From Sulfurospirillum barnesii SES-3 (GTDB lineage: Bacteria; Campylobacterota; Campylobacteria; Campylobacterales; Sulfurospirillaceae), in contig NC_018002.1 of assembly GCF_000265295.1 (NCBI RefSeq), positions 434,001-498,000 on the forward strand: a stretch of DNA of 64,000 nucleotides, written 5' to 3'. The notes under the pieces are model-generated. The model did no database searches. It was not told the origin of the DNA and saw only the letters and a program-made list of their open reading frames with translations. The translations under genes were made by a program, and so were the position numbers. Each line of letters starts with the position of its first letter. Positions within the stretch are counted from its first letter, which is position 1. Shown here in pieces: positions 1 to 64,000 of this stretch.

Positions 1-509
1 TCATTTTCGATGGCTTTTGGAATAAAGCGTTTGTCTAAAAAGGAGCGTAGCTTTGAAGAGCTGATATTAACATGAATTGGCAAAATTTTCAAGTCTTTTG
101 GCGGTATAAATGCCCCTCTTGGTGCGACAACAAATTCAACAAGTGTACAAAGCTCTTCATAACGGTTCCATTTAGGAAGGCTTGCATACGAATCACTACC
201 AACAATGAGATAAAGCTTTGCTGTTGGATAGAGACTCTTTACATGTAAAACGGTTTCAATGGTTGGAACTTGCCTTTTTTGGTCACATTCATAGGAAAAA
301 ATTTCTACTTTTTCCATGCCTTTAAACATTTTTGCAAGCCAGCTTTGGCGCAAAGGGGCTGGGGCACAAAAGCTATCTTTAAATGGGCTTAAAAAGGTTG
401 TTACAATTAATAATTTGTCAATATCTAAGACTTCAAGGGCTTTTGTAACGATGGACTCATGCCCAGAATGCGGAGGGTCGAACGAACCTCCAAAAATAGC
501 AATGTTCAA
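1..509 (-). CDS. nadD: Nicotinate-nucleotide adenylyltransferase NadD (3' end cut by window edge)
   Basis: Joins nicotinate mononucleotide and ATP to make deamido-NAD in NAD synthesis. The reverse strand from 509 reads LNIAIFGGSFDPPHSGHES, the nucleotidyltransferase N-terminus with the GGSFDP..H/GH nucleotide-binding motifs, and later LIVGSDSYASLPKW and the ISSSKLR stretch near the C-terminus, all family hallmarks. The start is taken as TTG at 509-507, because GGAG lies about 8 bases upstream and no ATG in frame is closer. About 169 codons are visible and the stop lies outside the window. It is transcribed away from gapA; both promoters must lie in 510-620. A TACATGTA motif sits inside the gene and encodes Leu-His-Val. 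Confidence 0.93.
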   Translation of the reverse strand, partial: MNIAIFGGSFDPPHSGHESIVTKALEVLDIDKLLIVTTFLSPFKDSFCAPAPLRQSWLAKMFKGMEKVEIFSYECDQKRQVPTIETVLHVKSLYPTAKLYLIVGSDSYASLPKWNRYEELCTLVEFVVAPRGAFIPPKDLKILPIHVNISSSKLRSFLDKRFIPKAIEN

Positions 510-554
510 TGGATGTCTCCGTGGACTTTAAACTTTTTTATACATCATTTTTGC

Positions 555-560
555 TAAAAT
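555..560 (+). promoter_or_regulatory. Possible -10 box for the gapA operon
   Basis: TAAAAT preceded by TGC and a T-rich stretch, 60 bases before the gapA ATG. Campylobacterota sigma-70 promoters often have a good -10 box and no clear -35. This is inference from sequence only. Confidence 0.35.
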
Positions 561-620
561 GATTCGCTTTTTAGTGAAAGCAAATGGATGAAAACGACTA
601 TTATATCAAAAGGAAACCCT

Positions 621-1622
621 ATGGCACTCAAAATTGCTATAAATGGATTTGGTCGCATTGGAAGATGCGTTGCAAGAATTATTGATTCAAGAGAGGATGT
701 TGAGTTGGTATGTGTCAACGATACAGCAGATCGTGCTACCACAAAACAGTTACTTAAATACGACAGCGTGCATGGTGTTTTCGCTGGGCACGTTGAGTTG
801 CTTGAGAATGATTATATGCAAATGGGAAAATCAAAAGTTAAAATGTTTTCTACCCGTGATCCAAAAGAGCTTAATTTTGCAGATTATGGTGTGGATGTTG
901 TTTTGGAGTGTACGGGTGCACTTTTAACACAAAAAGATACACAAGTTTTTATTGATAATGGCATTAAAAAAGTGATTCTCTCAGCACCTGCAAAAGATGA
1001 TACTCCAACTTTTGTCATTGGGGTAAATGAAGATAAATACGCAGGTCAAGCGATTATCTCAAATGCGAGTTGTACCACAAACTGTTTAGGACCTGTGGCA
1101 AAAATTTTAGACGATGCGTTTGGCATTGACAAGGGCTTAATGACAACCGTTCACTCCTATACCAATGATCAAAATATTTTAGATGTAAAACACCGTAAAA
1201 ATGATTTACGTCGTTCACGTGCGGCGGCGGTTAATATGATTCCTACGACCACAGGTGCAGCCAAAGCGATTGGGTTAGTCTTGCCTCATTTAAAAGGCAG
1301 ATTGCACGGTCAAAGTGTGCGTGTTCCAACACCGAATGTTTCTATGGTAGATTTAAATGTCGTAGTAAAAAAAGCAACCACCAAAGAAGAGGTCAATGCA
1401 ATTTTGAGCGAAAAAGCACAAGGCGCATTAAAAGGTATTTTGGAAGTGGATGTTGAGCAAAGAGTATCTCAAGATTTTCTCTCTACTTCATGGAGTTCCA
1501 TTGTTGCAGTGGATTTAACCCAAGTGATTTGTGGTGATATGATTAAAGTAATGGCATGGTATGACAATGAGTGGGGCTATTCAACCCGTTTGGTTGATAT
1601 GGCATTGCACATTAGCAAATAA
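621..1622 (+). CDS. gapA: Glyceraldehyde-3-phosphate dehydrogenase
   Basis: Oxidises glyceraldehyde 3-phosphate to 1,3-bisphosphoglycerate with NAD(P) in glycolysis or gluconeogenesis. The start ATG at 621 gives MALKIAINGFGRIGR, the canonical Rossmann N-terminus, and has AAAGGAAA upstream; a longer reading frame begins at 588 but adds 11 residues unlike the family. The catalytic cysteine motif SNASCTTNCLGP, the YTNDQN region and the C-terminal WYDNEWGYSTR are all present. At 333 residues the length is normal. It heads a run gapA-pgk-tpiA-fabI with gaps of 2 to 14 bases, an order also known from Campylobacter jejuni, so these are likely co-transcribed. Confidence 0.97.
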   Translation: MALKIAINGFGRIGRCVARIIDSREDVELVCVNDTADRATTKQLLKYDSVHGVFAGHVELLENDYMQMGKSKVKMFSTRDPKELNFADYGVDVVLECTGALLTQKDTQVFIDNGIKKVILSAPAKDDTPTFVIGVNEDKYAGQAIISNASCTTNCLGPVAKILDDAFGIDKGLMTTVHSYTNDQNILDVKHRKNDLRRSRAAAVNMIPTTTGAAKAIGLVLPHLKGRLHGQSVRVPTPNVSMVDLNVVVKKATTKEEVNAILSEKAQGALKGILEVDVEQRVSQDFLSTSWSSIVAVDLTQVICGDMIKVMAWYDNEWGYSTRLVDMALHISK

Positions 1623-1632
1623 AGGATAAGGC

Positions 1633-2832
1633 ATGATTCGCTCGATTCGCGATCTTGATATTGCAGGAAAAAAAGTTTTTATTCGTTGTGATTTTAATGT
1701 CCCTTTAGATGAGTTCACTAATATTACGGATGATAGACGTGTACGCTCCGCTATTCCTACGATTCGTTACTGTTTGGACCATGGCTGTTCTATTATTCTT
1801 GCAAGCCATTTAGGTCGCCCTAAGGGTGCTGTGGAGGAAAAATATTCACTCTCTCCTGTTCAAATGCGACTCAAACGTCTTTTGGATAAAGAGGTGATTT
1901 TAAGTTCTGATGTTATTGGGAAAGATGCAACAGAAAAGGCTGCCACATTGCAAGCAGGTGAAATTTTGCTCTTAGAAAATCTACGTTTTCATAAGGGCGA
2001 AACGAGCAATGATGAAGCATTTGCTAAAGCGTTAGCTGATATGGCGGATGTGTACATTAACGATGCGTTTGGTGTGTGTCATAGAGCCCATGCATCGGTT
2101 GAAGCGATTACGCACTATTTCAATGAAAAAACATCGGCTGCTGGATTTTTGCTCCAGAAAGAGATAGAGTTTTCACGCAATTTACTTCGTCGCCCAACAC
2201 GTCCGTTTGTTGCCGTTGTGGGTGGGAGTAAAGTGAGTGGTAAGCTTCAAGCTTTGGTCAATTTATTGCCTCGTGTGGATAAACTGGTGATTGGTGGGGG
2301 TATGGCATTTACCTTTTTAAAAGCGCAAGGGCTGGATATTGGAAATTCCATCGTTGAAGATGATTTACTTGATGAAGCCAATCGTGTGATGGAAGAAGCA
2401 AAGCGTTTGGGCGTTAAAATTTATTTGCCAGTGGATGTCGTGGCGGCACAAACCTGCTCACAAGATGCAACCATTAAGTTTGTGACTGTTCAAGAGATTC
2501 CTAAAGGATGGATGGGGCTTGATATTGGACCTGCAACCTCTCGTCTTTTTAGAGAAGCCCTAGCAGATGCCCAGACCATTTTGTGGAATGGTCCAATGGG
2601 TGTGTTTGAGTTAGAAAAATTCTCTAAGGGAAGCTTTAAAATGTCCCATGTCATTGCAGAAGCGCATGCCACAACCGTTGTGGGTGGTGGTGATACCGCT
2701 GATGTGGTTGCACGTGCGGGGGATGCCGATGAGATGACATTTATCTCTACAGGTGGTGGAGCAAGTTTAGAGTTAATCGAAGGAAAAGAACTTCCTGGTG
2801 TTAAAGTCCTAGCAAAAAGTGAGAATGTATAA
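1633..2832 (+). CDS. pgk: Phosphoglycerate kinase
   Basis: Transfers phosphate from 1,3-bisphosphoglycerate to ADP, the glycolytic ATP-forming step. The 399-residue protein begins [20 protein letters not shown], with RCDFNVPLD and ASHLGRPKG substrate-binding motifs. The [10 protein letters not shown] segment, the [10 protein letters not shown] hinge, WNGPMGVFE and the GGGDT..V nucleotide site follow in family order. The start ATG lies 10 bases after the gapA stop with AAAGGATAAG as ribosome site. tpiA begins two bases after its stop, which suggests translational coupling. Confidence 0.97.
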
Positions 2833-2834
2833 GC

Positions 2835-4384
<1,550 letters not shown>

Positions 4385-4392
4385 GGAAATCA

Positions 4393-5361
4393 ATGAAGCT
4401 TGTGCTACAAAAAATTTCGTATGTAGTGCTAATGTTGTCTCTGATTTCACTGATTTCTTTTGGAGCGATTCATTTGGCTCCAAACTCTTTTTTTGCCAGC
4501 GGTGAATTAAATCCTAATATCACCCCTGAAGCGTTAGAGCAACTCAAGGCTATTTATGGACTGGATCAGTCCTTATGGATGCAGTTTTTCTCTTGGTTTA
4601 AAGCAATCCTACACCTTGATTTTGGTATCTCTTTTGCCAGTGGAAAATTGGTACGGGATGAGATTTTAGCACGCTTGCCTATTACTCTTTTTATGAATAT
4701 CATCAGTATGGTGTGTGTCTTTGTATTAGCGCTTTATTGGGGTATAAAATCGGCGATGAGGCAAACAAGCTTGTATGATAAAACACTCAAACAATTTGCC
4801 CTGATCAGTTATGCGATGCCCTCTTTTTATCTTGCTTTGTTGTTGGTCATTTTTTTTGCGGTTGAGTGGAAAATTTTTCCCATTTCTGGGTTGCATTCTC
4901 AAGGAATGCCTTATGTTGGTTGGCGCTATATGCTAGATACAGCGTGGCACTTAGTGTTGCCTATTTTTGTGATGGTCTTTGGTGGCCTTGGTAGTTTGAT
5001 ATTGTATGTAAGAAGTTTGACACTCAATATTTTAAAGAGTGACTACATCTTTTTTGCAAAAAGCAGAGGTATTGAGGGAAGAGACCTTTTAATACGCTTT
5101 ATTCTTCCCAATCTCTCACCGCCTCTTATTACAATGTTGGGGCTTTCTTTGCCAGGACTTATTGGGGGAAGCGTTATTTTAGAGTCTATTTTTGCCATTA
5201 ATGGTATGGGACTTTTATTTTATCAAAGTGCACTCAGTCGAGATTATCCTGTTATTATGGGTATATTGATAATCTCTTCATTTTTAACCTTGATCGGTAA
5301 TATAGTTGCTGATTTGGTGTTAACAAAACTTAATCCACATTTTAAAAGGAGAGCCGTATGA
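4393..5361 (+). CDS. ABC transporter permease, DppB/OppB/NikB type
   Basis: Inner-membrane permease subunit of a peptide- or nickel-type ABC importer. The 322-residue protein has about six hydrophobic segments, starting with one at residues 8-28, and the family ordering: YGLDQSL..QFFSW near the N-terminus, then ARLPITLFMNIIS, and the EAA-type loop around SRGIEGRDLLIRFILPNLSPPLI with the following GLSLPGLIGGSVILESIFAINGMG. No partner permease, ATPase or binding protein is adjacent, so the substrate cannot be read from context and the rest of the transporter must be encoded elsewhere. Its stop overlaps the next start (ATGA). Confidence 0.88.
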   Translation: MKLVLQKISYVVLMLSLISLISFGAIHLAPNSFFASGELNPNITPEALEQLKAIYGLDQSLWMQFFSWFKAILHLDFGISFASGKLVRDEILARLPITLFMNIISMVCVFVLALYWGIKSAMRQTSLYDKTLKQFALISYAMPSFYLALLLVIFFAVEWKIFPISGLHSQGMPYVGWRYMLDTAWHLVLPIFVMVFGGLGSLILYVRSLTLNILKSDYIFFAKSRGIEGRDLLIRFILPNLSPPLITMLGLSLPGLIGGSVILESIFAINGMGLLFYQSALSRDYPVIMGILIISSFLTLIGNIVADLVLTKLNPHFKRRAV

Positions 5362-5507
5362 ATTATATAGTAACCATTATGTGTGTGATACTTTTTAGCG
5401 GATGTGCTACATGGGGTGGCATTAAAAAAGATACACGAGATGGTGCGGAATGGACAAAAGAGAAGATCAATCAAGGTGCTTCGTACGTCAAAGATAAGAC
5501 AGAGTAA
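5358..5507 (+). CDS. Small entericidin-like lipoprotein
   Basis: A 49-residue product beginning MNYIVTIMCVILFSGCATWGG: a short hydrophobic signal followed by the lipobox FSGC. The mature part, about 35 residues, is charged and contains the repeated GAEWTKEKINQGASYVKDKT pattern. This resembles entericidin-family small lipoproteins (C-x-T-x-x-G..kD....G....). The start ATG overlaps the stop of the permease gene by four bases, with AAAGGAGAGCC as ribosome site, which supports translation. Its role is unknown; it was too short for the usual ORF cutoff. Confidence 0.75.
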   Translation: MNYIVTIMCVILFSGCATWGGIKKDTRDGAEWTKEKINQGASYVKDKTE

Positions 5508-5513
5508 AAGGGT

Positions 5514-5544
5514 TTACATGTAAAGCTTTTTGCTTTACATGTAA
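5514..5544. terminator. Convergent hairpin built from two TTACATGTAA motifs
   Basis: A perfect 13-bp stem, TTACATGTAAAGC at 5514-5526 and its complement at 5532-5544, with a TTTTT loop. It lies between the lipoprotein gene and nusA, which converge, so it could end both transcripts. Each arm is itself a copy of the dispersed palindrome. Confidence 0.7.
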
Positions 5545-5550
5545 GGTAGA

Positions 5551-6675
5551 TTAAAGACCACCAAAAAGGTTTTTAAGTGCGTTAGGATCACGCTCTGAAG
5601 ATTGTTCATCAGAAGACGCTTCTGTTGATGCCGAAGCACTTCCCGATTCAATCAATTCAATCTCAAATCCTGTAAGCATTGAGGTCAGACGGATGTTAAT
5701 CCCATTTTTGCCAATCGCTTTTGACTTTTGGTCACTTGGAAGGGTTACCAATGCCTTACCATTTTGAATTTTGACATTAGAAATAATTGCAGGGCTGAGC
5801 GCACGAGAAATAAAAATTTCAGGAATGCTGGAAAACTCAATACAGTCAATATTTTCATTGTGTAACTCTTTACTCACTGCATTAATTCTTACGCCTTTGG
5901 TTCCAACGGTTGCTCCAACAGCATCAACATTAGGGTGCAATGACATCAGAGAAATTTTAGCACGATCCCCTGGAATACGAGCACTCCCCATAATCTTAAT
6001 AAGACCATCTTTAATTTCAGGTACTTCTAGCTCTAAAAGAGATTCTAAAAATTTTGGGCTAGTGCGTGAAAGTTCTACGTACATGCCTTGTGATTTGTCA
6101 ATTAAGACTTTACGAATCACAGATTTGACGACATTACCAACTTTAAATTTTTCACCTTTAATACGATTTTTACGAGGCAATACAGCTCTGATTTCATCAA
6201 TTTCAATATAGGTATTTTCATCGTTATCAATTCTAACAACACTTCCAAAGACGGTTTTGCCAACCAATTTTTGGTATTTATCAAAAATATTATTTTCCAA
6301 TAAGCGTTGAATATGGTACTCTAACTCTCGTTGGAGGGTTGCTGCTGCGGTTCTTCCTAGATTGTCCAAAGGAAGTTCATAGGTCAGTTCATCGCCAAGC
6401 TCAACATCAGGGTCTACCTCTTTGGCTTCTTTAATGGCAATAAAATTTTCATTTCCTTCAAGCAAACGCTCATCTTCAGGGCTTACAACAATGACTTTTT
6501 GATACAGTTTAAGTGCTTTCGTGGCAGGGTCAATTTCTGCGCCATATTCATACTCTGCCCCATAAATTTTTTTAGCAGTTTTTACCAATGCTAGAGTAAC
6601 GGTGTTGCGAACTTCGTTAATATCCAGCCCTTTTTCGTGAGCAATAGATTCTATAATATCTACAATTTTTTCCAT
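5551..6675 (-). CDS. nusA: Transcription termination/antitermination factor NusA
   Basis: RNA polymerase-associated factor that modulates pausing, termination and antitermination. The start is set at 6675 (MEKIVDIIESIAHEKG) because AAGGAAAC precedes this ATG; a longer frame runs to 6726 without a better site. The 374-residue protein has the N-terminal polymerase-binding domain (about 1-130), an S1 domain (about 135-200, GKTVFGSVVRID..), then two KH domains with VGATVGTKGVRINAV and KAIGKNGINIRLTS motifs. It lacks the C-terminal acidic repeats of E. coli NusA, as usual outside gammaproteobacteria, and ends in a Ser/Glu-rich tail. Confidence 0.95.
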   Translation of the reverse strand: MEKIVDIIESIAHEKGLDINEVRNTVTLALVKTAKKIYGAEYEYGAEIDPATKALKLYQKVIVVSPEDERLLEGNENFIAIKEAKEVDPDVELGDELTYELPLDNLGRTAAATLQRELEYHIQRLLENNIFDKYQKLVGKTVFGSVVRIDNDENTYIEIDEIRAVLPRKNRIKGEKFKVGNVVKSVIRKVLIDKSQGMYVELSRTSPKFLESLLELEVPEIKDGLIKIMGSARIPGDRAKISLMSLHPNVDAVGATVGTKGVRINAVSKELHNENIDCIEFSSIPEIFISRALSPAIISNVKIQNGKALVTLPSDQKSKAIGKNGINIRLTSMLTGFEIELIESGSASASTEASSDEQSSERDPNALKNLFGGL

Positions 6676-6933
6676 AAGTTTCCTTAATAAAGATACATAT
6701 TTTATATCATGGTGTGATAATCGCAATGATGAAAAATCAAATAAAATGGAAATTTGAACGATTGCGAGGTGAAGAGCATCATTATAGCCAAAATCTTCTT
6801 GCTTTTTTCTTTAAAGAAGCGTTGTTTTCCACTCTTAATAAGGAATTTATTGAAAAAAAAGTATACTTCGCGATATATCTTTGTGCATTTTTGACACATA
6901 CGATAACTTTCTCGAATAGAAAAGAGGTTCACG

Positions 6934-7176
6934 ATGGAAATTAAATTAGCAAGAAATGAAATCAATGGAAAACCAAAGACAATTACGCTGGAGAAAATAA
7001 CTGAAATTATGGAAAAAGAGGGGCAGAAGATTTTCTATTTTGATAAAGAAAATTCTCACAAAGACCTTGTTGCTTTAGTCGAATTGTTTGAAACGAAAGG
7101 GTTTAGTGTTTACCTTCGTGATATTAAGTACGGTTTGGGTGAGGGTGATTACATGTACGAAGTACACATTTTATAA
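6934..7176 (+). CDS. HP0268-family small protein
   Basis: An 80-residue protein resembling Helicobacter pylori HP0268, which has been reported to have a small alpha/beta fold with Smr-like nuclease activity (known of the family, not shown here). Matching features are the central KIFYFDKENSHKDLVALVELFETKGFSVYL stretch, given here as an overall pattern of Y/F-F..N-S/A-H-K-D, and the C-terminal YMYEVHIL. It lies 9 bases upstream of miaB, the same order as HP0268-HP0269 in H. pylori. The start ATG has AAAGAGG upstream. Confidence 0.8.
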   Translation: MEIKLARNEINGKPKTITLEKITEIMEKEGQKIFYFDKENSHKDLVALVELFETKGFSVYLRDIKYGLGEGDYMYEVHIL

Positions 7177-7185
7177 GGCGATATT

Positions 7186-8502
7186 TTGGCTATTAAAGAA
7201 GAAAAGAAGCTTTATATTGAAACCTTAGGGTGTGCAATGAATGTACGTGATTCGGAGCACATTATTGCAGAACTTGGTGATAAAGAAAATTATGTAATAA
7301 CAAGTAACCTGCAAGAGGCTGATCTTATTTTGGTCAATACCTGTAGTGTACGAGAAAAACCTGTCAGTAAGCTTTTTTCTGAGATTGGCAAATACAATCT
7401 TCAGAAAAAAGAGGGAGCAAAAATTGGCGTTTGTGGGTGTACTGCAAGTCATTTGGGCAAAGAGATTTTTAGGCGAGCGCCGTATGTAAATTTTGTGATT
7501 GGCGCACGTAACGTCTCTAAAATTTCCACAGCCGTGAATACGGAAAAATTTTTAAGTGTTGATATTGACTACGACGAGAGTGATTATGCTTTTGGAGAGT
7601 ATCGTAATAATCTTTATAAAGCGTACGTGAATATTTCTATTGGATGTGATAAACAATGCACCTACTGCATTGTGCCTCATACCAGAGGTGATGAGATTTC
7701 AATTCCCTCTGAATTGATTGTAAAAGAAGCACAAAAAGCAGCTCAAAAGGGTGCAAAAGAGATTTTTCTACTCGGTCAAAATGTCAATAACTATGGGAGA
7801 CGCTTTAGTTCAAGTAGCCATGAAACAATGGACTTTTCAGATTTACTCAATCGTGTCAGTGAGATTCAAGAGGTAGAGCGGATTCGTTTTACTTCTCCGC
7901 ATCCTTTGCATATGGATGATAAATTTCTTGAAACATTTGCCAGCAATCCCAAAGTATGCAAATCAATGCATATGCCACTTCAAAGCGGTTCCACTCATAT
8001 TTTAACGCAAATGAAGCGGGGCTACACGAAAGAGTGGTTTCTAAACAGAGCCTTAAAACTTCGAGCGATGATTCCTGATGTTTCGATTAGCACGGATATT
8101 ATCGTTGGTTTTCCAGGGGAGAGTGAAGCTGATTTTGAAGAGACGATGGATGTCATTCGTCAGGTGAAATTTGAGCAAATTTTTGCATTTAAATATTCAC
8201 CTCGTCCTCTTACCAAAGCAGCAGAATTTACCAATCAAGTAGATGTAGAGATTGCAGCACAACGTTTGGAGCGCTTACAAAGTCTTCAAGATGAGATTTT
8301 AGATGAGATTTCTGAGCGTAAAAGAGATAAGGTTTATGCCGTTTATATTGATGAACTTCGCAACAGTGGTTTTTTAGCAGGACGAACCGATAATAATGCC
8401 TTGGTGCAAATCAAGGGTGATGAGGAGTTGTTGGGTCAAACGATTAACATAAAAATCACGAATCCTAAGAGACTCTCTTTGTATGGCGAACGTGTTCTCT
8501 AA
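7186..8502 (+). CDS. miaB: tRNA-2-methylthio-N6-dimethylallyladenosine synthase MiaB
   Basis: Radical-SAM methylthiotransferase that modifies A37 of tRNAs reading UNN codons. The 438-residue protein begins at TTG 7186 with AAGGCG upstream. It has the N-terminal UPF0004 domain with three cluster cysteines ([22 protein letters not shown]), the radical-SAM CxxxCxxC as [16 protein letters not shown], and a C-terminal TRAM domain from about residue 375. The next gene starts 20 bases before its end. Confidence 0.95.
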
Positions 8503-9121
8503 ATCCTTTAAACGTAAGGTATTGGTGTGGTGTATCCCCCCATTGGTTTACTGCTTTGTTAAAATACTTTTCTTTACATGTAAAAAAAGATTTCATATTG
8601 GTATTAATGGTTCGCATACGCCAAGTATTTATGCTATTTGGCATGGTGAACTTTTAATGGCGGCGATGGCTTATACGTCGTATTCTAAACGTGTGCATAT
8701 TGATACCATCGTGAGTCAACATTTTGATGGTGATTTGGTGGCAAAATTGATGCGTTTATTTGGAGGTGGTACGATTCGGGGGAGTTCTTCTAAAGGAGGA
8801 ATTTTGGCATTGCGTTATGCTTTAAAAGCGCTTCAGATGGGGCGTGATATTGGGATTACGCCTGATGGTCCACGTGGTCCTAGGCACAGTGTTGCCGATG
8901 GGGCGGCCGCTTTGGCTCGCATGAAACAGGTTCCTATTATTACGATGCATTGCAAACCCTCTTCGTCATGGCAGATGAGAAGCTGGGATCGTTTTTGTAT
9001 TCCAAAGCCTTTTTGTACCTTAGATTTTTATTACAGTGACCCTTTTTATGTGCATGAACTTTCTTTGGATGAAGCAAAAGCTTTGATACAAAAGAGACTT
9101 TTAGAACCAATAGACGTATAA
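8483..9121 (+). CDS. Lysophospholipid acyltransferase-like protein (DUF374)
   Basis: A 212-residue membrane-associated protein of the DUF374 acyltransferase-like group, likely acting on lipid A or phospholipids. It has an N-terminal hydrophobic segment (about residues 12-31), then [13 protein letters not shown], in which the H-G-E replaces the usual HxxxxD catalytic pair in this family, [14 protein letters not shown] and [14 protein letters not shown], the diagnostic P-D-G-P-R-G-P motif. It overlaps miaB by 20 bases and so is probably translated from the same transcript. The same neighbour follows miaB in H. pylori. Substrate is not known. Confidence 0.82.
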
Positions 9122-9126
9122 TATCC

Positions 9127-9249
9127 ATGGAATTAATATGGCTTTTATTTTATATTTTACGAAACTTAAGCAAGAATAGTCTAATATATCCTCAAATTCA
9201 AATTAACACGGGTAGTGCAGTGAACAAAGAGTCAGAAGCATGGGCATAA
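9127..9249 (+). CDS. Candidate 40-residue membrane peptide coupled to the next gene
   Basis: An uninterrupted frame of 40 codons starting 5 bases after the acyltransferase stop and ending TGGGCATAA, so that its stop overlaps the ATG of the following gene by 10 bases. The product begins MELIWLLFYILRNLSKN, a short hydrophobic N-terminus, and is polar afterwards. No clear ribosome site precedes its ATG. The tight packing between two genes and the overlap suggest translational coupling; there is no homology I recognise, so coding is uncertain. Confidence 0.4.
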   Translation: MELIWLLFYILRNLSKNSLIYPQIQINTGSAVNKESEAWA

Positions 9250-10319
9250 GAACACTTTTCCAAAAAAAATTTCAAAACCTTTTTGTCTCTATTGTACTGC
9301 ATGAAGCAGAGTGCGTGTTGCATTGCAAAGTCTTTAAAAATAACACGATTGAAAAAACTTTTTCAAAAATATTTCCGCTAGTACCCCCTTTTGAAGCTCT
9401 GGATAAAGCCATTGAAGACTATTTAGTAGCCCTTCAAGATGAGTATCAATTTGTGTATGTTGCTCTTTTGCTCAATAGTTTAGGACAAGGTGCGATTGAG
9501 GGTGCTAGAAATGAAGATTTTGAAAAACATCATGTGGATATGAAAAGTGTTCATCATGTCAATTTTTCTAATCAATGGTCAGCGTATGCTTCCTACATCG
9601 AAATCAAATGGGCAAAGAATCTTTTTGCCGATATTGGTTTAGATTTTATCTATTCACCTTTTGTAATTCTTAACGATTTCATGATGAATGAAAAATTGCG
9701 TAAGAAACCTACATGTTATCTTTTAAATTGCCAAGATTTTTTTATTATAGGTGTTTTTGAGGCACAAAAACTCTATTTTGGAGCTTTTTTCAAAACGCAA
9801 AGCGATACTTCTTTTACGCACGGGGATAATGTAGATGACTGGGAACACGAAGAAGATGAAGAGGGAATTGCCTTAGACGTAGAGATACCTAAACTCAATA
9901 GAGAAGAAGAACAAGAAGAAGAAAGTGCTGAGTCAAATGAATTTGAAGAGTTCGGTGAGTTGAGTGAACTAGAAGATATTGATGCAATGCCCCATACAGA
10001 GACTTTTTCAGATGTTGATACCCAGAATTTTGGGCACAATAAAGGTTTAGCGGGTATTAAAGAAGAAGACATTAGTTTGGAGCTTTATGGTCGTGATTTA
10101 TTGGTGTATAAATATTTAAAATCTGCGTTGGAAGAGTATTACCATAATCCTTTATACCGTAGTCAATTTATTGAAGATATTGTGATTTTTGATGGCTATG
10201 AAATTAGCTCTGATTTGATTCATCAAATAGAAGATGAATTGATGATGGGTGTTGAAGTGCATAAAGTAAATGTGAATGAAAAAATATGTGACGTTGCTAT
10301 TCAAGAGGTCTTTGGATGA
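9240..10319 (+). CDS. Conserved protein, first gene of a PilM/N/O-like trio
   Basis: A 359-residue protein that I do not recognise by motif. Residues 1-180 are a mixed, globular region with no transmembrane segment. Residues about 190-255 are very acidic, rich in Glu and Asp, and look disordered. The C-terminal 90 residues are again globular (DLLVYKYLKSALEEYYHNPLY). The following two genes encode proteins with one N-terminal membrane segment and a coiled coil, each overlapping its predecessor. That arrangement recalls PilM-PilN-PilO or GspL-GspM of type IV pilus and type II secretion systems, but no actin-like ATPase motif is evident. The function assignment is inference from layout. Confidence 0.6.
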   Translation: MGIRTLFQKKFQNLFVSIVLHEAECVLHCKVFKNNTIEKTFSKIFPLVPPFEALDKAIEDYLVALQDEYQFVYVALLLNSLGQGAIEGARNEDFEKHHVDMKSVHHVNFSNQWSAYASYIEIKWAKNLFADIGLDFIYSPFVILNDFMMNEKLRKKPTCYLLNCQDFFIIGVFEAQKLYFGAFFKTQSDTSFTHGDNVDDWEHEEDEEGIALDVEIPKLNREEEQEEESAESNEFEEFGELSELEDIDAMPHTETFSDVDTQNFGHNKGLAGIKEEDISLELYGRDLLVYKYLKSALEEYYHNPLYRSQFIEDIVIFDGYEISSDLIHQIEDELMMGVEVHKVNVNEKICDVAIQEVFG

Positions 10320-10834
10320 AAAGTTTTATTGCTCCTAGACCCAAACCTTTTCTATCACTTTTTACAAAACTATGGCTTGTTTTTATCAGTTTAATGTCCC
10401 TTTTTATGGTGATATTTAATTTTTATATTGTCTTTGAAATGCAAACATTTAAGCAAGAGATTATCAGTCTAACCCATGAGCGTGAGAGATTGGAAGTGAA
10501 AATTGATGAAGACGATAGTGCAATCAGTTCTGTGCTGCGTCAAAAAGCACTTTCTGAAGAGATTTTTTCGAACAATACACTCTTAAAAGACAGTATGAAA
10601 AATCTTTTTGATTTGGTTCCTGATCAAATTACCCTTAAAAAGGTTGAAATGGAGCGTAATGCCTTGATTATTTATGGTGTTTCTCCCACACAAGATACTT
10701 TCAATTTTCTCTTAGCCACCCCATTAAAGTCAATTTTTCATACCAGCCAAACCAGCTTTTATTTGACAAAAGAGGGATGGTACAATTTTGTAAGCATCAA
10801 TAAAATTATTAACGAGGAAGGTCTACGTGAATAA
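10316..10834 (+). CDS. Single-pass membrane protein with coiled coil (PilN-like topology)
   Basis: 172 residues. A transmembrane segment spans about residues 16-42 (LFTKLWLVFISLMSLFMVIF), followed by a heptad-like stretch rich in Glu and Arg (about 45-75) and a periplasmic C-terminal domain containing LVPDQITLKKVEME, which resembles the PilN motif of a conserved PDQITL-type strand. It overlaps the previous gene by four bases (ATGA) and the next by eight. In type IV pilus alignment complexes PilN has this topology. I did not find further support, so the pilus link is an inference. Confidence 0.65.
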   Translation: MKSFIAPRPKPFLSLFTKLWLVFISLMSLFMVIFNFYIVFEMQTFKQEIISLTHERERLEVKIDEDDSAISSVLRQKALSEEIFSNNTLLKDSMKNLFDLVPDQITLKKVEMERNALIIYGVSPTQDTFNFLLATPLKSIFHTSQTSFYLTKEGWYNFVSINKIINEEGLRE

Positions 10835-11372
10835 TTTAGATAGAAGCTTGGACAAAATTGACATCATGAAATTATTGATTTTTTTAATGATTTTTTTGAT
10901 TGTAACCTTTGCTTTTATTTTTCTATTAATCATTCCTCATATTAAAGAGCACCGTGTTTTACAAGCAGAACATAAACGTGTATTGGTGCATAAAAATAGA
11001 GTCGAGACGCTTTTTTTGGAGAGAGAGGCACAACTGAATAAACTGACCATGGAAAATACCCATGTGGTTTTAGCCTTCAAACACTCTTTTTCGCCTGAGG
11101 AATTTATTGCCTATGCAAAAGAGTTTTTTACACAGGTTTCTTTGGTTGAGGTGAGCAAATTAGAGTATCAAAAAGAGTTCGTTGAGTATGAACTCAATGT
11201 GACCTCTACTCTTAAAACGCCTACGAATTTTTATAATTTTTTAGAGGGATTAAATCAGTATAAAAATATTGTACAAGCAGATTTTCCTATTCATCTTGAA
11301 GCAAATAAAAACACCATTAGCTCTGTTTTTAAAATTAAAGTTTACGATATTAATGCGACAAAAGTGCCGTAG
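10827..11372 (+). CDS. Single-pass membrane protein with coiled coil (PilO-like topology)
   Basis: 181 residues from GTG 10827, with GAGGAAGG upstream. Transmembrane segment at about residues 14-37 (LLIFLMIFLIVTFAFIFLL), then a charged helix and a C-terminal domain (FSPEEFIAYAKEFFTQVSLVEVSKLEY, pattern typical of PilO periplasmic domains with F..F). The third and last gene of the overlapping trio. Its end overlaps the end of tilS on the other strand by 23 bases, so no intergenic terminator separates them. Confidence 0.62.
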   Translation: MNNLDRSLDKIDIMKLLIFLMIFLIVTFAFIFLLIIPHIKEHRVLQAEHKRVLVHKNRVETLFLEREAQLNKLTMENTHVVLAFKHSFSPEEFIAYAKEFFTQVSLVEVSKLEYQKEFVEYELNVTSTLKTPTNFYNFLEGLNQYKNIVQADFPIHLEANKNTISSVFKIKVYDINATKVP

Positions 11373-12345
11373 CATCAATCTTTTCTAAAGCTAGATAGCC
11401 TCTGATTTTTGCAGGTATTTTGGCTTTTCGATACACCTCTTTATCTTTCTTCATCATTGGCAGTCTGACATACGGCGCAATATAAATGAGCGTTTCATCA
11501 AAAACAACAGCAATACGATGGGCGATAACACAGTTACGTGTTTGAAGAATTTCGCGGCGTTGTTGTGTTGAGGCTAAAACACCTAAGATTTTTAAGATTT
11601 TATCAATCTGCCGAATGTTAATTAAATCGTCACTGTCTTGTGGAAGAATAAACAGATCTTTAATGCGTTTTGCTTGATGAGGCACAAGACGTTTGGCATC
11701 TTCAGCAAGGTAGTGAAAACTTTGAAGAATGCCTTTTTCGTACTTTTCCAAAAGTGGGTTGGCAAAATGGTGTCTAAAGGCGTTGCGTTGATGCCTCAGT
11801 GAGGCATTGCTTTCATCTTCAAAATAGGCAATAGCTTCTTTTTCGAGGTAGTTTTTAAGCGCAGGCTTGTTTACATGTAAAAGAGGTCTCACGATAGCAT
11901 AGCCTTCTCTTTCTTCCCGCTCTTGCATTCCAAGCATTTCTACCACGCCAGCACCCTTACACAGTTGCATCAGCAACCATTCCAAACGATCACCCAAATG
12001 GTGTGCCATGATAAGTGTTTCATAGCCGTGTTCTTGCATCAGCGACTCAAAAAAAGCATACCGTTCTTCTCGTGCGCGGTGTTCAAAATTGGCATTTTCA
12101 AGTTTACATGTAACGCTAAAACAGCTTTTGCCATAAGTATTGGCGAGCGTTTTGGCATACGCTTCTTCGGCATCACTTTGTTTGCGTGTTTGGTAATTAA
12201 CATGGGCTATATCAAAAGAAATGGCATTTACATGTAATAAAAAAAAGAGGGCAGTGGAGTCTCCACCACCCGAGAAGGCTAAAAGATTTTTTGTGCGTTT
12301 AAGAGAGCTAAGGGTTGCCTCATGCAAGAGCGGTAATGGTTGCAA
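11350..12345 (-). CDS. tilS: tRNA(Ile)-lysidine synthase TilS
   Basis: Attaches lysine to C34 of tRNA-Ile(CAU) so that it reads AUA. The 331-residue protein has the N-type ATP pyrophosphatase P-loop [17 protein letters not shown] near residue 20 and the downstream [21 protein letters not shown] motif typical of TilS. It starts inside the end of rimO (26-base overlap) in the same direction, so the two are likely co-transcribed; Campylobacter has the same neighbours. Three copies of the TACATGTA palindrome lie within it. Confidence 0.93.
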
Positions 12346-13630
12346 TGAGTTTATCCCCTACACACTCTGTGATAGTAGCTTTGTAACATGTCCCAATGCG
12401 CACATTCTCGACATCCGAGTCATTCACTAAAATTTCCCCATCAATTTGAGGTGCCCATAGAAGTTCTCTTGCTCCCATAAAGAGTTCGTGTTCACTGCTC
12501 TCTCCTTCGATTAAGAGAACGACTTCTTTACCAACTTCTTTTTCAAAGCTTTTTTTTGTTTTGGCTTGAACTATTTTATCGAGTGCTTTAATGCGCTTAT
12601 TGATGATTTTGGTTTCAATTTTTTCGCTCATCTCGTATGCACTGGTATCTTCTTCATCGGAGTAGGCAAAAATATTGACACGGTCAAAATCAAAATGCTT
12701 CGTAAATTCCAAAAGCTCTTCAAACTCAGCCTCACTCTCTCCTGGATGCCCGACAATAAAACTGGTGCGAATAAAACTATTGGGTGCTTGACGCATAAGC
12801 TCCAATTGTTCGATGATGCGCTCTCTTCCTGCTCCTCGTTTCATACGTTTGAGCATGGCGTCGCTGATGTGTTGGATAGGCATATCAAAATAGTTATGAA
12901 AAAGTGGCGAGGCAATAATACGTTCAATCAAAGCATTGGACGTTGTGGTTGGGTAGAGGTATAAAATGCGTGCACTCTTCACACCCTCAATTTTTTCAAC
13001 CGCATCAATGAGCGCAATGAGCCCCTCTTTTTCGCCCATGTCTCTTAGGTATGAGCTACTATCTTGAGAGATAAAGCTAAAGTCAAAAAAGCCTTTTGAA
13101 ACCAGTATTTTCACCTCTTTGACGAGGGAGTCTAAGGTTCGTGAATGAAGCTTGCCTTTAAAGCCTGGAATAGCGCAAAAGCTACAGGCTTGATTGCATC
13201 CTTCTGAGAGTTTCACATAGGCATGTGCGTTTGAACCTGTAATGACACGCTCTTCCTCGTTCATCAAATAGGTAGCAGGGGTAAAGCGGTTTTGACGCAG
13301 AGCAATAATCTCATCAATTTTGTCATAATCACCCACACCCGTAAAAAGGTCAACCTCTTTAAGCTCTTTGGTCAAATCCTCTTTGTAACGCTCACTTAAA
13401 CAGCCTGCCATGACCAATAAAGAGCCTTTTTTACGTGCTTCATGCAGTGAAAAAATGGTGTTGAGGCTCTCTTCTTTCGCAGGACCTATAAATCCACAGG
13501 TGTTGACAATGAGAACATCGGCTTGTGAGGCATCATCGCACATTTCATATGCACGTAACTTTCCTAACATCACTTCACTGTCAACAAGATTTTTATTACA
13601 GCCCAGTGAGACTAAATGCAATTTTTTCAA
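12320..13630 (-). CDS. rimO: Ribosomal protein S12 methylthiotransferase RimO
   Basis: Radical-SAM enzyme that adds a methylthio group to an aspartate of ribosomal protein S12. The 436-residue protein starts [19 protein letters not shown], the RimO signature that separates it from MiaB. It has the cluster-binding NTCGF and AGCL cysteines, the radical-SAM [16 protein letters not shown] and a C-terminal TRAM domain. It overlaps tilS. The window also encodes YcaO (39133-40761), which in E. coli has been linked to this same S12 modification. Confidence 0.94.
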
Positions 13631-13642
13631 GCTTTTCCTTTG

Positions 13643-14464
13643 TTATATCCATAAATTATCAATGAGGCGGGTTGTACCCACTTTGGCGCAGACTAAAATA
13701 ATGCAGTTGCCTAATTCAATAGTGGGTATTGTATCAAAATCACGATTTAAAATTTCCACGTATTCTACATGTAAAGGTTTTAAGGAGGTTCTCATTTCAG
13801 CTTTAATTCTCTCACAATCTCTCTCTTTAGCCATGATTGCACGAGAGGCAACCTTGAGTGATTTGGAGAGCAAAAGGGCTTCTTGGCGTTCGTGTTCACT
13901 CAAGTAGACATTGCGGCTGGAAAGTGCTAATCCGTCATCTTCTCGTACAATGTCACAAGGAATAATTTCAATGTTCAAAAAGAGGCTTTGAACCATGTTT
14001 TGAATGAGATAGAGTTGCTGGGCATCTTTTTTTCCAAAATAGGCACGGCTTGGTTTGGAGAGATTGAAGAGTTTTAAGACGACCCGTAAAACACCATCAA
14101 AATGACCAGGACGTGCAAGTCCTTCTAAACTATACGCTTTAGGAGCAGGCGCTAAAAGGGTAGGCTCTATTTTTGAATACATGACCTCTTGTGTGGGCAT
14201 AAATAAAACATCCACACCCGCAAGTTCACAGATTTTTATATCAGCTTGGGTGCGTTTGGGATATTTTTCAAAATCTTCTCCTGCTAAAAATTGCGTCGGG
14301 TTGACAAAAACAGAGACAATGGTATGGTCATTTTGGGCAAGGGATTTTTGAATCAGGCTTAAATGTCCGTTGTGTAAAGCGCCCATCGTTGGCACAAAAC
14401 CTACGGAGCCGTGAAGTTCTTTTCTAGCATCTTGAAGTTCGAGAATGGTTTTTACTATTTTCAT
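13643..14464 (-). CDS. panC: Pantothenate synthetase
   Basis: Joins pantoate and beta-alanine using ATP, the last step of pantothenate synthesis. The 273-residue protein has [18 protein letters not shown], the HIGH-like motif of the nucleotidyltransferase fold, [24 protein letters not shown] and the KMSKS-like ALSSRN. I take ATG 14464 ([11 protein letters not shown]) as start; a GTG nine bases upstream would add three residues. It is followed by rimO at 12 bases and is divergent from prfB. One TACATGTA copy lies within it. Confidence 0.94.
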
Positions 14465-14537
14465 TTTAGGCACTTTAGAGTTTATTTGGGGTAAAATAAA
14501 TATTTTTAAAAAGCGTATTATAGCAAAAGGAAGAGCG

Positions 14538-15632
14538 TTGGACAGTTACGAATACACAGAGTTACTTAAAAAATTGACAACCAAAGTGGATAACATCGCT
14601 CAAATCATCAAGCCTGAAGAACTTTCTGAGCGCTTGAAGGAAATTGAGACGATAGAACAAGACCCTGAATTTTGGAATGATGCAAAAAAAGCAGCAGAGA
14701 TGCAAAAAGAAAAAACGGGTCTTAACTCACTGCTTAATCGCTACACCAAAGCGAAGAATGTTGTGGTGGATGCAGTCGATTTGTACGAGATGGCAAAGGC
14801 TGAAAATGATGAAGCAACGACAGAAGAGCTTTTTAAAGATGCAGAGCATTTAGAAGAGCACATTACAAACCTTGAAATCGCCATGATGCTCAGTGGCGAA
14901 AATGACACTAAAAACGCTATCGTCTCCATTCATCCAGGTGCTGGAGGGACAGAGAGTCAGGATTGGGCGAGTATCTTGTACCGTATGTATTTGCGTTGGG
15001 CAGAGCGTTGTGGCTTTAAAGTAGAAGTGCTTGATTATCAAGAAGGTGAAGAAGCGGGGATTAAAGATGTGAGTTTCATCATCAGCGGTGAAAATGCGTA
15101 CGGGTATATGAAAGTGGAAAACGGTATTCACCGTTTGGTGCGTATCAGCCCTTTTGATGCCAATGCCAAACGCCACACCTCGTTTAGCTCGGTGATGGTT
15201 TCGCCTGAGGTGGACGATGATATTGACATCGTGATTGAAGATCGTGACTTAAAAGTCGATACGTACCGTTCGGGTGGCGCTGGTGGACAGCATGTCAATA
15301 AAACCGACAGTGCGATTCGTATTACGCACATGCCAACAGGTATTGTGGTGCAGTGTCAAAATGACCGCTCTCAGCACAAAAACAGAGCTTCAGCAATGAA
15401 AATGTTGAAGTCTCGTTTGTACGAGTTGGAGCTTGAAAAACAACAAGCAGAAAAAGACGGTGTTGAAAAAAGTGAGATTGGTTGGGGACATCAAATCCGC
15501 TCCTACGTCCTAGCTCCGTATCAGCAAGTCAAAGACAATCGAAGTAACATTGCATATTCACAGGTGAATGCTATTTTAGACGGTGATATTTCAAAGATGC
15601 TCGAGGGTGTGCTTATTGCACAAAAGCGTTAA
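14538..15632 (+). CDS. prfB: Peptide chain release factor 2
   Basis: Recognises UGA and UAA stop codons and triggers peptide release. From TTG 14538, with AAGGAAGAG upstream, the protein is 364 residues. The peptidyl-hydrolase loop [16 protein letters not shown] and the codon-recognition region around [19 protein letters not shown] are intact (the tripeptide of RF2 is expected just ahead of that loop). There is one continuous reading frame: the programmed +1 frameshift with an in-frame TGA that most bacteria have near codon 26 is absent. An open frame extends upstream to 14445 but it overlaps panC's start and has no ribosome site. Confidence 0.93.
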
Positions 15633-15660
15633 ATTTTATTTTACATGTAAAGGAAAAACC

Positions 15661-15984
15661 ATGCACAGACAAGCGATTTTAACACAGTTAGGCTACAGTG
15701 TGAGTGAGAATACCATAGCGCAACTTGAGCGCGTTATTGCCAATACCGTTGGATTTGAACACATTGAAAAACATTTGATTACTTTGCATGATGCGTTGAA
15801 GCCATTGCACTCTTTTGTGGCACTTTCAAGCAACAAAGATTATTTTAAAATTAAAAATGAAGCCCACGGCGATGAACTGATAGACGAAGTCAATGCTATC
15901 ATTGCAAAATGGGCAGAGAAATATAAAGTGACCTTAGAAAAAGTTCCAAACAAACATACCTATTATGTGATAGCGTACAAATAA
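15661..15984 (+). CDS. Conserved hypothetical protein, 107 residues
   Basis: A small soluble protein starting at ATG 15661 with AAGGAAAA upstream; the open frame extends back into prfB but only this ATG has a ribosome site. It has a helical N-terminal part with IAQLERVIANTVGFEHIEKHL and a C-terminal part ending VPNKHTYYVIAYK. No family is recognised. It sits 28 bases after prfB and 12 before the DUF945-like gene, with a TACATGTA palindrome just upstream. Confidence 0.7.
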   Translation: MHRQAILTQLGYSVSENTIAQLERVIANTVGFEHIEKHLITLHDALKPLHSFVALSSNKDYFKIKNEAHGDELIDEVNAIIAKWAEKYKVTLEKVPNKHTYYVIAYK

Positions 15985-15996
15985 CAAAGGTAAAAA

Positions 15997-17391
15997 ATGT
16001 CAAAAATGAAATACGGAATTATCGCATCAGTTGTGGTTGCGGGATTGCTTGCAATGCCGTTAGTTGTTTCACAAAAAGTGGATGCGACCATCAATGCTAA
16101 AGCAAAGGTTTTAGCCAATAACGGTTTTAAATCAGAACAATTAAGCAAAAGCGGTTATTTTACAACACAAAGAACCTTTAGCCTTGAAGTGGTTGATGCA
16201 AAAAAGGCACGTGATTTTTTATTAGCACAGTTGGTGGAAAAAAATGCCCAGTATAAACTCATCGCACAAACACTCACAGAAGAGAGTGAATCTGGAATCA
16301 ATGAGGCATTAAATGGTTTGAAATTTCAAGGCGAAATGACACACAGCAATCTGCTTCCAAGCGACGTGAAAGTCTCTATGACACTCAGCCAGCTTCCCAC
16401 CGTCGTTCAAGCAAGTCTTGCGGAAGATAAAGAGCTTAGCGTACGTGTTTTGCCACTTTTAGCCCGTGGAGTTTTTGGTGCTGATATGCTTTTTGGTAGC
16501 GATGAAGCCCTTAAAGAGTTTCAACTCAAAGATATTAAAGAAGAGATGATTGTGGATGGTGGAACGCTTCATGTGGATACCAAGGACCATACGTTACGTT
16601 TAAATCATCGTGGAGAACGTGTGCATGGATCGTTAGGTGTAGGACATCAGCTTTTTTCAATGAAAGGCGAAGCTTTTTTATCTAAAAGTGAACTCAAAGA
16701 CTTTATGTACACATTTACCTACAAGGATGAGTTTAATAATAAAGCGGATTTAAAAATTGGAAGTTATGCTCTTGCTATGAACGATGGGTTGAGCCTTCTT
16801 CATGTAGAACTGGGTGGTTTGAAATCACAAAGCAGTATTGAAGAGCGGCAAAAAGAGTTACGTATGAGTGCAGATTACGCTTTTGAAGGCATTGGTGTTT
16901 TAAGTAGTAGTGATGATATTAAATTAGATAAACTCTTTTTGAAACTGGATGTTGAAGGTCTTAATGCGGAACTGACTCACAAATTACAAGAAGATTACAA
17001 TGCGTTAGTGCTCAATCCAACTCCCCCATCAGAAAAAATGTTGATTAGCGATACGATTGCGCTGATTAATCATGGGGTTAAGGTAAAGTTTGATATTGCA
17101 TTGAAAGCATTTCAATCTACTTTAGTAAAACTGAACGATGTTCGTGTGGATACTGTGATTGAAATTGCGAAAAATAGCTACAGCGATACACAAAGCCCTT
17201 TGGCATTGGTGGGGCTTTTAGATATACGCTCGAAAGTTAAAGTGCATAAAGATGACAGAGCAACACTGGAAGCCTTAAACCTTGCCTCAGCAAAGGAGTT
17301 TGCATTAGGACGTGCAGAGGGTGATTTTTTTGTTTATGATCTTGCTATGAAAAATGGTGTTATTAGCGTTAACGATCAAGCGATTCAATAA
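15997..17391 (+). CDS. DUF945/YdgA-like envelope protein
   Basis: 464 residues. The N-terminus KMKYGIIASVVVAGLLAMPLVV is a signal peptide or membrane anchor. The remaining protein is rich in short beta-like segments (TFSLEVVDAKKARDF, LHVDTKDHTLRLNHRGERVHG, DLKIGSYALAMNDG) in the pattern seen in the YdgA/YihF (DUF945) family of exported proteins of unknown function. It is followed two bases later by the EI24-like gene. The family call rests on overall pattern and is moderate. Confidence 0.6.
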   Translation: MSKMKYGIIASVVVAGLLAMPLVVSQKVDATINAKAKVLANNGFKSEQLSKSGYFTTQRTFSLEVVDAKKARDFLLAQLVEKNAQYKLIAQTLTEESESGINEALNGLKFQGEMTHSNLLPSDVKVSMTLSQLPTVVQASLAEDKELSVRVLPLLARGVFGADMLFGSDEALKEFQLKDIKEEMIVDGGTLHVDTKDHTLRLNHRGERVHGSLGVGHQLFSMKGEAFLSKSELKDFMYTFTYKDEFNNKADLKIGSYALAMNDGLSLLHVELGGLKSQSSIEERQKELRMSADYAFEGIGVLSSSDDIKLDKLFLKLDVEGLNAELTHKLQEDYNALVLNPTPPSEKMLISDTIALINHGVKVKFDIALKAFQSTLVKLNDVRVDTVIEIAKNSYSDTQSPLALVGLLDIRSKVKVHKDDRATLEALNLASAKEFALGRAEGDFFVYDLAMKNGVISVNDQAIQ

Positions 17392-17393
17392 CG

Positions 17394-18137
17394 ATGCACA
17401 CGAAACTACAAAGCAATATTTTTATCGTGTCTCTGGGCGATACGTTTTCGCCTAGGGTTTTATTGATTTCTCTTGTATCTTTTTTGCTAACACTTTTGTT
17501 CTTTGTAGGGCTTATTTGGCTTTTTTTCGGGGGTATGGGGGCGTTATCGCTTTGGTTGAGTGAAAGTTTACAAGGGTTTGAGGGAAGTTTAGAGCAGAGT
17601 TGGCTTTTTAGCTTTATCTCTTTAATTTTTATTACAAAAACCCTTATTTCGATGCTTTTTTTTCTAACCTCTGCGATGGTGGTGTATTATCTTTTTCTGA
17701 TGGTGTATTCGATTATTGTGGGGTTCTTTTCAGGCTATTTTATTAGTGAAATTCAGGAGCGCTATTATCCGCATGTGGTGCTCAAGGGGATTGGTCTTGT
17801 CGGCTACGTGGGGGTAATGCTAAAGAGTATACTGGTGACGGCTGTACTTTTTATTCTTCTCACACCTTTAATCTTTATTCCCATCTTTAATATGGTACTA
17901 CTGTTGCCCGTTTTTTATTTATTTCATAAACTCTTAGTTTTGGAAGTTTCATCGATGCTCAATACTTCAAGTGAGTATCAAGCGTTAAAACGTCTTCATG
18001 CAGGAGAGATGCGAGGGATTTCATTGCTGTGTTTCACACTCACCTTCATCCCTTTTTTGGGTGTTATTATTTACCCGTATTATGTCATTGTGATGAGCCA
18101 TTTTGTTTTTCGAAAAACAGAGGCATTACGAGCTTAA
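17394..18137 (+). CDS. EI24/CysZ-like membrane protein
   Basis: 247 residues with about four to five hydrophobic segments (near residues 25-50, 72-110, 140-185, 212-240). It shows an FFSGYFISEIQERYYPH stretch and the C-terminal LCFTLTFIPFLGVIIYPYYVIVMSH, characteristic of EI24-domain proteins; in other bacteria the related CysZ passes sulfate. It starts two bases after the previous stop. Its end overlaps the end of the asparaginase-like gene by four bases. Substrate is unknown. Confidence 0.65.
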   Translation: MHTKLQSNIFIVSLGDTFSPRVLLISLVSFLLTLLFFVGLIWLFFGGMGALSLWLSESLQGFEGSLEQSWLFSFISLIFITKTLISMLFFLTSAMVVYYLFLMVYSIIVGFFSGYFISEIQERYYPHVVLKGIGLVGYVGVMLKSILVTAVLFILLTPLIFIPIFNMVLLLPVFYLFHKLLVLEVSSMLNTSSEYQALKRLHAGEMRGISLLCFTLTFIPFLGVIIYPYYVIVMSHFVFRKTEALRA

Positions 18138-18628
18138 GAGGGCTCAAAAACACCTTTGGTTCTATTTTTATAGAGTTGTGTATGCGCAGCAACCCTACCA
18201 TGCATGGCGATATAAACTCCATTGTTTTCTCTTACATGTAAATCCCCTAGTGCCAACATAACATTAGCAGTAGCCTCAACCGTATCAATGCTAAAAGGCA
18301 CCATTGCTCCTGTAAGGGTAATGATTTTATTCTTTACATGTAAGGCTAGAAAAGAAGCAGTGACATCCATAGTATCGGTACCATGAATGATTAAAATTTT
18401 ATGAGAAGAAGAGGCTTCAATGGCTTTAAGAAGCTCTTCTCGATCCTCCTCGTTCATCTCTAGGCTATCTTTGTGAATGAGGTTGCAAAGTGTATATTGC
18501 ATATTGGGGCAATAGCGCAAAATAGACTCAACTGCCATACCATCTTTAGGCACTTCTAGTTCACCTTTGAGGGGATTGTAGCGTTTGTTAAAAGTTCCAC
18601 CTGTATTCATGATAAGAATTTTTTCCAT
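18134..18628 (-). CDS. Short asparaginase-domain protein
   Basis: 164 residues matching only the N-terminal half of type I/II L-asparaginases, which are about 330 residues. The catalytic threonine motifs are visible: MNTGGTFNKRYN and IIHGTDTMDVTA, plus LTGAMVPFS. The start ATG 18628 lies three bases after the dnaX stop. Because it ends cleanly with a normal stop, and the next gene converges on it, it looks like a genuine single-domain form rather than a fresh truncation; whether it still hydrolyses asparagine is unknown, since the C-terminal domain of the full enzyme helps form the active site. Confidence 0.75.
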   Translation of the reverse strand: MEKILIMNTGGTFNKRYNPLKGELEVPKDGMAVESILRYCPNMQYTLCNLIHKDSLEMNEEDREELLKAIEASSSHKILIIHGTDTMDVTASFLALHVKNKIITLTGAMVPFSIDTVEATANVMLALGDLHVRENNGVYIAMHGRVAAHTQLYKNRTKGVFEPS

Positions 18629-18632
18629 TGCA

Positions 18633-20267
18633 TTATACTTTTTGTTGAATTTGAATTTTTTTAGGATCAAAAAGCTCTGTGGCTCTTTGAATAAAAGGGG
18701 TGTTTAGAATCTCAGTGGCATCGTACTCTTTTTGATTTGCTAATAAATCACCTGTGGCACAACTCTCACTTTGAGGGGTTTGTTCAAATGCAATATTTTC
18801 CATGGTAGAAGAACTTTGTAATGCGTCTTGTTCTGGTCGTAACGGCACCTCTTCTTCTACTTTAGTAATATGAATCACTGTTTCAAAACCAAAAGTTTCT
18901 TGTACAAAATGGCGAATAATGGCTGAATTATTTTTAAGGATTTTGCCACTCTCCTCTTTTGCGCTCGAGTTTAGTGTGAGTGTTTGATGGCTAAAATCTT
19001 CAAAACGAATGTGGGTTTTAAAACATTCACCCAATTCAACATTGCGATCCATAAGTTTTTCACAAAGGCGTGCAAAAAGAATAGGTGCGCTTTGCCCCTG
19101 ATCGTTTACATGTAAAGATTCTTGCTCCAATGATTCTTCAGGTAGTGTCTCTTCAGAGGTTTCACCATTTTCTTCAAAATGAGGAGGTTTGGCAGGAAGC
19201 CTAAATTTTTCATTTTCCAGTGAATCTATCATCTCTTCAATGGTTTTAATGTGTGTCGCTTCTATCATTTTAAAGAGAACCAACGAGAGGACAAAACCAT
19301 TGTTGGCATTAATGTAAAGTAAACTTTTTGCTTCGCTTAAAATTTTAAAAAAGCGTTCATACAAAAGTGTGGAAAAGCGTCTATCCTGCTCAAAAAAAGC
19401 AGTTTTTAAATAAGCAATTAATTCATCAATAACCACTTCGCATTCATAACTCTCAAGCTCTTTAATGAGGTGTAAAAGCTCACTTTTATTGCCATTTAAA
19501 ATAGCATTAAAGAGTATTTCTAGCTGATTGGGATCAAGCAGTCCTAGCATGGTTGCAACGTGTTCAGGGGTGATGTAGCCTTTAGAGTAAATAATGGCTT
19601 GATCCAAAAGCGTTAAGGTGTCACGCAGTGAACCATTTCCTGCTCGACTTAACATCTCAAGGGCTTCTTTTTCATACTCAATTTTTTCTAAATTTAAGAT
19701 GTGGCAGAGATGATTAATCACATCACTTTGTTTAATTTGTTTAAAGCGAAAGTGTTGCGTACGGGATAAAATCGTAGCAGGCAATTTTAAAGGGTCTGTC
19801 GTTGCTAAAATAAATTTTACATAACTAGGTGGTTCTTCAAGGGTTTTTAAAAGGGCATTAAACGCTTGTGTGGTGAGCATATGCACTTCATCTATAATAA
19901 AAATTTTAAAGCGAGCAGAGGAGGGTTTGTATTTGGTGCTTTCAATGAGTTCACGAATATCATCAATACCACGGTTCGATGCGGCGTCCATCTCAATAAT
20001 ATCTATATGACGGTTTTCATTGGCACTTAAACAATGCTCGCACACATCACACGGTGTGGCATTGGGCCCTTGTTCGCACACCAAAGCTTTGGCAAAAATA
20101 CGTGCGGTAGAAGTCTTACCACTTCCTCTAAGCCCTGAAAAGAGGTAAGCATGAGAAAGCCTGTTTTGGTTAAGGGCGGAGGAGAGTGTTTGGGTAATAG
20201 CTTCTTGACCAATGAGTGTATCAAAGGAAGAGGGACGGTATTTGAGGGCAAGAACTTGATGTGGCAC
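18633..20267 (-). CDS. dnaX: DNA polymerase III subunit gamma/tau
   Basis: Clamp-loader ATPase that holds the replisome together. From GTG 20267, the 544-residue protein begins MPHQVLALKYRPSSFDTLIGQE. It has Walker A GLRGSGKTSTARIFAKAL, the zinc-binding cysteines CDVCEHC, Walker B IDEVHML and the sensor region LATTDPLKLPATILSRTQHF. Domain III follows to about residue 360, then a Glu- and Ser-rich tail. The next gene in the same direction starts four bases after the stop. A TACATGTA copy within it encodes Leu-His-Val. Confidence 0.95.
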   Translation of the reverse strand: MPHQVLALKYRPSSFDTLIGQEAITQTLSSALNQNRLSHAYLFSGLRGSGKTSTARIFAKALVCEQGPNATPCDVCEHCLSANENRHIDIIEMDAASNRGIDDIRELIESTKYKPSSARFKIFIIDEVHMLTTQAFNALLKTLEEPPSYVKFILATTDPLKLPATILSRTQHFRFKQIKQSDVINHLCHILNLEKIEYEKEALEMLSRAGNGSLRDTLTLLDQAIIYSKGYITPEHVATMLGLLDPNQLEILFNAILNGNKSELLHLIKELESYECEVVIDELIAYLKTAFFEQDRRFSTLLYERFFKILSEAKSLLYINANNGFVLSLVLFKMIEATHIKTIEEMIDSLENEKFRLPAKPPHFEENGETSEETLPEESLEQESLHVNDQGQSAPILFARLCEKLMDRNVELGECFKTHIRFEDFSHQTLTLNSSAKEESGKILKNNSAIIRHFVQETFGFETVIHITKVEEEVPLRPEQDALQSSSTMENIAFEQTPQSESCATGDLLANQKEYDATEILNTPFIQRATELFDPKKIQIQQKV

Positions 20268-20324
20268 AGTATAACCTTTTGGTGTTTTAGTCAGAGGGAG
20301 TGCAAAACAAAGTTTGCACCTCTC

Positions 20325-21668
20325 TTATTCGTTCATAATGGAGAGTAACTCTTCGTTATCCTTCGTTTTGAGCATTTTTGCATACAAGAATTTCAAGGCT
20401 TCGATATCTTCCATTTGGTTAATAGCACTACGAAGCGCCCATACTTTTTGTAGGGTATCAGGGCTTAGAAGAAGCTCTTCTTTTCTCGTTCCTGATTTCA
20501 TAATATTGACCGCTGGGTAGATTCTACGGTCTGAAATGTTTCTATCTAAGACAATTTCGCTGTTACCCGTACCTTTAAACTCTTCAAAAATAACCTCATC
20601 CATTCGACTGCCTGTCTCAATCAGTGCGGTTGAGATAATGGTTAAGCTTCCACCATTTTCAATATTTCGAGCAGCACCAAAAAAACGTTTTGGTTTGTGC
20701 AATGCATTGGCATCCACACCACCACTTAACACTTTACCGCTGGATGGGGTAACGGTATTGTACGCACGAGCTAGACGAGTGATTGAATCTAAAAGAATAA
20801 TCACATCTTTGCCCATTTCCACACGGCGTTTTGCTTTTTCAATGACAAGGTTTGCCACACGGACATGGTTGGAAGCTGGCATATCAAAGGTGGAGCTATA
20901 CACTTCGCCTTGAACACAGCGTTGCATATCGGTCACCTCTTCAGGTCTTTCATCAACGAGTAAAACAATGAGTTCAGACTCAGGATGGTTACGTGCAATG
21001 CCGTGTGCTAACTCTTTCATGAGTTCTGTTTTACCGCTTCGTGGAGGTGCTACAATCAGCCCACGTTGACCTTTACCCAGTGGTGTAAAGAGGTCTAGCA
21101 CACGTCCTGTAATTTTCATTGGGTCGTATTCAAGTTTAATTTTTTCAGTTGGATAAAGTGGTGTTAGGTTTTCAAAAAGAGGTCTTTTTTTACTTTCTGC
21201 AAGAGGAAGATAATTAATCGCTTCAATTTTTAAAAGGGCGTAATAACGCTCTTGATCTTTGGGTGGGCGCACTTGACCTGTGACAATATCTCCCGTTCGA
21301 AGGGCGAATTTTTTGACTTGAGTGCTGCTCACATACGCATCATTCGCACTATCAGAAAAGTTAGCATCTGTGGCACGTAAAAAACCATAACCTTCACCTG
21401 CAATTTCTAAAATACCTGTAAAAAGAATGAATCCACCCTGATTGACTTGTGATTTTAAAATTTCAAACATTAAATCTTGACGTTTAAGTTCATTAGGATT
21501 TTCAATGCCAAGTTCTGTGGCAATCTCTAAGAGTTTTTCTAAAGGGATTGTTCTTAAGTTTTCTATTTTATAACCATCAACGGGGACATGTGTGCGTGAT
21601 TTGTTATGATGGGCAGGTTTTGTTTGCGCAGAGGTTTGGTTGTTTGAGGTTGGAGTGTTTCCGCTCAT
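20325..21668 (-). CDS. rho: Transcription termination factor Rho
   Basis: Hexameric RNA helicase that ends untranslated transcripts. The start is set at ATG 21668 (MSGNTPTSN) because GAAGG lies five bases upstream; an ATG at 21701 has no ribosome site. The protein has a polar low-complexity N-terminus (about 1-30), the Rho N-domain and cold-shock RNA-binding domain (about 40-150, GYGFLRA), and the ATPase domain with Walker [30 protein letters not shown] and the Q-loop and R-loop ([24 protein letters not shown]). 447 residues, usual length. Transcribed toward dnaX 57 bases away. Confidence 0.96.
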
Positions 21669-21900
21669 TGTGCCTTCTTTGTATTTGGTTTGATCGTTCA
21701 TGAAGCTAGAGTCTCTGGTAGGGCAGAAATTCCCAAAGATAGAGTTGCTTGATTCGATTTTTTATGAGACTACTTTGTGAGAATTCTAAAAAAGTAGTAA
21801 TGGCGTAATTTTAGTCAAAGTGGGCGGATTTGTCAAGTAAAGCTAAAGTCAAAGTAGATAAAATGGGCGCAGAAAAAATTGGATAAAAGAAGTGAAATAC

Positions 21901-22587
21901 ATGAATGATTTGGTGCATTTGGCAATCATAATGGATGGCAATGGTAGATGGGCAAAACGTCAAGAAAAAGAGCGCTCTTTTGGGCATAAAGAAGGGGCAA
22001 AAAAAGTTCGTGAAATTACAAAATATGTCTCTAAAATGGGCATAAATTATTTAACGCTTTACGCCTTTAGTACTGAAAATTGGAACCGTCCAAAAGCTGA
22101 AGTGAGTGTCTTAATGAAGTTGCTTTCAAAATACCTTCATAGCGAAATTCCAACGCTTTTAGAAAACAATATTCGTTTTGATGTCATTGGTGATATGAGC
22201 AAGTTTTCAAGCACCTTGCAACATGAAATTGCCTACGCTAAAGAGAAAACAGCGCATTGTACAGGGCTTACACAGGTATTGGCGATTAATTATGGTGCTC
22301 GTGATGAGATTGTGCGAGCGGTGAATAAATCTTTACATGTAAAGGGAAATATCACGCAAGAAATACTCGAATCACATTTGGATACTGCAGGTATGCCTCC
22401 TGTAGATTTGTTGGTTCGAACAGGGGGCGATTGTAGGCTCTCTAACTTTTTACTTTGGCAGGCTGCTTATGCGGAACTCTTTTTTAGTAAAACACTCTGG
22501 CCAGACTTTTCTGTGGGAGAACTTGAGACGATTGTTTCAGAATACGCACAAGCTGAACGTCGTTTTGGAGGCGTTATTCTAGGGTAA
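21901..22587 (+). CDS. uppS: Undecaprenyl diphosphate synthase
   Basis: cis-Prenyltransferase that builds the C55 lipid carrier for peptidoglycan and other cell-wall polymers. The protein, 228 residues from ATG 21901, begins MNDLVHLAIIMDGNGRWAKR with the catalytic aspartate in MDGNGRWAK. LTLYAFSTENWNRP and LLVRTGGDCRLSNFLLWQAAYAELFF with the R-x-G-G-x-R-L-S-NF substrate site follow. A GTG at 21892 would add three residues. It is divergent from rho, with about 230 bases of promoter region between. A TACATGTA copy encodes Leu-His-Val at about residue 146. Confidence 0.95.
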   Translation: MNDLVHLAIIMDGNGRWAKRQEKERSFGHKEGAKKVREITKYVSKMGINYLTLYAFSTENWNRPKAEVSVLMKLLSKYLHSEIPTLLENNIRFDVIGDMSKFSSTLQHEIAYAKEKTAHCTGLTQVLAINYGARDEIVRAVNKSLHVKGNITQEILESHLDTAGMPPVDLLVRTGGDCRLSNFLLWQAAYAELFFSKTLWPDFSVGELETIVSEYAQAERRFGGVILG

Positions 22588-22630
22588 TGGTGTTAAAGTT
22601 TTATTTACTTGTAAAAGATACAATAAAACA

Positions 22631-22644
22631 TTAATTATCATTAA
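22631..22644 (+). promoter_or_regulatory. Possible Fur-like operator
   Basis: TTAATTATCATTAA directly ahead of the ribosome site of the next gene. On the reverse strand the extended stretch matches about 13 of 19 positions of the classical Fur box. AT-rich intergenic DNA gives such matches by chance, so this is weak. Confidence 0.25.
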
Positions 22645-22653
22645 GGATGTTCC

Positions 22654-23088
22654 ATGAAATATTTCTACGCTTTATTTTTGTTTGTGTTGCCTTTGGCTCT
22701 TTTTGCCAATACGCTTAAAGAAGGCTCTGCGATTGAGTTTCCTTCTATTAAGGATCAGTTTGAAAAAAAGGTTTTACTAACAGCCCAAACCAAACAGGTT
22801 ATTGTTGCTTTTACACAAGCCCAAGGCTCTTCTATCAAAAGTTTTTTAGAAAAAAATCCAAACTATCTTGCTGAAAACAATGCCATATATATTATGGATG
22901 CAACGGCGGTTCCTAGTATGGTGATGAGTTTGTTTATGATGCCAAAATTTAAGAAGTATTCGTATTCAATAGGGCTTTTGGAAGATAAAAAAGATGTAGC
23001 CTATTTTCCTAAAAAAGAGGAGCATATGACGATTATTCAGCTGGATAATTTTACGGTAAGCTCCGTTACGTTCAAAGAGACATTTTAA
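22654..23088 (+). CDS. Exported hypothetical protein, 144 residues
   Basis: Begins MKYFYALFLFVLPLALFAN, a signal peptide with an A-N cleavage region at about residue 18-19. The mature part reads LLTAQTKQVIVAFTQAQGSSIKSFLEKNP, then AIYIMDATAVPSMVMSLF; the strand-helix-strand pattern followed by a V-P could be a thioredoxin-like fold, but the CxxC is missing. No family is recognised. It is a single gene ended by a strong hairpin, with the possible Fur-like site just upstream. Confidence 0.65.
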   Translation: MKYFYALFLFVLPLALFANTLKEGSAIEFPSIKDQFEKKVLLTAQTKQVIVAFTQAQGSSIKSFLEKNPNYLAENNAIYIMDATAVPSMVMSLFMMPKFKKYSYSIGLLEDKKDVAYFPKKEEHMTIIQLDNFTVSSVTFKETF

Positions 23089-23092
23089 GAGA

Positions 23093-23120
23093 CTTTTGCA
23101 AGGGTTTACCCTTGCAAAAG
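23093..23120. terminator. Bidirectional hairpin terminator
   Basis: Perfect 12-bp stem CTTTTGCAAGGG / CCCTTGCAAAAG with a TTTA loop, five bases after the stop of the exported protein gene and nine bases before the end of the convergent dctM gene. Confidence 0.75.
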
Positions 23121-23128
23121 ATACAAGA

Positions 23129-24481
23129 TTATTTAAGCATCATAGAAACGCCGTACACTTCAGGGAAGAGGGTAAAGACAATCATCACACCAACTTGTAA
23201 AAGAATAAAAGGAAGTACACCTTTGTAAATATCTATTGTCTTAACACTTGAGGGCGCAACACCACGCAAATAAAAGAGACTAAACCCAAACGGGGGCGTT
23301 AGAAAAGAGGTTTGCAGATTGAGTGCAATGAGCAGTGCATACCACACGGGGTTAATCCCAATTGCTTCAGCAATAGGCGCTAAAATCGGTACAATAATAT
23401 AAGAAATCTCAACAAAATCAATAAAAAATCCTAATGCCATAATCGCAATCATAGAAACAACGATAAAGCCCCATTTTTCACCAGGAAGGCTTCGCATAAC
23501 CTCTTCAACAATTTCATCACCACCTGTGTAAGAGAAAACCATAGAGAATGCCGTTGCTCCAATTAAAATGGCAAACACCATGGCGGTTGTTTTGACCGTT
23601 TCCAAAGAGGCTTCATGAATCATTTTAAACGAGAAAGATTTGTACATCCATGCCAAAATCATCGCACCAATACATCCAACTGCAGAGGATTCTGTAGGTG
23701 TTGCAATGCCTTCAAAAATTGAGCCTAGAACAAGAATAATAAGAATAAGTGGTGGCAAAATGGCTTTAAACGCATTGATGATTTGCTGCATTTTGTTGTC
23801 TATAAATTCATTTTTTGGAATAGCAGGGGCTGTATCTTTATTTAAAAAGGAAACAATTAAAATGTACAAAATATACACTGCAACCAAGGTCAATCCTGGC
23901 CAAAAAGCACCTTCAAATAAATCACCCACAGGTTGCTGAAAGACATCCCCTAAAATAATTAAAACAACCGAGGGAGGGATGATTTGTCCTAGGGTACCTG
24001 AGGCGCAAATGGTACCACAGGCCAATGATTTTGAATAGTTGTATTTGAGCATAACAGGCAGAGAAATAACACCCATTGCAACTACGCTAGCACCTACAAC
24101 TCCTGTAGAAGCGGCCAGTAAAGCACCCACTAAAACGGTGCTAATCGCTAAGCCTCCACGCACTTCACCAAATAAAAAGCCCATTGCTTCTAAAAGACGC
24201 TCTGCTAAGCGTGATTTTTGGAGGATAATGCCCATCAAAATAAACATTGGAACTGCCATTAAAATGGTGTTATTCATAATCGCCCAAATACGGTGAGGCA
24301 TAAAAGCAAACATATTGACACCTGCTTGAAACCCCTCAATGAGGGTTCCCCCGTCCATTAAAGATTCAAAAATACCTGAGAAGAGACCAAAGAAAACAGA
24401 AACCGCACCAAAGGTAAACGCAACAGGAAAGCCAATGAGTAGCATAAGCATTCCCACAAAAAACATAACAATGCCAATCAT
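23129..24481 (-). CDS. TRAP transporter large permease (DctM type, TakM-like)
   Basis: Large membrane subunit of a TRAP importer, which takes up organic acids with a sodium gradient. 450 residues, about twelve hydrophobic segments. Family motifs include LLIGFPVAFTFGAVSVFFG near the N-terminus, the AVPMFILMGIIL stretch, GTLGQIIPPSVVLIILGDV and LQTSFLTPPFGFSLFYLRG. The longer permease type, compared with the 427-residue DctM in this window at 47.6 kb, goes with the TakP class. Its start overlaps the dctQ stop by four bases. Confidence 0.93.
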   Translation of the reverse strand: MIGIVMFFVGMLMLLIGFPVAFTFGAVSVFFGLFSGIFESLMDGGTLIEGFQAGVNMFAFMPHRIWAIMNNTILMAVPMFILMGIILQKSRLAERLLEAMGFLFGEVRGGLAISTVLVGALLAASTGVVGASVVAMGVISLPVMLKYNYSKSLACGTICASGTLGQIIPPSVVLIILGDVFQQPVGDLFEGAFWPGLTLVAVYILYILIVSFLNKDTAPAIPKNEFIDNKMQQIINAFKAILPPLILIILVLGSIFEGIATPTESSAVGCIGAMILAWMYKSFSFKMIHEASLETVKTTAMVFAILIGATAFSMVFSYTGGDEIVEEVMRSLPGEKWGFIVVSMIAIMALGFFIDFVEISYIIVPILAPIAEAIGINPVWYALLIALNLQTSFLTPPFGFSLFYLRGVAPSSVKTIDIYKGVLPFILLQVGVMIVFTLFPEVYGVSMMLK

Positions 24482-24996
24482 TTTTTCTCCTCCAGTGTTG
24501 CTTTGCGATAAAGGTTAATATTTTTAATAACAAACCCTGTTGCAATAAAGATAAGCAACCAAAAAGAGAAAGGAATAAAGGCTTTTAAAATCCATCGGTG
24601 CGTCAACCCTCCTGGATCGCCACTAATTTCATGGGTGCTAAATGCTTCCATAACAAAGCCAACAGACCCCAATGCTATCAAAAGAGCAATAGGCGTGATA
24701 AATAAAAAAGCACCTACAATATTGACCAATGCTTTTTTCTTTTCACTAAATTTAGTGTACAAGATGTCAACACGCACATGCGCATCTTCTTTAAGCGCAT
24801 ACGATGTCCCTAAAAGAATAATCAAGGAAAAAATATGCCACTCTAACTCTTGAAATGCAATGGAACCACTTTTGAACACATACCGCATAAAAACATCGTA
24901 AAAGATATTTAACATCATTGCTATCATCAGAAACGAACAGAGATACCCTATGTAATCAGCTATCGTATCGAAGATTTTTTCTGCTTTAATTAACAC
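24478..24996 (-). CDS. TRAP transporter small permease (DctQ type)
   Basis: Small membrane subunit, 172 residues, four hydrophobic segments. I take GTG 24996 as the start because AAAAGGAG precedes it; the open frame reaches 25080 but that region holds the intercistronic hairpins. The N-terminal GYLCSFLMIAMMLNIFYDVFMRY and the HIFSLIILLGTSYALKEDAHVRVDIL segment match the DctQ family (E-x-H-V-R-V-D). Located between the binding-protein gene and dctM. Confidence 0.88.
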   Translation of the reverse strand: MLIKAEKIFDTIADYIGYLCSFLMIAMMLNIFYDVFMRYVFKSGSIAFQELEWHIFSLIILLGTSYALKEDAHVRVDILYTKFSEKKKALVNIVGAFLFITPIALLIALGSVGFVMEAFSTHEISGDPGGLTHRWILKAFIPFSFWLLIFIATGFVIKNINLYRKATLEEKK

Positions 24997-25018
24997 GCTA
25001 CTCCTTTTCCTAAATACT

Positions 25019-25062
25019 AAAAGAGACCAGCAAACAAAACCATTTTCTTGCTGGTCTCTTTT
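25019..25062 (-). terminator. Long intercistronic hairpin between the TakP-like gene and dctQ
   Basis: A 15-bp perfect stem (AAAAGAGACCAGCAA at 25019-25033 and its complement at 25048-25062) with a 14-base loop; in the direction of transcription it ends in TTTT. It probably ends or attenuates much of the transcript after the binding-protein gene so that the binding protein is made in excess over the permeases. Confidence 0.65.
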
Positions 25063-25074
25063 AATATCATGGAG

Positions 25075-25103
25075 GTTCACTTCCTCATGATAAGGAAGTG
25101 AAC
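25075..25103 (-). terminator. Second hairpin directly after the TakP-like gene
   Basis: An 11-bp stem, GTTCACTTCCT and its complement, with a 7-base loop, 10 bases after the stop codon. It is not followed by a T run in the direction of transcription, so it may protect the 3' end of the upstream message rather than end transcription. Confidence 0.5.
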
Positions 25104-25113
25104 AGTCTCAAAA

Positions 25114-26178
25114 TTATTGATTGTCTCTAATGTATGCAAATTCACCAATATTTGTCCATGCACGTGCTTTTTTCATATAGGCTTGTTGTGAATCATTAAT
25201 CCGTTTGAACTCTGGATTGTTTGCTGATTGCTCAGCAATCAAATCTGCATTGGCTTGACGCATCGCATCCATAACAGGTTTTGGAAACGATTTGATTTTG
25301 ATATTAGGATATTCAGTCTTAATTTTATCCCATGCTGTTGCACTCATATCGTAATTTTGAATTAACATATCGTACGCCGCTGTTTTCATTGCTGTCTTAA
25401 GAATCGCCTTATTTTTATCTGATAGTTTATCAAATTTAGCTTTATTTACCACAAATTGAAGCTCTGTTGCTGGTTCATGCCATCCTGTATAATAATAAGG
25501 TGCGATTTTGTGAAAGCCCATAGAAACATCCATACCAGGTCCTACCCATTCAAGTGCATCAATGGTTCCACGCTCCAAAGAAGTGTAAAGCTCACCTGGG
25601 GCAATGTTGGTTACTGAACAGCCAAGTTTGGCAAAAATTTCACCTGCAAAGCCAGGAATACGCATCTTAAGACCTTTAAGGTCGTCTAGAGAGTTAATCT
25701 CTTTTCTAAACCATCCGCCCATTTGAACCCCTGTATTTCCACCAGGGAAGGCATACATGCCGTGTTTTTCGTAGGATTTTTGCATAATATCCATACCGCC
25801 ACCAAAATAGAACCATGCGTATTGCTCAAGTGCGTTCATACCAAAAGGCATGGTTGTAAACATAAGTAATACAGGGTCTTTACCTTTGTAATAATACGAT
25901 GCAGTATGACCCATATCGTACTGACCTAGCTTTACCATATCCATGATACCAAAAGCAGATTTATGTTTATTGACCGCATCTACTTTAATTTGAAACTCAC
26001 CCCCACTCATCTCTTCGACCATTTTAGCCATGTTGGCAACGGAGTCTGTAAAAGGTGGAAATTCTGCATTCCAAGAAGTCGCTAACTTCCATGTAACTTT
26101 GTCACTTGCTGCATTTCCTGCCACAGCCAATGCACAGATTAAGGCAATACTTCCAAGAATTTTCTTTGAAAATTTCAT
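25114..26178 (-). CDS. TRAP transporter solute-binding protein, TakP-like
   Basis: Periplasmic binding protein, 354 residues from ATG 26178 (AAGGAG five bases upstream; GTG 26184 is in frame). Signal peptide KKILGSIALICALAVAGNAA. The pattern MGHTASYYYKGKDPVL, GNTGVQMGGWFRKEIN.LDDLKGLKMRI, then ERGTIDALEWVGP matches the TakP group of DctP proteins from Rhodobacter, which bind 2-oxoacids such as pyruvate. The arginine and tryptophan-glutamate (R-I-P-G, E-W-V-G-P) ligand residues are in place. It is the first gene of a three-gene operon; the exact substrate (2-oxoacid or lactate) is inferred. Confidence 0.9.
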   Translation of the reverse strand: MKFSKKILGSIALICALAVAGNAASDKVTWKLATSWNAEFPPFTDSVANMAKMVEEMSGGEFQIKVDAVNKHKSAFGIMDMVKLGQYDMGHTASYYYKGKDPVLLMFTTMPFGMNALEQYAWFYFGGGMDIMQKSYEKHGMYAFPGGNTGVQMGGWFRKEINSLDDLKGLKMRIPGFAGEIFAKLGCSVTNIAPGELYTSLERGTIDALEWVGPGMDVSMGFHKIAPYYYTGWHEPATELQFVVNKAKFDKLSDKNKAILKTAMKTAAYDMLIQNYDMSATAWDKIKTEYPNIKIKSFPKPVMDAMRQANADLIAEQSANNPEFKRINDSQQAYMKKARAWTNIGEFAYIRDNQ

Positions 26179-26399
26179 ACTCACTCCTTATAATATTTTG
26201 AAACTGAAGTGATGATAAGTGATGCGTTATAAAAGATATATTAGATTTGTTAGCTAAATGTAGATACAAGCAAAAACTAATGATATGTCACAAAAATGTA
26301 ACAATGAAAATCTTGAGTAAAGTCCATCACATAAGGTTTTGCACCATTTTTAGGCACTTTTTATAAAAAAAGAGGTGTATTTCAAATCTACACACTCTC

Positions 26400-26413
26400 T
26401 TGATTGAGATCAA
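26400..26413 (+). promoter_or_regulatory. FNR/Crp-type operator upstream of hcp
   Basis: TTGATTGAGATCAA, a perfect match to the FNR consensus TTGAT-N4-ATCAA. Its centre lies about 66 bases before the hcp ATG. A TAAGAT at 26440-26445 could be the -10 box; with a start near 26448-26452 the operator centre would fall close to -41.5, an activating (class II) position. Confidence 0.75.
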
Positions 26414-26472
26414 TCAATGACATCAAGCATCCCTCCTGCTAAGATGCTGGCATATTTTAATGAGGAGTGATT

Positions 26473-27804
26473 ATGTCTTTAAGTATGTTTTGTGACCAAT
26501 GTTCGATGAGTGCAATAAACGGCTGTGGTGCTAAAGGTCAAGATATGGGAACGTGTGGCAAAGATGCCAACCTAGCAAAGCTTCAAGATATTATGATTTA
26601 TGGTCTTAAAGGTTTGAGCGCATATCGTGGTCATGCCAACGAATTTGGCGCTGATACGAAAAAAGTCGATGATGTCATCGCTGAAACACTTTACTTTACG
26701 CTCACCAATGTCAACTTTAACTTTGATGACCACATCAAACAACTGATGAAAGTAGGAACCGCAGGCATTGAGATGATGAACATCCTAAGTGAAGCACACA
26801 CGTCTCACCTAGGCATCCCAACACCAGTAAAAATCTCTCAAAATAAGGCTGAGGGTAAAGGAATACTCGTCAGCGGTCACAACCTCGATATGTTGCTTGA
26901 ACTTCTTAAACAAACGGAGGGAAAAGGCATCAATATCTACACCCACTCAGAGATGCTACCCGCTCATGCGTACCCAGAACTTAAGAAATTTGCACACCTT
27001 AAAGGCAACATCGGTAAAGCATGGTTTGACCAATCCACATTGTTCGAGCAATGGGCTGGCACTATCATCGTGAACACCAACTGTATCGTTCCACCAAAAT
27101 CAAGTGCTACCTACATCGACCGTATGTACACGTATGACATCGTAGGCGTTAAAGAAAGCAAAAAAATCCACGGAAATGATTTTAGTGAAGTTATCGCTCA
27201 AACACTTGCACTTCCAGACATCACAGGATTTGACAGCGAGGACACGCTTGTAACGGGTCATCATTACAAAACTATCTTAGGACTAGCACCTCAAATCTTA
27301 GAAGCCGTCCAAGCAGGAAAAATCAGCCAGTTCTTTGTTATCGCAGGGTGTGATGCCCCAGGTCGTGGTGGCGAATACTACCGTGAGTTAGCAAGTTCAC
27401 TCCCCAATGACTGCGTTATCTTAACTTCAAGTTGTGGTAAATTTAGATTTAACGACATCGACTTTGGAACAGTAGCAGACACAGGCATCCCTCGTTACCT
27501 AGACTTAGGACAATGCAACGACAGCAACGGCGGTATCCACATCGCTCTAGCCATCAGTGCAGCACTCAATACCCCAGTCAACGACCTTCCTATCTCTATC
27601 GTTCTAAGCTGGATGGAGCAAAAAGCCGTCCTTATCTTGTTGTCACTCTTTAGCATCGGCATCAAAGACATCTACCTAGGACCCAAACCACCACAATTTG
27701 TCACGGATGATATTTTTGCGTTCTTACAAGAGAATTTTAACTTGCATTTAACAGGTGATGCAAAAGAAGATATGAAAAATTTGTTGATTAAAAAAGCTGC
27801 GTAA
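26473..27804 (+). CDS. hcp: Hybrid cluster protein Hcp (hydroxylamine reductase), short form
   Basis: Hcp carries a [4Fe-4S] cluster and a hybrid Fe-S-O cluster and is linked to removal of nitric oxide or hydroxylamine under low oxygen. The protein, 443 residues from ATG 26473 (GAGGAG upstream), begins SMFCDQCSMSAINGCGAKG, holding the N-terminal cluster cysteines. Hybrid cluster ligands visible are VSGHNLDML, THSEMLPAHAYPE, VNTNCIVPP, AGCDAPG, TSSCGKFR, and the final EQKAV. At 443 residues it is shorter than the 540-residue form, with a shortened segment after the N-terminal cluster. Preceded by a perfect FNR-type site. Confidence 0.94.
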   Translation: MSLSMFCDQCSMSAINGCGAKGQDMGTCGKDANLAKLQDIMIYGLKGLSAYRGHANEFGADTKKVDDVIAETLYFTLTNVNFNFDDHIKQLMKVGTAGIEMMNILSEAHTSHLGIPTPVKISQNKAEGKGILVSGHNLDMLLELLKQTEGKGINIYTHSEMLPAHAYPELKKFAHLKGNIGKAWFDQSTLFEQWAGTIIVNTNCIVPPKSSATYIDRMYTYDIVGVKESKKIHGNDFSEVIAQTLALPDITGFDSEDTLVTGHHYKTILGLAPQILEAVQAGKISQFFVIAGCDAPGRGGEYYRELASSLPNDCVILTSSCGKFRFNDIDFGTVADTGIPRYLDLGQCNDSNGGIHIALAISAALNTPVNDLPISIVLSWMEQKAVLILLSLFSIGIKDIYLGPKPPQFVTDDIFAFLQENFNLHLTGDAKEDMKNLLIKKAA

Positions 27805-27821
27805 GCGTTACATGTAAAGAG

Positions 27822-27860
27822 GAGAAAGCTTCGATAGAGGCTTTCTCATTTTAGTTTTTC
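27822..27860 (+). terminator. Terminator of hcp
   Basis: An 11-bp stem (GAGAAAGCTTC with GAGGCTTTCTC, one G-T pair) and a GATA loop, followed by ATTTTAGTTTTTC. A TACATGTA copy lies just upstream. Confidence 0.7.
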
Positions 27861-27868
27861 AGATGCGT

Positions 27869-28093
27869 TTAATGCCAACAACATCTATCTTTGTCCCAAA
27901 GGATGTCATCGCCTTTTATTTTATTGAATTCTCTTAAAACTTTTCTATCAATAGTAAGCGTTTTATGTGTCGTTTCAAAAACAAATTCTTTACCAAATTT
28001 GTCTTTGATGACATCTGCAAGCCCCACCTGAGGCAAAGAGCCATTTTTCTTTATTTCATTTAACATAAAACCAGCAACATCTTTTACGCTCAT
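27869..28093 (-). CDS. Small conserved protein, DUF6953-like
   Basis: 74 residues from the third of three tandem ATGs (28093; the first is 28099), with AAAGGAA upstream. It reads SVKDVAGFMLNEIKKNGSL, then FGKEFVFETTHKTLTIDRKVLREF, and ends WDKDRCCWH. The pattern FG-x-E-F-V...L-x-I-D-R-K-V-L-x-E-F followed by W-x-(x)-W is what I recall for the DUF6953 family of small proteins of unknown function. Its start is 204 bases from the end of the accessory island at 28304. Confidence 0.55.
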   Translation of the reverse strand: MSVKDVAGFMLNEIKKNGSLPQVGLADVIKDKFGKEFVFETTHKTLTIDRKVLREFNKIKGDDILWDKDRCCWH

Positions 28094-28260
28094 CATCATT
28101 TCCTTTTTTACGCATCGTGTAAGTCTGTTGCATCATACAAAAAATATCATTAAAGAAGAAAAGCTAATCCGTTAGTGCCTTGAGGCTTCTGGTTATTTTC
28201 TTTACATGTAAAGATGGTTATCTTTGAAATTTTTTCTTAATGGATTGAATTGGGATGCTG

Positions 28261-28290
28261 AAAAGTTAAAAGTTTAGCTTAGATCCCTAA
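28261..28290. repeat. REP-like fragment at the island edge
   Basis: AAAAGTTAAAAGTTTAGC followed by a degenerate TTAGATCCC. The first 18 bases are shared with 50495-50511, where the element continues into AGCCCTGACCCC. Located 14 bases downstream of the nuclease-like gene's stop, so it marks one border of the AT-rich island. Confidence 0.4.
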
Positions 28291-28303
28291 AATTGAATTA
28301 TGG

Positions 28304-28978
28304 TTATGCAATTTGTAGCTTATTTTTAGTTTTATTGATAGTTTTTTCATGAAAAACTTGCATATAGAATTTTTCTGCTAAATACATATGTGCAATTAAA
28401 TTAGAAGGTTTTTCAAGTTTAGGGTTGATAATTACATTAACTTCATTAGGTGAAACCGACATAAGTCCAATATTGTTCTCTTTTAACAGTTCTTTATCCA
28501 CTCGATGTACAAACTCTTGGCTAATTGCTAAATAACTTTTATTTGAGTAAGGTTTATATCTCAGAGCTTGATAAAAACCATTTTTCCAATCATAAAGTTT
28601 AGCTTCTATAGATATAATATCTTTAACAGGAGCACTATATTTTTCTTTTACAAGTAAATTTTCATCATTTATTTGTTCTAGATTTCCGCCATCAAGTAAA
28701 AATTGAATTAAGCCAAATGCTTTTTTTTTGCTGAGAAACGTATTGCTATAAAACTCTTTTATTTCAATTATTTTATTTTTTCTATTTAGATAATTCATAA
28801 CAATAGAAATTAACTCATAATCTAAAATAAGCTCTTTTTTTTCTTCTAATTGTGTGGTATATACAAGATCAGCTATACCATTTCCCGAATTAAATTCATT
28901 AACAAAATGGCTATTTTTATGTCTAAAAGACAATTGTTCTTTTAAAATAGGAATCATCTCTTTTTCGTATCTAAACAT
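28304..28978 (-). CDS. PD-(D/E)XK nuclease-like protein, partner of the kinase
   Basis: 224 residues. NGIADLVY gives D37, then about 85 residues later SIEAKLYDWKNGFYQALRY gives E125-x-K127, Q137 and R140-Y141. Spacing and order (D...ExK...Q..RY) fit the PD-(D/E)XK nuclease core as seen in restriction-type enzymes, with a helical insert (residues about 50-110) that resembles a winged helix, with a recognisable helix-turn-helix (FLSKKKAFGLIQFLLDGG). The start ATG overlaps the stop of the kinase gene by 8 bases, so the two are co-translated. Codon use is strongly AT-rich. The nuclease call is an inference from motif geometry. Confidence 0.6.
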   Translation of the reverse strand: MFRYEKEMIPILKEQLSFRHKNSHFVNEFNSGNGIADLVYTTQLEEKKELILDYELISIVMNYLNRKNKIIEIKEFYSNTFLSKKKAFGLIQFLLDGGNLEQINDENLLVKEKYSAPVKDIISIEAKLYDWKNGFYQALRYKPYSNKSYLAISQEFVHRVDKELLKENNIGLMSVSPNEVNVIINPKLEKPSNLIAHMYLAEKFYMQVFHEKTINKTKNKLQIA

Positions 28979-31043
28979 AATGTTTATCCTTTATTTTTGT
29001 AAAAACATTTTTCCACCTATACAGAAAAGAATATTCATCACTTTTAAAGACATTTTTTAATCCACTATAGAGGCTTATTGCTACATCAATTTTATTGATA
29101 TAATTCATTATGTTAGTATTAATTGAATTTTTTTGAAGGTGAGCAATTTCCGTATGTATTATTTCTAAAAAATGCAAATGAGCGTTTTGGTCTTTCACAA
29201 TTTCGGCATTGGCTTTTTTATTGCAATAGTAACAATCACATGCACCAATATTTTTAATAATTTCATCAAATTTTATAGGTGTCTTTCTATTGATTGAGAC
29301 TGTTGTCAATAATTCTGGAAAGTAATATCTTGTATACATGTTAAATGCTTTACTACTTTCTTTATACAAATCCTCATAAAAACTCTCAAAACGTGCTGTT
29401 CCAGATGTGAATCCAGATAAACCTAAAGACAATAAACCTAATCCTAGACCAGTATTAATTCGACCAGCAATAACAGGCTTGTTTGTCCATTTTTGCAATT
29501 CAATTAAAAAATCTATATAGTGATATAAAATAACTTCATTAGTTTTGGTATCAATAGTATCTGCATAAATAAGGAAACCATCATTTTCAAAAGATGAAAA
29601 TGTGTTTAACAAAAACTTTTTGTCTTTATCATCTTTTAGAATATCGGCTTTGATACAAATTCCAGTGTATATTTCTTTGTTTGGATAAAAATTATTTCGG
29701 TAGTCAATACTTTCCTTTGCCAGTTTACAATCGAGGTCTAACCATTCAGCTGTTAGATTGCGGGTAGGACCATAGCTTATAGTTGAATTATTTGTGTAGT
29801 GAAAAGGTGATAATAAAATGTCTGCTTGAAGTTCAATTTGTTTATCAATGACTTTTTTTACATATTCTTTTTGTGCTTTATAACTTTCTAAATAAGTTGG
29901 CGTAATTACACTATAATCATTTGGTGCATATGGAAGCTCAAGTACTCCTTTTACATCCGTGTAAGTATCATATGCGAGTCGAACAGTTGCTGGATCAACT
30001 AAAATTTTAATATTTGGATTATCTTGTATATTTTTTCGTAATCCAGGTTGATTATTTTCTAAATTCGCAGGAAAGACAACATATCCAAATTTTTCATCAT
30101 GCTTTGTATATTTTTCTAATACGCTTTTGTCATTGTAAAGCCTGAGTAGAAATCTTGGTGATAAATCATAAACTTTCTCTCTTTGAGTATTTATTGGGTT
30201 TACTGCTTTTAAAATTTCATCAATTGTTAAAAATCTTTGGTATGGATTTTTTTCTAATAATTTCAAAATCACATTTTCAATTTGATTACTTATGCTAAGA
30301 TTTCTTCGTCTTGGTGGAATTGCTGGGTCATTTTTTATCTTTTCAATTAGTTCAGGAAAATATTGAAAATCATAAGGATAATATCCAGTTAATATCTCAT
30401 ATAATATAACACCCGCAGTATATAGGTCACTTCTCTTGTCTAAATGCTTGCTATCAGTGATTTGTTCTGGCGACATATACGGACCTGTTCCAAATATTTC
30501 GCCTGTGCTTGTTAATGAAGTAAAGTCAATCACTTTTGATATACCAAAGTCAACTATTTTGATTTGTCCGTTATTCTGAATAATAATATTTTCAGGCTTT
30601 AAATCTCTGTGAATAATTCCTGTATCGTCATCTTCGCCTTTATGATTGTGAAGATAATCAAGCCCTTCTAATATTTGTTTAAATAGTTCTAAAGCCTTTT
30701 CTTCATTGAGTTTCTCTTCTTGATTTAGAATTTCTCTAAGATTATGCCCTTCAATAAATTTCATAACCAAAAAATAGTTTTTTCCGCTTTCATCTTCAAT
30801 AATAAAATCATCAACATATTCAACGAGATATTCATGAGAAACAGACTTCATAATTTCTATTTCTCTTTGAAGTCTATTATTTTCACCATGTTTTTTATAT
30901 TCACGTAAAACATACTCTTCATGGAAGACTTTAATAGCAAAAAAATCAGTAGCTTTTTGAGCTTTATAGACAGCTCCAAAGCCACCCTTATTTATGAAAG
31001 AAATAAACTTATAATCTTTAATGGTTTGATTGAGTATGTTCAA
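28971..31043 (-). CDS. Ser/Thr protein kinase with TIM-barrel-like C-terminal half and TGT-like zinc motif
   Basis: 690 residues. Residues 10-275 are a complete eukaryotic-type kinase: glycine loop NKGGFGAVYKA, K38 in FAIKVF, catalytic IIHRDLKPENII, IVDFGISKV, YMSPEQI in place of APE, and DLYTAGVILYEIL. There is no transmembrane segment after the kinase, unlike PknB. Residues about 290-600 alternate hydrophobic strands and helices (IKILVDPATVRLAY, ADILLSPFHYTNN, YTGICIKADIL, GFLIYADTID, KPVIAGRINTGLGLG) in the order of an (alpha/beta)8 barrel. Then C602-D-C604-Y-Y-C607-x22-H630 matches the zinc site spacing of tRNA-guanine transglycosylases. Whether the barrel is enzymatically related is inference. 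First gene of a two-gene AT-rich unit with the nuclease-like gene. Confidence 0.82.
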   Translation of the reverse strand: MNILNQTIKDYKFISFINKGGFGAVYKAQKATDFFAIKVFHEEYVLREYKKHGENNRLQREIEIMKSVSHEYLVEYVDDFIIEDESGKNYFLVMKFIEGHNLREILNQEEKLNEEKALELFKQILEGLDYLHNHKGEDDDTGIIHRDLKPENIIIQNNGQIKIVDFGISKVIDFTSLTSTGEIFGTGPYMSPEQITDSKHLDKRSDLYTAGVILYEILTGYYPYDFQYFPELIEKIKNDPAIPPRRRNLSISNQIENVILKLLEKNPYQRFLTIDEILKAVNPINTQREKVYDLSPRFLLRLYNDKSVLEKYTKHDEKFGYVVFPANLENNQPGLRKNIQDNPNIKILVDPATVRLAYDTYTDVKGVLELPYAPNDYSVITPTYLESYKAQKEYVKKVIDKQIELQADILLSPFHYTNNSTISYGPTRNLTAEWLDLDCKLAKESIDYRNNFYPNKEIYTGICIKADILKDDKDKKFLLNTFSSFENDGFLIYADTIDTKTNEVILYHYIDFLIELQKWTNKPVIAGRINTGLGLGLLSLGLSGFTSGTARFESFYEDLYKESSKAFNMYTRYYFPELLTTVSINRKTPIKFDEIIKNIGACDCYYCNKKANAEIVKDQNAHLHFLEIIHTEIAHLQKNSINTNIMNYINKIDVAISLYSGLKNVFKSDEYSFLYRWKNVFTKIKDKHYV

Positions 31044-31107
31044 AATGACCCCTCATTGAATATATTGCCAAAAAGGTATGGCTATCTGTTTATAGAATGT
31101 AGAAATT

Positions 31108-31248
31108 TTAGGGCAAGACCCTCGCCACAGCTACAAGAGTAAACTCTTGGACAAATGAACCATCTATAAAAATGGCAACTGCTAGCGAAATCCACCCTAA
31201 GGCAGACGGGAGAATCTGTTTTAGAAGACTTGTTTGTTTTTCTTTCAT
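31108..31248 (-). CDS. Small single-pass membrane protein
   Basis: 46 residues, MKEKQTSLLKQILPSALGW then a hydrophobic segment ISLAVAIFIDGSFVQEFTLVAVARVLP. The start is ATG 31248, with AAGGAG six bases upstream; a frame opening at 31323 has none. No family is recognised. Lies between the kinase and NERD genes, same strand. Confidence 0.5.
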   Translation of the reverse strand: MKEKQTSLLKQILPSALGWISLAVAIFIDGSFVQEFTLVAVARVLP

Positions 31249-31398
31249 ACTCGCTCCTTGACTATTCATTTTTATTTTTTCAGACAAGTGGCGAGAAACT
31301 ATACCCGCAATGTTTTTAGGCATTGCTCTAAAATTTCTATTACCTCATATTGTATCTAAAGTTTTCTGACTAAATAACGATAAAAACAACCAAAAAGG

Positions 31399-32145
31399 CT
31401 AGATTTTTATAACATTCCGACACTTCGGGTATCCACTGCATCCGTAAAATTCTTGTCTCGTTTGTCTATTTTGCCTTAAAACCATCTTTTTGCCACATCG
31501 AAAACATATTTTAGCTGATGGTGTTGGCGTGGGTTTTGCGTTGTGTCGTTCCTGTAAGTTAGCAACATGTTCTCTATCGGTTGAAAAGCTTTGTTTGAGA
31601 CGTTTTTGGTTTAGGGTTTCTATCGTCATATCAAATTGATAGGCGGAGAGTTTTTCTTCTTGAAAAGATTCGATGTAGGACGTGTATTTTGCATTGATAA
31701 AAACATTGTTTGGCATAGCGGTTTTAAACTTGCAATCGCCGATGAAAACAACGATAGATATGATGCTTTCAGAGGGCAATGCCAATATCTCTTCTAAAGC
31801 TTTGGTATGGCGATAGTTTTGGCGTAAAGGGTTTTGAAAGCGGTGTTTTTCTTTGAAGATTTGTTGTGTCCACATGCTCTGGTGCTCATCGCCAAAAATC
31901 CACCCTTTCATGTTTTTTGTCTCAATTACAAAAACACCATAACGAGAGACAATGACATGGTCTATCTGTGTGGTTGAACCATCATTTAATTGCAAAGTGA
32001 TATTTTTAATATTGACATATTCTTCTTTATTGAGATGCAAAGAAGTCGCAATATTGACCGTAAATTCGCCAACTTTGCCTTTCATCCAAGGTGTTTTAAA
32101 TAAAATTCCCAGTACAAAAACAGAAACAAGAAGCCAAAAAATCAC
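31399..32145 (-). CDS. NERD-domain protein with C-terminal zinc ribbon
   Basis: 248 residues from GTG 32145. One membrane segment (about residues 1-18, FWLLVSVFVLGILF) anchors it. The NERD (nuclease-related) domain spans about 22-135: KGKVGEFTVNIATSL, then DHVIVSRYGVFVIETKNMKGWIFG with the D...E-T-K metal-binding pattern of the PD-(D/E)XK fold, then NPLRQNYRH. A topoisomerase-type zinc ribbon at the end, CFRCGKKMVLR..GCSGYPKC, suggests nucleic-acid binding. Family members occur singly or fused to kinases and helicases; their roles are mostly unproven. It lies at the outer end of the island. Confidence 0.88.
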   Translation of the reverse strand: MIFWLLVSVFVLGILFKTPWMKGKVGEFTVNIATSLHLNKEEYVNIKNITLQLNDGSTTQIDHVIVSRYGVFVIETKNMKGWIFGDEHQSMWTQQIFKEKHRFQNPLRQNYRHTKALEEILALPSESIISIVVFIGDCKFKTAMPNNVFINAKYTSYIESFQEEKLSAYQFDMTIETLNQKRLKQSFSTDREHVANLQERHNAKPTPTPSAKICFRCGKKMVLRQNRQTRQEFYGCSGYPKCRNVIKI

Positions 32146-32165
32146 TTTATTTGCCTTTACATGTA

Positions 32166-32299
32166 AATATAGAATTATACCATTGTATTAATTTTTCAAC
32201 CTCAATCGCTTCACCACTCCCTTTTCAATGAGCGTCTTCTGGTTCACATTTCACCTCTGTTTTTTTGTTTATGCGATACTCTCTCTTTGCATGTAAAGC
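32166..32299. other. Intergenic stretch without recognisable features
   Basis: 134 bases with a near-copy of the dispersed palindrome (TTTGCATGTAAA at about 32286) just downstream of the Fe-S protein gene. No open reading frame, RNA or hairpin is apparent. Confidence 0.4.
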
Positions 32300-33574
32300 T
32301 TAGTATTTCTCCAAAAGCTTTCCTAAGTAGCGTGATTTTATCTGTTCACTTGCCATGATTTGTTGTAGGGGAGGGAGTTTTAAGATGACACCGAGGATAG
32401 TTGCCATGACACGGTGTGACCAGAGTGCTTGATTGTCGAAAATAAAATTTTGGAGTTTCCCTCGCTCTATTGCCATCATGACGGCTCTGTGTGCGCCATT
32501 GATTGGGGTGAGTATTCTTTTGCCGAGCTGTTTTAGGCTGAGCGCTTTTGTCTTGCAGACATTGACGCACACGCCACACCCTAAGCATCTATCGGAATTG
32601 AGGGTGGCTTTTTTTTGCTTTGGTTTATGGGGATTGTTGGCGGAGGTGATACTCATCGCTTCAACCCCGCACACCTCGACGCATTTGCCACATCCTGTGC
32701 ATTGTTCCTCATCTATAACAGGTAAAAAGTTAGTCGTATGGACTGGATTTAGAAAAGCAAATTTTCGAGCAGCGATTAACGCTTCACAACAACAGCCACA
32801 GCAATTACAGATAAAGTTTACACCCTTTTGGACGTTTTCGCCAAACTGCACAAGGTTGTGTTCTTGGGCTTGGTACAAAAGTTCCATACCTTCTATTTTG
32901 TCAATGCGCCTTGCGTAGTTGTATTTGGTGAGAGACTGGGCACTCGCACCAAAGGTCATGCAAATCTCAAGCGGTGCATCACACGCCTCACCTAAGTGCA
33001 TTTTTTTATGCCGACAGTAGCACGTTCCCACACCCATATACTGCGAACTCTCAATGATGTGAGATGCCCGTTCAAAATCGAGTACATGTAAAACATTTTC
33101 CTCACTTAAGGCTTGCTCGTTGACAAAAGCTCTTCCTAGCTGGGTTTGTCCATTGGCAAATAAATCTTTGATAAAATCCTCTTCTACATTCAGGTATTGG
33201 TGAAAAAGTTCTGAGAGTATTTTTTGGTCTATCTTGCCACCCACGCGCATCAAGGAAAACTCAAAAAAACCTGCCATGGGAGGTGGGAGCACATAGATGG
33301 ATTCGCCATGTTTATCTATATCTAAAAGAATGGCTCTGCTTGAGAGTTCATCGAGGATGTTTTGAGCCTCTAAACGTGACATTTTCCACCGTTTTGCGGC
33401 TTCGTCTACCCCAAAAGGCACAATGGGTAAAAGAGCAACAAGCTCTGCTTCTTTAGGCGAGAAGAGCAGTTCGAGTATGTGGTACAGCGTTTGAGACGGA
33501 GGGGCACCTTGCGGGAAGCGGTTCAGTCTTTCGACCAACGCTTTGTAGCCTGATTTGAGTGTGTGATGCGACAT
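32300..33574 (-). CDS. 4Fe-4S dicluster protein with winged-helix-like N-terminus
   Basis: 424 residues. A winged-helix-like region (about 55-105, VDEAAKRWKMSRLEAQNILDEL) opens it. Then VGTCYCRHKKM..GEAC, a cysteine-rich NCCGCCCEALI, and two ferredoxin-type clusters, CTGCGKCVEVC and CLGCGVCVNVCKTKAL. This layout is that of cytosolic 4Fe-4S proteins of the ATP-binding-less type found with respiratory or corrinoid functions; I cannot name a specific partner. The start has TAGGAG upstream. Ends are 99 bases from the S4 gene. A TACATGTA copy lies within it. Confidence 0.7.
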   Translation of the reverse strand: MSHHTLKSGYKALVERLNRFPQGAPPSQTLYHILELLFSPKEAELVALLPIVPFGVDEAAKRWKMSRLEAQNILDELSSRAILLDIDKHGESIYVLPPPMAGFFEFSLMRVGGKIDQKILSELFHQYLNVEEDFIKDLFANGQTQLGRAFVNEQALSEENVLHVLDFERASHIIESSQYMGVGTCYCRHKKMHLGEACDAPLEICMTFGASAQSLTKYNYARRIDKIEGMELLYQAQEHNLVQFGENVQKGVNFICNCCGCCCEALIAARKFAFLNPVHTTNFLPVIDEEQCTGCGKCVEVCGVEAMSITSANNPHKPKQKKATLNSDRCLGCGVCVNVCKTKALSLKQLGKRILTPINGAHRAVMMAIERGKLQNFIFDNQALWSHRVMATILGVILKLPPLQQIMASEQIKSRYLGKLLEKY

Positions 33575-33662
33575 AGAAAACTCCTAAAAAGCATTCATGA
33601 GTCATTGTACTCTTAAGTCATTAAATCTTCATTGAAAGACATAACAACAAGAAGTAAAAGGC

Positions 33663-33680
33663 GAGTTAAACTTTTAACTC
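33663..33680. repeat. Palindrome GAGTTAAA-CT-TTTAACTC
   Basis: An 8-bp perfect inverted repeat with a 2-base centre at the end of the S4 gene. On the reverse strand it contains the 13-mer AGTTAAAAGTTTA also found at 28264 and at 50498. Confidence 0.35.
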
Positions 33681-33886
33681 TTAAGAACAACTTCTATTCT
33701 ATTATCCATCACTTCGACCACCTCACCCGCAATGATTTTAGCTCTTTTTCTCGTTTCCATTTCGCCATTTCGCTTCACTGCACCTTCTTCGATGAGCATT
33801 TTGGCATGTCCGCCACTTTCAGCCACTCCAGTGGTTTTGAGTAGTTTAAAGAGTTCTATGTAGTCATCTTCTAGTTCAAATTTCAT
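33674..33886 (-). CDS. S4 domain RNA-binding protein
   Basis: 70 residues from ATG 33886 (AAGGAA upstream; the longer frame to 33919 has no site). It consists of one S4 domain: EDDYIELFKLLKTTGVAESGGHAKMLIEEGAVKRNGEMETRKRAKI with the conserved GxAK...EG.V.vNG...TRKR pattern, as in YbcJ-type proteins. Probably binds structured RNA. Single gene in front of the Fe-S protein gene. Confidence 0.88.
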   Translation of the reverse strand: MKFELEDDYIELFKLLKTTGVAESGGHAKMLIEEGAVKRNGEMETRKRAKIIAGEVVEVMDNRIEVVLKS

Positions 33887-34003
33887 CTTTATTCCTTTGT
33901 TTATGAAATAGTATCTCAATCTCTCTTTACATTGATAAGCTTGCGTATTTGGTTATAATGCTTCAATCATCCAAGGAATCTTCTTTACATGTAAGGAATG
34001 AGC

Positions 34004-35485
34004 ATGCGTTATGTCAAACCTCTTTTTCTCGTGCTTCTTGTGGTCTTTTTTGTTGGGTGTACGCCATCACCAATGCTTTCCCAAAACGATGATGAACGTG
34101 CAACGTCCGTACTTTATGAGCGTGCATTTGAGGCACAAACACCCAATGTCGCACTGCTCAATCTTTTTTTCACACAAATGCCCAAAGGGGGCGATTTGCA
34201 TCATCACTATTCAGGCTCCATTTACGTAGAAACCTATCTTGAATGGGTGAAGCATAAAGAGTGGTTGATTGATACGTGTAGCTTCAAAATTGTCAAAACC
34301 AAAGGCGATACAACGTGCAAAAGCATAAGCGTTGATGAACTTATCGCCAACGATGCTTTGTACCGTAAACTACTCACGCTTTGGTCTAACAAAGATTTTT
34401 CAAACCATACCCATGAGCAACTTCCGCCCGATAGCAACTTTTTCAACACCTTTGGCTATTTTTCGCCTATTTCAGATCAGTATGTAGATGTGGGATTGCA
34501 GATGATTAAAGAGCGTGCACTGAATGAAAATGTCTCTTACATCGAGACAATGCTTTCACGTGTGGGAGTCAATAGTACGGCATTTTTTAGTACGCAAGAG
34601 GCGCAATATCTCAACAAGGCTCTTCGTAACGCCACCACGCAAGAAGAAGTCAACACCCTTTTGGAACACATCACAGCGACCTATGCACGCCATCAAGCGT
34701 TTGATGCCAGTGTACGTGATTTTATCGGTACGTTAGAGCGCCGCCATCAAGGTATCGATACAGAGAATTTTACATTGCGCTATCAAACCTATGCGGTAAG
34801 AACACTCGACCCACTTCAAGTCTACACAGATTTGCTTTCTGGCTATCAAGCAGCGCTTCGCTCTGCATTGGTGGTGGGCGTCAACATCGTAGCACCTGAA
34901 AATAATACCGTAGCTATCAATGATTATACCCTGCATATGCGTATGTTTGCCTACCTTGCACGTCAGTATCCTGAAGTTCCACGCGCCCTTCATGCAGGTG
35001 AGCTTACCCTTGGTATGGTGGAACCCAAAGAGCTTTTGTTTCACATCACGCAAGCACAGAGTATTGCAAAGGCAAATCGCATCGGGCAATGGGGTAGGCA
35101 TCGTGTATGAAAAAGAGGCTCTTTGGCTTTTAAAAGCCCTAAAAGAGCATGCAGCCGTGGAGATAAATTTGACAAGCAATGCCTTTATTTTAGGTGTTGA
35201 AGGTGCGAAACATCCCTATCCCCTTTATGCGGCATATGGCGTACCTCTTGTGATATTTGCACAGATGATTCAGGTGTTTCAAGGGGCAATTTAACACAAG
35301 AATATGTCCTACTTGCTAGCTCCTATCATCCGAGCTACGCCACCATTAAACAGTATGTTTACAACACCATTGAGTATTCATTTTTAAAACCTGAGGAAAA
35401 AGCCACGATGAGAATGGCGTTAAGCAAAAAATTTCAACGCTTTGAAAAAGAGATGCATGACTTTTCAAACGCTTTAAAGAAGTAG
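34004..35485 (+). pseudogene. Adenosine deaminase-like lipoprotein with two frameshifts
   Basis: The 5' part (ATG 34004, AAGGA five bases ahead) begins with a lipoprotein signal LVLLVVFFVGCTPSP. DLHHHYSGS gives the HxH metal site and LHAGE the next histidine and glutamate. The frame breaks at 35087-35089: removing one A from CAATGGGG restores RIGHGVGIVYE. A second break at about 35254-35258 (ATATTTGC) must be bridged to restore CTDDSGVSRG, the two aspartates. The last frame ends at 35485 with NALKK. All adenosine deaminase metal ligands are thus encoded, across three frames. Otherwise an exported adenosine/AMP deaminase. Either a recent pseudogene or base-calling error. Confidence 0.8.
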
Positions 35486-35486
35486 C

Positions 35487-36158
35487 CTATGCGTTATGCT
35501 GAAGCATGCGTACTTTTTTTAGGAACATAAAAAGTGCTTTTTGCTCTTTTTTGCCAATGGTGTAGCTAATGACTTTGAGGTATTCTTGAATATCGTGTGT
35601 GCTAATTCCTCGCTCTTTAGCGTATGTTTCCAATATATAGCGGGGAATTTTTATAGGTTTGCGTACGATAGCATGAGCGAGTCTTTTGTAAAAACTTTGG
35701 TGTTCATTGACGCAAAAACGTGCAAAGACAAAGGGCAGATGGTAACGCTGCGTCCACACCTGCGCCAAATCAATATACGCCTCAGGCTCGTTTAAATAGA
35801 GCTTCAGTGCTCTATCGCCAATAAAAACTTCCCCCTCAATACCCAAAACATTTGCCAGTTTATTCGATGTAGCAGATGCGGGATCCTTTTTAGGCAGAGA
35901 ATTTTTTTTCACAAGAACACTTTTTACATGCCTTTTTGCCACAATACCAACATTTAAAGGGGTCAGTGTTTTGCGTGTACTCTCCACGCTGGAGATAACA
36001 GCAGCATGAACTTTACGTGTACGCAGTTTGGCATTAATGTTGGAGGGAACATCTTTGTGGTGTTCGCACGAGCGTTTAAAAGCACTTGGAAGTGAAGCTT
36101 TTTTAAGAAAAACATGAAAGGGGAGCAGATTGATGTAGTCTATTTTTCCAAATAACAT
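35487..36158 (-). CDS. mqnA: Chorismate dehydratase MqnA
   Basis: First enzyme of the futalosine route to menaquinone, converting chorismate to 3-enolpyruvyl-benzoate. 223 residues: MLFGKIDYINLLPFHVFLKK opening, then AAVISSVESTR, IGDRALKLYLNEPEAYIDLAQVWTQRYHLPFVFARF (shown as pattern G-D-x-A-L...D-L-A-x-x-W-x-x-x-x-x-LPFVFA). This fits the family well. Campylobacterota use this pathway and lack the classical one. Converges on the broken adenosine deaminase gene with a one-base gap, so no terminator can fit between. Confidence 0.9.
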   Translation of the reverse strand: MLFGKIDYINLLPFHVFLKKASLPSAFKRSCEHHKDVPSNINAKLRTRKVHAAVISSVESTRKTLTPLNVGIVAKRHVKSVLVKKNSLPKKDPASATSNKLANVLGIEGEVFIGDRALKLYLNEPEAYIDLAQVWTQRYHLPFVFARFCVNEHQSFYKRLAHAIVRKPIKIPRYILETYAKERGISTHDIQEYLKVISYTIGKKEQKALFMFLKKVRMLQHNA

Positions 36159-36296
36159 GAAAGGCCTTTGGGTGATCTAATCGCAAAGTATAGCCAATAT
36201 GGACTGATAAAATTTTAAGACACGAAAACGAGACGATAACCTCCTCTAAAGAGAGATTATTCTACAATGGCACAAAGAAAAAAAGGATGCCAAACC

Positions 36297-37535
36297 ATGC
36301 CATTTTCCACGTTCAAACTCTGCTCACACATTCAAGAAGCGCTTTTACATGTAGGATTTACTCACCCCACACCCATTCAAGAAAAAGTCATTCCACTTGT
36401 GTTAGAAAAAAAAGACATTCTGGCACGGGCGCAAACGGGAAGTGGAAAAAGTGCTTCGTTTGTTCTGCCTTTATTGGAGCTATGGAATGCTGATAAACAA
36501 GAGGGCAAAGCGAAGATAAAAGTGCTGGTTTTAACGCCAACCCGTGAGCTTTGTGTGCAAGTGGCTGAGGCGTTTGAAAGCTTTGGAGCGTTTTTACATG
36601 TAAAGCCAAAAGTGGTGAGTGTGATTGGTGGGGAGAAGATTGGCGAGCAACTCTACGATATTCAAAAAGGGTGCGACATTGTGGTGGCAACCTCAGGACG
36701 ACTCTTGGATATTATGAGCAAAAAGCAGATTAATCTCTCTCATGTGGAGTTTTTTGTGCTTGATGAAGCGGATAAAATGCTTGATTTGGGCTTTGAGCAA
36801 GAGCTAAACGCCATCCTTGAGGTCTTACCAAAACAACGCCAAAACCTTCTTTTCTCAGCCACCTATCCTGAAAAAATGCAGACCATTGCCGCTAAGATAA
36901 CAAAACGTGCGGTGGACGTGAGCATCGAAGCGGAAGCACCAACGGTTGAGCGCATCATGCAACGGGCTATTGAAGTCAATAAAGAAAACCGTGCGCCACT
37001 ATTGCGCCACTTGTTGCGTGAAAATCAATGGGAATTGGTTTTGGTTTTTATGGCAAACAAGAGGGCTGCGGATAACATTGCGGTGAAGTTTCGCAAGCAT
37101 GGTTTTTTGGCCGAATCCTTTCATGGTGATTTGCTTCAAGAAGACCGTGCTTGGACGCTCAAGTCCTTTAAAGAGCGCAAAATTCGTGTTTTATTTGCCA
37201 CAGATATTGCCTCACGTGGGCTTGATATTGAAGCGGTGAGCTGTGTGATTAATTTTGATTTGCCGCGTGCAACGGAAGATTACATCCACCGCATCGGACG
37301 AACGGGACGTGCAGGTAAAGAGGGTTTGGCGATTTCGTTTATTGACCATGAAGACAAAGCGCACTTTGCGTTAATTGAAAAGCGTTGTGGGATGTGCGTT
37401 GTAAAAGAGCAAATAAAAGGGTTTGAACTCGTAGGCGAAGCACCCAAAAAAGAGAAGGGTGGTGCGCCGATTAAAGGGAAGCGCAAAAGTAAAAAAGATA
37501 AATTAAGAGAACAAAAAGAGGGTGCAAGCGCCTAA
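36297..37535 (+). CDS. DEAD-box RNA helicase, RhlE type
   Basis: ATP-dependent RNA helicase, 412 residues. The start is placed at ATG 36297 (MPFSTFKLC), with AAAAGGA upstream; an ATG at 36267 lacks one. All helicase motifs are visible: the Q-motif with GFTHPTPIQ, ARAQTGSGKSASF (I), PTRELCVQV (Ia), VLDEADKML (II), SATYP (III), FATDIASRGLDIEAV (V) and HRIGRTGR (VI). The C-terminus is basic (KGKRKSKKDKLREQKEGA), as in RhlE. Two copies of the TACATGTA palindrome are inside. The element at 37564-37694 follows in the place where a terminator would be. Confidence 0.94.
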   Translation: MPFSTFKLCSHIQEALLHVGFTHPTPIQEKVIPLVLEKKDILARAQTGSGKSASFVLPLLELWNADKQEGKAKIKVLVLTPTRELCVQVAEAFESFGAFLHVKPKVVSVIGGEKIGEQLYDIQKGCDIVVATSGRLLDIMSKKQINLSHVEFFVLDEADKMLDLGFEQELNAILEVLPKQRQNLLFSATYPEKMQTIAAKITKRAVDVSIEAEAPTVERIMQRAIEVNKENRAPLLRHLLRENQWELVLVFMANKRAADNIAVKFRKHGFLAESFHGDLLQEDRAWTLKSFKERKIRVLFATDIASRGLDIEAVSCVINFDLPRATEDYIHRIGRTGRAGKEGLAISFIDHEDKAHFALIEKRCGMCVVKEQIKGFELVGEAPKKEKGGAPIKGKRKSKKDKLREQKEGASA

Positions 37536-37563
37536 GCGCTTGCGTTAAAACGTTTACATTAGA

Positions 37564-37694
37564 TTTCTTACAAACTTATTTTGCAAGAAAGAAAAGCACC
37601 AAAGGTGCGTGGGCATTCCGCCGAGGAAAACCCAGTGTTAACGTAGCCGTTAGAGCTTTGCTTTCACGGCGTGTTTAGAGTTCTGAAAGAACTC
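37564..37694. ncRNA. Structured dispersed repeat, copy 1 (five stem-loops)
   Basis: 131 bases folding into five hairpins: P1 TTTCTTACAAA with TTTGCAAGAAA (one mismatch), P2 GCACC-AAA-GGTGC, P3 TGGG..CCCA with inner TTCC-GCCGA-GGAA, P4 GCCGTTAGAGC-TTT-GCTTTCACGGC (one mismatch, one G-T) and P5 GAGTTCT-GAA-AGAACTC. The same five stems occur at 44909-45041 with compensatory changes. Between two convergent genes, the helicase and the GntP permease. No coding frame, no long T run. Strand unknown. Confidence 0.7.
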
Positions 37695-37696
37695 TA

Positions 37697-39037
37697 TTAT
37701 AAAAAGATAACTGACATAATCGCCACAATGCTAATGGTAACTAAGCCTTGAACCAGCGTTGCCATGGTGTAGGCTTTGTAGGACGTTGGAACATCCATCT
37801 GACTGAAACGTGATACGACCCAGAAAAAGCTGTCATTTGCGTGACTGACGGTAAGTGCTCCCGCACCAATCGCCATGACAGTTAAGACTTTGCCCATCTC
37901 GCTATCAAGCCCCAGACTTGCTAAAAGTGGATACATAATGGTTGAGGTCACCACCAGCGCTGTGGTAGATGAGCCTTGCGCGGTTTTAAGCGCTGCTGCA
38001 ATGATAAAAGGCACAAATATACCCAGACTCAAGGTTTGAAGGCTCGCTCCTAAATAATCACCAATGCCACTGGCTTTTAGCACCGCACCCAAAGCACCAC
38101 CCGCACCTGTAATAATGAGAATTTCACCTGAGCTTTTAATGCCCTCACCCACCCAGCCTGAAAGTGTCTCTTCATTCCATTTTGGTAACAATAAACTAGC
38201 AAACAAAACACCGACAAAAAGCGCATTGGCAGGGTTTCCTAAGAAAACAAACACTTTGTACCACAGCATATCGCTGGAGGCTTTAAAGGAGAGTTTGACA
38301 ATGCTTTCCATCGCCATTAAAAGCACAGGAATAAAAATAGGCGCAAAGGATTTGAAGGCACTGGGAAGTTCTCCGTATTTTGCCATAACATCAACATCTT
38401 TTTCCAAATCCACATCAAGGTCTTCGCCACTGCTATAGCGTTTGCCTTGTTTCATCGCCCAAAAATAACCCGCTAGCATGGTAAACATCGAGATAAAAAG
38501 CCCAACAACAATGACAAAGCCTAAATTTCCCACCATGAGGTTCCCTGCCGCAGCAATAGGGCCTGGGGTGGGTGGAACGAGGGTGTGTGTGGCAAAAAGC
38601 CCTGTGGCAAGTGCCACACTCATCGCAACACCTGAGACTTTAAGCTGTTTAACTAAGGAGCGTTTGAGTGCGTTTAAAATGACAAATCCACTATCGCAAA
38701 AAACAGGGATGGAGACAATATACCCAATGATGGACATCGCAAGCACAGGGCGCCTTTTACCCACCACTTTTAAGACAACATTTGCCATTTGAACGGCGGC
38801 ACCGCTTTTTTCAAGCACCACCCCAATGATGGTTCCAAGCACAATGACAATACCAATGTACGCCAAAATACCACCAAAACCCGTTGTGATGGTTTTTGCA
38901 ATCTCTGCGTATTTCATCCCCACACTAAAAGCAATGCCATAGGCTGCAATCAGCAAAGCAAGGAAAGGGTGTAACTTCCATTTACTTGTTGAAAGCACGA
39001 TAAAGCCAATTGCTACCAGCAAAATCACGATAAGCAT
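37697..39037 (-). CDS. GntP-family permease (gluconate/glycerate type)
   Basis: 446 residues from ATG 39037 (AAAAGGAG ahead; GTG 39043 in frame). About 11-12 hydrophobic segments and the GntP signatures GTIIGVVLEKSGAA, SIPVFCDSGFVIL, ATHTLVPPTPGPIAAA, LKTAQGSSTTALVVT and SHANDSFFWVVSRF. Family members import gluconate, glycerate, idonate or similar sugar acids by proton symport. No catabolic genes are adjacent, so the substrate is not clear. Its stop lies two bases from the structured repeat. Confidence 0.9.
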   Translation of the reverse strand: MLIVILLVAIGFIVLSTSKWKLHPFLALLIAAYGIAFSVGMKYAEIAKTITTGFGGILAYIGIVIVLGTIIGVVLEKSGAAVQMANVVLKVVGKRRPVLAMSIIGYIVSIPVFCDSGFVILNALKRSLVKQLKVSGVAMSVALATGLFATHTLVPPTPGPIAAAGNLMVGNLGFVIVVGLFISMFTMLAGYFWAMKQGKRYSSGEDLDVDLEKDVDVMAKYGELPSAFKSFAPIFIPVLLMAMESIVKLSFKASSDMLWYKVFVFLGNPANALFVGVLFASLLLPKWNEETLSGWVGEGIKSSGEILIITGAGGALGAVLKASGIGDYLGASLQTLSLGIFVPFIIAAALKTAQGSSTTALVVTSTIMYPLLASLGLDSEMGKVLTVMAIGAGALTVSHANDSFFWVVSRFSQMDVPTSYKAYTMATLVQGLVTISIVAIMSVIFL

Positions 39038-39132
39038 TCTCACTCCTTTTTTAAGTTTTTAATTTAAAAACTCTCTTTAAACTAATGGAGAAATTATAGT
39101 GTAAAATCTGTGATTTTTAGCGTGATATAGCG

Positions 39133-40761
39133 TTACATGTAACGTACTATTTTTGCTTTTTTGTGCGCTAAGGTATCGTACATTTCAAGCATATTTGTGT
39201 AGTGCTCATGTAAGCTAATATCGATAAAATAAGCTTTTTTATCTAAAATAGCCTTTACATGTAAAACCTCTTTTTCTCCAAAAAGCGCATAAAATGCAGG
39301 AGCATACTCAGACCACTTAAGTTTTTGCAGGCGAAATTGGAGCATTTCACACAAAAGTGTTTTGAGTGGATGTGAGCTTAACTCCAAATACGCAAGCGCT
39401 TCTTCCTCATTTCCCAAAAGAAGGTGGAGTTGGGCTTTGAAGTCACACATATGAAAGTTTTGCTCAAAAATGACCCCCAAATATTTTTCCATATTCAAAG
39501 AATCCTCCAAAGGCTCAACCATCTCTAACAGCTCTTCTGGCTCGTAGTTCTCAAAAGAGAGAACGGCATTGCGAATAAATTTTCCCACATTGCGGTTTTG
39601 ATAGACCATATCTTCAATGGGATAAACCTCCGAGAGGCTAGGGACAAGCATTTGACAGGAGTAAAAATCCAAATAGGTGTATTCTCTAAGATACATCTCT
39701 TTGCCCATCGCTTTAACAATGGCGCATAAAAAGGCGTATTCTGCCTCACTGCCTTCCCCCTCATACGCCCATGGGCTATAAGAGAAACTTTTGGTTTTAC
39801 CTAAAAAAGAAAAGCCCATTTTCCCGTTAGAGTCGATGAAATGTGCTTCAAGATTGAAGCTATCGCTCACCAGATTCATATCAAAGGTGGGAATTTCAAA
39901 CGTATCTAAATTTTCTAATCCTCGCCCTTGCATCAGCTCACTCATCGTTCTCTCTAAACTCACCTCTAAAATAGGATGCGCTCCAAAAGAGACAAAAAGG
40001 GTGTTGTTCTTTGGGTTAATCAGTGAAATGGCAGTGACAGGAAATTTCCCACCCAAAGAGGCATCAAGAACGTCTACGATAAATCCAGCACGTCTTAGTG
40101 CTTCTCTATCCGCATGAAGTTTTGGAAATTGCTCAATGATTTCCTCAGGGAAGAGGGGCAGTGCGTAGCCGTTTTTAATAATCTCAAACTTCACATAGCG
40201 CTCAAAAATCTCACTGAGTGCTTGCACTTTGGCTTCAGCAGGGGTATTGCCACTGGCAAGCCCGTTACTCACATAAAGATTGCTTAAAATGTTAATGGGA
40301 ATGTAGACCTTCTCATTGCTAAACTCGCTTATAAAAGGAAGTGCAACCACTTTGTCTTCATAGTCGCTGTTAAAATCAACAAAGTCCTCATCGCTCATCT
40401 CATCATGGGGATTGTAGAGTGCTCGCAAGGAAGCATTCAAATAATCTTCTCCAAACTCAAACACCTTTTCATCAGGAAAATAAGCACGTTTGGGCAGATG
40501 AAAGTCAATGAAAAAATTGTTCGTTTGAAGCCTCTCAATGTATTCACCCAAAGCGCTGGCTTTAGATGCAAGTGAGAGTGCGCCTTTGCCATTAGAATAG
40601 ATATGATTGGGAACATGGGTGGATGCAAGATTGATAGAGTAACAGTGGTTGAGGGGATGCTTCTCTTCTTTAAAATGAAGCCCAAAGTTGAGCTCTTCTA
40701 AAATGGATTGCATCGAGGCAATAGAATTTTCTAACGATTCGTTTTTGGAGAGAATGTGCAT
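39133..40761 (-). CDS. ycaO: YcaO-domain protein (E. coli YcaO type)
   Basis: 542 residues, close to the 586 of E. coli YcaO. The N-terminal YcaO domain has SKASALGEYIERLQTNNFF, containing the ATP-binding E-x-x-E-R, SNGLASGNTPAEAKVQALSEIFERYVKFE with the second E...E-x-x-E-R, and the FGAHPILEVSLERTMSELMQGRGL Mg/ATP motif. The C-terminal 130 residues look helical, tetratricopeptide-like, as in E. coli YcaO. Other YcaO proteins cyclise peptides; the E. coli type has been tied to RimO-dependent S12 methylthiolation, and RimO is encoded at 12320-13630 here. No bacteriocin precursor lies nearby. Has one TACATGTA. Confidence 0.87.
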   Translation of the reverse strand: MHILSKNESLENSIASMQSILEELNFGLHFKEEKHPLNHCYSINLASTHVPNHIYSNGKGALSLASKASALGEYIERLQTNNFFIDFHLPKRAYFPDEKVFEFGEDYLNASLRALYNPHDEMSDEDFVDFNSDYEDKVVALPFISEFSNEKVYIPINILSNLYVSNGLASGNTPAEAKVQALSEIFERYVKFEIIKNGYALPLFPEEIIEQFPKLHADREALRRAGFIVDVLDASLGGKFPVTAISLINPKNNTLFVSFGAHPILEVSLERTMSELMQGRGLENLDTFEIPTFDMNLVSDSFNLEAHFIDSNGKMGFSFLGKTKSFSYSPWAYEGEGSEAEYAFLCAIVKAMGKEMYLREYTYLDFYSCQMLVPSLSEVYPIEDMVYQNRNVGKFIRNAVLSFENYEPEELLEMVEPLEDSLNMEKYLGVIFEQNFHMCDFKAQLHLLLGNEEEALAYLELSSHPLKTLLCEMLQFRLQKLKWSEYAPAFYALFGEKEVLHVKAILDKKAYFIDISLHEHYTNMLEMYDTLAHKKAKIVRYM

Positions 40762-40831
40762 AAAAAGAGTGTTCCTTAAAAGTTTTGGGTTTACATGTAA
40801 AAAAGCCTTGCGACTCTTTTACATGTAAAGA

Positions 40832-41746
40832 TTATTTTAATGTTGAAAAAAGCGTGCTAAGATTACCCGCAACGCCCTCTAGTGAGTGTTTTAAATCGGA
40901 GGGTATAAAGACCACTTTGCTGTTTGCGGAGTTGGCTAAGGCATGCACACTATCAAGGTAGCGTTGGGCTAAAAGGTAACTGGGCGCATCGCCATTTTTG
41001 ATTTGTGAGGTAATGGCTTCCATCGCTTCTTTATCTCCATTGGCAAGGGCGACTTTTGCCTGCGCTTCTTTGCGTGAGGCTTCTAGTTTTCCCTCCGCTT
41101 CTAAAATCATGGATTGTTTTAAGCCCTCCGCTTTGGCAATAGCAGCTTGTTTTTCACCCTCTGCTTTCATAATGAGCGCTTTTTTCTCTCGCTCTGCGGC
41201 AGCTTGTTTTTCCATCGCTTCTTGCAGATTATCGCTGGGGCGAATGTCTTGAACTTCAACAGCTGTAAGCGATAAGCCCCACTGTTCCAAGTGGTCACTT
41301 ATCTTCTCTGAGACGGAGGCTTTAATGGCTTCTCTGCCTGAAAGTGAGGCATCGAGTTCCATATTTCCAATGACGGAGCGAAGCGTCGTTGCTGCCATAT
41401 TTGCCACGGCTAATTCAAAATTATCAATGGAATAAACCGCTTTAGCAGGCTCACTGATTTTGTAAAAGACCACCGCACTAATAATCACCACAGCGTTATC
41501 TTTGGTAATGACCTCTTGCGCTTTCATCTGTTGAATCAGCTCTTTGGTGTTCAGTTTGACTTGCACCTGATCTAAAATAGGAATTAAAAAATTAAGCCCT
41601 GGTTTTAAAATGATATGAAATTTCCCCAGTCGTTCCACCACCCACTCTTCACCTTGTGGCACAATGCGAATCATTTGGTAGAGCAAATAAGCTCCCGCTA
41701 AAAGTAAAATAACAAAAAATGAGAGACTAAGGTCGAGTTGGTTCAT
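40832..41746 (-). CDS. SPFH/Band 7 membrane protein (stomatin, QmcA type)
   Basis: 304 residues. N-terminal membrane segment (FFVILLLAGAYLLYQMI), then the SPFH domain: VPQGEEWVVERLGKFHIILKPGLNFLIP, LNTKE..Q.Q.VITKDNAVV, and a long helix around QEAMEKQAAAEREKKALIMKAEGEKQAAI. It forms large oligomers in the membrane and in this type is linked to control of membrane proteases. The NfeD gene follows on the 5' side, a standard pairing. Confidence 0.92.
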   Translation of the reverse strand: MNQLDLSLSFFVILLLAGAYLLYQMIRIVPQGEEWVVERLGKFHIILKPGLNFLIPILDQVQVKLNTKELIQQMKAQEVITKDNAVVIISAVVFYKISEPAKAVYSIDNFELAVANMAATTLRSVIGNMELDASLSGREAIKASVSEKISDHLEQWGLSLTAVEVQDIRPSDNLQEAMEKQAAAEREKKALIMKAEGEKQAAIAKAEGLKQSMILEAEGKLEASRKEAQAKVALANGDKEAMEAITSQIKNGDAPSYLLAQRYLDSVHALANSANSKVVFIPSDLKHSLEGVAGNLSTLFSTLK

Positions 41747-41764
41747 ATAAAACTCCTTATACGT

Positions 41765-42202
41765 TTAAATAGGTTTAATGTCTAAATAGTGCCCATGAAT
41801 GGCAATAATTTCAATGGAAGTCCCAATGTCTAACGTCACATCGGTAACAGTTTTGGCATCCCATTGGCTGCTTCCAAGTACGGGAACCACAAGCTGCACC
41901 CGCCCATTTTTTTCAGGGCTAATGGTTTCAATGACTTTGCCTTTAACCCCAATAAATTCATCTGATTGCCCAATTTTAGAGCTAGGAACATCGGCAATAC
42001 GTCTTTTTTTAAAGACAATAGCACCCACAAACATACCTAAAAGTGCCACAATGATTTGTAAAACAAGAGAATCTTCTATGAAATAAGAAAGCAGTGCTGA
42101 GCCAAAAAAGCCCAAGCCTAAAAACGTAGCAAAAAACGTAGGACTGGCAATTTCAAAGACAATGGCAAACACACCCAAAATTGCCCAAATATACCAAATC
42201 AT
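41765..42202 (-). CDS. NfeD-family membrane protein
   Basis: 145 residues from ATG 42202 (AGGAG six bases ahead); the longer frame reaches into ssrA and is rejected. Three to four hydrophobic segments (IWYIWAILGVFAIVFEI, FLGLGFFGSALLSYF, LQIIVALLGMFVGAIVF), then a C-terminal OB-like domain (GVKGKVIETISP..GRVQL...WDAKTVTDVTLDIGTSIEIIAIHGHYLDI). NfeD proteins pair with SPFH proteins in membrane quality control. First gene of the two-gene unit. Confidence 0.9.
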   Translation of the reverse strand: MIWYIWAILGVFAIVFEIASPTFFATFLGLGFFGSALLSYFIEDSLVLQIIVALLGMFVGAIVFKKRRIADVPSSKIGQSDEFIGVKGKVIETISPEKNGRVQLVVPVLGSSQWDAKTVTDVTLDIGTSIEIIAIHGHYLDIKPI

Positions 42203-42252
42203 CCATGCTCCTAAAAAGAATTTAAAAGCATTATACAAAAATAAAGAAAGAA

Positions 42253-42626
42253 TGGTGGAGCTGTGGGGGATTGAACCCCAGTCCAAAAATAGCCACCTAT
42301 GACGTCTACATGCTTAGATATTGTTGATAGTGTTTAATTTTGCTTCGTACAACAATCAGAAAACTACGCAAAACGAGCCTTTAACTTCGTTACATGTAAA
42401 GGCGTTCATGTAATATATCTACCATGGCTATGATACTTCCCAATCCTCCTTAGATAGAATCAAAGGGAGAAGCAGTCCGCTATTTGTTAAACTTACGCTA
42501 CAGCGTAAGCGGGACGATAGTTACTGTTGTTAGCAGTTATTGTTTGAAGGTTGTGTAACGCAAGACCCTCACTCGCGACATGCAATCATAAGCTAAAACT
42601 ACTCCTGTCGAAGCCATGTCAGCCCC
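42253..42626 (-). ncRNA. ssrA: tmRNA
   Basis: Rescues stalled ribosomes. The 5' end begins GGGGCTGACATGGCTTCGAC and the 3' end is CAGCTCCACCA; the acceptor pairs GGGGCTG with CAGCTCC (one G-U), with discriminator A and encoded CCA. The T arm ends GGTTCAATCCCCC. The tag frame is at 42493-42534, read on the minus strand as Ala-Asn-Asn-Ser-Asn-Tyr-Arg-Pro-Ala-Tyr-Ala-Val-Ala then TAA, of the type seen in Campylobacter and Helicobacter (ANN..PAYA). 374 bases. Includes one TACATGTA copy at 42391-42398. Confidence 0.96.
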
Positions 42627-42669
42627 ATTCGAAGGAACGCAATTCTACCATAATAAATGAGAATTTTGC

Positions 42670-42675
42670 TATAAT
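42670..42675 (+). promoter_or_regulatory. -10 box of the lipoprotein gene
   Basis: TATAAT preceded by TTTGC, 29 bases before the TTG start of the lipoprotein gene and 43 bases from the start of ssrA on the other strand. Confidence 0.55.
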
Positions 42676-42703
42676 CCGCAAAAATAGTAAAGAAGGATTT
42701 CGT

Positions 42704-43204
42704 TTGACAAAAGTTATATCGTCTTTTTTTGTGGCATTTTTATTTTTATTCATGCAAGGATGTGCAACAAAAACACCTGCACCTCAGATTAACACCAAAA
42801 ATGTTTCAAATGAAAAAGCAAGTACGGATTCAAAACTTACACCATTGGTTGGGAAAAACTACATTAAAGGTGTTATTATTTCCCTTAAACATGCTAATGA
42901 TGGGCAAGGATGGAATTATGAAATTGATGGTATTGAAACCACCAATGGTAAATTACCTCGTGTGAATTTTAACCACAAATCTGTGTTGGCAAACGAGGGT
43001 GATTTAGTCTATGCTTCGTTTGATGGCATGCGTGTTTCCGAGATGTTTGTGATTAAAGCAGCGTATTTTAAAAATGGAAAGATTACTCCATCGCCTGTAT
43101 ACACCAAAAAGAAACCTACAACAGAGCCTGCATCAGCTGGAAAAAGAGACAAAGCCCATCAGGTTTTAAGTGTTCCAAAAGAAGAGACAATTAAACTCAA
43201 CTAA
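42704..43204 (+). CDS. Lipoprotein, unknown function
   Basis: 166 residues from TTG 42704 (AGAAGGA ahead). Signal with lipobox: SSFFVAFLFLFMQGCATK. The mature protein has a Pro/Ser/Lys-rich linker and a globular stretch KNYIKGVIISLKHANDGQGWNYEIDGI..NGKLPRVNFNHKSVLANEGDLVYASFDG, resembling small OB- or SH3-like lipoproteins. A longer frame from 42551 runs into ssrA and is not coding. No family recognised. Confidence 0.72.
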   Translation: MTKVISSFFVAFLFLFMQGCATKTPAPQINTKNVSNEKASTDSKLTPLVGKNYIKGVIISLKHANDGQGWNYEIDGIETTNGKLPRVNFNHKSVLANEGDLVYASFDGMRVSEMFVIKAAYFKNGKITPSPVYTKKKPTTEPASAGKRDKAHQVLSVPKEETIKLN

Positions 43205-43277
43205 TTGTTAACCGATCGTTTACTTTGAGTTTCTATACTTCTCTTAGCGAATTTCATATTTTCTTCTGAAGTATAAC

Positions 43278-44877
43278 TCAAAGGGGCGAACCGCCAAGCG
43301 CCTCTTTGGAATTTCTTTCTAACTCCACCGTAAAAATAGCCCCACCGTTTTCATTTCGAGCTTCAAGCTTCCCTTTCATACTTTTTTCAATAATCAACTT
43401 CGCCATATAAAGCCCAATGCCTGTTCCTTCATTTTGCTCTTTGGTGCTTATGTAAGGTTCAAAGATTTTTTCAATAGGCTCAATGGTAATGCCTCCACCG
43501 TTATCTTGAATAATTAAGAGTATGCTCATCGGTTTATTTTCCAGGCGAATAGTAATTTTCCCATCAGGTGTCCCTGAAGAGATAATGGCATCTTTTGCAT
43601 TGGAAAGCAGATTCAAAATGACCTGTTCATATTCGTTCTTGTACCCTAAGATAGAAGCATCTTCTTGTATATCAACATCAATCTTAATACTTTGATTGGT
43701 AATTGACACACCAATAATACGTAATACTTCTTCTACAGATTCTTTAATACTAAACAGTTTTGGGTCTTTATTGGGCATAAAAAAATTACGAAAATCATCA
43801 ATAGTATGGGACATATACTCAACAATATTCTCTGCCTCAGCGCATTTCGTCTCCATCCCTTTTTGGTCGAGTTTGTGCATGGCGTATTTAAGTTTGAGTG
43901 TCATAAGCAGGGCGGAGAGTTCGGAGAGCGGTTGTCTCCATTGGTGTGCTATGTTGCTAATCATCTCACCCAAAGCAATAAATTTTGCTTTTTGAATCAG
44001 AAGTTGTTCGTGTTCTCTGCTTTTTTGTATCTCTTCTCGCACACGGCTCTCTAGCGTGCGATTTAGGGCTTCAAGTTCTACTTTCTTTTGCTTCACTTGT
44101 GTATGATAATTATTTAAAAACCGCTCTATTTGTTTACCTAGCATAAGAGCAAAGGTATTAGCAACGAGTGCAAAGAGTAAAAAGATGATAATCGCTGAGG
44201 TGATTTCTAAGTTCATTTTTTGTTTAAAATCAGCCTTTGCAAGGGCTATTTCTGCATCTATATCATCCGCATAAGCACCTGCTGCAATAATAAGATTCCA
44301 CTCTTTGTAGAGCTTAAAGTAAGAAATTTTTGGGCGTATTTCACCATTTTCTGGTTTTTTATAGAGATACTCAACAAAGGAGGAGCCTTTTTCATGAATG
44401 TCTTGCAAAAAGATTTTACGAAAGGCTTTGCCATTTTCATCGGTATACGCATCAGAGATGTACTCACCCTCAAGATCAGGACGGTTAGGATTGATGAGCA
44501 TTTTTGCAAATTTCTCCCCCCCCTTCTATATCGATGACTTGATAAACAAAAATATAATTATGTTCTTGATCACCATAGCGAATATGACGTATCCAACGAT
44601 AAACTTCTTGCTTGAGTGCTTCTTCTTTTTGAGCATCCAACAAAGGGATACTTTTTTTCTTAAACGCTATAAATTCTATAATGGCATCGACTTCACGTTT
44701 GAGGAGTTGTTGTTTATTTTCAACAAAAGTTCGTTTTGTATCTGCAATATGCACTTCTAAAATTTCATACTGTTTACTAATAAAAAAATAACCATTAAAA
44801 AGCATTAGCGCACTAATAATAAAAATAGTACTAACAATAATGATACGAGAGATATTACTTTCTTTAATGATTTTCAA
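43278..44877 (-). CDS. Cache-domain sensor histidine kinase, out of frame at a G8 tract (phase-variable)
   Basis: N-terminal membrane segment (IIIVSTIFIISALMLFNGYFF) and a periplasmic Cache-type sensing domain, a second membrane segment (TSAIIIFLLFALVANTFALM), then a HisKA domain with FIALGEMISNIAHQWRQPLSEL and a HATPase with NLLSNAKDAI, DNGGG and GTGIGLYMAK. The frame breaks inside the Cache domain at eight G residues (44516-44523). With seven, it reads IEGGEKFAKMLINPNRPD without a break, the family sequence. Thus one base turns the kinase on or off. About 530 residues when in frame. Next to a response regulator and dctPQM, so likely senses dicarboxylates. Confidence 0.85.
44516..44523 (-). 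repeat. Homopolymer G8 tract in the sensor kinase gene
   Basis: Eight C on the plus strand (G on the coding strand). Homopolymeric G tracts are the usual slipped-strand switch in Campylobacter. Seven G would join the two open frames. Confidence 0.85.
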
Positions 44878-44908
44878 AAAAAACTCCGTATTAGCTTGCT
44901 ATAATAAA

Positions 44909-45041
44909 CTTCTTGCAAAACTCATTTTGCAAGAAGGAAAAGCACCAAGGGTGCGTGGGCTTTCTGCCTAAGATTACCCAGTGTTAACGTAGCCTTTAGA
45001 GCTTTTGCTTTAAAGGCGTGTCAAGAGTTCTGCAAGAACTC
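44909..45041. ncRNA. Structured dispersed repeat, copy 2 (five stem-loops)
   Basis: 133 bases, same layout as 37564-37694. P1 is a perfect 12-bp stem here (CTTCTTGCAAAA / TTTTGCAAGAAG), P2 GCACC-AAG-GGTGC, P3 TGGG..CCCA with inner TCT-GCCTA-AGA, P4 GCCTTTAGAGC-TTTT-GCTTTAAAGGC, P5 GAGTTCT-GCA-AGAACTC. It lies between the divergent kinase and response-regulator genes, so it sits in their promoter or leader region. Confidence 0.7.
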
Positions 45042-45094
45042 GAATAATAAGAGACAAATGATAGTCATTCTTTCTTTAAATGTAAAGGGTTCTA

Positions 45095-45769
45095 ATGGAT
45101 GAGAAAATGCTTAAAAAATTAGCGCATTACAGAGTTTTATATGCAGAGGATGAGGCAGGGGTTCGAAAAAACGTTTATGAATTACTCAGCCTACTTTTTA
45201 AAGAAGTGTACCTTGCTCATGATGGGGAAGAAGCCTACGCTCTTTTTGAAGAGCACCATCCTGATCTCGTGATTACCGATATAAAAATGCCCCATTTAAG
45301 TGGCATTGAACTGGCTAAAAAGATACGTCAAAATACTGCACACGCACATATTATTATGATTACGGCGTATACGGAAGTTGATTTTATGCTTGAGGCGATT
45401 GAACTCTCATTGCTTCGCTACATTGTAAAACCTATTACCGAATCCAAACTCTTTGATGCGCTGGAAAAATTTTTACAAGCCAGTGAAAAAGAACATATTA
45501 AAGCATTAGCCCCTGAGTGGCATTACGATTTTTTACAAAAAAGTGTTATAAATGGCTTAGATGTGTATGAGTTAACCAAAAAAGAGGCGAAGCTAATAGA
45601 ATTGCTTTTGCAAAAGGATTCTATTATTAGTTATGCAGAGATAGAAGAGAAATTATGGGAAGGTGAGTATATGAGTCTTAATGCCCTTCGCTTAATGATT
45701 AAAAATTTACGCAAGAAATTACCCGAAGGTGTTTTGAAAAATATACAGGGAATTGGTTACAAATTGTAA
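45095..45769 (+). CDS. Response regulator, OmpR-like
   Basis: 224 residues. Receiver domain about 10-125: VLYAEDEAGVRKNVYELLS (acidic pocket), VITDIKMPHLSGIELAK with the phospho-accepting aspartate, MITAYTE and the VKPIT lysine. The C-terminal winged helix (about 150-224) reads LTKKEAKLIELLLQ...YAEIEEKLW...LRLMIKNLRKKL...IQGIGYKL, of the OmpR/PhoB type. Divergent from the phase-variable kinase and upstream of dctPQM, so it likely controls that operon. Confidence 0.93.
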   Translation: MDEKMLKKLAHYRVLYAEDEAGVRKNVYELLSLLFKEVYLAHDGEEAYALFEEHHPDLVITDIKMPHLSGIELAKKIRQNTAHAHIIMITAYTEVDFMLEAIELSLLRYIVKPITESKLFDALEKFLQASEKEHIKALAPEWHYDFLQKSVINGLDVYELTKKEAKLIELLLQKDSIISYAEIEEKLWEGEYMSLNALRLMIKNLRKKLPEGVLKNIQGIGYKL

Positions 45770-45771
45770 CT
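45757..45771 (+). promoter_or_regulatory. Possible operator GTTACAA-A-TTGTAAC for the dct operon
   Basis: A perfect 7+1+7 inverted repeat overlapping the end of the response-regulator gene. The half GTTACAAAT recurs 51 bases downstream at 45808-45816, nearly five helical turns. Could be a site for the regulator. Part of it encodes the conserved G-Y-K-L end, so chance is possible. Confidence 0.35.
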
Positions 45772-45893
45772 ACTTTTTTTAAATAAAGTTTAATTTTTAT
45801 CTAAAATGTTACAAATAGAAACTCTATAGTGTTTAAATAAGAGTCATTTACTCTTTACATGTAAAGATACATAATTTTGACATAATTATCACC

Positions 45894-45899
45894 TATAAT
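45894..45899 (+). promoter_or_regulatory. -10 box of the dctPQM operon
   Basis: TATAAT, 41 bases before the dctP ATG. A TTGACA at 45877 lies only 11 bases upstream and so is not a usual -35. Confidence 0.5.
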
Positions 45900-45934
45900 C
45901 GAAAGTGAAAATATTATTGAGTAAGGAGTTTTAA

Positions 45935-46924
45935 ATGACAAAGTTTCTTAAAGTGATGGCAGCGGCAACGCTTCTCGTCTCTTCTGCAATCGCAGCGGAG
46001 TATACCATTAAGCTTACACACGTGGTAAGTCCAAATACCCCAAAAGGAAAAGGTGCTGATTTCTTTGCAAAAAGAGTGGGCGAACTTACAGGCGGTAAAG
46101 TTGAAGTCATTGTATTTCCAAACTCTCAACTTTACGGTGATGGCGAAGAGATGAAAGCACTTAAACTGGGGAATGCACATATTGCGATGCCTAGCTTTTC
46201 TAAGTTTACAAGCCTTGTTCCTGAGATGCAACTGTTTGACCTTCCGTTTATTTTTAGAGACAAAGACCATCTTTACAAAGTCTTAGATGGAGAAGTCGGT
46301 CAAATTTTAAAAGATAAAGTAACCGCTAAGGGCTTTGTGGCATTAGACTATTGGGATGCAGGTTTCAAACACCTCTCTTCAAATAAAAAAGCGATTCTTC
46401 TTCCTGAAGATGCAGCGGGTCAAAAATTTAGAATTATGAGTTCACATGTGCTTGAAGCACAGTTTAAAGCGGTGGGTGGAAATCCTCAAGTTTTACCATT
46501 TTCAGAAGTCTACTCAGCCCTTCAACAAGGCGTTGTGGATGGTGCAGAAAATCCTCTCTCAAACTTCTACACCAAAAAGTTTAACGAAGTTCAAACAGAC
46601 TTAACCCTTTCAAATCACGGCTATTTAGGCTATTTAGTCATTATGAGTGAGAGCTTTTGGAAAAAATTTCCAAACGATTTAAAACCAATGGTACTTCAAG
46701 CGATGAAAGAAGCCACCGTATTTGAGCGAGAAGAGGCTGCACGTGATGATGACGATATGCTCGCAAAAATCAATGAGTACGCTAAAGCTTCTGGCAATCT
46801 TAAAGTACATACCCTAACACCAGAGCAAAAAGCGGCATGGCAAAAAGCGATGGAAGCAATTTATCCACAGTTTTACAAAGTGGTTGGTGAAGACTTAATT
46901 AAAAAAGTTCAAGCGGTTAAATAA
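45935..46924 (+). CDS. dctP: C4-dicarboxylate TRAP binding protein DctP
   Basis: Periplasmic binding protein, 329 residues. Signal peptide KVMAAATLLVSSAIAAEY. The mature protein has LTHVVSPNTPKGKGADFFAKRVGELTGGKVEV and FPNSQLYGDGEEMKALKLGNAHIAMPSFSKF, and GQKFRIMSSHVLEAQFKAVGGNPQVLPFSEVYSALQQGVVDGAENP (shown as patterns: G-x-K-F-R-I with the ligand arginine, and Q-G-V-V-D-G-x-E-N-P). This fits the DctP group that binds succinate, fumarate and malate. First gene of dctPQM. Confidence 0.92.
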   Translation: MTKFLKVMAAATLLVSSAIAAEYTIKLTHVVSPNTPKGKGADFFAKRVGELTGGKVEVIVFPNSQLYGDGEEMKALKLGNAHIAMPSFSKFTSLVPEMQLFDLPFIFRDKDHLYKVLDGEVGQILKDKVTAKGFVALDYWDAGFKHLSSNKKAILLPEDAAGQKFRIMSSHVLEAQFKAVGGNPQVLPFSEVYSALQQGVVDGAENPLSNFYTKKFNEVQTDLTLSNHGYLGYLVIMSESFWKKFPNDLKPMVLQAMKEATVFEREEAARDDDDMLAKINEYAKASGNLKVHTLTPEQKAAWQKAMEAIYPQFYKVVGEDLIKKVQAVK

Positions 46925-46935
46925 ACAGGTGAGCC

Positions 46936-46965
46936 AAAGACTCTTTGTTTAAACAAAGAGTCTTT
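46936..46965 (+). terminator. Perfect palindromic hairpin between dctP and dctQ
   Basis: 15+15 bases: AAAGACTCTTTGTTT and its exact complement, followed by TAGGG and 14 bases downstream of the dctP stop. As for the other TRAP operon, it likely lowers permease expression or stabilises the dctP message. Confidence 0.65.
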
Positions 46966-47014
46966 TAGGGCTTTAGAGCATTACATGTAAAAATACAATG
47001 AAGAAGAAGAAACG

Positions 47015-47578
47015 ATGAGAAAGTATTTTACAATCCTCGATTTAGGGGTTATGGCAATCAATAAAAATATTGCTGTCTTTGGTATCGCCTTGGGTGTTAT
47101 TTTGGCGTTTACAAACGTAGTTTTGCGCTACTTTTTTGAGATGAGTCTTACCTGGGCAGGTGAGCTTACCAACTATTTATTTATGTGGTCAGCCCTTTTT
47201 GGTGCTGCGTATGGTTTCAAAAAAGGCGTGCATATTTCCGTCACCATGCTTTTAGAAAAGTTACCTCCTATGATGGCAAAAGTCATTTTAATGGGAGCCC
47301 ATCTGTTTAGTTGTTTGTATTTGGGCTTAATGGCGTATTTGGGCTATGAGCTTACCTTGATGATGATAGATTTTGGTGAAATGAGCATTGATCTTCGTAT
47401 TCCGATGTGGATTCCCCATCTTGTACTTCCTTTTGCTTTTATTGGCGCTTCTTTTCGTGCAGGTGAAAAAATATTTGAAGTCGCAGAAATGAACGCAAAC
47501 AATGTTGTGGTAAACCATGAATTAGAAGCCATCAAAGATTCATTAGAGATAAGAGGAGTTAAAGATGTTAATGCTTAG
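47015..47578 (+). CDS. dctQ: C4-dicarboxylate TRAP small permease DctQ
   Basis: 187 residues, four hydrophobic segments. Family signs are TNVVLRYFFEMSLTWAGELTNYLFMWSALFGAAYGFKKGVHISV (pattern W-A-x-E...F-x-W-x...G-A-A...H). Overlaps dctM by 14 bases. It follows dctP after a 90-base gap with a large hairpin. Confidence 0.9.
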   Translation: MRKYFTILDLGVMAINKNIAVFGIALGVILAFTNVVLRYFFEMSLTWAGELTNYLFMWSALFGAAYGFKKGVHISVTMLLEKLPPMMAKVILMGAHLFSCLYLGLMAYLGYELTLMMIDFGEMSIDLRIPMWIPHLVLPFAFIGASFRAGEKIFEVAEMNANNVVVNHELEAIKDSLEIRGVKDVNA

Positions 47579-48848
47579 TCTATTTGGATTGCTCTTCTTA
47601 TTGATGTTTTTAGGCGTTCCTGTTTCCGTCTCTTTGGGCTCAAGTACGCTTATAACCGCTTATTTGTTCACCGATATGGATTTGATGGGCATTACCTCTC
47701 ATGTTTTTGATGGTCTTAATAAATACACGCTTATGGCGATTCCTATGTTTATTTTAGCAGGCTCTTTTCTCTCAAAAGGTGGAGCAGCGCATCGTATTAT
47801 TGATTTTGCAAAGTCTATTGTAGGACACCTTCCTGGTGGTCTTCCTATCTCAGCTATTTTTGCATCGATGATTTTTGCAGCTGTGAGTGGAAGTTCACCA
47901 GCAACCGTTGCTGCCATTGGCTCGGTGATGTTTTCCGCTATTAAAGAAGCGGGCTATCCTAGAGGCTACGCCATTGGTACGATTGCAACGTCAGGAAGTT
48001 TGGGCATTTTGATTCCACCTTCGATTGTTTTTATCGTTTATGGTGTTACGGCGGATCTTTCCATTGGAAAGCTGTTTATGGCGGGTGTTGTGCCAGGATT
48101 GTTGTTAGGCTTTATGCTTATGGCGCTTACCTATGTGGGTGCAGTTCGTTTAGGGTTTAAACGAGAAGAGCCCGCTCCTTTTAAAGTACGTTTGAAAAAA
48201 TTTAAAGATGCTTTTTGGGCACTTATGCTCATTGTTTTGGTTATTGGTGGAATTTACGGTGGTCTTTTTACCCCAACAGAAGCAGGAGCTGCCAGTGCGG
48301 TGTATGCTTTTTTTGTCTCCGTGTTTGTCTATAAAGATTTAAAACTTAAAGATGTTTATCCTATTATCTTAGAATCCGCACTCACCAGTGCGATGATTTT
48401 CTTTATTATTGCCAATGCGATGATCTTTGCACACTTCTTAACCGATGAAACCATTCCGCAACAAATCACAAAAATGATTATAGATGCGAATGTTGGACCT
48501 GTTATGTTCCTTGTCATTGTCAATATTTTGTTGCTCTTAATGGGACAGTTTATGGAACCTAGCTCGGTTGTTATGATTACCGTGCCTCTTTTATTGCCAT
48601 TGGTGATTGCCCTAGGAATTGATCCGATTCATTTTGGTGTTATTATGGTTGTCAACATGGAAATTGGTATGATAACCCCACCCGTTGGACTCAACCTCTT
48701 CGTAGCGGCGGGTATGACAGGGCTAAGCCTTAAAGAAGTTGTTGTGGCGGCACTTCCTTGGGTGGCAGTATTGTTCGTAGGGCTTCTTCTTATTACGTAT
48801 ATTCCTATCATCTCCTTGTGGTTACCACAGCTGATGTTTGGCGTATAA
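47565..48848 (+). CDS. dctM: C4-dicarboxylate TRAP large permease DctM
   Basis: 427 residues, about twelve hydrophobic segments, DctM type: FLGVPVSVSLGSSTLI, AIPMFILAGSFLSKGGAA, SSPATVAAIGSVMF, GSLGILIPPSIVFIVYGV, TPTEAGAASAVYAFFVS, MGQFMEPSSVVMITVPLLLP and ITPPVGLNLFVAAGM. Third gene of dctPQM. Ends at a strong terminator. Confidence 0.94.
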   Translation: MLMLSLFGLLFLLMFLGVPVSVSLGSSTLITAYLFTDMDLMGITSHVFDGLNKYTLMAIPMFILAGSFLSKGGAAHRIIDFAKSIVGHLPGGLPISAIFASMIFAAVSGSSPATVAAIGSVMFSAIKEAGYPRGYAIGTIATSGSLGILIPPSIVFIVYGVTADLSIGKLFMAGVVPGLLLGFMLMALTYVGAVRLGFKREEPAPFKVRLKKFKDAFWALMLIVLVIGGIYGGLFTPTEAGAASAVYAFFVSVFVYKDLKLKDVYPIILESALTSAMIFFIIANAMIFAHFLTDETIPQQITKMIIDANVGPVMFLVIVNILLLLMGQFMEPSSVVMITVPLLLPLVIALGIDPIHFGVIMVVNMEIGMITPPVGLNLFVAAGMTGLSLKEVVVAALPWVAVLFVGLLLITYIPIISLWLPQLMFGV

Positions 48849-48862
48849 TCTTTACATGTAAA

Positions 48863-48907
48863 CCCAAAGAAGGTGTCTTCGCCTTCTTTGGGCTCATGTG
48901 TTTTTTT
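48863..48907 (+). terminator. Terminator of dctPQM
   Basis: An 11-bp stem, CCCAAAGAAGG and its complement, loop TGTCTTCG, with a seven-T run 13 bases after it. A TACATGTA copy lies directly upstream, at 48853-48860. Confidence 0.75.
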
Positions 48908-48958
48908 GATGCCCTCTTGTGCTATAATTCTCACATATTCCTTGAAAAAGGCTTCTAA

Positions 48959-49252
48959 ATGATGACAAAAACATATATTTTAGATTTTTTAGCTTCCCAC
49001 AAAATTGAACTTGCACAAAAATATGGTGTGAGAAAAATTGGTTTATTTGGCAGTTATGCAAGAGATGAGCAACGTGAAGACAGTGATATAGATATTGCAG
49101 TGGAAATAGAAAGCAATAACAAATTTAGAAGTTTCTTTAGTTTAAAATATTTTTTGGAGGATGCGTTTCGTAAGAAAATTGATTTGGGTATTGAAAGTGC
49201 TTTAAAACCTATGGCAAAAAAATATATTGATAAAGAAATCTTATATGCCTAA
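48959..49252 (+). CDS. mntA: MNT-domain nucleotidyltransferase, MntA antitoxin
   Basis: 97 residues. KIGLFGSYARDEQREDSDIDIAVEI has the GS-x10-D-x-D polymerase-beta-type signature of minimal nucleotidyltransferases. MntA antitoxins add AMP to the tyrosine of the paired HepT toxin. The HepT gene follows and overlaps by 8 bases, but it carries a frameshift, so the antitoxin may be without a working partner. Confidence 0.88.
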   Translation: MMTKTYILDFLASHKIELAQKYGVRKIGLFGSYARDEQREDSDIDIAVEIESNNKFRSFFSLKYFLEDAFRKKIDLGIESALKPMAKKYIDKEILYA

Positions 49253-49579
49253 AAGAGACAATGAACTCTACTTACAAGATATTATAGAATCCGCAAATGC
49301 CATTAAACTCTATACAGCCGATATTGATTTCACACTCTTTTGTAACGATAGAAAAACTTATAGTGCTACCATAAAGAATATATCATTATTGGTGAAGCTA
49401 TTACCCAACTCCTTGATGTATTAGAAGAAGAAAAACCAGACTATCCATGGAGAATGGTCAAAGACTTCAGAAATTTTATTGTGCATGAATATTTTGGAGT
49501 TGATGCAAAAATTGTTTGGGATTTAACAAAATTAGAATTAGACACACTACTGCAGTGTATACAAACGCTTAAACCATAA
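49245..49579 (+). pseudogene. HepT-like (HEPN) toxin, frameshifted
   Basis: Starts ATG 49245 inside mntA. After RKTYSATIK the frame breaks near 49375-49380: adding one G (AAGGAATAT instead of AAGAATAT) restores EYIIIGEAITQLLDVLEEEKPD and then WRMVKDFRNFIVHEYFGVD with the RNFIVHEY motif, an R-x4-H-x-Y HEPN RNase site, to the stop at 49577. Either a loss-of-function allele or an error in a two-base homopolymer. Confidence 0.8.
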
Positions 49580-49753
49580 GCACGACACAAATGTAATTAT
49601 CTTAAATACATTTCGTGTTACATGCAAGGAAATCTTACGTACCATATTTCTTCAAAAAACGAAAATAAGAAGTGTATAAAACCTTTTATCTCTAAGCTTT
49701 GAATGACGATAGTACCCTTACATGTAAACAAGAAAGCATTAAAAAGTTAACGC
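49580..49753. other. Intergenic stretch between convergent MNT/HepT pairs
   Basis: 174 bases. It contains an imperfect hairpin (ACACAAATGTA with TACATTTCGTGT at about 49586-49616) and a near-copy (TTACATGCAA) plus one true copy (49719-49726) of the dispersed palindrome. No coding frame seen. Confidence 0.45.
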
Positions 49754-50134
49754 TTAGCCCTCGTGTGTAACATCAGCAATAATGCGATTAAGTATCTCCA
49801 AAAGAGGGATGATGTCATTTTGGCAAACATCATAAACGGCTTCAGCATCCAAATCAAAATAGTGATGCGTAAGAATATCTCTCATCCCCTTGATAGCTTT
49901 CCAGTTAATCTCAGGATAGTTTATAAGCAAAGAGTGATGTGTGAGTTTATCAATATGTTTAAGACTCTCACCAATGGCAATGAGTTGCATACAAAACGCA
50001 TCAAGTTTTTCTAACCCTTCATCACTTGTAAGAAAATAATCCAAACTCGGAATTTTTGAGAATCGGTACAAAATTTTTTCTGCTGCATTTGCCGTTTGTT
50101 TTAGTGTTTCTAGCACTAAAAGAGTATTAGACAT
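49754..50134 (-). CDS. hepT: HepT-like toxin (HEPN, DUF86)
   Basis: 126 residues, helical. MRDILTHHYFDLD carries the R-x4-H-x-Y RNase motif of HEPN toxins and the tyrosine that MntA modifies. Its start overlaps the end of the second mntA by 8 bases, so this pair is intact. It is a different subtype from the pair at 48959-49579. Confidence 0.88.
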   Translation of the reverse strand: MSNTLLVLETLKQTANAAEKILYRFSKIPSLDYFLTSDEGLEKLDAFCMQLIAIGESLKHIDKLTHHSLLINYPEINWKAIKGMRDILTHHYFDLDAEAVYDVCQNDIIPLLEILNRIIADVTHEG

Positions 50135-50417
50135 AAATGGCTTCTTTTGTAATTTGTTCTTTCAAAAAAGGATTCATCGTATCTCTTAATCGAATGACAT
50201 CTACGGGTATTTTAAATGTTTCTTGTAATTCTTGACGAATCGCACAGAGTGTTAAGAGGTTTGGTTTATCTAATTGTACAATGACGTCAATATCACTCTC
50301 TTTCGTTGTTGTACCTTTAGCATAACTACCAAATAAACCAATTTTAGTGACAGAATATTTTTGATAAAATTCATCTTTATGGGTTTGCAAAAAAGACAAA
50401 ATATCTTCACGACGCAT
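50127..50417 (-). CDS. mntA: MNT-domain nucleotidyltransferase, MntA antitoxin (second pair)
   Basis: 96 residues. IGLFGSYAKGTTTKESDIDVIVQ has the GS-x10-D-x-D signature, and the full frame is intact. First gene of a two-gene unit with the HepT at 49754-50134. Related to the one at 48959 in layout but with a different C-terminus. Confidence 0.88.
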   Translation of the reverse strand: MRREDILSFLQTHKDEFYQKYSVTKIGLFGSYAKGTTTKESDIDVIVQLDKPNLLTLCAIRQELQETFKIPVDVIRLRDTMNPFLKEQITKEAIYV

Positions 50418-50493
50418 AATGTGCCTCCTTTAAAGTGATTTGTTTACATTATAACACATTCAGTATCCCTTACATGTAAAGAAAAAAGTCCTA

Positions 50494-50520
50494 AAAAGTT
50501 AAAAGTTTAGCCCTGACCCC
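50494..50520. repeat. REP-like sequence, left of porin 1
   Basis: AAAAGTTAAAAGTTT then AGCCCTGACCCC. The last 12 bases are found inverted at 52084-52095 on the other side of porin 1. Sequences with TCAGG and C-rich ends of this type accompany REP-associated tyrosine transposases in other bacteria (recalled, not searched). Confidence 0.5.
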
Positions 50521-50632
50521 AAAGAAGATGTTACAAAGTGACCTCAAAGAGGCTTTTTCTTTAAAAATTTATTGTAATTTATTTTTTTTTGTGATAGACT
50601 TTGTTCGCTTTCAAAAAATTCAAGGAGACAAT

Positions 50633-52018
50633 ATGAAATTAGCTAAACTTAGCTTGGCGGCTATGGTAGTTGCAGGTCTTGCATCTAGCTCTTTTGCGGC
50701 AGATACATTGGCTGACGCATTCAAAAACGGAAAAGTATCAGGTGAAATTAAAGCATGGTATTTTGACAAAACAGTTGAAAATACTGATGCTGCAAAAGAT
50801 AAAGAGAATAATGCAAACATTGCAAACTTTGGTTTAACCCTAGGTTTTGTCACTGACAGCTTGTATGGTTTCTATGCAGGTGCAACATTCCAAGGAAGTG
50901 CTACACCATTTATCGACAACGATGCTGAAGGTAAAAATACAGCAAAAGATGGTAAAGCAGATACTGCAAACTTTGGAACAACCAATGCCGCATCAGGTGC
51001 AGTGCTTTCTGAAGCATACTTAGGATACAAATTGGGAAAAACCGATGTTAAAGTAGGTCGCCAATTTATCTCTACTCCATTGGTAAACGGTTCTGGTTCA
51101 CGTTTCTTTAAAGAGTCATTTGAGGGTGCAGTCCTTGTGAACACAGACCTTCCTCAAACAACTGTATTTGCAGGTTATGCAGGTAAATTTCAAGGTAGAA
51201 CAAGTGCCGTTTCTGGTGATGGCTTAGGTGATGCACCAAGCTTTCATAAAAAAGCAGTTTACGCAGGTTTAAAAAATGCCCTAACTGGCAAATCAGCTAC
51301 TGATTATACATCACGTGATGGTGGTTATACTGCAGGTGCTATTAATAAATCTATTAGCAACCTAACATTAACAGGTCAATACCTATTTGTTGACAATGCA
51401 CATGATACTGATGGTGTTGATGTCTATTACACAGAGGCAAACTATGTACTTCCTATGAGTGGCTTTAAATTAGGATTTGATGCAACCTTTAGAGGGTCTC
51501 ACACACGTGATGATTTAGACGCCTTAAATGCAAGCGGTCATATGTTCTCAGGTCGTGTATCTCTTAGCGGTCTTGCAGGCTTTGGTGCATCATTTGCAGC
51601 AGCAACAACCAGCAGTGACCACGTTCTCTTAGGTGCAGGTAATGGTCCAACAACCTATACCGCAACTATGATTGCAGGTGCAGCAACTCCAACTGCAGCG
51701 GCAAATACAGATTCTTACCTTTTCCAAGTTACCTATGATTTCTCAAAAGTAGGTGTTGCAGGTCTTACCGCTGTTGCACAATACGGATGGACAGAACAAG
51801 GAACTCAACCTAAACTTGATCTTGAGACAGGTAATTCAAGTAAAGTTAAAGGTACAGACCGTACAACGTATGCAGCAGGTGTAACCTATGCTGTTCCTGC
51901 ACTTAAAGGTTTAACAACTTCATTGCAATATGAAGTTCAAGAAGCTGATAGTAAAACAGCAGGTACAAAGACTGTTGATACTGACGAAATGTGGTTTAAA
52001 GCGTCTTACAAATTCTAA
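50633..52018 (+). CDS. Outer-membrane porin 1 (Campylobacterota Opr/OprD-like)
   Basis: 461 residues from ATG 50633 (CAAGGAG ahead; the longer frame to 50528 crosses the repeat). Signal peptide KLAKLSLAAMVVAGLASSSFAAD. The mature protein is rich in beta-type alternation with GEIKAWYF, YKLGKTDVKVGRQFISTPLVNGSGSR and a final W-F-K-A-S-Y-K-F strand ending in phenylalanine, as for outer-membrane proteins. Substrate is unknown. Closely related to the broken porin at 52934-54150; the first 35 bases are identical. Confidence 0.85.
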   Translation: MKLAKLSLAAMVVAGLASSSFAADTLADAFKNGKVSGEIKAWYFDKTVENTDAAKDKENNANIANFGLTLGFVTDSLYGFYAGATFQGSATPFIDNDAEGKNTAKDGKADTANFGTTNAASGAVLSEAYLGYKLGKTDVKVGRQFISTPLVNGSGSRFFKESFEGAVLVNTDLPQTTVFAGYAGKFQGRTSAVSGDGLGDAPSFHKKAVYAGLKNALTGKSATDYTSRDGGYTAGAINKSISNLTLTGQYLFVDNAHDTDGVDVYYTEANYVLPMSGFKLGFDATFRGSHTRDDLDALNASGHMFSGRVSLSGLAGFGASFAAATTSSDHVLLGAGNGPTTYTATMIAGAATPTAAANTDSYLFQVTYDFSKVGVAGLTAVAQYGWTEQGTQPKLDLETGNSSKVKGTDRTTYAAGVTYAVPALKGLTTSLQYEVQEADSKTAGTKTVDTDEMWFKASYKF

Positions 52019-52040
52019 TTTGTACGATTCTTAAATCTTA

Positions 52041-52070
52041 AGAGGGTGGCACTCGCCACTCTCTTTTTTC
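52041..52070 (+). terminator. Terminator of porin 1
   Basis: A 10-bp stem (AGAGGGTGGC / GCCACTCTCT, one G-T pair) with loop ACTC and a six-T run. Confidence 0.8.
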
Positions 52071-52083
52071 TTCCACCCAAAAA

Positions 52084-52110
52084 GGGGTCAGGGCTTGACT
52101 TTACACTTTT
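52084..52110. repeat. REP-like sequence, right of porin 1 (inverted)
   Basis: GGGGTCAGGGCT then TGACTTTACACTTTT, the inverse of the left copy at 50494-50520 over 12 exact bases and with similar flanks. Confidence 0.5.
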
Positions 52111-52172
52111 GGCTTTTTTATACTAAATTAAGTCTTTATTTAATACCATCATTATTAAGGTTAAAGGAGGAA

Positions 52173-52457
52173 ATGATGCATTTAAGTCAAGATATTAAAC
52201 CTATCAGCTATCTGAAATCAAATACAGCTCAAGTTGTCAGTAGTGCCACTGAGACACAAAGAGCTATTTATATTACACAAAATGGTGAAGCTAAAGTGGT
52301 TATTCAAGATATAAAATCATTTGAAAATACTCAAAATACACTCACGCTTCTTAAATTAATTGTTCAAAGTGAAAATGAGATAAATGAAAATAAAGTGATA
52401 GAACAAGAGAATATGTTTCAAAATCTTGAAGAAAAACTTTTTCATGAAAACCTATAA
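52173..52457 (+). CDS. Phd/YefM-type antitoxin
   Basis: 94 residues from ATG 52173 (AAAGGAGG directly ahead; longer frame rejected). SQDIKPISYLKSNTAQVVSSATETQRAIYITQNGEAKVVIQ (pattern P-x-S-x-x-K..A.....I T-Q-N-G-x-A-x-V-V) is the Phd/YefM DNA-binding and dimer domain, and the C-terminus is a helix that would bind the toxin. Overlaps the toxin gene by 14 bases. Confidence 0.88.
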   Translation: MMHLSQDIKPISYLKSNTAQVVSSATETQRAIYITQNGEAKVVIQDIKSFENTQNTLTLLKLIVQSENEINENKVIEQENMFQNLEEKLFHENL

Positions 52458-52767
52458 TGTCTACTGGACACAGAGTTCACAAAGTGATTTGGAATATATC
52501 ATTGAGTATCTAAAGCGTGATAGTGTATCGCTTGCGAAAAAGATGTTTTTAGAAATCAAAGAAGCTTGCGATGCGTTGTATGTTTTTCCAGAACGAAAAA
52601 GAGTTGTACCAGAGTTACATTCCATAGGTATCATCCATTATCGAGAAATTATTTATAAACGATGGCGCATTGTCTTTAAAATAGAACAAACTTCTGTTTA
52701 TGTTGTACTGATAGCAGATAGTAGTAGAAATTTTGAAGATTTGCTTTTACAACGCCTTCTTAAATAG
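52444..52767 (+). CDS. RelE/ParE-type toxin
   Basis: 107 residues from ATG 52444; a slightly longer frame starts at 52426. YNVYWTQSSQSDLEYIIEYL, ACDALYVFPERKRVVPEL, HYREIIYKRWRIVFKIEQTSVYVVLIADSSRNFEDLLLQRL, given as pattern, match the ParE/RelE fold (R-x-x-x-x...W-R-I-V-F-x-I...). Cognate of the antitoxin just upstream. Confidence 0.88.
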   Translation: MKTYNVYWTQSSQSDLEYIIEYLKRDSVSLAKKMFLEIKEACDALYVFPERKRVVPELHSIGIIHYREIIYKRWRIVFKIEQTSVYVVLIADSSRNFEDLLLQRLLK

Positions 52768-52861
52768 TTTTTAGAAAATTAAACAGGACTTTACTTTACG
52801 CTTTTTACAGATGTTAAAGTCAATACCCTAATAGAAGACTATTTTTTCACCATTACTTTAT

Positions 52862-52875
52862 TTGACTTTAGTCAA
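52862..52875 (+). promoter_or_regulatory. Palindrome TTGACT-TT-AGTCAA in the porin 2 promoter
   Basis: A perfect 6+2+6 inverted repeat ending eight bases before a TATACT (52884-52889) that looks like the -10 box. It covers the -35 region, where a repressor or activator could bind. The sequence resembles Crp/Fnr half-sites in part only. Confidence 0.4.
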
Positions 52876-52933
52876 TTTTTTTGTATACTTCTCTTCGTAA
52901 CCAAACGGTAACACACATTTTTAAGGAGAAAAT

Positions 52934-54150
52934 ATGAAATTAGCTAAACTTAGCTTGGCGGCTATGATGGTTGCTGGACTTGCATCCAGTTCTTTTGCGG
53001 CGGACACTTTGGCAGACGCATTTAAAAATGGTAAAGTAAAAGGCGAGATTAAAGCGTATTACTTTAGTGGTGATGATGGCGATAGCAGAGAAGACATGTT
53101 TACAACAGGTCTTATGTTAAATTATAAAACAGATACATTGTATGGTTTGGTGCAAACTTTACTTTCCAAGGTAGTTCGTCTCCATTTTCAGACAATGATG
53201 GTGAAGCAAGATACCAAGGTAGCATGTATGGACCAGGTGCAGTTCTCTCAGAAGCATACCTTTCATACACAATGGGTAAAACCACTGCAATGGCAGGTCG
53301 TATGTTCTTAAGCACTCCACTTGTAAGTGGTAGCGGTTCTCGTGTTGTTAAAGAAGCGTTTGAAGGTGTTGCAGTTATTAACACTGACCTTCCTGATACA
53401 ACATTGATTGCTGGTTATGTTCAAAAGTTTCAAGCAAGAACGGCTGGTGCTGACCATGATGCTCCTAAATTTACACGTGCATTTAAAACAGGTTCAGATG
53501 TTGCAAGTGGTGTAGAAGTAGATGATGGTGCTTATACATTAGCGGTTATTAATAAATCAATTACTGGCTTAACTTTAACAGCAGCGTATGCTAATGTGGT
53601 CGATATTATTCAGGTTGCATATGCAGAGGCTGATTATGAGGGCAAAGCAGGAGCATTTACCTATGGTTTAGCAGCACAATACTACTACAACAATGTTGAT
53701 AGTGATTTTACAACAGATGATAATAATAACTTGTGGGGTGTAAAAGCAAGTATTGGTTATGATGCATTTGGTGCATATGTAGCATACTCAAAAGTTAATG
53801 ACAAAGACAATGGTCTTGGTGGTGTTGTTTCTGGTTTAGGAAATGGTGCTGACCTTGCTTATACTGCTTCACCAATTAATTCAAACAGCTATAATAATGA
53901 TACTGAAGCGTATAAAATTGGCGCAACGTATGCAATTATGAAAAACGCAAATGTTGGCGTAAGCTACACAGTCAATGAGATTGACTCAGCTGCATCAAAT
54001 GCAGACAAATTTGCATTTGCGGCTGTTGAAGCAGACTATGCATTTGAAGGTGCTCTTAAAGGCCTTAGCACAACTGTTATTTATGAAGATGGCAGTAAAG
54101 ATGCAAGTGGTACAGATGAATTGTGGGTAAAACTTAACTACAAATTCTAA
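52934..54150 (+). pseudogene. Outer-membrane porin 2, frameshifted
   Basis: Start ATG 52934 with AAGGAG ahead, signal peptide almost identical to porin 1. The frame breaks at about 53144-53149: adding one T to GGTTTGG restores LYGFGANFTFQGSSSPFSDND, then joins the second frame from MYGPGAVLSEAYLSY to the stop at 54150 (DELWVKLNYKF). About 405 residues when joined. The break is in a run of T, so it may be natural phase variation, decay or a read error. Confidence 0.82.
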
Positions 54151-54166
54151 TTCTCCCTTTCGTAAC

Positions 54167-54196
54167 AACCTCGCCTTTGGGCGGGGTTTCTTTTTT
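54167..54196 (+). terminator. Terminator of porin 2
   Basis: A 9-bp stem AACCTCGCC / GGCGGGGTT (one G-T pair) with loop TTTG, then TCTTTTTT. Confidence 0.85.
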
Positions 54197-54305
54197 ACAC
54201 GTTTTTCTCTTCCTGCTCATTTTTTATACATCTTCTCTTTCGTATGAGATTCGATCTTAAGTAACTTTTTAGTACCATATTCGCTATCTATCCTAAGGAG
54301 TTTAC

Positions 54306-55424
54306 ATGAAGAAATTGGCGTTACTTGCTACATCGGCTGCCGTTTTGGCGACGTTTTCTTATGCAAAAGAGATTAATGTGGGTGTTGTTATGGCAATGAG
54401 TGGACCACTGGCTGCTTATGGGCAAACCACCTATGAGGGCATTGAGTTTGCAAACTCACTTCAACCAAAGCTAAAAAATGGTGATACCGTTAAACTTATT
54501 TTAGTGGATAACAAAGGCGATAAAGTTGAAACCGCCAATGCGACCACACGTCTTATAAGCTCAGACAAAGTGGTGGGAATTTTAGGGGCACTTACCAGTA
54601 CCAATACGTCGCAAGTGATGGCAATTGCTGAGAAGAAAAGTATTCCTGTCATTGCACCTGTTGCGACCAATGATAAACTCACTGAAAATAAAAATTTTGC
54701 CAGCCGTGTTTGTTTCACAGACTCGTTTCAAGGTGCGGTGGTTGCAAACTATGCTGCTAAAGATTTAAATCTTAAAACAGCGGTTGTCGTGGTTGACCAA
54801 GCGCAAGTTTACTCTTTGGGACTTGCTAAAGCGTTTAAAGAATCGTTTGAAAAAGCAGGCGGTAAAATTGTTAAAGAGATTAAGGTAAGCTCAGGCGATA
54901 AAGATTTTAAAGCGGTTGTTTCTCAAATTAAAGCAGCCAATCCTGATTTTCTTTTCTTACCAATGTACCATCCTGAAGTTTCTATGATTGCACGTCAAGC
55001 AAAACAAATTGGTCTTAGTAAGCCAATGTTTTCAACCGATGGTGTTGCCAATCAGACTTTTATTGACTTAGGTGGAGATGCTGTTGAGGGACACATGTTT
55101 ACAGATTTCTTTGATTACGGTGCGCCTCCAACACAAAAATCAAAAGATTTTATTGCAGCGTATGCGCAAAAAACAGGAAAGCAAGAGGTGAATTCGTTTG
55201 TTGCTTTAGGTGCAGATGCGTATAACGTCATGGTGGATGCAATGAACCGTTGTGCCAATCCAGAAGATAGCATTTGCATTAACAATGCTATTAAATCAAC
55301 CGTCAATTTTGAGGGTGTTTCAGGTGTAATCAACCTTGATACAACAGGTAACTCTACTCGTTCTGCAGTTATCAAAGTCGTTACAAATGGAAAAGCGGTG
55401 TATAAATCTACTGTTAATCCTTAG
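54306..55424 (+). CDS. livJ: Branched-chain amino acid ABC transporter, binding protein
   Basis: 372 residues. Signal peptide KKLALLATSAAVLATFSYA, then EINVGVVMAMSGPLAAYGQTTYEGIEFA with the ligand-binding S-G-P and VVGILGALTSTNTSQVMAIAEKKSIPVIAPVATN. The DFKAVVSQIKAANPDFLFLPMYHPEVSMIARQAKQIG stretch (given as pattern) is family-typical. First gene of livJHMGF with a large palindrome downstream. Confidence 0.9.
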   Translation: MKKLALLATSAAVLATFSYAKEINVGVVMAMSGPLAAYGQTTYEGIEFANSLQPKLKNGDTVKLILVDNKGDKVETANATTRLISSDKVVGILGALTSTNTSQVMAIAEKKSIPVIAPVATNDKLTENKNFASRVCFTDSFQGAVVANYAAKDLNLKTAVVVVDQAQVYSLGLAKAFKESFEKAGGKIVKEIKVSSGDKDFKAVVSQIKAANPDFLFLPMYHPEVSMIARQAKQIGLSKPMFSTDGVANQTFIDLGGDAVEGHMFTDFFDYGAPPTQKSKDFIAAYAQKTGKQEVNSFVALGADAYNVMVDAMNRCANPEDSICINNAIKSTVNFEGVSGVINLDTTGNSTRSAVIKVVTNGKAVYKSTVNP

Positions 55425-55430
55425 TGCGTT

Positions 55431-55458
55431 TTTCTCCCTTTACATGTAAAGGGAGAAA
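55431..55458 (+). terminator. 28-base perfect palindrome between livJ and livH
   Basis: TTTCTCCCTTTACA and its complement; the core TTTACATGTAAA is a copy of the dispersed palindrome. As a hairpin it could lower read-through to livHMGF. There is no T run after it. Confidence 0.6.
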
Positions 55459-55516
55459 TTTTACAACAGTCACTTTTTTCTAGGGTATTGTTTTAAAATT
55501 TCTCAGGAGAATCTAT

Positions 55517-56413
55517 TTGGATTTAACAATGTTTATGCAACAAATGGTCAATGGCTTTAGCCTTGGCAGTATGTATGCACTGATAGCCATTGGGTATACT
55601 ATGGTGTATGGTGTGTTGCGCTTAATTAACTTTGCGCATGGCGATATTATGATGGTGGGTGCTTTTTTAGGATTTTTTGGTATGGAAGTGTTAGAACTTC
55701 CCTTTGTAGCAGCAGTTCTTTTAGCTGTCGTAGGAGCGGCACTTTTAGGTATGGCAAGTGATAGAGTGGCGTACAGACCTCTTAGAGAAGCTCCAAAAAT
55801 ATCCCTTTTAATTACAGCTATTGGTGTGAGTTTTTTTCTCGAGAATGCCTTTAACGTCTTTTTTGGAGGCGTTCCTCGTGCGTTTCCTGTTCCTGCGTAT
55901 CTTGAAGAAATGGTGGAGTTTTTTGGCTTAATGATGCCTATATCTGCGGTTCTTGTCCCGATTATAACCGCGTTTTTGCTTGGCATCATTTTATGGATTT
56001 TGTTTAAAACAAAATACGGTATGGCAATACGTGCACTTGCCTTTGATGTGGGAACGGTAAATCTTATGGGCATTGATGCCAATCGTGTGATTACCCTTGT
56101 TTTTGGAATGGGCTCAGCCCTCGCTGCTGTGGGTGGTATTTTTTGGGCAGTGAATTATCCTTCTGTTGAACCAATGATGGGTGTACTTGTAGGGCTTAAA
56201 GCCTTTGCTGCTGCGGTTGTGGGTGGTATTGGAAGTGTCGGAGGTGCGGTGCTTGGTGGTTTGATTATTGGATTTACTGAAGTAGTTGTGGTTGCATTTT
56301 TCCCAGAGCTAGGAGGTTATAAAGATGCCTTTGCTTTTATATTTCTCATCTTAATTTTGCTCTTTAAGCCTACAGGTATTTTAGGGATTGATTTTGAAAA
56401 GAGTAGGTTTTAA
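55517..56413 (+). CDS. livH: Branched-chain amino acid ABC transporter permease LivH
   Basis: 298 residues from TTG 55517 (CAGGAG six bases ahead; ATG 55529 is in frame). About eight hydrophobic segments with LivH signatures NGFSLGSMYALIAIGYTMVYGVLRLINFAHGD (pattern), AYRPLR, and the C-terminal FGMGSALAAVGGIFWAV..GLKAFAAAVVGGIGS EAA-type loop. Pairs with LivM. Confidence 0.93.
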   Translation: MDLTMFMQQMVNGFSLGSMYALIAIGYTMVYGVLRLINFAHGDIMMVGAFLGFFGMEVLELPFVAAVLLAVVGAALLGMASDRVAYRPLREAPKISLLITAIGVSFFLENAFNVFFGGVPRAFPVPAYLEEMVEFFGLMMPISAVLVPIITAFLLGIILWILFKTKYGMAIRALAFDVGTVNLMGIDANRVITLVFGMGSALAAVGGIFWAVNYPSVEPMMGVLVGLKAFAAAVVGGIGSVGGAVLGGLIIGFTEVVVVAFFPELGGYKDAFAFIFLILILLFKPTGILGIDFEKSRF

Positions 56414-56414
56414 G

Positions 56415-57452
56415 ATGCAGAAAATACAAGAAAAAGATTTTTTAATCAAACTCGTGATGTTTTTGAGCACACTTTGGTTTATTTGGTTTTCTAATAGCCA
56501 TTTTGATGAATACAGCATTAGGATTTTAAATAACATTGCCATTTTTGTTATTTTAGCAGTGAGTTACAACTTAATTAACGGTGTTACAGGGCAATTTTCA
56601 CTTGAGCCTAACGGCTTTGTCGCTATTGGTGCTTATGTGACAGCTCTTTTACTTATCTCGCCTGAAGATAAAAGTTATCAGTATGCGATTGTTGATCCTT
56701 ACCCTTTTGTGATGACCTTGCATGCTAATTTTCTTGTTGCCTTAGTTTTAAGCGGTACATTCGCCGCTCTTTTGGCATTGATTCTCTCGTTTCCTGTATT
56801 TCGAGTACGAGGAGATTACCTTGCAATTGTTACGCTTGGATTTGGTTTTATTATTAAAATTTTAGCCATTAATCATCCTGAAGTGACCAATGGTTCTTTA
56901 GGACTTAATGATATTCCTGAATTTTCTAATCTTTATTGGACAGGGGGATTGGCGATTGTTGCGGTGGTTGTCGTTTTAAATATCGTTAACTCAAAATTTG
57001 GACGTGCCATGAAAGCGGTACGTGATGATGAAGATGCTGCTATTGCTATGGGGGTTAATACTTTTAAAGCCAAAACTTTAGCCTTTTGTACCAGTGCTTT
57101 TTTTGAGGGCATGGGCGGTGGACTTTTAGCTGCATTACTTACAAGTATTTCACCTGATTTATTTGATTTCTTTTTTACGTTTCAACTTTTAATTATTATT
57201 GTTTTAGGGGGTCTTGGTAGTACAACAGGTGCAATTATTGGGACTGTTCTGGTGATGGGTGGCAGTGAATGGATGCGCTTTTTGGATGAACCAATGAATC
57301 TTTTTGGCTATGAAACGACAGCAATGCCAGGTATGCGAATGGTTATTTTCTCATTGGTGCTTATTTTTATTATGCTGTTTGCCCGTGAGGGTGTTATGGG
57401 AAAACGAGAATTAACTGACCTTTTTAAATTACGTAAAAAGGGTGTCAAATGA
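56415..57452 (+). CDS. livM: Branched-chain amino acid ABC transporter permease LivM
   Basis: 345 residues from ATG 56415, two bases after livH; a longer frame from 56388 overlaps livH and is less likely. Ten hydrophobic segments, and the LivM signatures INGVTGQFSLEPNGFVAIGAYVTALL, FRVRGDYLAIVTLGFG, NGSLGLN and VRDDEDAAIAMGVNTFKAK. Overlaps livG by four bases. Confidence 0.92.
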   Translation: MQKIQEKDFLIKLVMFLSTLWFIWFSNSHFDEYSIRILNNIAIFVILAVSYNLINGVTGQFSLEPNGFVAIGAYVTALLLISPEDKSYQYAIVDPYPFVMTLHANFLVALVLSGTFAALLALILSFPVFRVRGDYLAIVTLGFGFIIKILAINHPEVTNGSLGLNDIPEFSNLYWTGGLAIVAVVVVLNIVNSKFGRAMKAVRDDEDAAIAMGVNTFKAKTLAFCTSAFFEGMGGGLLAALLTSISPDLFDFFFTFQLLIIIVLGGLGSTTGAIIGTVLVMGGSEWMRFLDEPMNLFGYETTAMPGMRMVIFSLVLIFIMLFAREGVMGKRELTDLFKLRKKGVK

Positions 57453-58216
57453 TTTTAAAAATTGACAATGTCACCAAAAAATTTGGCGGAGTGAGTGCCA
57501 TTAAAGAGACCAGTTTTAGTGTAGCTCCTAAAGAGATTTTTGGGCTAATTGGTCCTAATGGTGCAGGTAAAACGACCATGTTTAATATCATCACAGGCAA
57601 TTACGAACCTAGTTCTGGAGAAGTTATTTTTCGTAATGAGAGTCTCAATGGCTTAAAGCCACATCTTATTGTGCGCAAAGGGATTGCAAGGACGTTTCAA
57701 AACATACGACTTTTTTCGAGTATGAGTGTTTTAGATAATGTTTTAATTGGCTTTGATTTTCAAGCACGCTATGGTTTTTTAGAATCCATTTTACGATTTC
57801 CTCGTTTTATGGGTGAAGAAAAACGCATTAAAGCACGGGCTATGGAGATTTTGGACTATTTTGGAATGGGTGAATTTGTTCATGAGAAAGCGGTGGATTT
57901 GAGTTATGGACAGCAACGAAAAGTAGAGATTGCAAGGGCTCTTGCAACCAACCCTGATCTTTTACTTTTAGATGAACCCGCTGCTGGTATGAACCCCTCT
58001 GAGACAGAGGAGTTAGGTGAATTGATCAAAAAAGCACGGGTGGATTTTGACTTGACAGTTTTGGTGATTGAGCATGATATGAAATTTGTCAATCAACTGT
58101 GCGATAAAGTTCTTGTGCTTGATTATGGTAAGACTATTTTTGAGGGCAAACCCGCTGATGCGATTTTAAACCCTGAAGTGATTGCTGCGTATTTAGGAGA
58201 TTTTCATAATGATTAG
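57449..58216 (+). CDS. livG: Branched-chain amino acid ABC transporter ATPase LivG
   Basis: 255 residues. Walker A GPNGAGKTTMFNII, the RTFQNIRLF Q-loop, signature VDLSYGQQRKVEIARALA and Walker B LLLLDEPAAGMNP, then IEHDMKFV with the switch histidine. Overlaps livM and livF, so the four permease/ATPase genes are coupled. Confidence 0.95.
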   Translation: MILKIDNVTKKFGGVSAIKETSFSVAPKEIFGLIGPNGAGKTTMFNIITGNYEPSSGEVIFRNESLNGLKPHLIVRKGIARTFQNIRLFSSMSVLDNVLIGFDFQARYGFLESILRFPRFMGEEKRIKARAMEILDYFGMGEFVHEKAVDLSYGQQRKVEIARALATNPDLLLLDEPAAGMNPSETEELGELIKKARVDFDLTVLVIEHDMKFVNQLCDKVLVLDYGKTIFEGKPADAILNPEVIAAYLGDFHND

Positions 58217-58904
58217 TGTTAAAAATTTGCATGTCTATTATGGACTCATTGAAGCAGTAAAGGGTATTGATTTTGAGGTTAAAGAGGGAGAAATTATCTC
58301 TTTAATTGGCTCGAATGGCGCAGGAAAAAGCTCAACACTCAAAGCCTTGCTAAACAGTGTGAAAAAAACAGGTGATATTAATTTTTTAGGGTATGACACA
58401 CGCAATCACAAAACCCACACCTTAGTCCAACATGGACTCTCTTTGGTTCCAGAGGGGCGAAAGATTTTTATTAACCTTACGGTGGAAGAGAATCTTCGCA
58501 TGGGTGCTTTTAATAACGATGAAAATTATGAGCATTTAAAAGATGCCATGTATGAACTTTTCCCACGCATTAAGGACAAGCGCTATCAGCTTGCAGGCAC
58601 TATGAGTGGAGGTGAACAGCAAATGTTAGCTATTTCACGTGCCTTGATGGGTGAGCCAAAGCTTTTGATGCTGGATGAGCCCAGTTTAGGACTTGCGCCT
58701 AAAATTGTTGGTGAAGTATTTGAAATTATTCAGCGTTTACGCAATGAGGGAATTACCATTCTTTTGGTGGAGCAAAATGCCTTTGCAGCACTTAAAATCT
58801 CTGATAAAGCCTATGTGTTAGAAAATGGCAAAATAGTCATGAGTGGTATTGCTTCTGATATGATTGGTGATGATGCCATTCGTAAAAAATACCTCGGCGG
58901 ATAA
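58209..58904 (+). CDS. livF: Branched-chain amino acid ABC transporter ATPase LivF
   Basis: 231 residues. Walker A GSNGAGKSSTLKAL, PEGRKIFINLTVEENL, signature GTMSGGEQQMLAISRALM, Walker B LLMLDEPSLGLAP, and VEQNAFAALKISDKAYVLENG. LivF type. Last gene of the operon, ended by a hairpin. Confidence 0.95.
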   Translation: MISVKNLHVYYGLIEAVKGIDFEVKEGEIISLIGSNGAGKSSTLKALLNSVKKTGDINFLGYDTRNHKTHTLVQHGLSLVPEGRKIFINLTVEENLRMGAFNNDENYEHLKDAMYELFPRIKDKRYQLAGTMSGGEQQMLAISRALMGEPKLLMLDEPSLGLAPKIVGEVFEIIQRLRNEGITILLVEQNAFAALKISDKAYVLENGKIVMSGIASDMIGDDAIRKKYLGG

Positions 58905-58921
58905 GCCACAACTTTTTACAT

Positions 58922-58948
58922 GTAAACCTCTTCTTTGAGGGGGTTTAC
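58922..58948 (+). terminator. Terminator of livJHMGF
   Basis: A 9-bp stem GTAAACCTC / GGGGTTTAC with one G-T pair, loop of nine bases. It overlaps a TACATGTA copy (58917-58924). Confidence 0.5.
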
Positions 58949-59022
58949 GCTAACTTTAATGATTTATAAACTATTTACTTTAACACGCTAACATAATCCA
59001 ATTTTTCTGCAAAGGGCTTTTT

Positions 59023-62000
59023 ATGGATTTGGTACTAAAGCGCATCCTCTCAATTAAATCAGCTATTATTTTTTTATTTATGTTTGGTTTTTTTAGTGGT
59101 TTTGCAACATTTATTGAGAATGATTTTGGTGTAGAGACCAGCTGGGCTCTCATTTATACTTCGTGGTGGTTTGAGTTTATTCAGATTGCTTTAGGAATTA
59201 TTTTAGTCTATAACATCGTAAGATACAAGATGTATACGCTTGATAAACTTCCTTCGTTTCTTTTTCACTTGAGTTTTATTTTCATCCTCATTGGCTCAGG
59301 TGTCACACGTTATTTTGGATTTGAGGGTTCTTTACATGTAAGAAATGGAATGCAAGAAAACAGGATTACTTCAAGCGATTCTTTTATTAGCGCCACAGCA
59401 TTAAAAGATAATAAAACGTATCAATACAGTCATCCTAAACTTATTTCTCAAATTGGAAGTAACCATTTTTCTTTTTCAATGGATGTTGGTGGTGAGATGG
59501 CAACGGTAAAATTTAAAGACTATTTTACCTATGCGACTAAAAAAGTGGTCGATGATGCATCGGGTATTCCGATGATCTCTATGATTTTGAGTGGGTATGG
59601 TGAGAGTTTGAGTGTGAGCCTAAAAGAGGGAGAACGCTATGAAACCAATGAATATATTTTTAGTTTTAACGCAAAACCTGTAGAGAGTAAAAAAGAAGAA
59701 GTACGCTTTATGCTTGAGGACGGAAAGTTTTATTTTAGTGCACCCTCAAGTGTTGCATGGTTCAAAATGGTAGAAAACGAACGAGGTGAATACGAAAGTG
59801 GAAAAAAACACGATTTTACGACAGGACAACTTTACACCATTGGGCATGTTAATTTTGCCCCACGTTATATTGGGCTTAAAGGTAAAGAAAAAGCCGTTGC
59901 TGATAAAACACCTATGAATAAAAATGCCGCATTATCAGCGGTCATTGTGGATGTAACGTATCAAGGTGAGAGCAAAGAAATTGCTTTATTTGGACAAGGC
60001 AAAGGTTCGAGAGGAGAGCCTGTGAGAGAGATGATTGGTGGGGTGCCTTTTATGTTAGAGTGGGGCTCAAAACTCTTTACACTTCCTTTTTACATTAAAC
60101 TCAATGAATTTCAATTGGAGCGCTACCCAGGTTCTATGTCACCTATGTCGTATGCGAGTGAAGTTGAAGTGGTTGATACGGAAAAAGGAATTCATATGCC
60201 CTTTCGAATTTATATGAATCATGTGCTTGATTATCGAGGATTTCGATTTTTTCAAAGCTCATATGACAAAGATGAGAGAGGTACGATTTTATCGGTAAAT
60301 AATGACCCTGGAAAATTGCCAACCTATTTTGGCTATATACTTTTGTGTTTAGGGCTCTTTTTTAATCTTTTAAATACCAAAAGCCGTTTTAGAAAATTAG
60401 CTTCGATGGTACAAAAGGATATGGTCAAAGTAAAATCACTCTTCATCGCTTTGGCCTGTGGCTTAACACTGTTTCAAAGCCCTTTGTTACATGCGGATAC
60501 TTCTGAGGAGAATGTAAATTTTTTAAAACGCTACGATACCCACCATGCAGATAAATTTGGGCATGTTTTGGTTCAAGGCGCTGATGGTAGATTTAAGCCC
60601 ATTGATACAATTTCAATGGAAATGATTAATAAAGTGTATACGCACTCAAGCTATGAGGGACTCAGTGCCAATCAAGTCGCCCTAAGCATGATGAGTTCCC
60701 CTGCACAGTGGCAAGGTTTGCCTATCGTAAAAGTATTTCATCCTGAGTTGAAAAAAATCTTGGGCATAGCTCAAACTCAAAAATATGCCTCCTTTAACGA
60801 TTTTTTCAATAAAGAGGGAGATTATGGGTATAAATTAACCAAATATTCTGAAGAAGCGAACCGCAAAAAACCTGCCCTTAGAAATCAATTTGATAAGGAT
60901 GTGTTAAAGGTTGATGAGCGTGTGAACATTTGTTACATGGTCTATACAGGTGAAATTTTTAGAATGATCCCCAAACAAAATGATGTTTCAAAGCGTTGGT
61001 TTGCCCCTCAAGATGCTGTTATGCGTTTTTCAAAACAAGAAGGCGATGAGGTAAGAGCGTTGGTGGGTGGCTATTTTGAAGCAATTAGTACAGGATTGCA
61101 GAGTGGAAATTGGGAAGAGGCGAATAAGGCAGTAGAGAAATTGAGTGCGTATCAAGAGCAGTATGGCTCAGATATTATTCCCAATGCCAAACGCATTAAA
61201 GCAGAGATTTTTTTCAATCATGCGCAAATCTTTGAGCGCTTAACCCCTGTGTATTTACTCAGTGGATTGGTCTTATTATGTTTTATTTTTGCAAAAATGA
61301 TTAACTCCACGCTACGTATAGGGTTTATGACACGAATTGTTCTTATTATTAATGCTATTGCCTTTTTAATCCACTCAGGTGGTTTAGCGCTTCGTTGGTA
61401 TATTGCAATGCATGCACCATGGAGTAATGGGTATGAGTCCATGATTTATATCGCATGGGCAATCGTTTTAGCAGGTATCTTCTTTTCACGCCAATCCATT
61501 GTTTCTTTGGCATTAACGTCTATTTTAGCGGGAGTGACACTGTTTGTTGCGCATTTAAGCTGGATGGATCCACAAATTACCAATTTGGTTCCTGTTTTAA
61601 ACTCTTATTGGCTTAACATTCATGTTTCTGTTATTACAGCGAGTTATGGATTTTTAGGGTTATGTGCTTTGCTAGGATTTTTCACACTTATTCTTTTTGC
61701 GATGCAAAGCACGCATAATATAAAGCGTAACAAAGAGCTTGAGCGAAACATTGTAGAGGCAACACGCATCAATGAAATGTCAATGATTTTGGGTCTTAGT
61801 TTACTTACTGTAGGTAACTTTTTAGGAGGCGTTTGGGCAAATGAGTCGTGGGGACGTTATTGGGGATGGGATCCAAAAGAGACATGGGCATTGGTTTCCA
61901 TTCTTATTTATGCGGGTATTGTGCATTTTAGGTTTGTACCCAAATGGAATAATCCTTTTACCTTTGCCGTTGCTTCGACGCTCTCATTTGCCTCTATTAT

Positions 62001-62160
62001 CATGACCTATTTTGGTGTGAATTTTTATCTCTCAGGGATGCACTCCTATGCAGCAGGAGATCCCGTACCTGTTCCTTCCTTTGTCTATTATACGATTGGG
62101 GTTGTTGCCCTTGTGATTGCACTCTCATATTCAAAGCGTGATATAGGAAAAACACTTTAA
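59023..62160 (+). CDS. ccsBA: Fused cytochrome c synthase CcsBA
   Basis: Single-protein system II cytochrome c synthase that carries heme out of the cell and attaches it to apocytochrome c. 1045 residues: the CcsB (ResB) part, about 1-480, has four membrane segments and a large periplasmic region; the CcsA (ResC) part, from about 750, has YESMIYIAWAIVLAG, NLVPVLNSYWLNIHVSVITASYGFLGLCALLGF and the heme-handling WANESWGRYWGWDPKETWALVSILIYAGIVHFR (tryptophan-rich WWD-like pattern). Fused forms are typical of Campylobacterota. Ends in a palindromic terminator. Single gene. Confidence 0.94.
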   Translation: MDLVLKRILSIKSAIIFLFMFGFFSGFATFIENDFGVETSWALIYTSWWFEFIQIALGIILVYNIVRYKMYTLDKLPSFLFHLSFIFILIGSGVTRYFGFEGSLHVRNGMQENRITSSDSFISATALKDNKTYQYSHPKLISQIGSNHFSFSMDVGGEMATVKFKDYFTYATKKVVDDASGIPMISMILSGYGESLSVSLKEGERYETNEYIFSFNAKPVESKKEEVRFMLEDGKFYFSAPSSVAWFKMVENERGEYESGKKHDFTTGQLYTIGHVNFAPRYIGLKGKEKAVADKTPMNKNAALSAVIVDVTYQGESKEIALFGQGKGSRGEPVREMIGGVPFMLEWGSKLFTLPFYIKLNEFQLERYPGSMSPMSYASEVEVVDTEKGIHMPFRIYMNHVLDYRGFRFFQSSYDKDERGTILSVNNDPGKLPTYFGYILLCLGLFFNLLNTKSRFRKLASMVQKDMVKVKSLFIALACGLTLFQSPLLHADTSEENVNFLKRYDTHHADKFGHVLVQGADGRFKPIDTISMEMINKVYTHSSYEGLSANQVALSMMSSPAQWQGLPIVKVFHPELKKILGIAQTQKYASFNDFFNKEGDYGYKLTKYSEEANRKKPALRNQFDKDVLKVDERVNICYMVYTGEIFRMIPKQNDVSKRWFAPQDAVMRFSKQEGDEVRALVGGYFEAISTGLQSGNWEEANKAVEKLSAYQEQYGSDIIPNAKRIKAEIFFNHAQIFERLTPVYLLSGLVLLCFIFAKMINSTLRIGFMTRIVLIINAIAFLIHSGGLALRWYIAMHAPWSNGYESMIYIAWAIVLAGIFFSRQSIVSLALTSILAGVTLFVAHLSWMDPQITNLVPVLNSYWLNIHVSVITASYGFLGLCALLGFFTLILFAMQSTHNIKRNKELERNIVEATRINEMSMILGLSLLTVGNFLGGVWANESWGRYWGWDPKETWALVSILIYAGIVHFRFVPKWNNPFTFAVASTLSFASIIMTYFGVNFYLSGMHSYAAGDPVPVPSFVYYTIGVVALVIALSYSKRDIGKTL

Positions 62161-62168
62161 CGAAAGCG

Positions 62169-62192
62169 CAAAGAGGGAAATTTCCCTCTTTG
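62169..62192 (+). terminator. Palindromic terminator of ccsBA
   Basis: Perfect 12+12 palindrome CAAAGAGGGAAA / TTTCCCTCTTTG, nine bases after the stop. Confidence 0.65.
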
Positions 62193-62199
62193 AGTGTGC

Positions 62200-62205
62200 T
62201 ATAAT
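62200..62205 (+). promoter_or_regulatory. -10 box of the following small gene
   Basis: TATAAT preceded by TGTGC, 26 bases before the ATG at 62231. Confidence 0.5.
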
Positions 62206-62230
62206 AAGCAAAAATGAAGAGGCATCGTTC

Positions 62231-62677
62231 ATGGAGGGAAATTATTTAATTGTAACCATCGTTGCCGTCATACTCATTGTGCTCATCTCGCTTTTTGTGA
62301 TCGTGGTGAATCTTCAAAAAACAGTGATTGTAAAGACAAAGAGTGTTCAAGAACAAGAAGAAGAAAAAGCGCAACAAATGACCATTGAAGCGCTTGTTGA
62401 CATTGCAAGCAAGCGAACATCCACACGCAATGAATTGAGTGCTGCCATTCTTAAGGTAGCAAAGGAGTGTCCTTTCCCTCCTAAGGAAAAAGGACTTTCA
62501 CCCAAAAGCGCAAAAATCTATTTGAATTTTATTTTACTGATTGCAAGCCATAAAAATACAGATGCTAAAATGATTGCTTTTATGAATGAAGAACTGAAGA
62601 AAATGAATCCTAGCTATAAACACGAAATTGATATTTATGAGAGCGAAGGAATTCATCAAAGAAGTAATAGGATTTAA
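62231..62677 (+). CDS. Single-pass membrane protein, unknown function
   Basis: 148 residues. Transmembrane segment near residues 5-28 (LIVTIVAVILIVLISLFVIVV), a Glu-rich, coiled-coil-like linker, then a cytoplasmic helical part ALVDIASKRTSTRNELSAAILKVAKECPFP, LSPKSAKIYLNFILLIASHKNTDAKMIAFMNEEL (pattern). Not recognised; likely conserved in the class. Starts 71 bases after ccsBA and precedes the tRNA cluster. Confidence 0.65.
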   Translation: MEGNYLIVTIVAVILIVLISLFVIVVNLQKTVIVKTKSVQEQEEEKAQQMTIEALVDIASKRTSTRNELSAAILKVAKECPFPPKEKGLSPKSAKIYLNFILLIASHKNTDAKMIAFMNEELKKMNPSYKHEIDIYESEGIHQRSNRI

Positions 62678-62692
62678 AATTAGAAAGTAAAC

Positions 62693-62767
62693 TGGCGACC
62701 CCAGGGGGACTTGAACCCCCGTTCCCGCCTTGAGAGGGCGGTGTCCTAACCACTAGACGATGGGGTC
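62693..62767 (-). tRNA. tRNA-Glu (CTC)
   Basis: 75 bases. Acceptor GACCCCA pairs with TGGGGTC, CCA encoded. The anticodon loop CTCTCAA gives CTC. Same acceptor and D-arm as the TTC tRNA-Glu at 63114. Confidence 0.93.
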
Positions 62768-62792
62768 GCACATGTGATTTTTTTTAGGACAA

Positions 62793-62868
62793 TGGTGACC
62801 CGTGATGGATTCGAACCATCGACCACCTCCTTAAAAGGGAGATGCTCTACCAACTGAGCTAACGAGTC
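62793..62868 (-). tRNA. tRNA-Lys (TTT), copy 1
   Basis: 76 bases. Acceptor GACTCGT with ACGGGTC, CCA encoded. The anticodon loop CTTTTAA gives TTT. Confidence 0.95.
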
Positions 62869-62923
62869 ATGCTCAGAAAGTTTTAAACAAAACAAACAAA
62901 TTCTGAGGGAAAATTGTAAATCG

Positions 62924-63000
62924 TGGCGCGGCGGACGGGGCTCGAACCCGCGACCCCCGGCGTGACAGGCCGATATTCTAACCAACTGAACTACCGCCGC
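62924..63000 (-). tRNA. tRNA-Asp (GTC)
   Basis: 77 bases. Acceptor GCGGCGG with CCGCCGC, CCA encoded. The anticodon loop CTGTCAC gives GTC. Confidence 0.95.
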
Positions 63001-63007
63001 GCATAAA

Positions 63008-63083
63008 TGGTGGTCGCTATAAGACTCGAACTTATGACATCCACCTTGTAAGGGTGGCGCTCTACCAACTGAGCTAAGCGACC
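63008..63083 (-). tRNA. tRNA-Val (TAC)
   Basis: 76 bases. Acceptor GGTCGCT with AGCGACC, CCA encoded. The anticodon loop CTTACAA gives TAC. Confidence 0.95.
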
Positions 63084-63113
63084 AAAAGGGAATCACTAAA
63101 GAAGAAATATAAA

Positions 63114-63189
63114 TGGCGACCCCAAGGGGATTTGAACCCCTGTAACCGCCGTGAAAGGGCGGGATCCTGGACCACTAGACGATGGGGTC
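63114..63189 (-). tRNA. tRNA-Glu (TTC)
   Basis: 76 bases. Acceptor GACCCCA with TGGGGTC, CCA encoded. The anticodon loop CTTTCAC gives TTC. Confidence 0.95.
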
Positions 63190-63204
63190 GCACAAATAAA
63201 AGAG

Positions 63205-63280
63205 TGGTGACCCGTGATGGATTCGAACCATCGACCACCTCCTTAAAAGGGAGATGCTCTACCGGCTGAGCTAACGAGTC
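63205..63280 (-). tRNA. tRNA-Lys (TTT), copy 2
   Basis: 76 bases, the same as copy 1 except in the D loop, where CAGTTGG is CAGCCGG. First gene of the cluster in the direction of transcription. Confidence 0.95.
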
Positions 63281-63335
63281 ATACACCGTTCTTCTCGTAA
63301 TGAGGCTGAAATTATAGAGAAAAAAATTTCATTTG

Positions 63336-64000
63336 TCAAGAGTTTTTTTCACTTTTTAAAAAAATACTTTCTCCTACATGTAAAAGTAACTTTAGAGCAT
63401 GGTAAGCACTTTGGGTTTGTATATAGGCTCGATTACCCTCTAAAAGAAGTCTCTCGATCATTACATTACCCTCCTTATCCCGTGCGCCCACATACACCGT
63501 ACCGACTGGTTTTTCAAGGCTTCCTCCTGTTGGCCCTGCGATTCCACTGGTGGCAATAGCATAATCTGCGAGGCTAGCATTTAAAACACCCTCAAGCATT
63601 TCACGCACGCACAATTCACTGACTGCCCCAAAATGTTCCAATGTTTCCCCACTGACTCCTAGCCATGACTCTTTTATCTCGTTTGCATACGTGACAAGGC
63701 CTCCTTTAAAAACCGCAGAAACACCTGCGTGCTGTGTGAACATTGTTGTAATAAGACCGCCTGTGCAACTCTCTGCAATACTGAGTGTTTTATTTTGTTC
63801 TTGAAGTCTTTGGATGATATGTTCAATGACATCTGGGTGATTAATAATTTTTTGTGGAAGAAGTGATGTGGCTGCTTTAAAAAAGTTTTCAATGTTGCCA
63901 TATTTACTGGAGATAGCTTCGACAATAATCCACCCATCAATCAAGAGGGTTGGAGTGATTTTAATTTCATAATTTTGTGCAAGAGGCTCAAGAAAGATTT
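63336..64000 (-). CDS. cinA: CinA-family protein, N-terminal part cut by window edge
   Basis: The last 221 codons are visible and the frame runs off the window. The C-terminal nicotinamide-nucleotide amidase (PncC) domain has AESCTGGLITTMFTQHAGVSAVFKGGLVTYANEIKE (pattern A-E-S-C-T-G-G) and ATSGIAGPTGGSLEKPVGTVYVGARD. The visible upstream part is the linker or the end of the molybdopterin-binding-type domain. It likely recycles NMN. Transcribed in the same direction as the tRNA cluster and upstream of it. Confidence 0.88.
   Translation of the reverse strand, partial: IFLEPLAQNYEIKITPTLLIDGWIIVEAISSKYGNIENFFKAATSLLPQKIINHPDVIEHIIQRLQEQNKTLSIAESCTGGLITTMFTQHAGVSAVFKGGLVTYANEIKESWLGVSGETLEHFGAVSELCVREMLEGVLNASLADYAIATSGIAGPTGGSLEKPVGTVYVGARDKEGNVMIERLLLEGNRAYIQTQSAYHALKLLLHVGESIFLKSEKNS

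What the first reader, a model, noticed from the sequence alone, without database searches (positions are those of the whole stretch)
28304..31043. Two-gene unit: Ser/Thr kinase fused to a TIM-barrel-like domain with a TGT-type zinc motif, plus a PD-(D/E)XK-like protein
The kinase (28971-31043) has all catalytic motifs but no membrane anchor. Its last 400 residues look like an (alpha/beta) barrel ending in C602-x-C604-x2-C607-x22-H630, the spacing of the zinc site in archaeal tRNA-guanine transglycosylases, a family that includes DNA-modifying relatives (DpdA). I do not see the TGT nucleophile motif, so it may be a repurposed sensor domain. The partner has D37, E125-x-K127 and Q137 in nuclease-like geometry with a winged-helix insert, and its start overlaps the kinase stop by 8 bases. 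The unit is AT-rich, lacks the TACATGTA motif, and lies next to a NERD protein. A kinase that controls a nuclease is a plausible antiphage or genome-defence design, not one I can name.
Basis: partly seen in the sequence, partly recalled or inferred. Interest (0 to 1): 0.85.

Follow-up and report, generated by a model that had tools for sequence, protein, structure and literature searches.

The report
Mobile kinase, TGT-fold, nuclease gene module
Two neighbouring genes encode an active protein kinase fused to a reshaped copy of a tRNA-modifying enzyme, plus a DNA-cutting type of protein; the same set recurs in very different bacteria, in an archaeon and in mobile elements under no known name, so it is probably an undescribed defence system against invading DNA.

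Summary
Window 28304-31043 encodes (i) a Hanks-type Ser/Thr kinase fused to a TGT-fold barrel and (ii) a PD-(D/E)XK protein with a winged-helix insert, overlapping by 8 bp. The set is not a local oddity. A scan seeded only with the partner gave, with earlier hits, 88 distinct loci in bacteria and one archaeon; 85 also encode the barrel and 69 the kinase, fused or separate. Kinase (K38, E61, D147, N152, D165) and nuclease (E5, E28, D37, Q137) residues are essentially invariant. The barrel has the TGT fold (arcTGT Z 22.4) and an invariant Asp at the TGT D102 site, but by alignment lacks the TGT nucleophile and base-binding Asp; it matches no Pfam, NCBIfam or PADLOC family. Three Microbacterium hosts have neither QueC nor a canonical TGT, so 7-deazaguanine is not generally needed. 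The module travels in plasmids, prophages, P4-like satellites and Tn7-like transposons; here it fills an insertion hotspot. Phosphatases often sit beside it; in one clade a PIN RNase gene occurs instead of the kinase. Best reading: an undescribed mobile defence or conflict module whose barrel is a repurposed reader. Function is inferred, not shown. The zinc histidine is H624, not H630.

The parts
28971..31043 (-). Ser/Thr kinase fused to TGT-fold barrel (690 aa)
30180..31016 (-). kinase domain (residues about 10-288) with K38, E61, HRD145-147, N152, DFG165-167
28974..30173 (-). TGT-fold barrel domain (residues 291-690)
   Evidence: AlphaFold2 pLDDT 94.7; arcTGT 1iq8 Z 22.4, rmsd 3.1 over 301 residues
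29994..29996 (-). codon of D350, invariant (69/69 ungapped rows), at the position of TGT Asp102
29172..29240 (-). zinc-type site C602-x-C604-x2-C607-x16-H624
   Evidence: triad in 32/72 barrels; H624 in 32/32 of these and 21/40 of the rest
28304..28978 (-). PD-(D/E)XK nuclease-fold partner (224 aa)
   Evidence: pLDDT 94.0; 3dnx Z 15.0, PaqCI 8em1 Z 11.4, 2vld repair endonuclease Z 9.9; E5, E28, D37, E125, K127, Q137 invariant
28643..28831 (-). winged-helix insert of the partner (residues about 50-112)
   Evidence: structure matches to winged helices at 47-115; MarR/HTH profile matches
28148..32211 (.). accessory segment in an insertion hotspot: module plus NERD gene, missing at this site from two close relatives
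   Evidence: blastn against L128 and L129
31399..32145 (-). NERD-domain protein with Top1-type zinc ribbon; same insert, link to the module not shown
   Evidence: PF08378 E 9.3e-32, PF01396 E 5.8e-10

Best explanation
A horizontally mobile conflict module, most likely anti-phage or anti-plasmid defence, of three parts: an active cytosolic Ser/Thr kinase, a TGT-fold barrel that has lost transglycosylase chemistry and serves as a reader (of a nucleobase, a nucleic-acid feature or a modified partner), and an active PD-(D/E)XK nuclease usually carrying a winged helix for DNA binding. Barrel and nuclease form the constant recognition and cutting core. The kinase, in some lineages balanced by a phosphatase gene, is a phospho-switch or toxic effector set by that core; in this window it is wired directly by fusion to the barrel. 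Shown here: domains, active-site conservation, linkage across phyla, mobility. Inferred: that the barrel reads rather than catalyses, that nuclease and kinase are the output, and that the purpose is defence.
For: Linkage from a partner-only seed: 85/88 distinct loci with barrel, 69/88 with kinase; from the barrel side both plasmid hits and G162 also have the partner. Linkage survives changes of layout: 48 convergent and 36 co-directional pairs, 21 kinase-barrel fusions, the rest separate genes. Catalytic residues kept in kinase (67-68/68) and nuclease (E5, E28, D37, Q137 76/76). Barrel: TGT fold, D350 69/69, nucleophile position T/S/G/A, base-binding Asp position P413. Hosts without QueC and TGT (Microbacterium). 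Vehicles: 5 plasmids, prophage with integrase and IrrE-type peptidase (L133), P4-like satellites (L130, L041 with Psu), Tn7-like transposons (L057, L090). Hotspot: close relative G024 has DUF433/DUF5615-like and RelBE-like pairs (by eye) and an FRG gene at this site; 1 of 44 family genomes has the module. Phosphatase genes beside the module: PP2C 12 members, metallophosphoesterase 5. Tn7-like cargo is enriched in defence genes (PMC8649781).
Against: No phage-challenge data; no PADLOC model for barrel or partner; R-M and toxin-antitoxin genes near the loci were seen but not measured against a background; the nucleophile and base-site assignments rest on a weak profile alignment (hhalign P 0.0014, probability 17%) plus motif order, not on a structural superposition; the mobile context would also suit an addiction or DNA-maintenance module; the NERD gene may be an unrelated passenger.
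Confidence: 0.5

Rival explanations
1. Toxin-antitoxin-like addiction module: the kinase (or, in one clade, the PIN RNase) is the toxin, the barrel and PD-(D/E)XK protein are its restraint and DNA-binding regulator, and a phosphatase gene adds an antidote; its benefit is maintenance of the carrying element.
For: PIN gene between partner and barrel in six kinase-less loci, their barrels one clade (100/99); phosphatase neighbours; plasmid, prophage and transposon carriage. A GHKL kinase-STAS-PIN toxin system, vapKSC, exists elsewhere (PMC13373217).
Against: The partner keeps a complete nuclease active site in all 76 aligned relatives, more than a DNA-binding regulator needs; three genes and no typical small antitoxin.
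Confidence: 0.2
2. Modification-restriction pair: the barrel still exchanges a base, marking self DNA (Dpd-like), and the partner cuts unmarked DNA, under kinase control.
For: TGT fold and zinc site; DpdA 7ui4 among Foldseek matches (E 7.5e-4); an invariant Asp in the TGT D102 position.
Against: TGT nucleophile and base-binding Asp replaced; Microbacterium hosts lack QueC and TGT; no companion preQ0 or dpd genes in the window neighbourhood.
Confidence: 0.1
3. DNA-repair or replication accessory of mobile elements: an MmcB-like nuclease with kinase regulation, not defence.
For: Best structural match of the partner is 3dnx (SPO1766; MmcB-like by my recollection, not tested), Z 15.0; the Priestia plasmid copy lies next to a damage-repair protein gene.
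Against: Sparse distribution (1/44 genomes of the family); hotspot exchange with toxin-antitoxin-like and FRG genes; a repair role would not predict the exchangeable third gene.
Confidence: 0.12
4. Cap10-like protein-conjugate reader: the barrel binds a nucleobase-modified protein terminus and licenses kinase or nuclease.
For: Cap10 (9ntn) is a Foldseek match (E 1.1e-4); Cap10 is described as a remodelled TGT-family protein in type IV CBASS (PMC11996544).
Against: No CD-NTase or QueC-like gene in the window neighbourhood; hosts without QueC; canonical TGTs match better than Cap10.
Confidence: 0.08

Closest known systems
Archaeosine/queuine tRNA-guanine transglycosylases (TGT, PF01702)
   Same: Whole-domain fold (1iq8 Z 22.4; the 50 listed entries are all TGTs), Asp at the D102 position, C-x-C-x2-C...H zinc site in part of the family
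   Different: No PF01702 match, nucleophile and base-binding Asp replaced, kinase fusion or linkage, some hosts without canonical TGT
Cap10 of type IV CBASS
   Same: TGT fold reused in a conflict system
   Different: No CD-NTase or Cap9/QueC-like partner seen; linked to kinase and nuclease instead
DpdA / Dpd systems and the TGT-bearing BREX-related capture (BRC) systems (PMC12839542)
   Same: TGT-fold protein in defence loci
   Different: No dpd, PglZ, BrxC or HerA genes here; no Ser/Thr kinase is named among the BRC components in the passages read
Defence kinases: PD-T4-6, MADS6/Mad6, PglW
   Same: Hanks-type kinase domain (PADLOC PD-T4-6 E 5.9e-69, mad6 E 7e-67, residues about 6-290)
   Different: Match limited to the kinase domain; no companion genes of these systems beside the module; here a TGT-fold barrel and a dedicated nuclease
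SPO1766 (3dnx), PaqCI, archaeal repair endonuclease 2vld (PD-(D/E)XK)
   Same: Nuclease core and motif order
   Different: Winged-helix insert between motif D and E-x-K; no sequence-family match
CapK/CapS and vapKSC (PMC13373217)
   Same: Kinase modules attached to immune or PIN effectors
   Different: Those kinases are GHKL with STAS partners; this one is Hanks-type with a TGT-fold partner

Membership tests
TGT (PF01702) | TGT-type barrel fold | tested here: met
TGT (PF01702) | sequence match to the family model | tested here: not met
   PF01702 not among the matches of any of 72 barrels at E 0.1
TGT (PF01702) | nucleophilic Asp (FD-x-x-x-PTR motif) | tested here: not met
   aligned position T546 is T/S/G/A in most rows; motif absent; the alignment there is manual
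TGT (PF01702) | base-recognition Asp156 | tested here: not met
   P413 in 69/72
TGT (PF01702) | Asp102 and zinc site | tested here: met
   D350 69/69; Cys triad plus H624 in this window and in 32/72 of the family
DpdA / Dpd | preQ0 supply and dpd companion genes | tested here: not met
   no such genes beside the module in the window; three Microbacterium hosts lack QueC
Cap10 / type IV CBASS | CD-NTase and QueC-like Cap9 in the operon | tested here: not met
   window neighbourhood; neither among the top 25 neighbour families
PD-(D/E)XK nuclease superfamily | fold plus D and E-x-K in order | tested here: met
   E-x-K-L and W were part of the scan pattern, so only A1 is independent for them
PD-(D/E)XK nuclease superfamily | nuclease activity | not testable with these tools
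   needs biochemistry
Hanks-type Ser/Thr kinase | Lys, alphaC Glu, HRD Asp, Asn, DFG Asp | tested here: met
BREX / PglW | PglZ, BrxC, PglX companions | tested here: not met
   none beside the module
Anti-phage defence system | protects a host against phage | not testable with these tools
   needs a plaque assay in a laboratory strain

The most novel reading that the evidence does not exclude
A new kind of prokaryotic immune module in which a catalytically retired TGT-fold protein acts as a reader of a base or nucleotide feature of invading nucleic acid and, with a dedicated winged-helix PD-(D/E)XK nuclease, triggers interchangeable effectors: a reversible Ser/Thr kinase in most lineages, a PIN RNase in one.
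Probability: 0.3. Interest if true: 0.87.

Novelty: new variant of a known kind. Interest (0 to 1): 0.72.

Why it matters
A three-part gene set with conserved active sites in two of its enzymes, found in some 90 loci across bacteria, one archaeon and four kinds of mobile element, has no name in Pfam, NCBIfam or PADLOC, and no description was found in the papers searched. If it is defence, it adds a further use of the TGT fold in immunity (beside DpdA and Cap10), apparently without 7-deazaguanine chemistry, and a phospho-controlled nuclease. The parts are small (2.7 kb) and can be tested in laboratory hosts.

Tried and rejected
E. coli genomes and phage records: no match. Viral contigs with the single window partner: none; with alignment A3: 8. 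First alignment too divergent for the scan. Sequence profile of the barrel against PDB chains: only chance hits; sequence-level link to TGT weak, so homology rests on fold. G321/L006 hit to the partner was a false match inside an unrelated 511-aa protein. A DUF4065/Panacea-like gene guessed upstream of kinase-less loci L005, L060, L066, L068 gave no Pfam match where tested, so not claimed. CapK/CapS rejected: different kinase fold. H630 as zinc ligand rejected. Literature searches found no kinase-TGT-nuclease module; subscription papers and most preprints are not held.

Full report
WHAT IS THERE. The window (G000:C1:434001-498000 of a 2.51 Mb single-contig genome) holds two minus-strand genes. 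The first, 31043-28971, is 690 residues: a Hanks-type Ser/Thr kinase (Pkinase E 7.7e-52 at residues 12-279) followed by a 400-residue domain with no Pfam, NCBIfam or PADLOC family. The second, 28978-28304, is 224 residues with no convincing family match, and overlaps the first by 8 bp. The TTG start of the kinase has GAGGGG just upstream. The kinase has no membrane-like segment.

THE BARREL. With 71 relatives as alignment, AlphaFold2 gives mean pLDDT 94.7. Foldseek ranks tRNA-guanine transglycosylases first (E 1.4e-6), with Cap10 of type IV CBASS at 1.1e-4 and DpdA at 7.5e-4. VIA-align puts archaeosine TGT 1iq8 at Z 22.4, 3.1 A over 301 residues, and the 50 listed entries are all TGTs, so this is the TGT fold and not merely a TIM barrel. 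By profile alignment (weak: P 0.0014, probability 17%) and motif order, the TGT base-binding Asp falls on P413 (69/72) and the TGT nucleophile Asp on T546 (T, S, G or A in most rows), while the TGT Asp102 position is D350, present in all 69 rows without a gap there. No member matches PF01702. The zinc site is optional in the family.

THE PARTNER. The model (pLDDT 94.0) matches PD-(D/E)XK proteins: 3dnx Z 15.0, PaqCI Z 11.4, repair endonuclease 2vld Z 9.9, with a winged helix at about residues 50-112. E5, E28, D37, E125, K127, W131 and Q137 are invariant in the seven first relatives and in 76 sequences. The genome scan required E-x-K-L-x-[DN]-W, so for those residues only one search is independent; E5, E28, D37 and Q137 are independent throughout. 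Some relatives lack the winged helix (short partners such as L049, L053, L090).

IT IS A MODULE. tblastn of the partner against plasmids gave five records (Priestia, Kocuria, Natribaculum, Kineococcus, Polaromonas), all with kinase and barrel beside it. A scan of 84,980 species genomes seeded only with the partner gave 129 relatives, of which 80 loci were kept. With profiles for the three parts, and the window locus counted once, 88 distinct loci carry the partner, 85 the barrel and 69 the kinase; the three without barrel lie at contig ends. From the barrel side, both plasmid hits and G162 carry the partner. Layout varies: 48 convergent and 36 co-directional partner-barrel pairs, 21 kinase-barrel fusions. 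Linkage that survives such rearrangement points to joint function. Kinase catalytic residues are kept in 67-68 of 68 kinases.

VARIANTS. PP2C genes are the commonest immediate neighbour (12 members), metallophosphoesterases next (5); G162 has kinase, barrel and a PP2C-like gene in a row. In six Patescibacteria-type loci a PIN_3 gene (E 1e-10 to 1e-13 in the three tested) lies between partner and barrel and no kinase is present; their barrels form one clade (100/99), next to a second kinase-less clade of four (91/79, below the tool's threshold for firm support). So barrel plus nuclease is the constant core. Whether the PIN gene took over the kinase's role is inferred. Most other kinase-less loci end at contig edges; L052 is degraded.

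MOBILITY. Besides plasmids, copies sit in a prophage between integrase and IrrE-type peptidase/repressor genes (L133), in P4-like satellites (L130 with a D5-type primase; L041 with Psu, E 5.7e-83) and in Tn7-like transposons (L057 with TnsA and TnsD/TniQ; L090). In this window the segment 28148-32211 (module plus NERD gene) is missing from two close relatives whose flanks are about 92-96% (G024) and 78-95% (G026) identical; at the same site G024 carries an FRG gene and small genes that look like DUF433/DUF5615 and RelBE pairs, and G026 carries other genes. Only 1 of 44 genomes of the family has the module. G+C is 28-29% against about 38-40%, and the genome's abundant TACATGTA motif is absent from the insert (about two copies would be expected in this length, so this alone is weak). 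The eight viral contigs relatives have barrel in six and kinase in five.

MECHANISM. Shown: two enzymes with intact active-site residues, a TGT-fold domain with one invariant Asp, linkage, mobility. Inferred: the barrel reads rather than exchanges a base, since the nucleophile is not seen, and since three Microbacterium hosts have neither QueC nor any canonical TGT 7-deazaguanine chemistry is not generally required. The barrel-nuclease core would recognise foreign or damaged nucleic acid; the kinase, sometimes opposed by a phosphatase, would gate the nuclease or act as a growth-arresting effector. I put defence or conflict as most likely (0.5 for the full statement), a toxin-antitoxin reading at 0.2, repair at 0.12, modification-restriction at 0.1, and a Cap10-like conjugate reader at 0.08.

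NOVELTY. Folds are known; the gene set is not in the libraries searched, and searches of open papers found no description. Subscription papers and most preprints could not be checked. I file it as a new variant of a known kind (mobile multi-gene defence modules), with the stronger reading given as the novel case.

Noticed in passing
window, 36 sites, e.g. 28203 and 32158: TACATGTA occurs 36 times in 64 kb (0.78 expected from shuffles), a strong genome signature, absent from 28211-32157.
   Followed up: partly
window 28148-32211; L128 and L129: Insertion hotspot between the DUF6953 gene and a ferredoxin-type gene: three related genomes carry three unrelated gene sets there.
   Followed up: yes
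L021, L025, L029, L033, L034, L035: PIN_3-domain gene between partner and barrel in kinase-less loci.
   Followed up: partly
L005, L060, L066, L068: A kinase-less clade with other small genes upstream of the partner, no Pfam match where tested.
   Followed up: partly
L033, L035: Kinase-less loci lying beside type I R-M-like genes (specificity and methylase-like, by sequence reading).
   Followed up: no
L032, L046, L051: A conserved family of about 200 aa without Pfam match (L032, L051 tested) near the kinase gene.
   Followed up: partly
L132: A viral contig with the partner but no barrel or kinase found nearby, the one non-edge exception seen.
   Followed up: no
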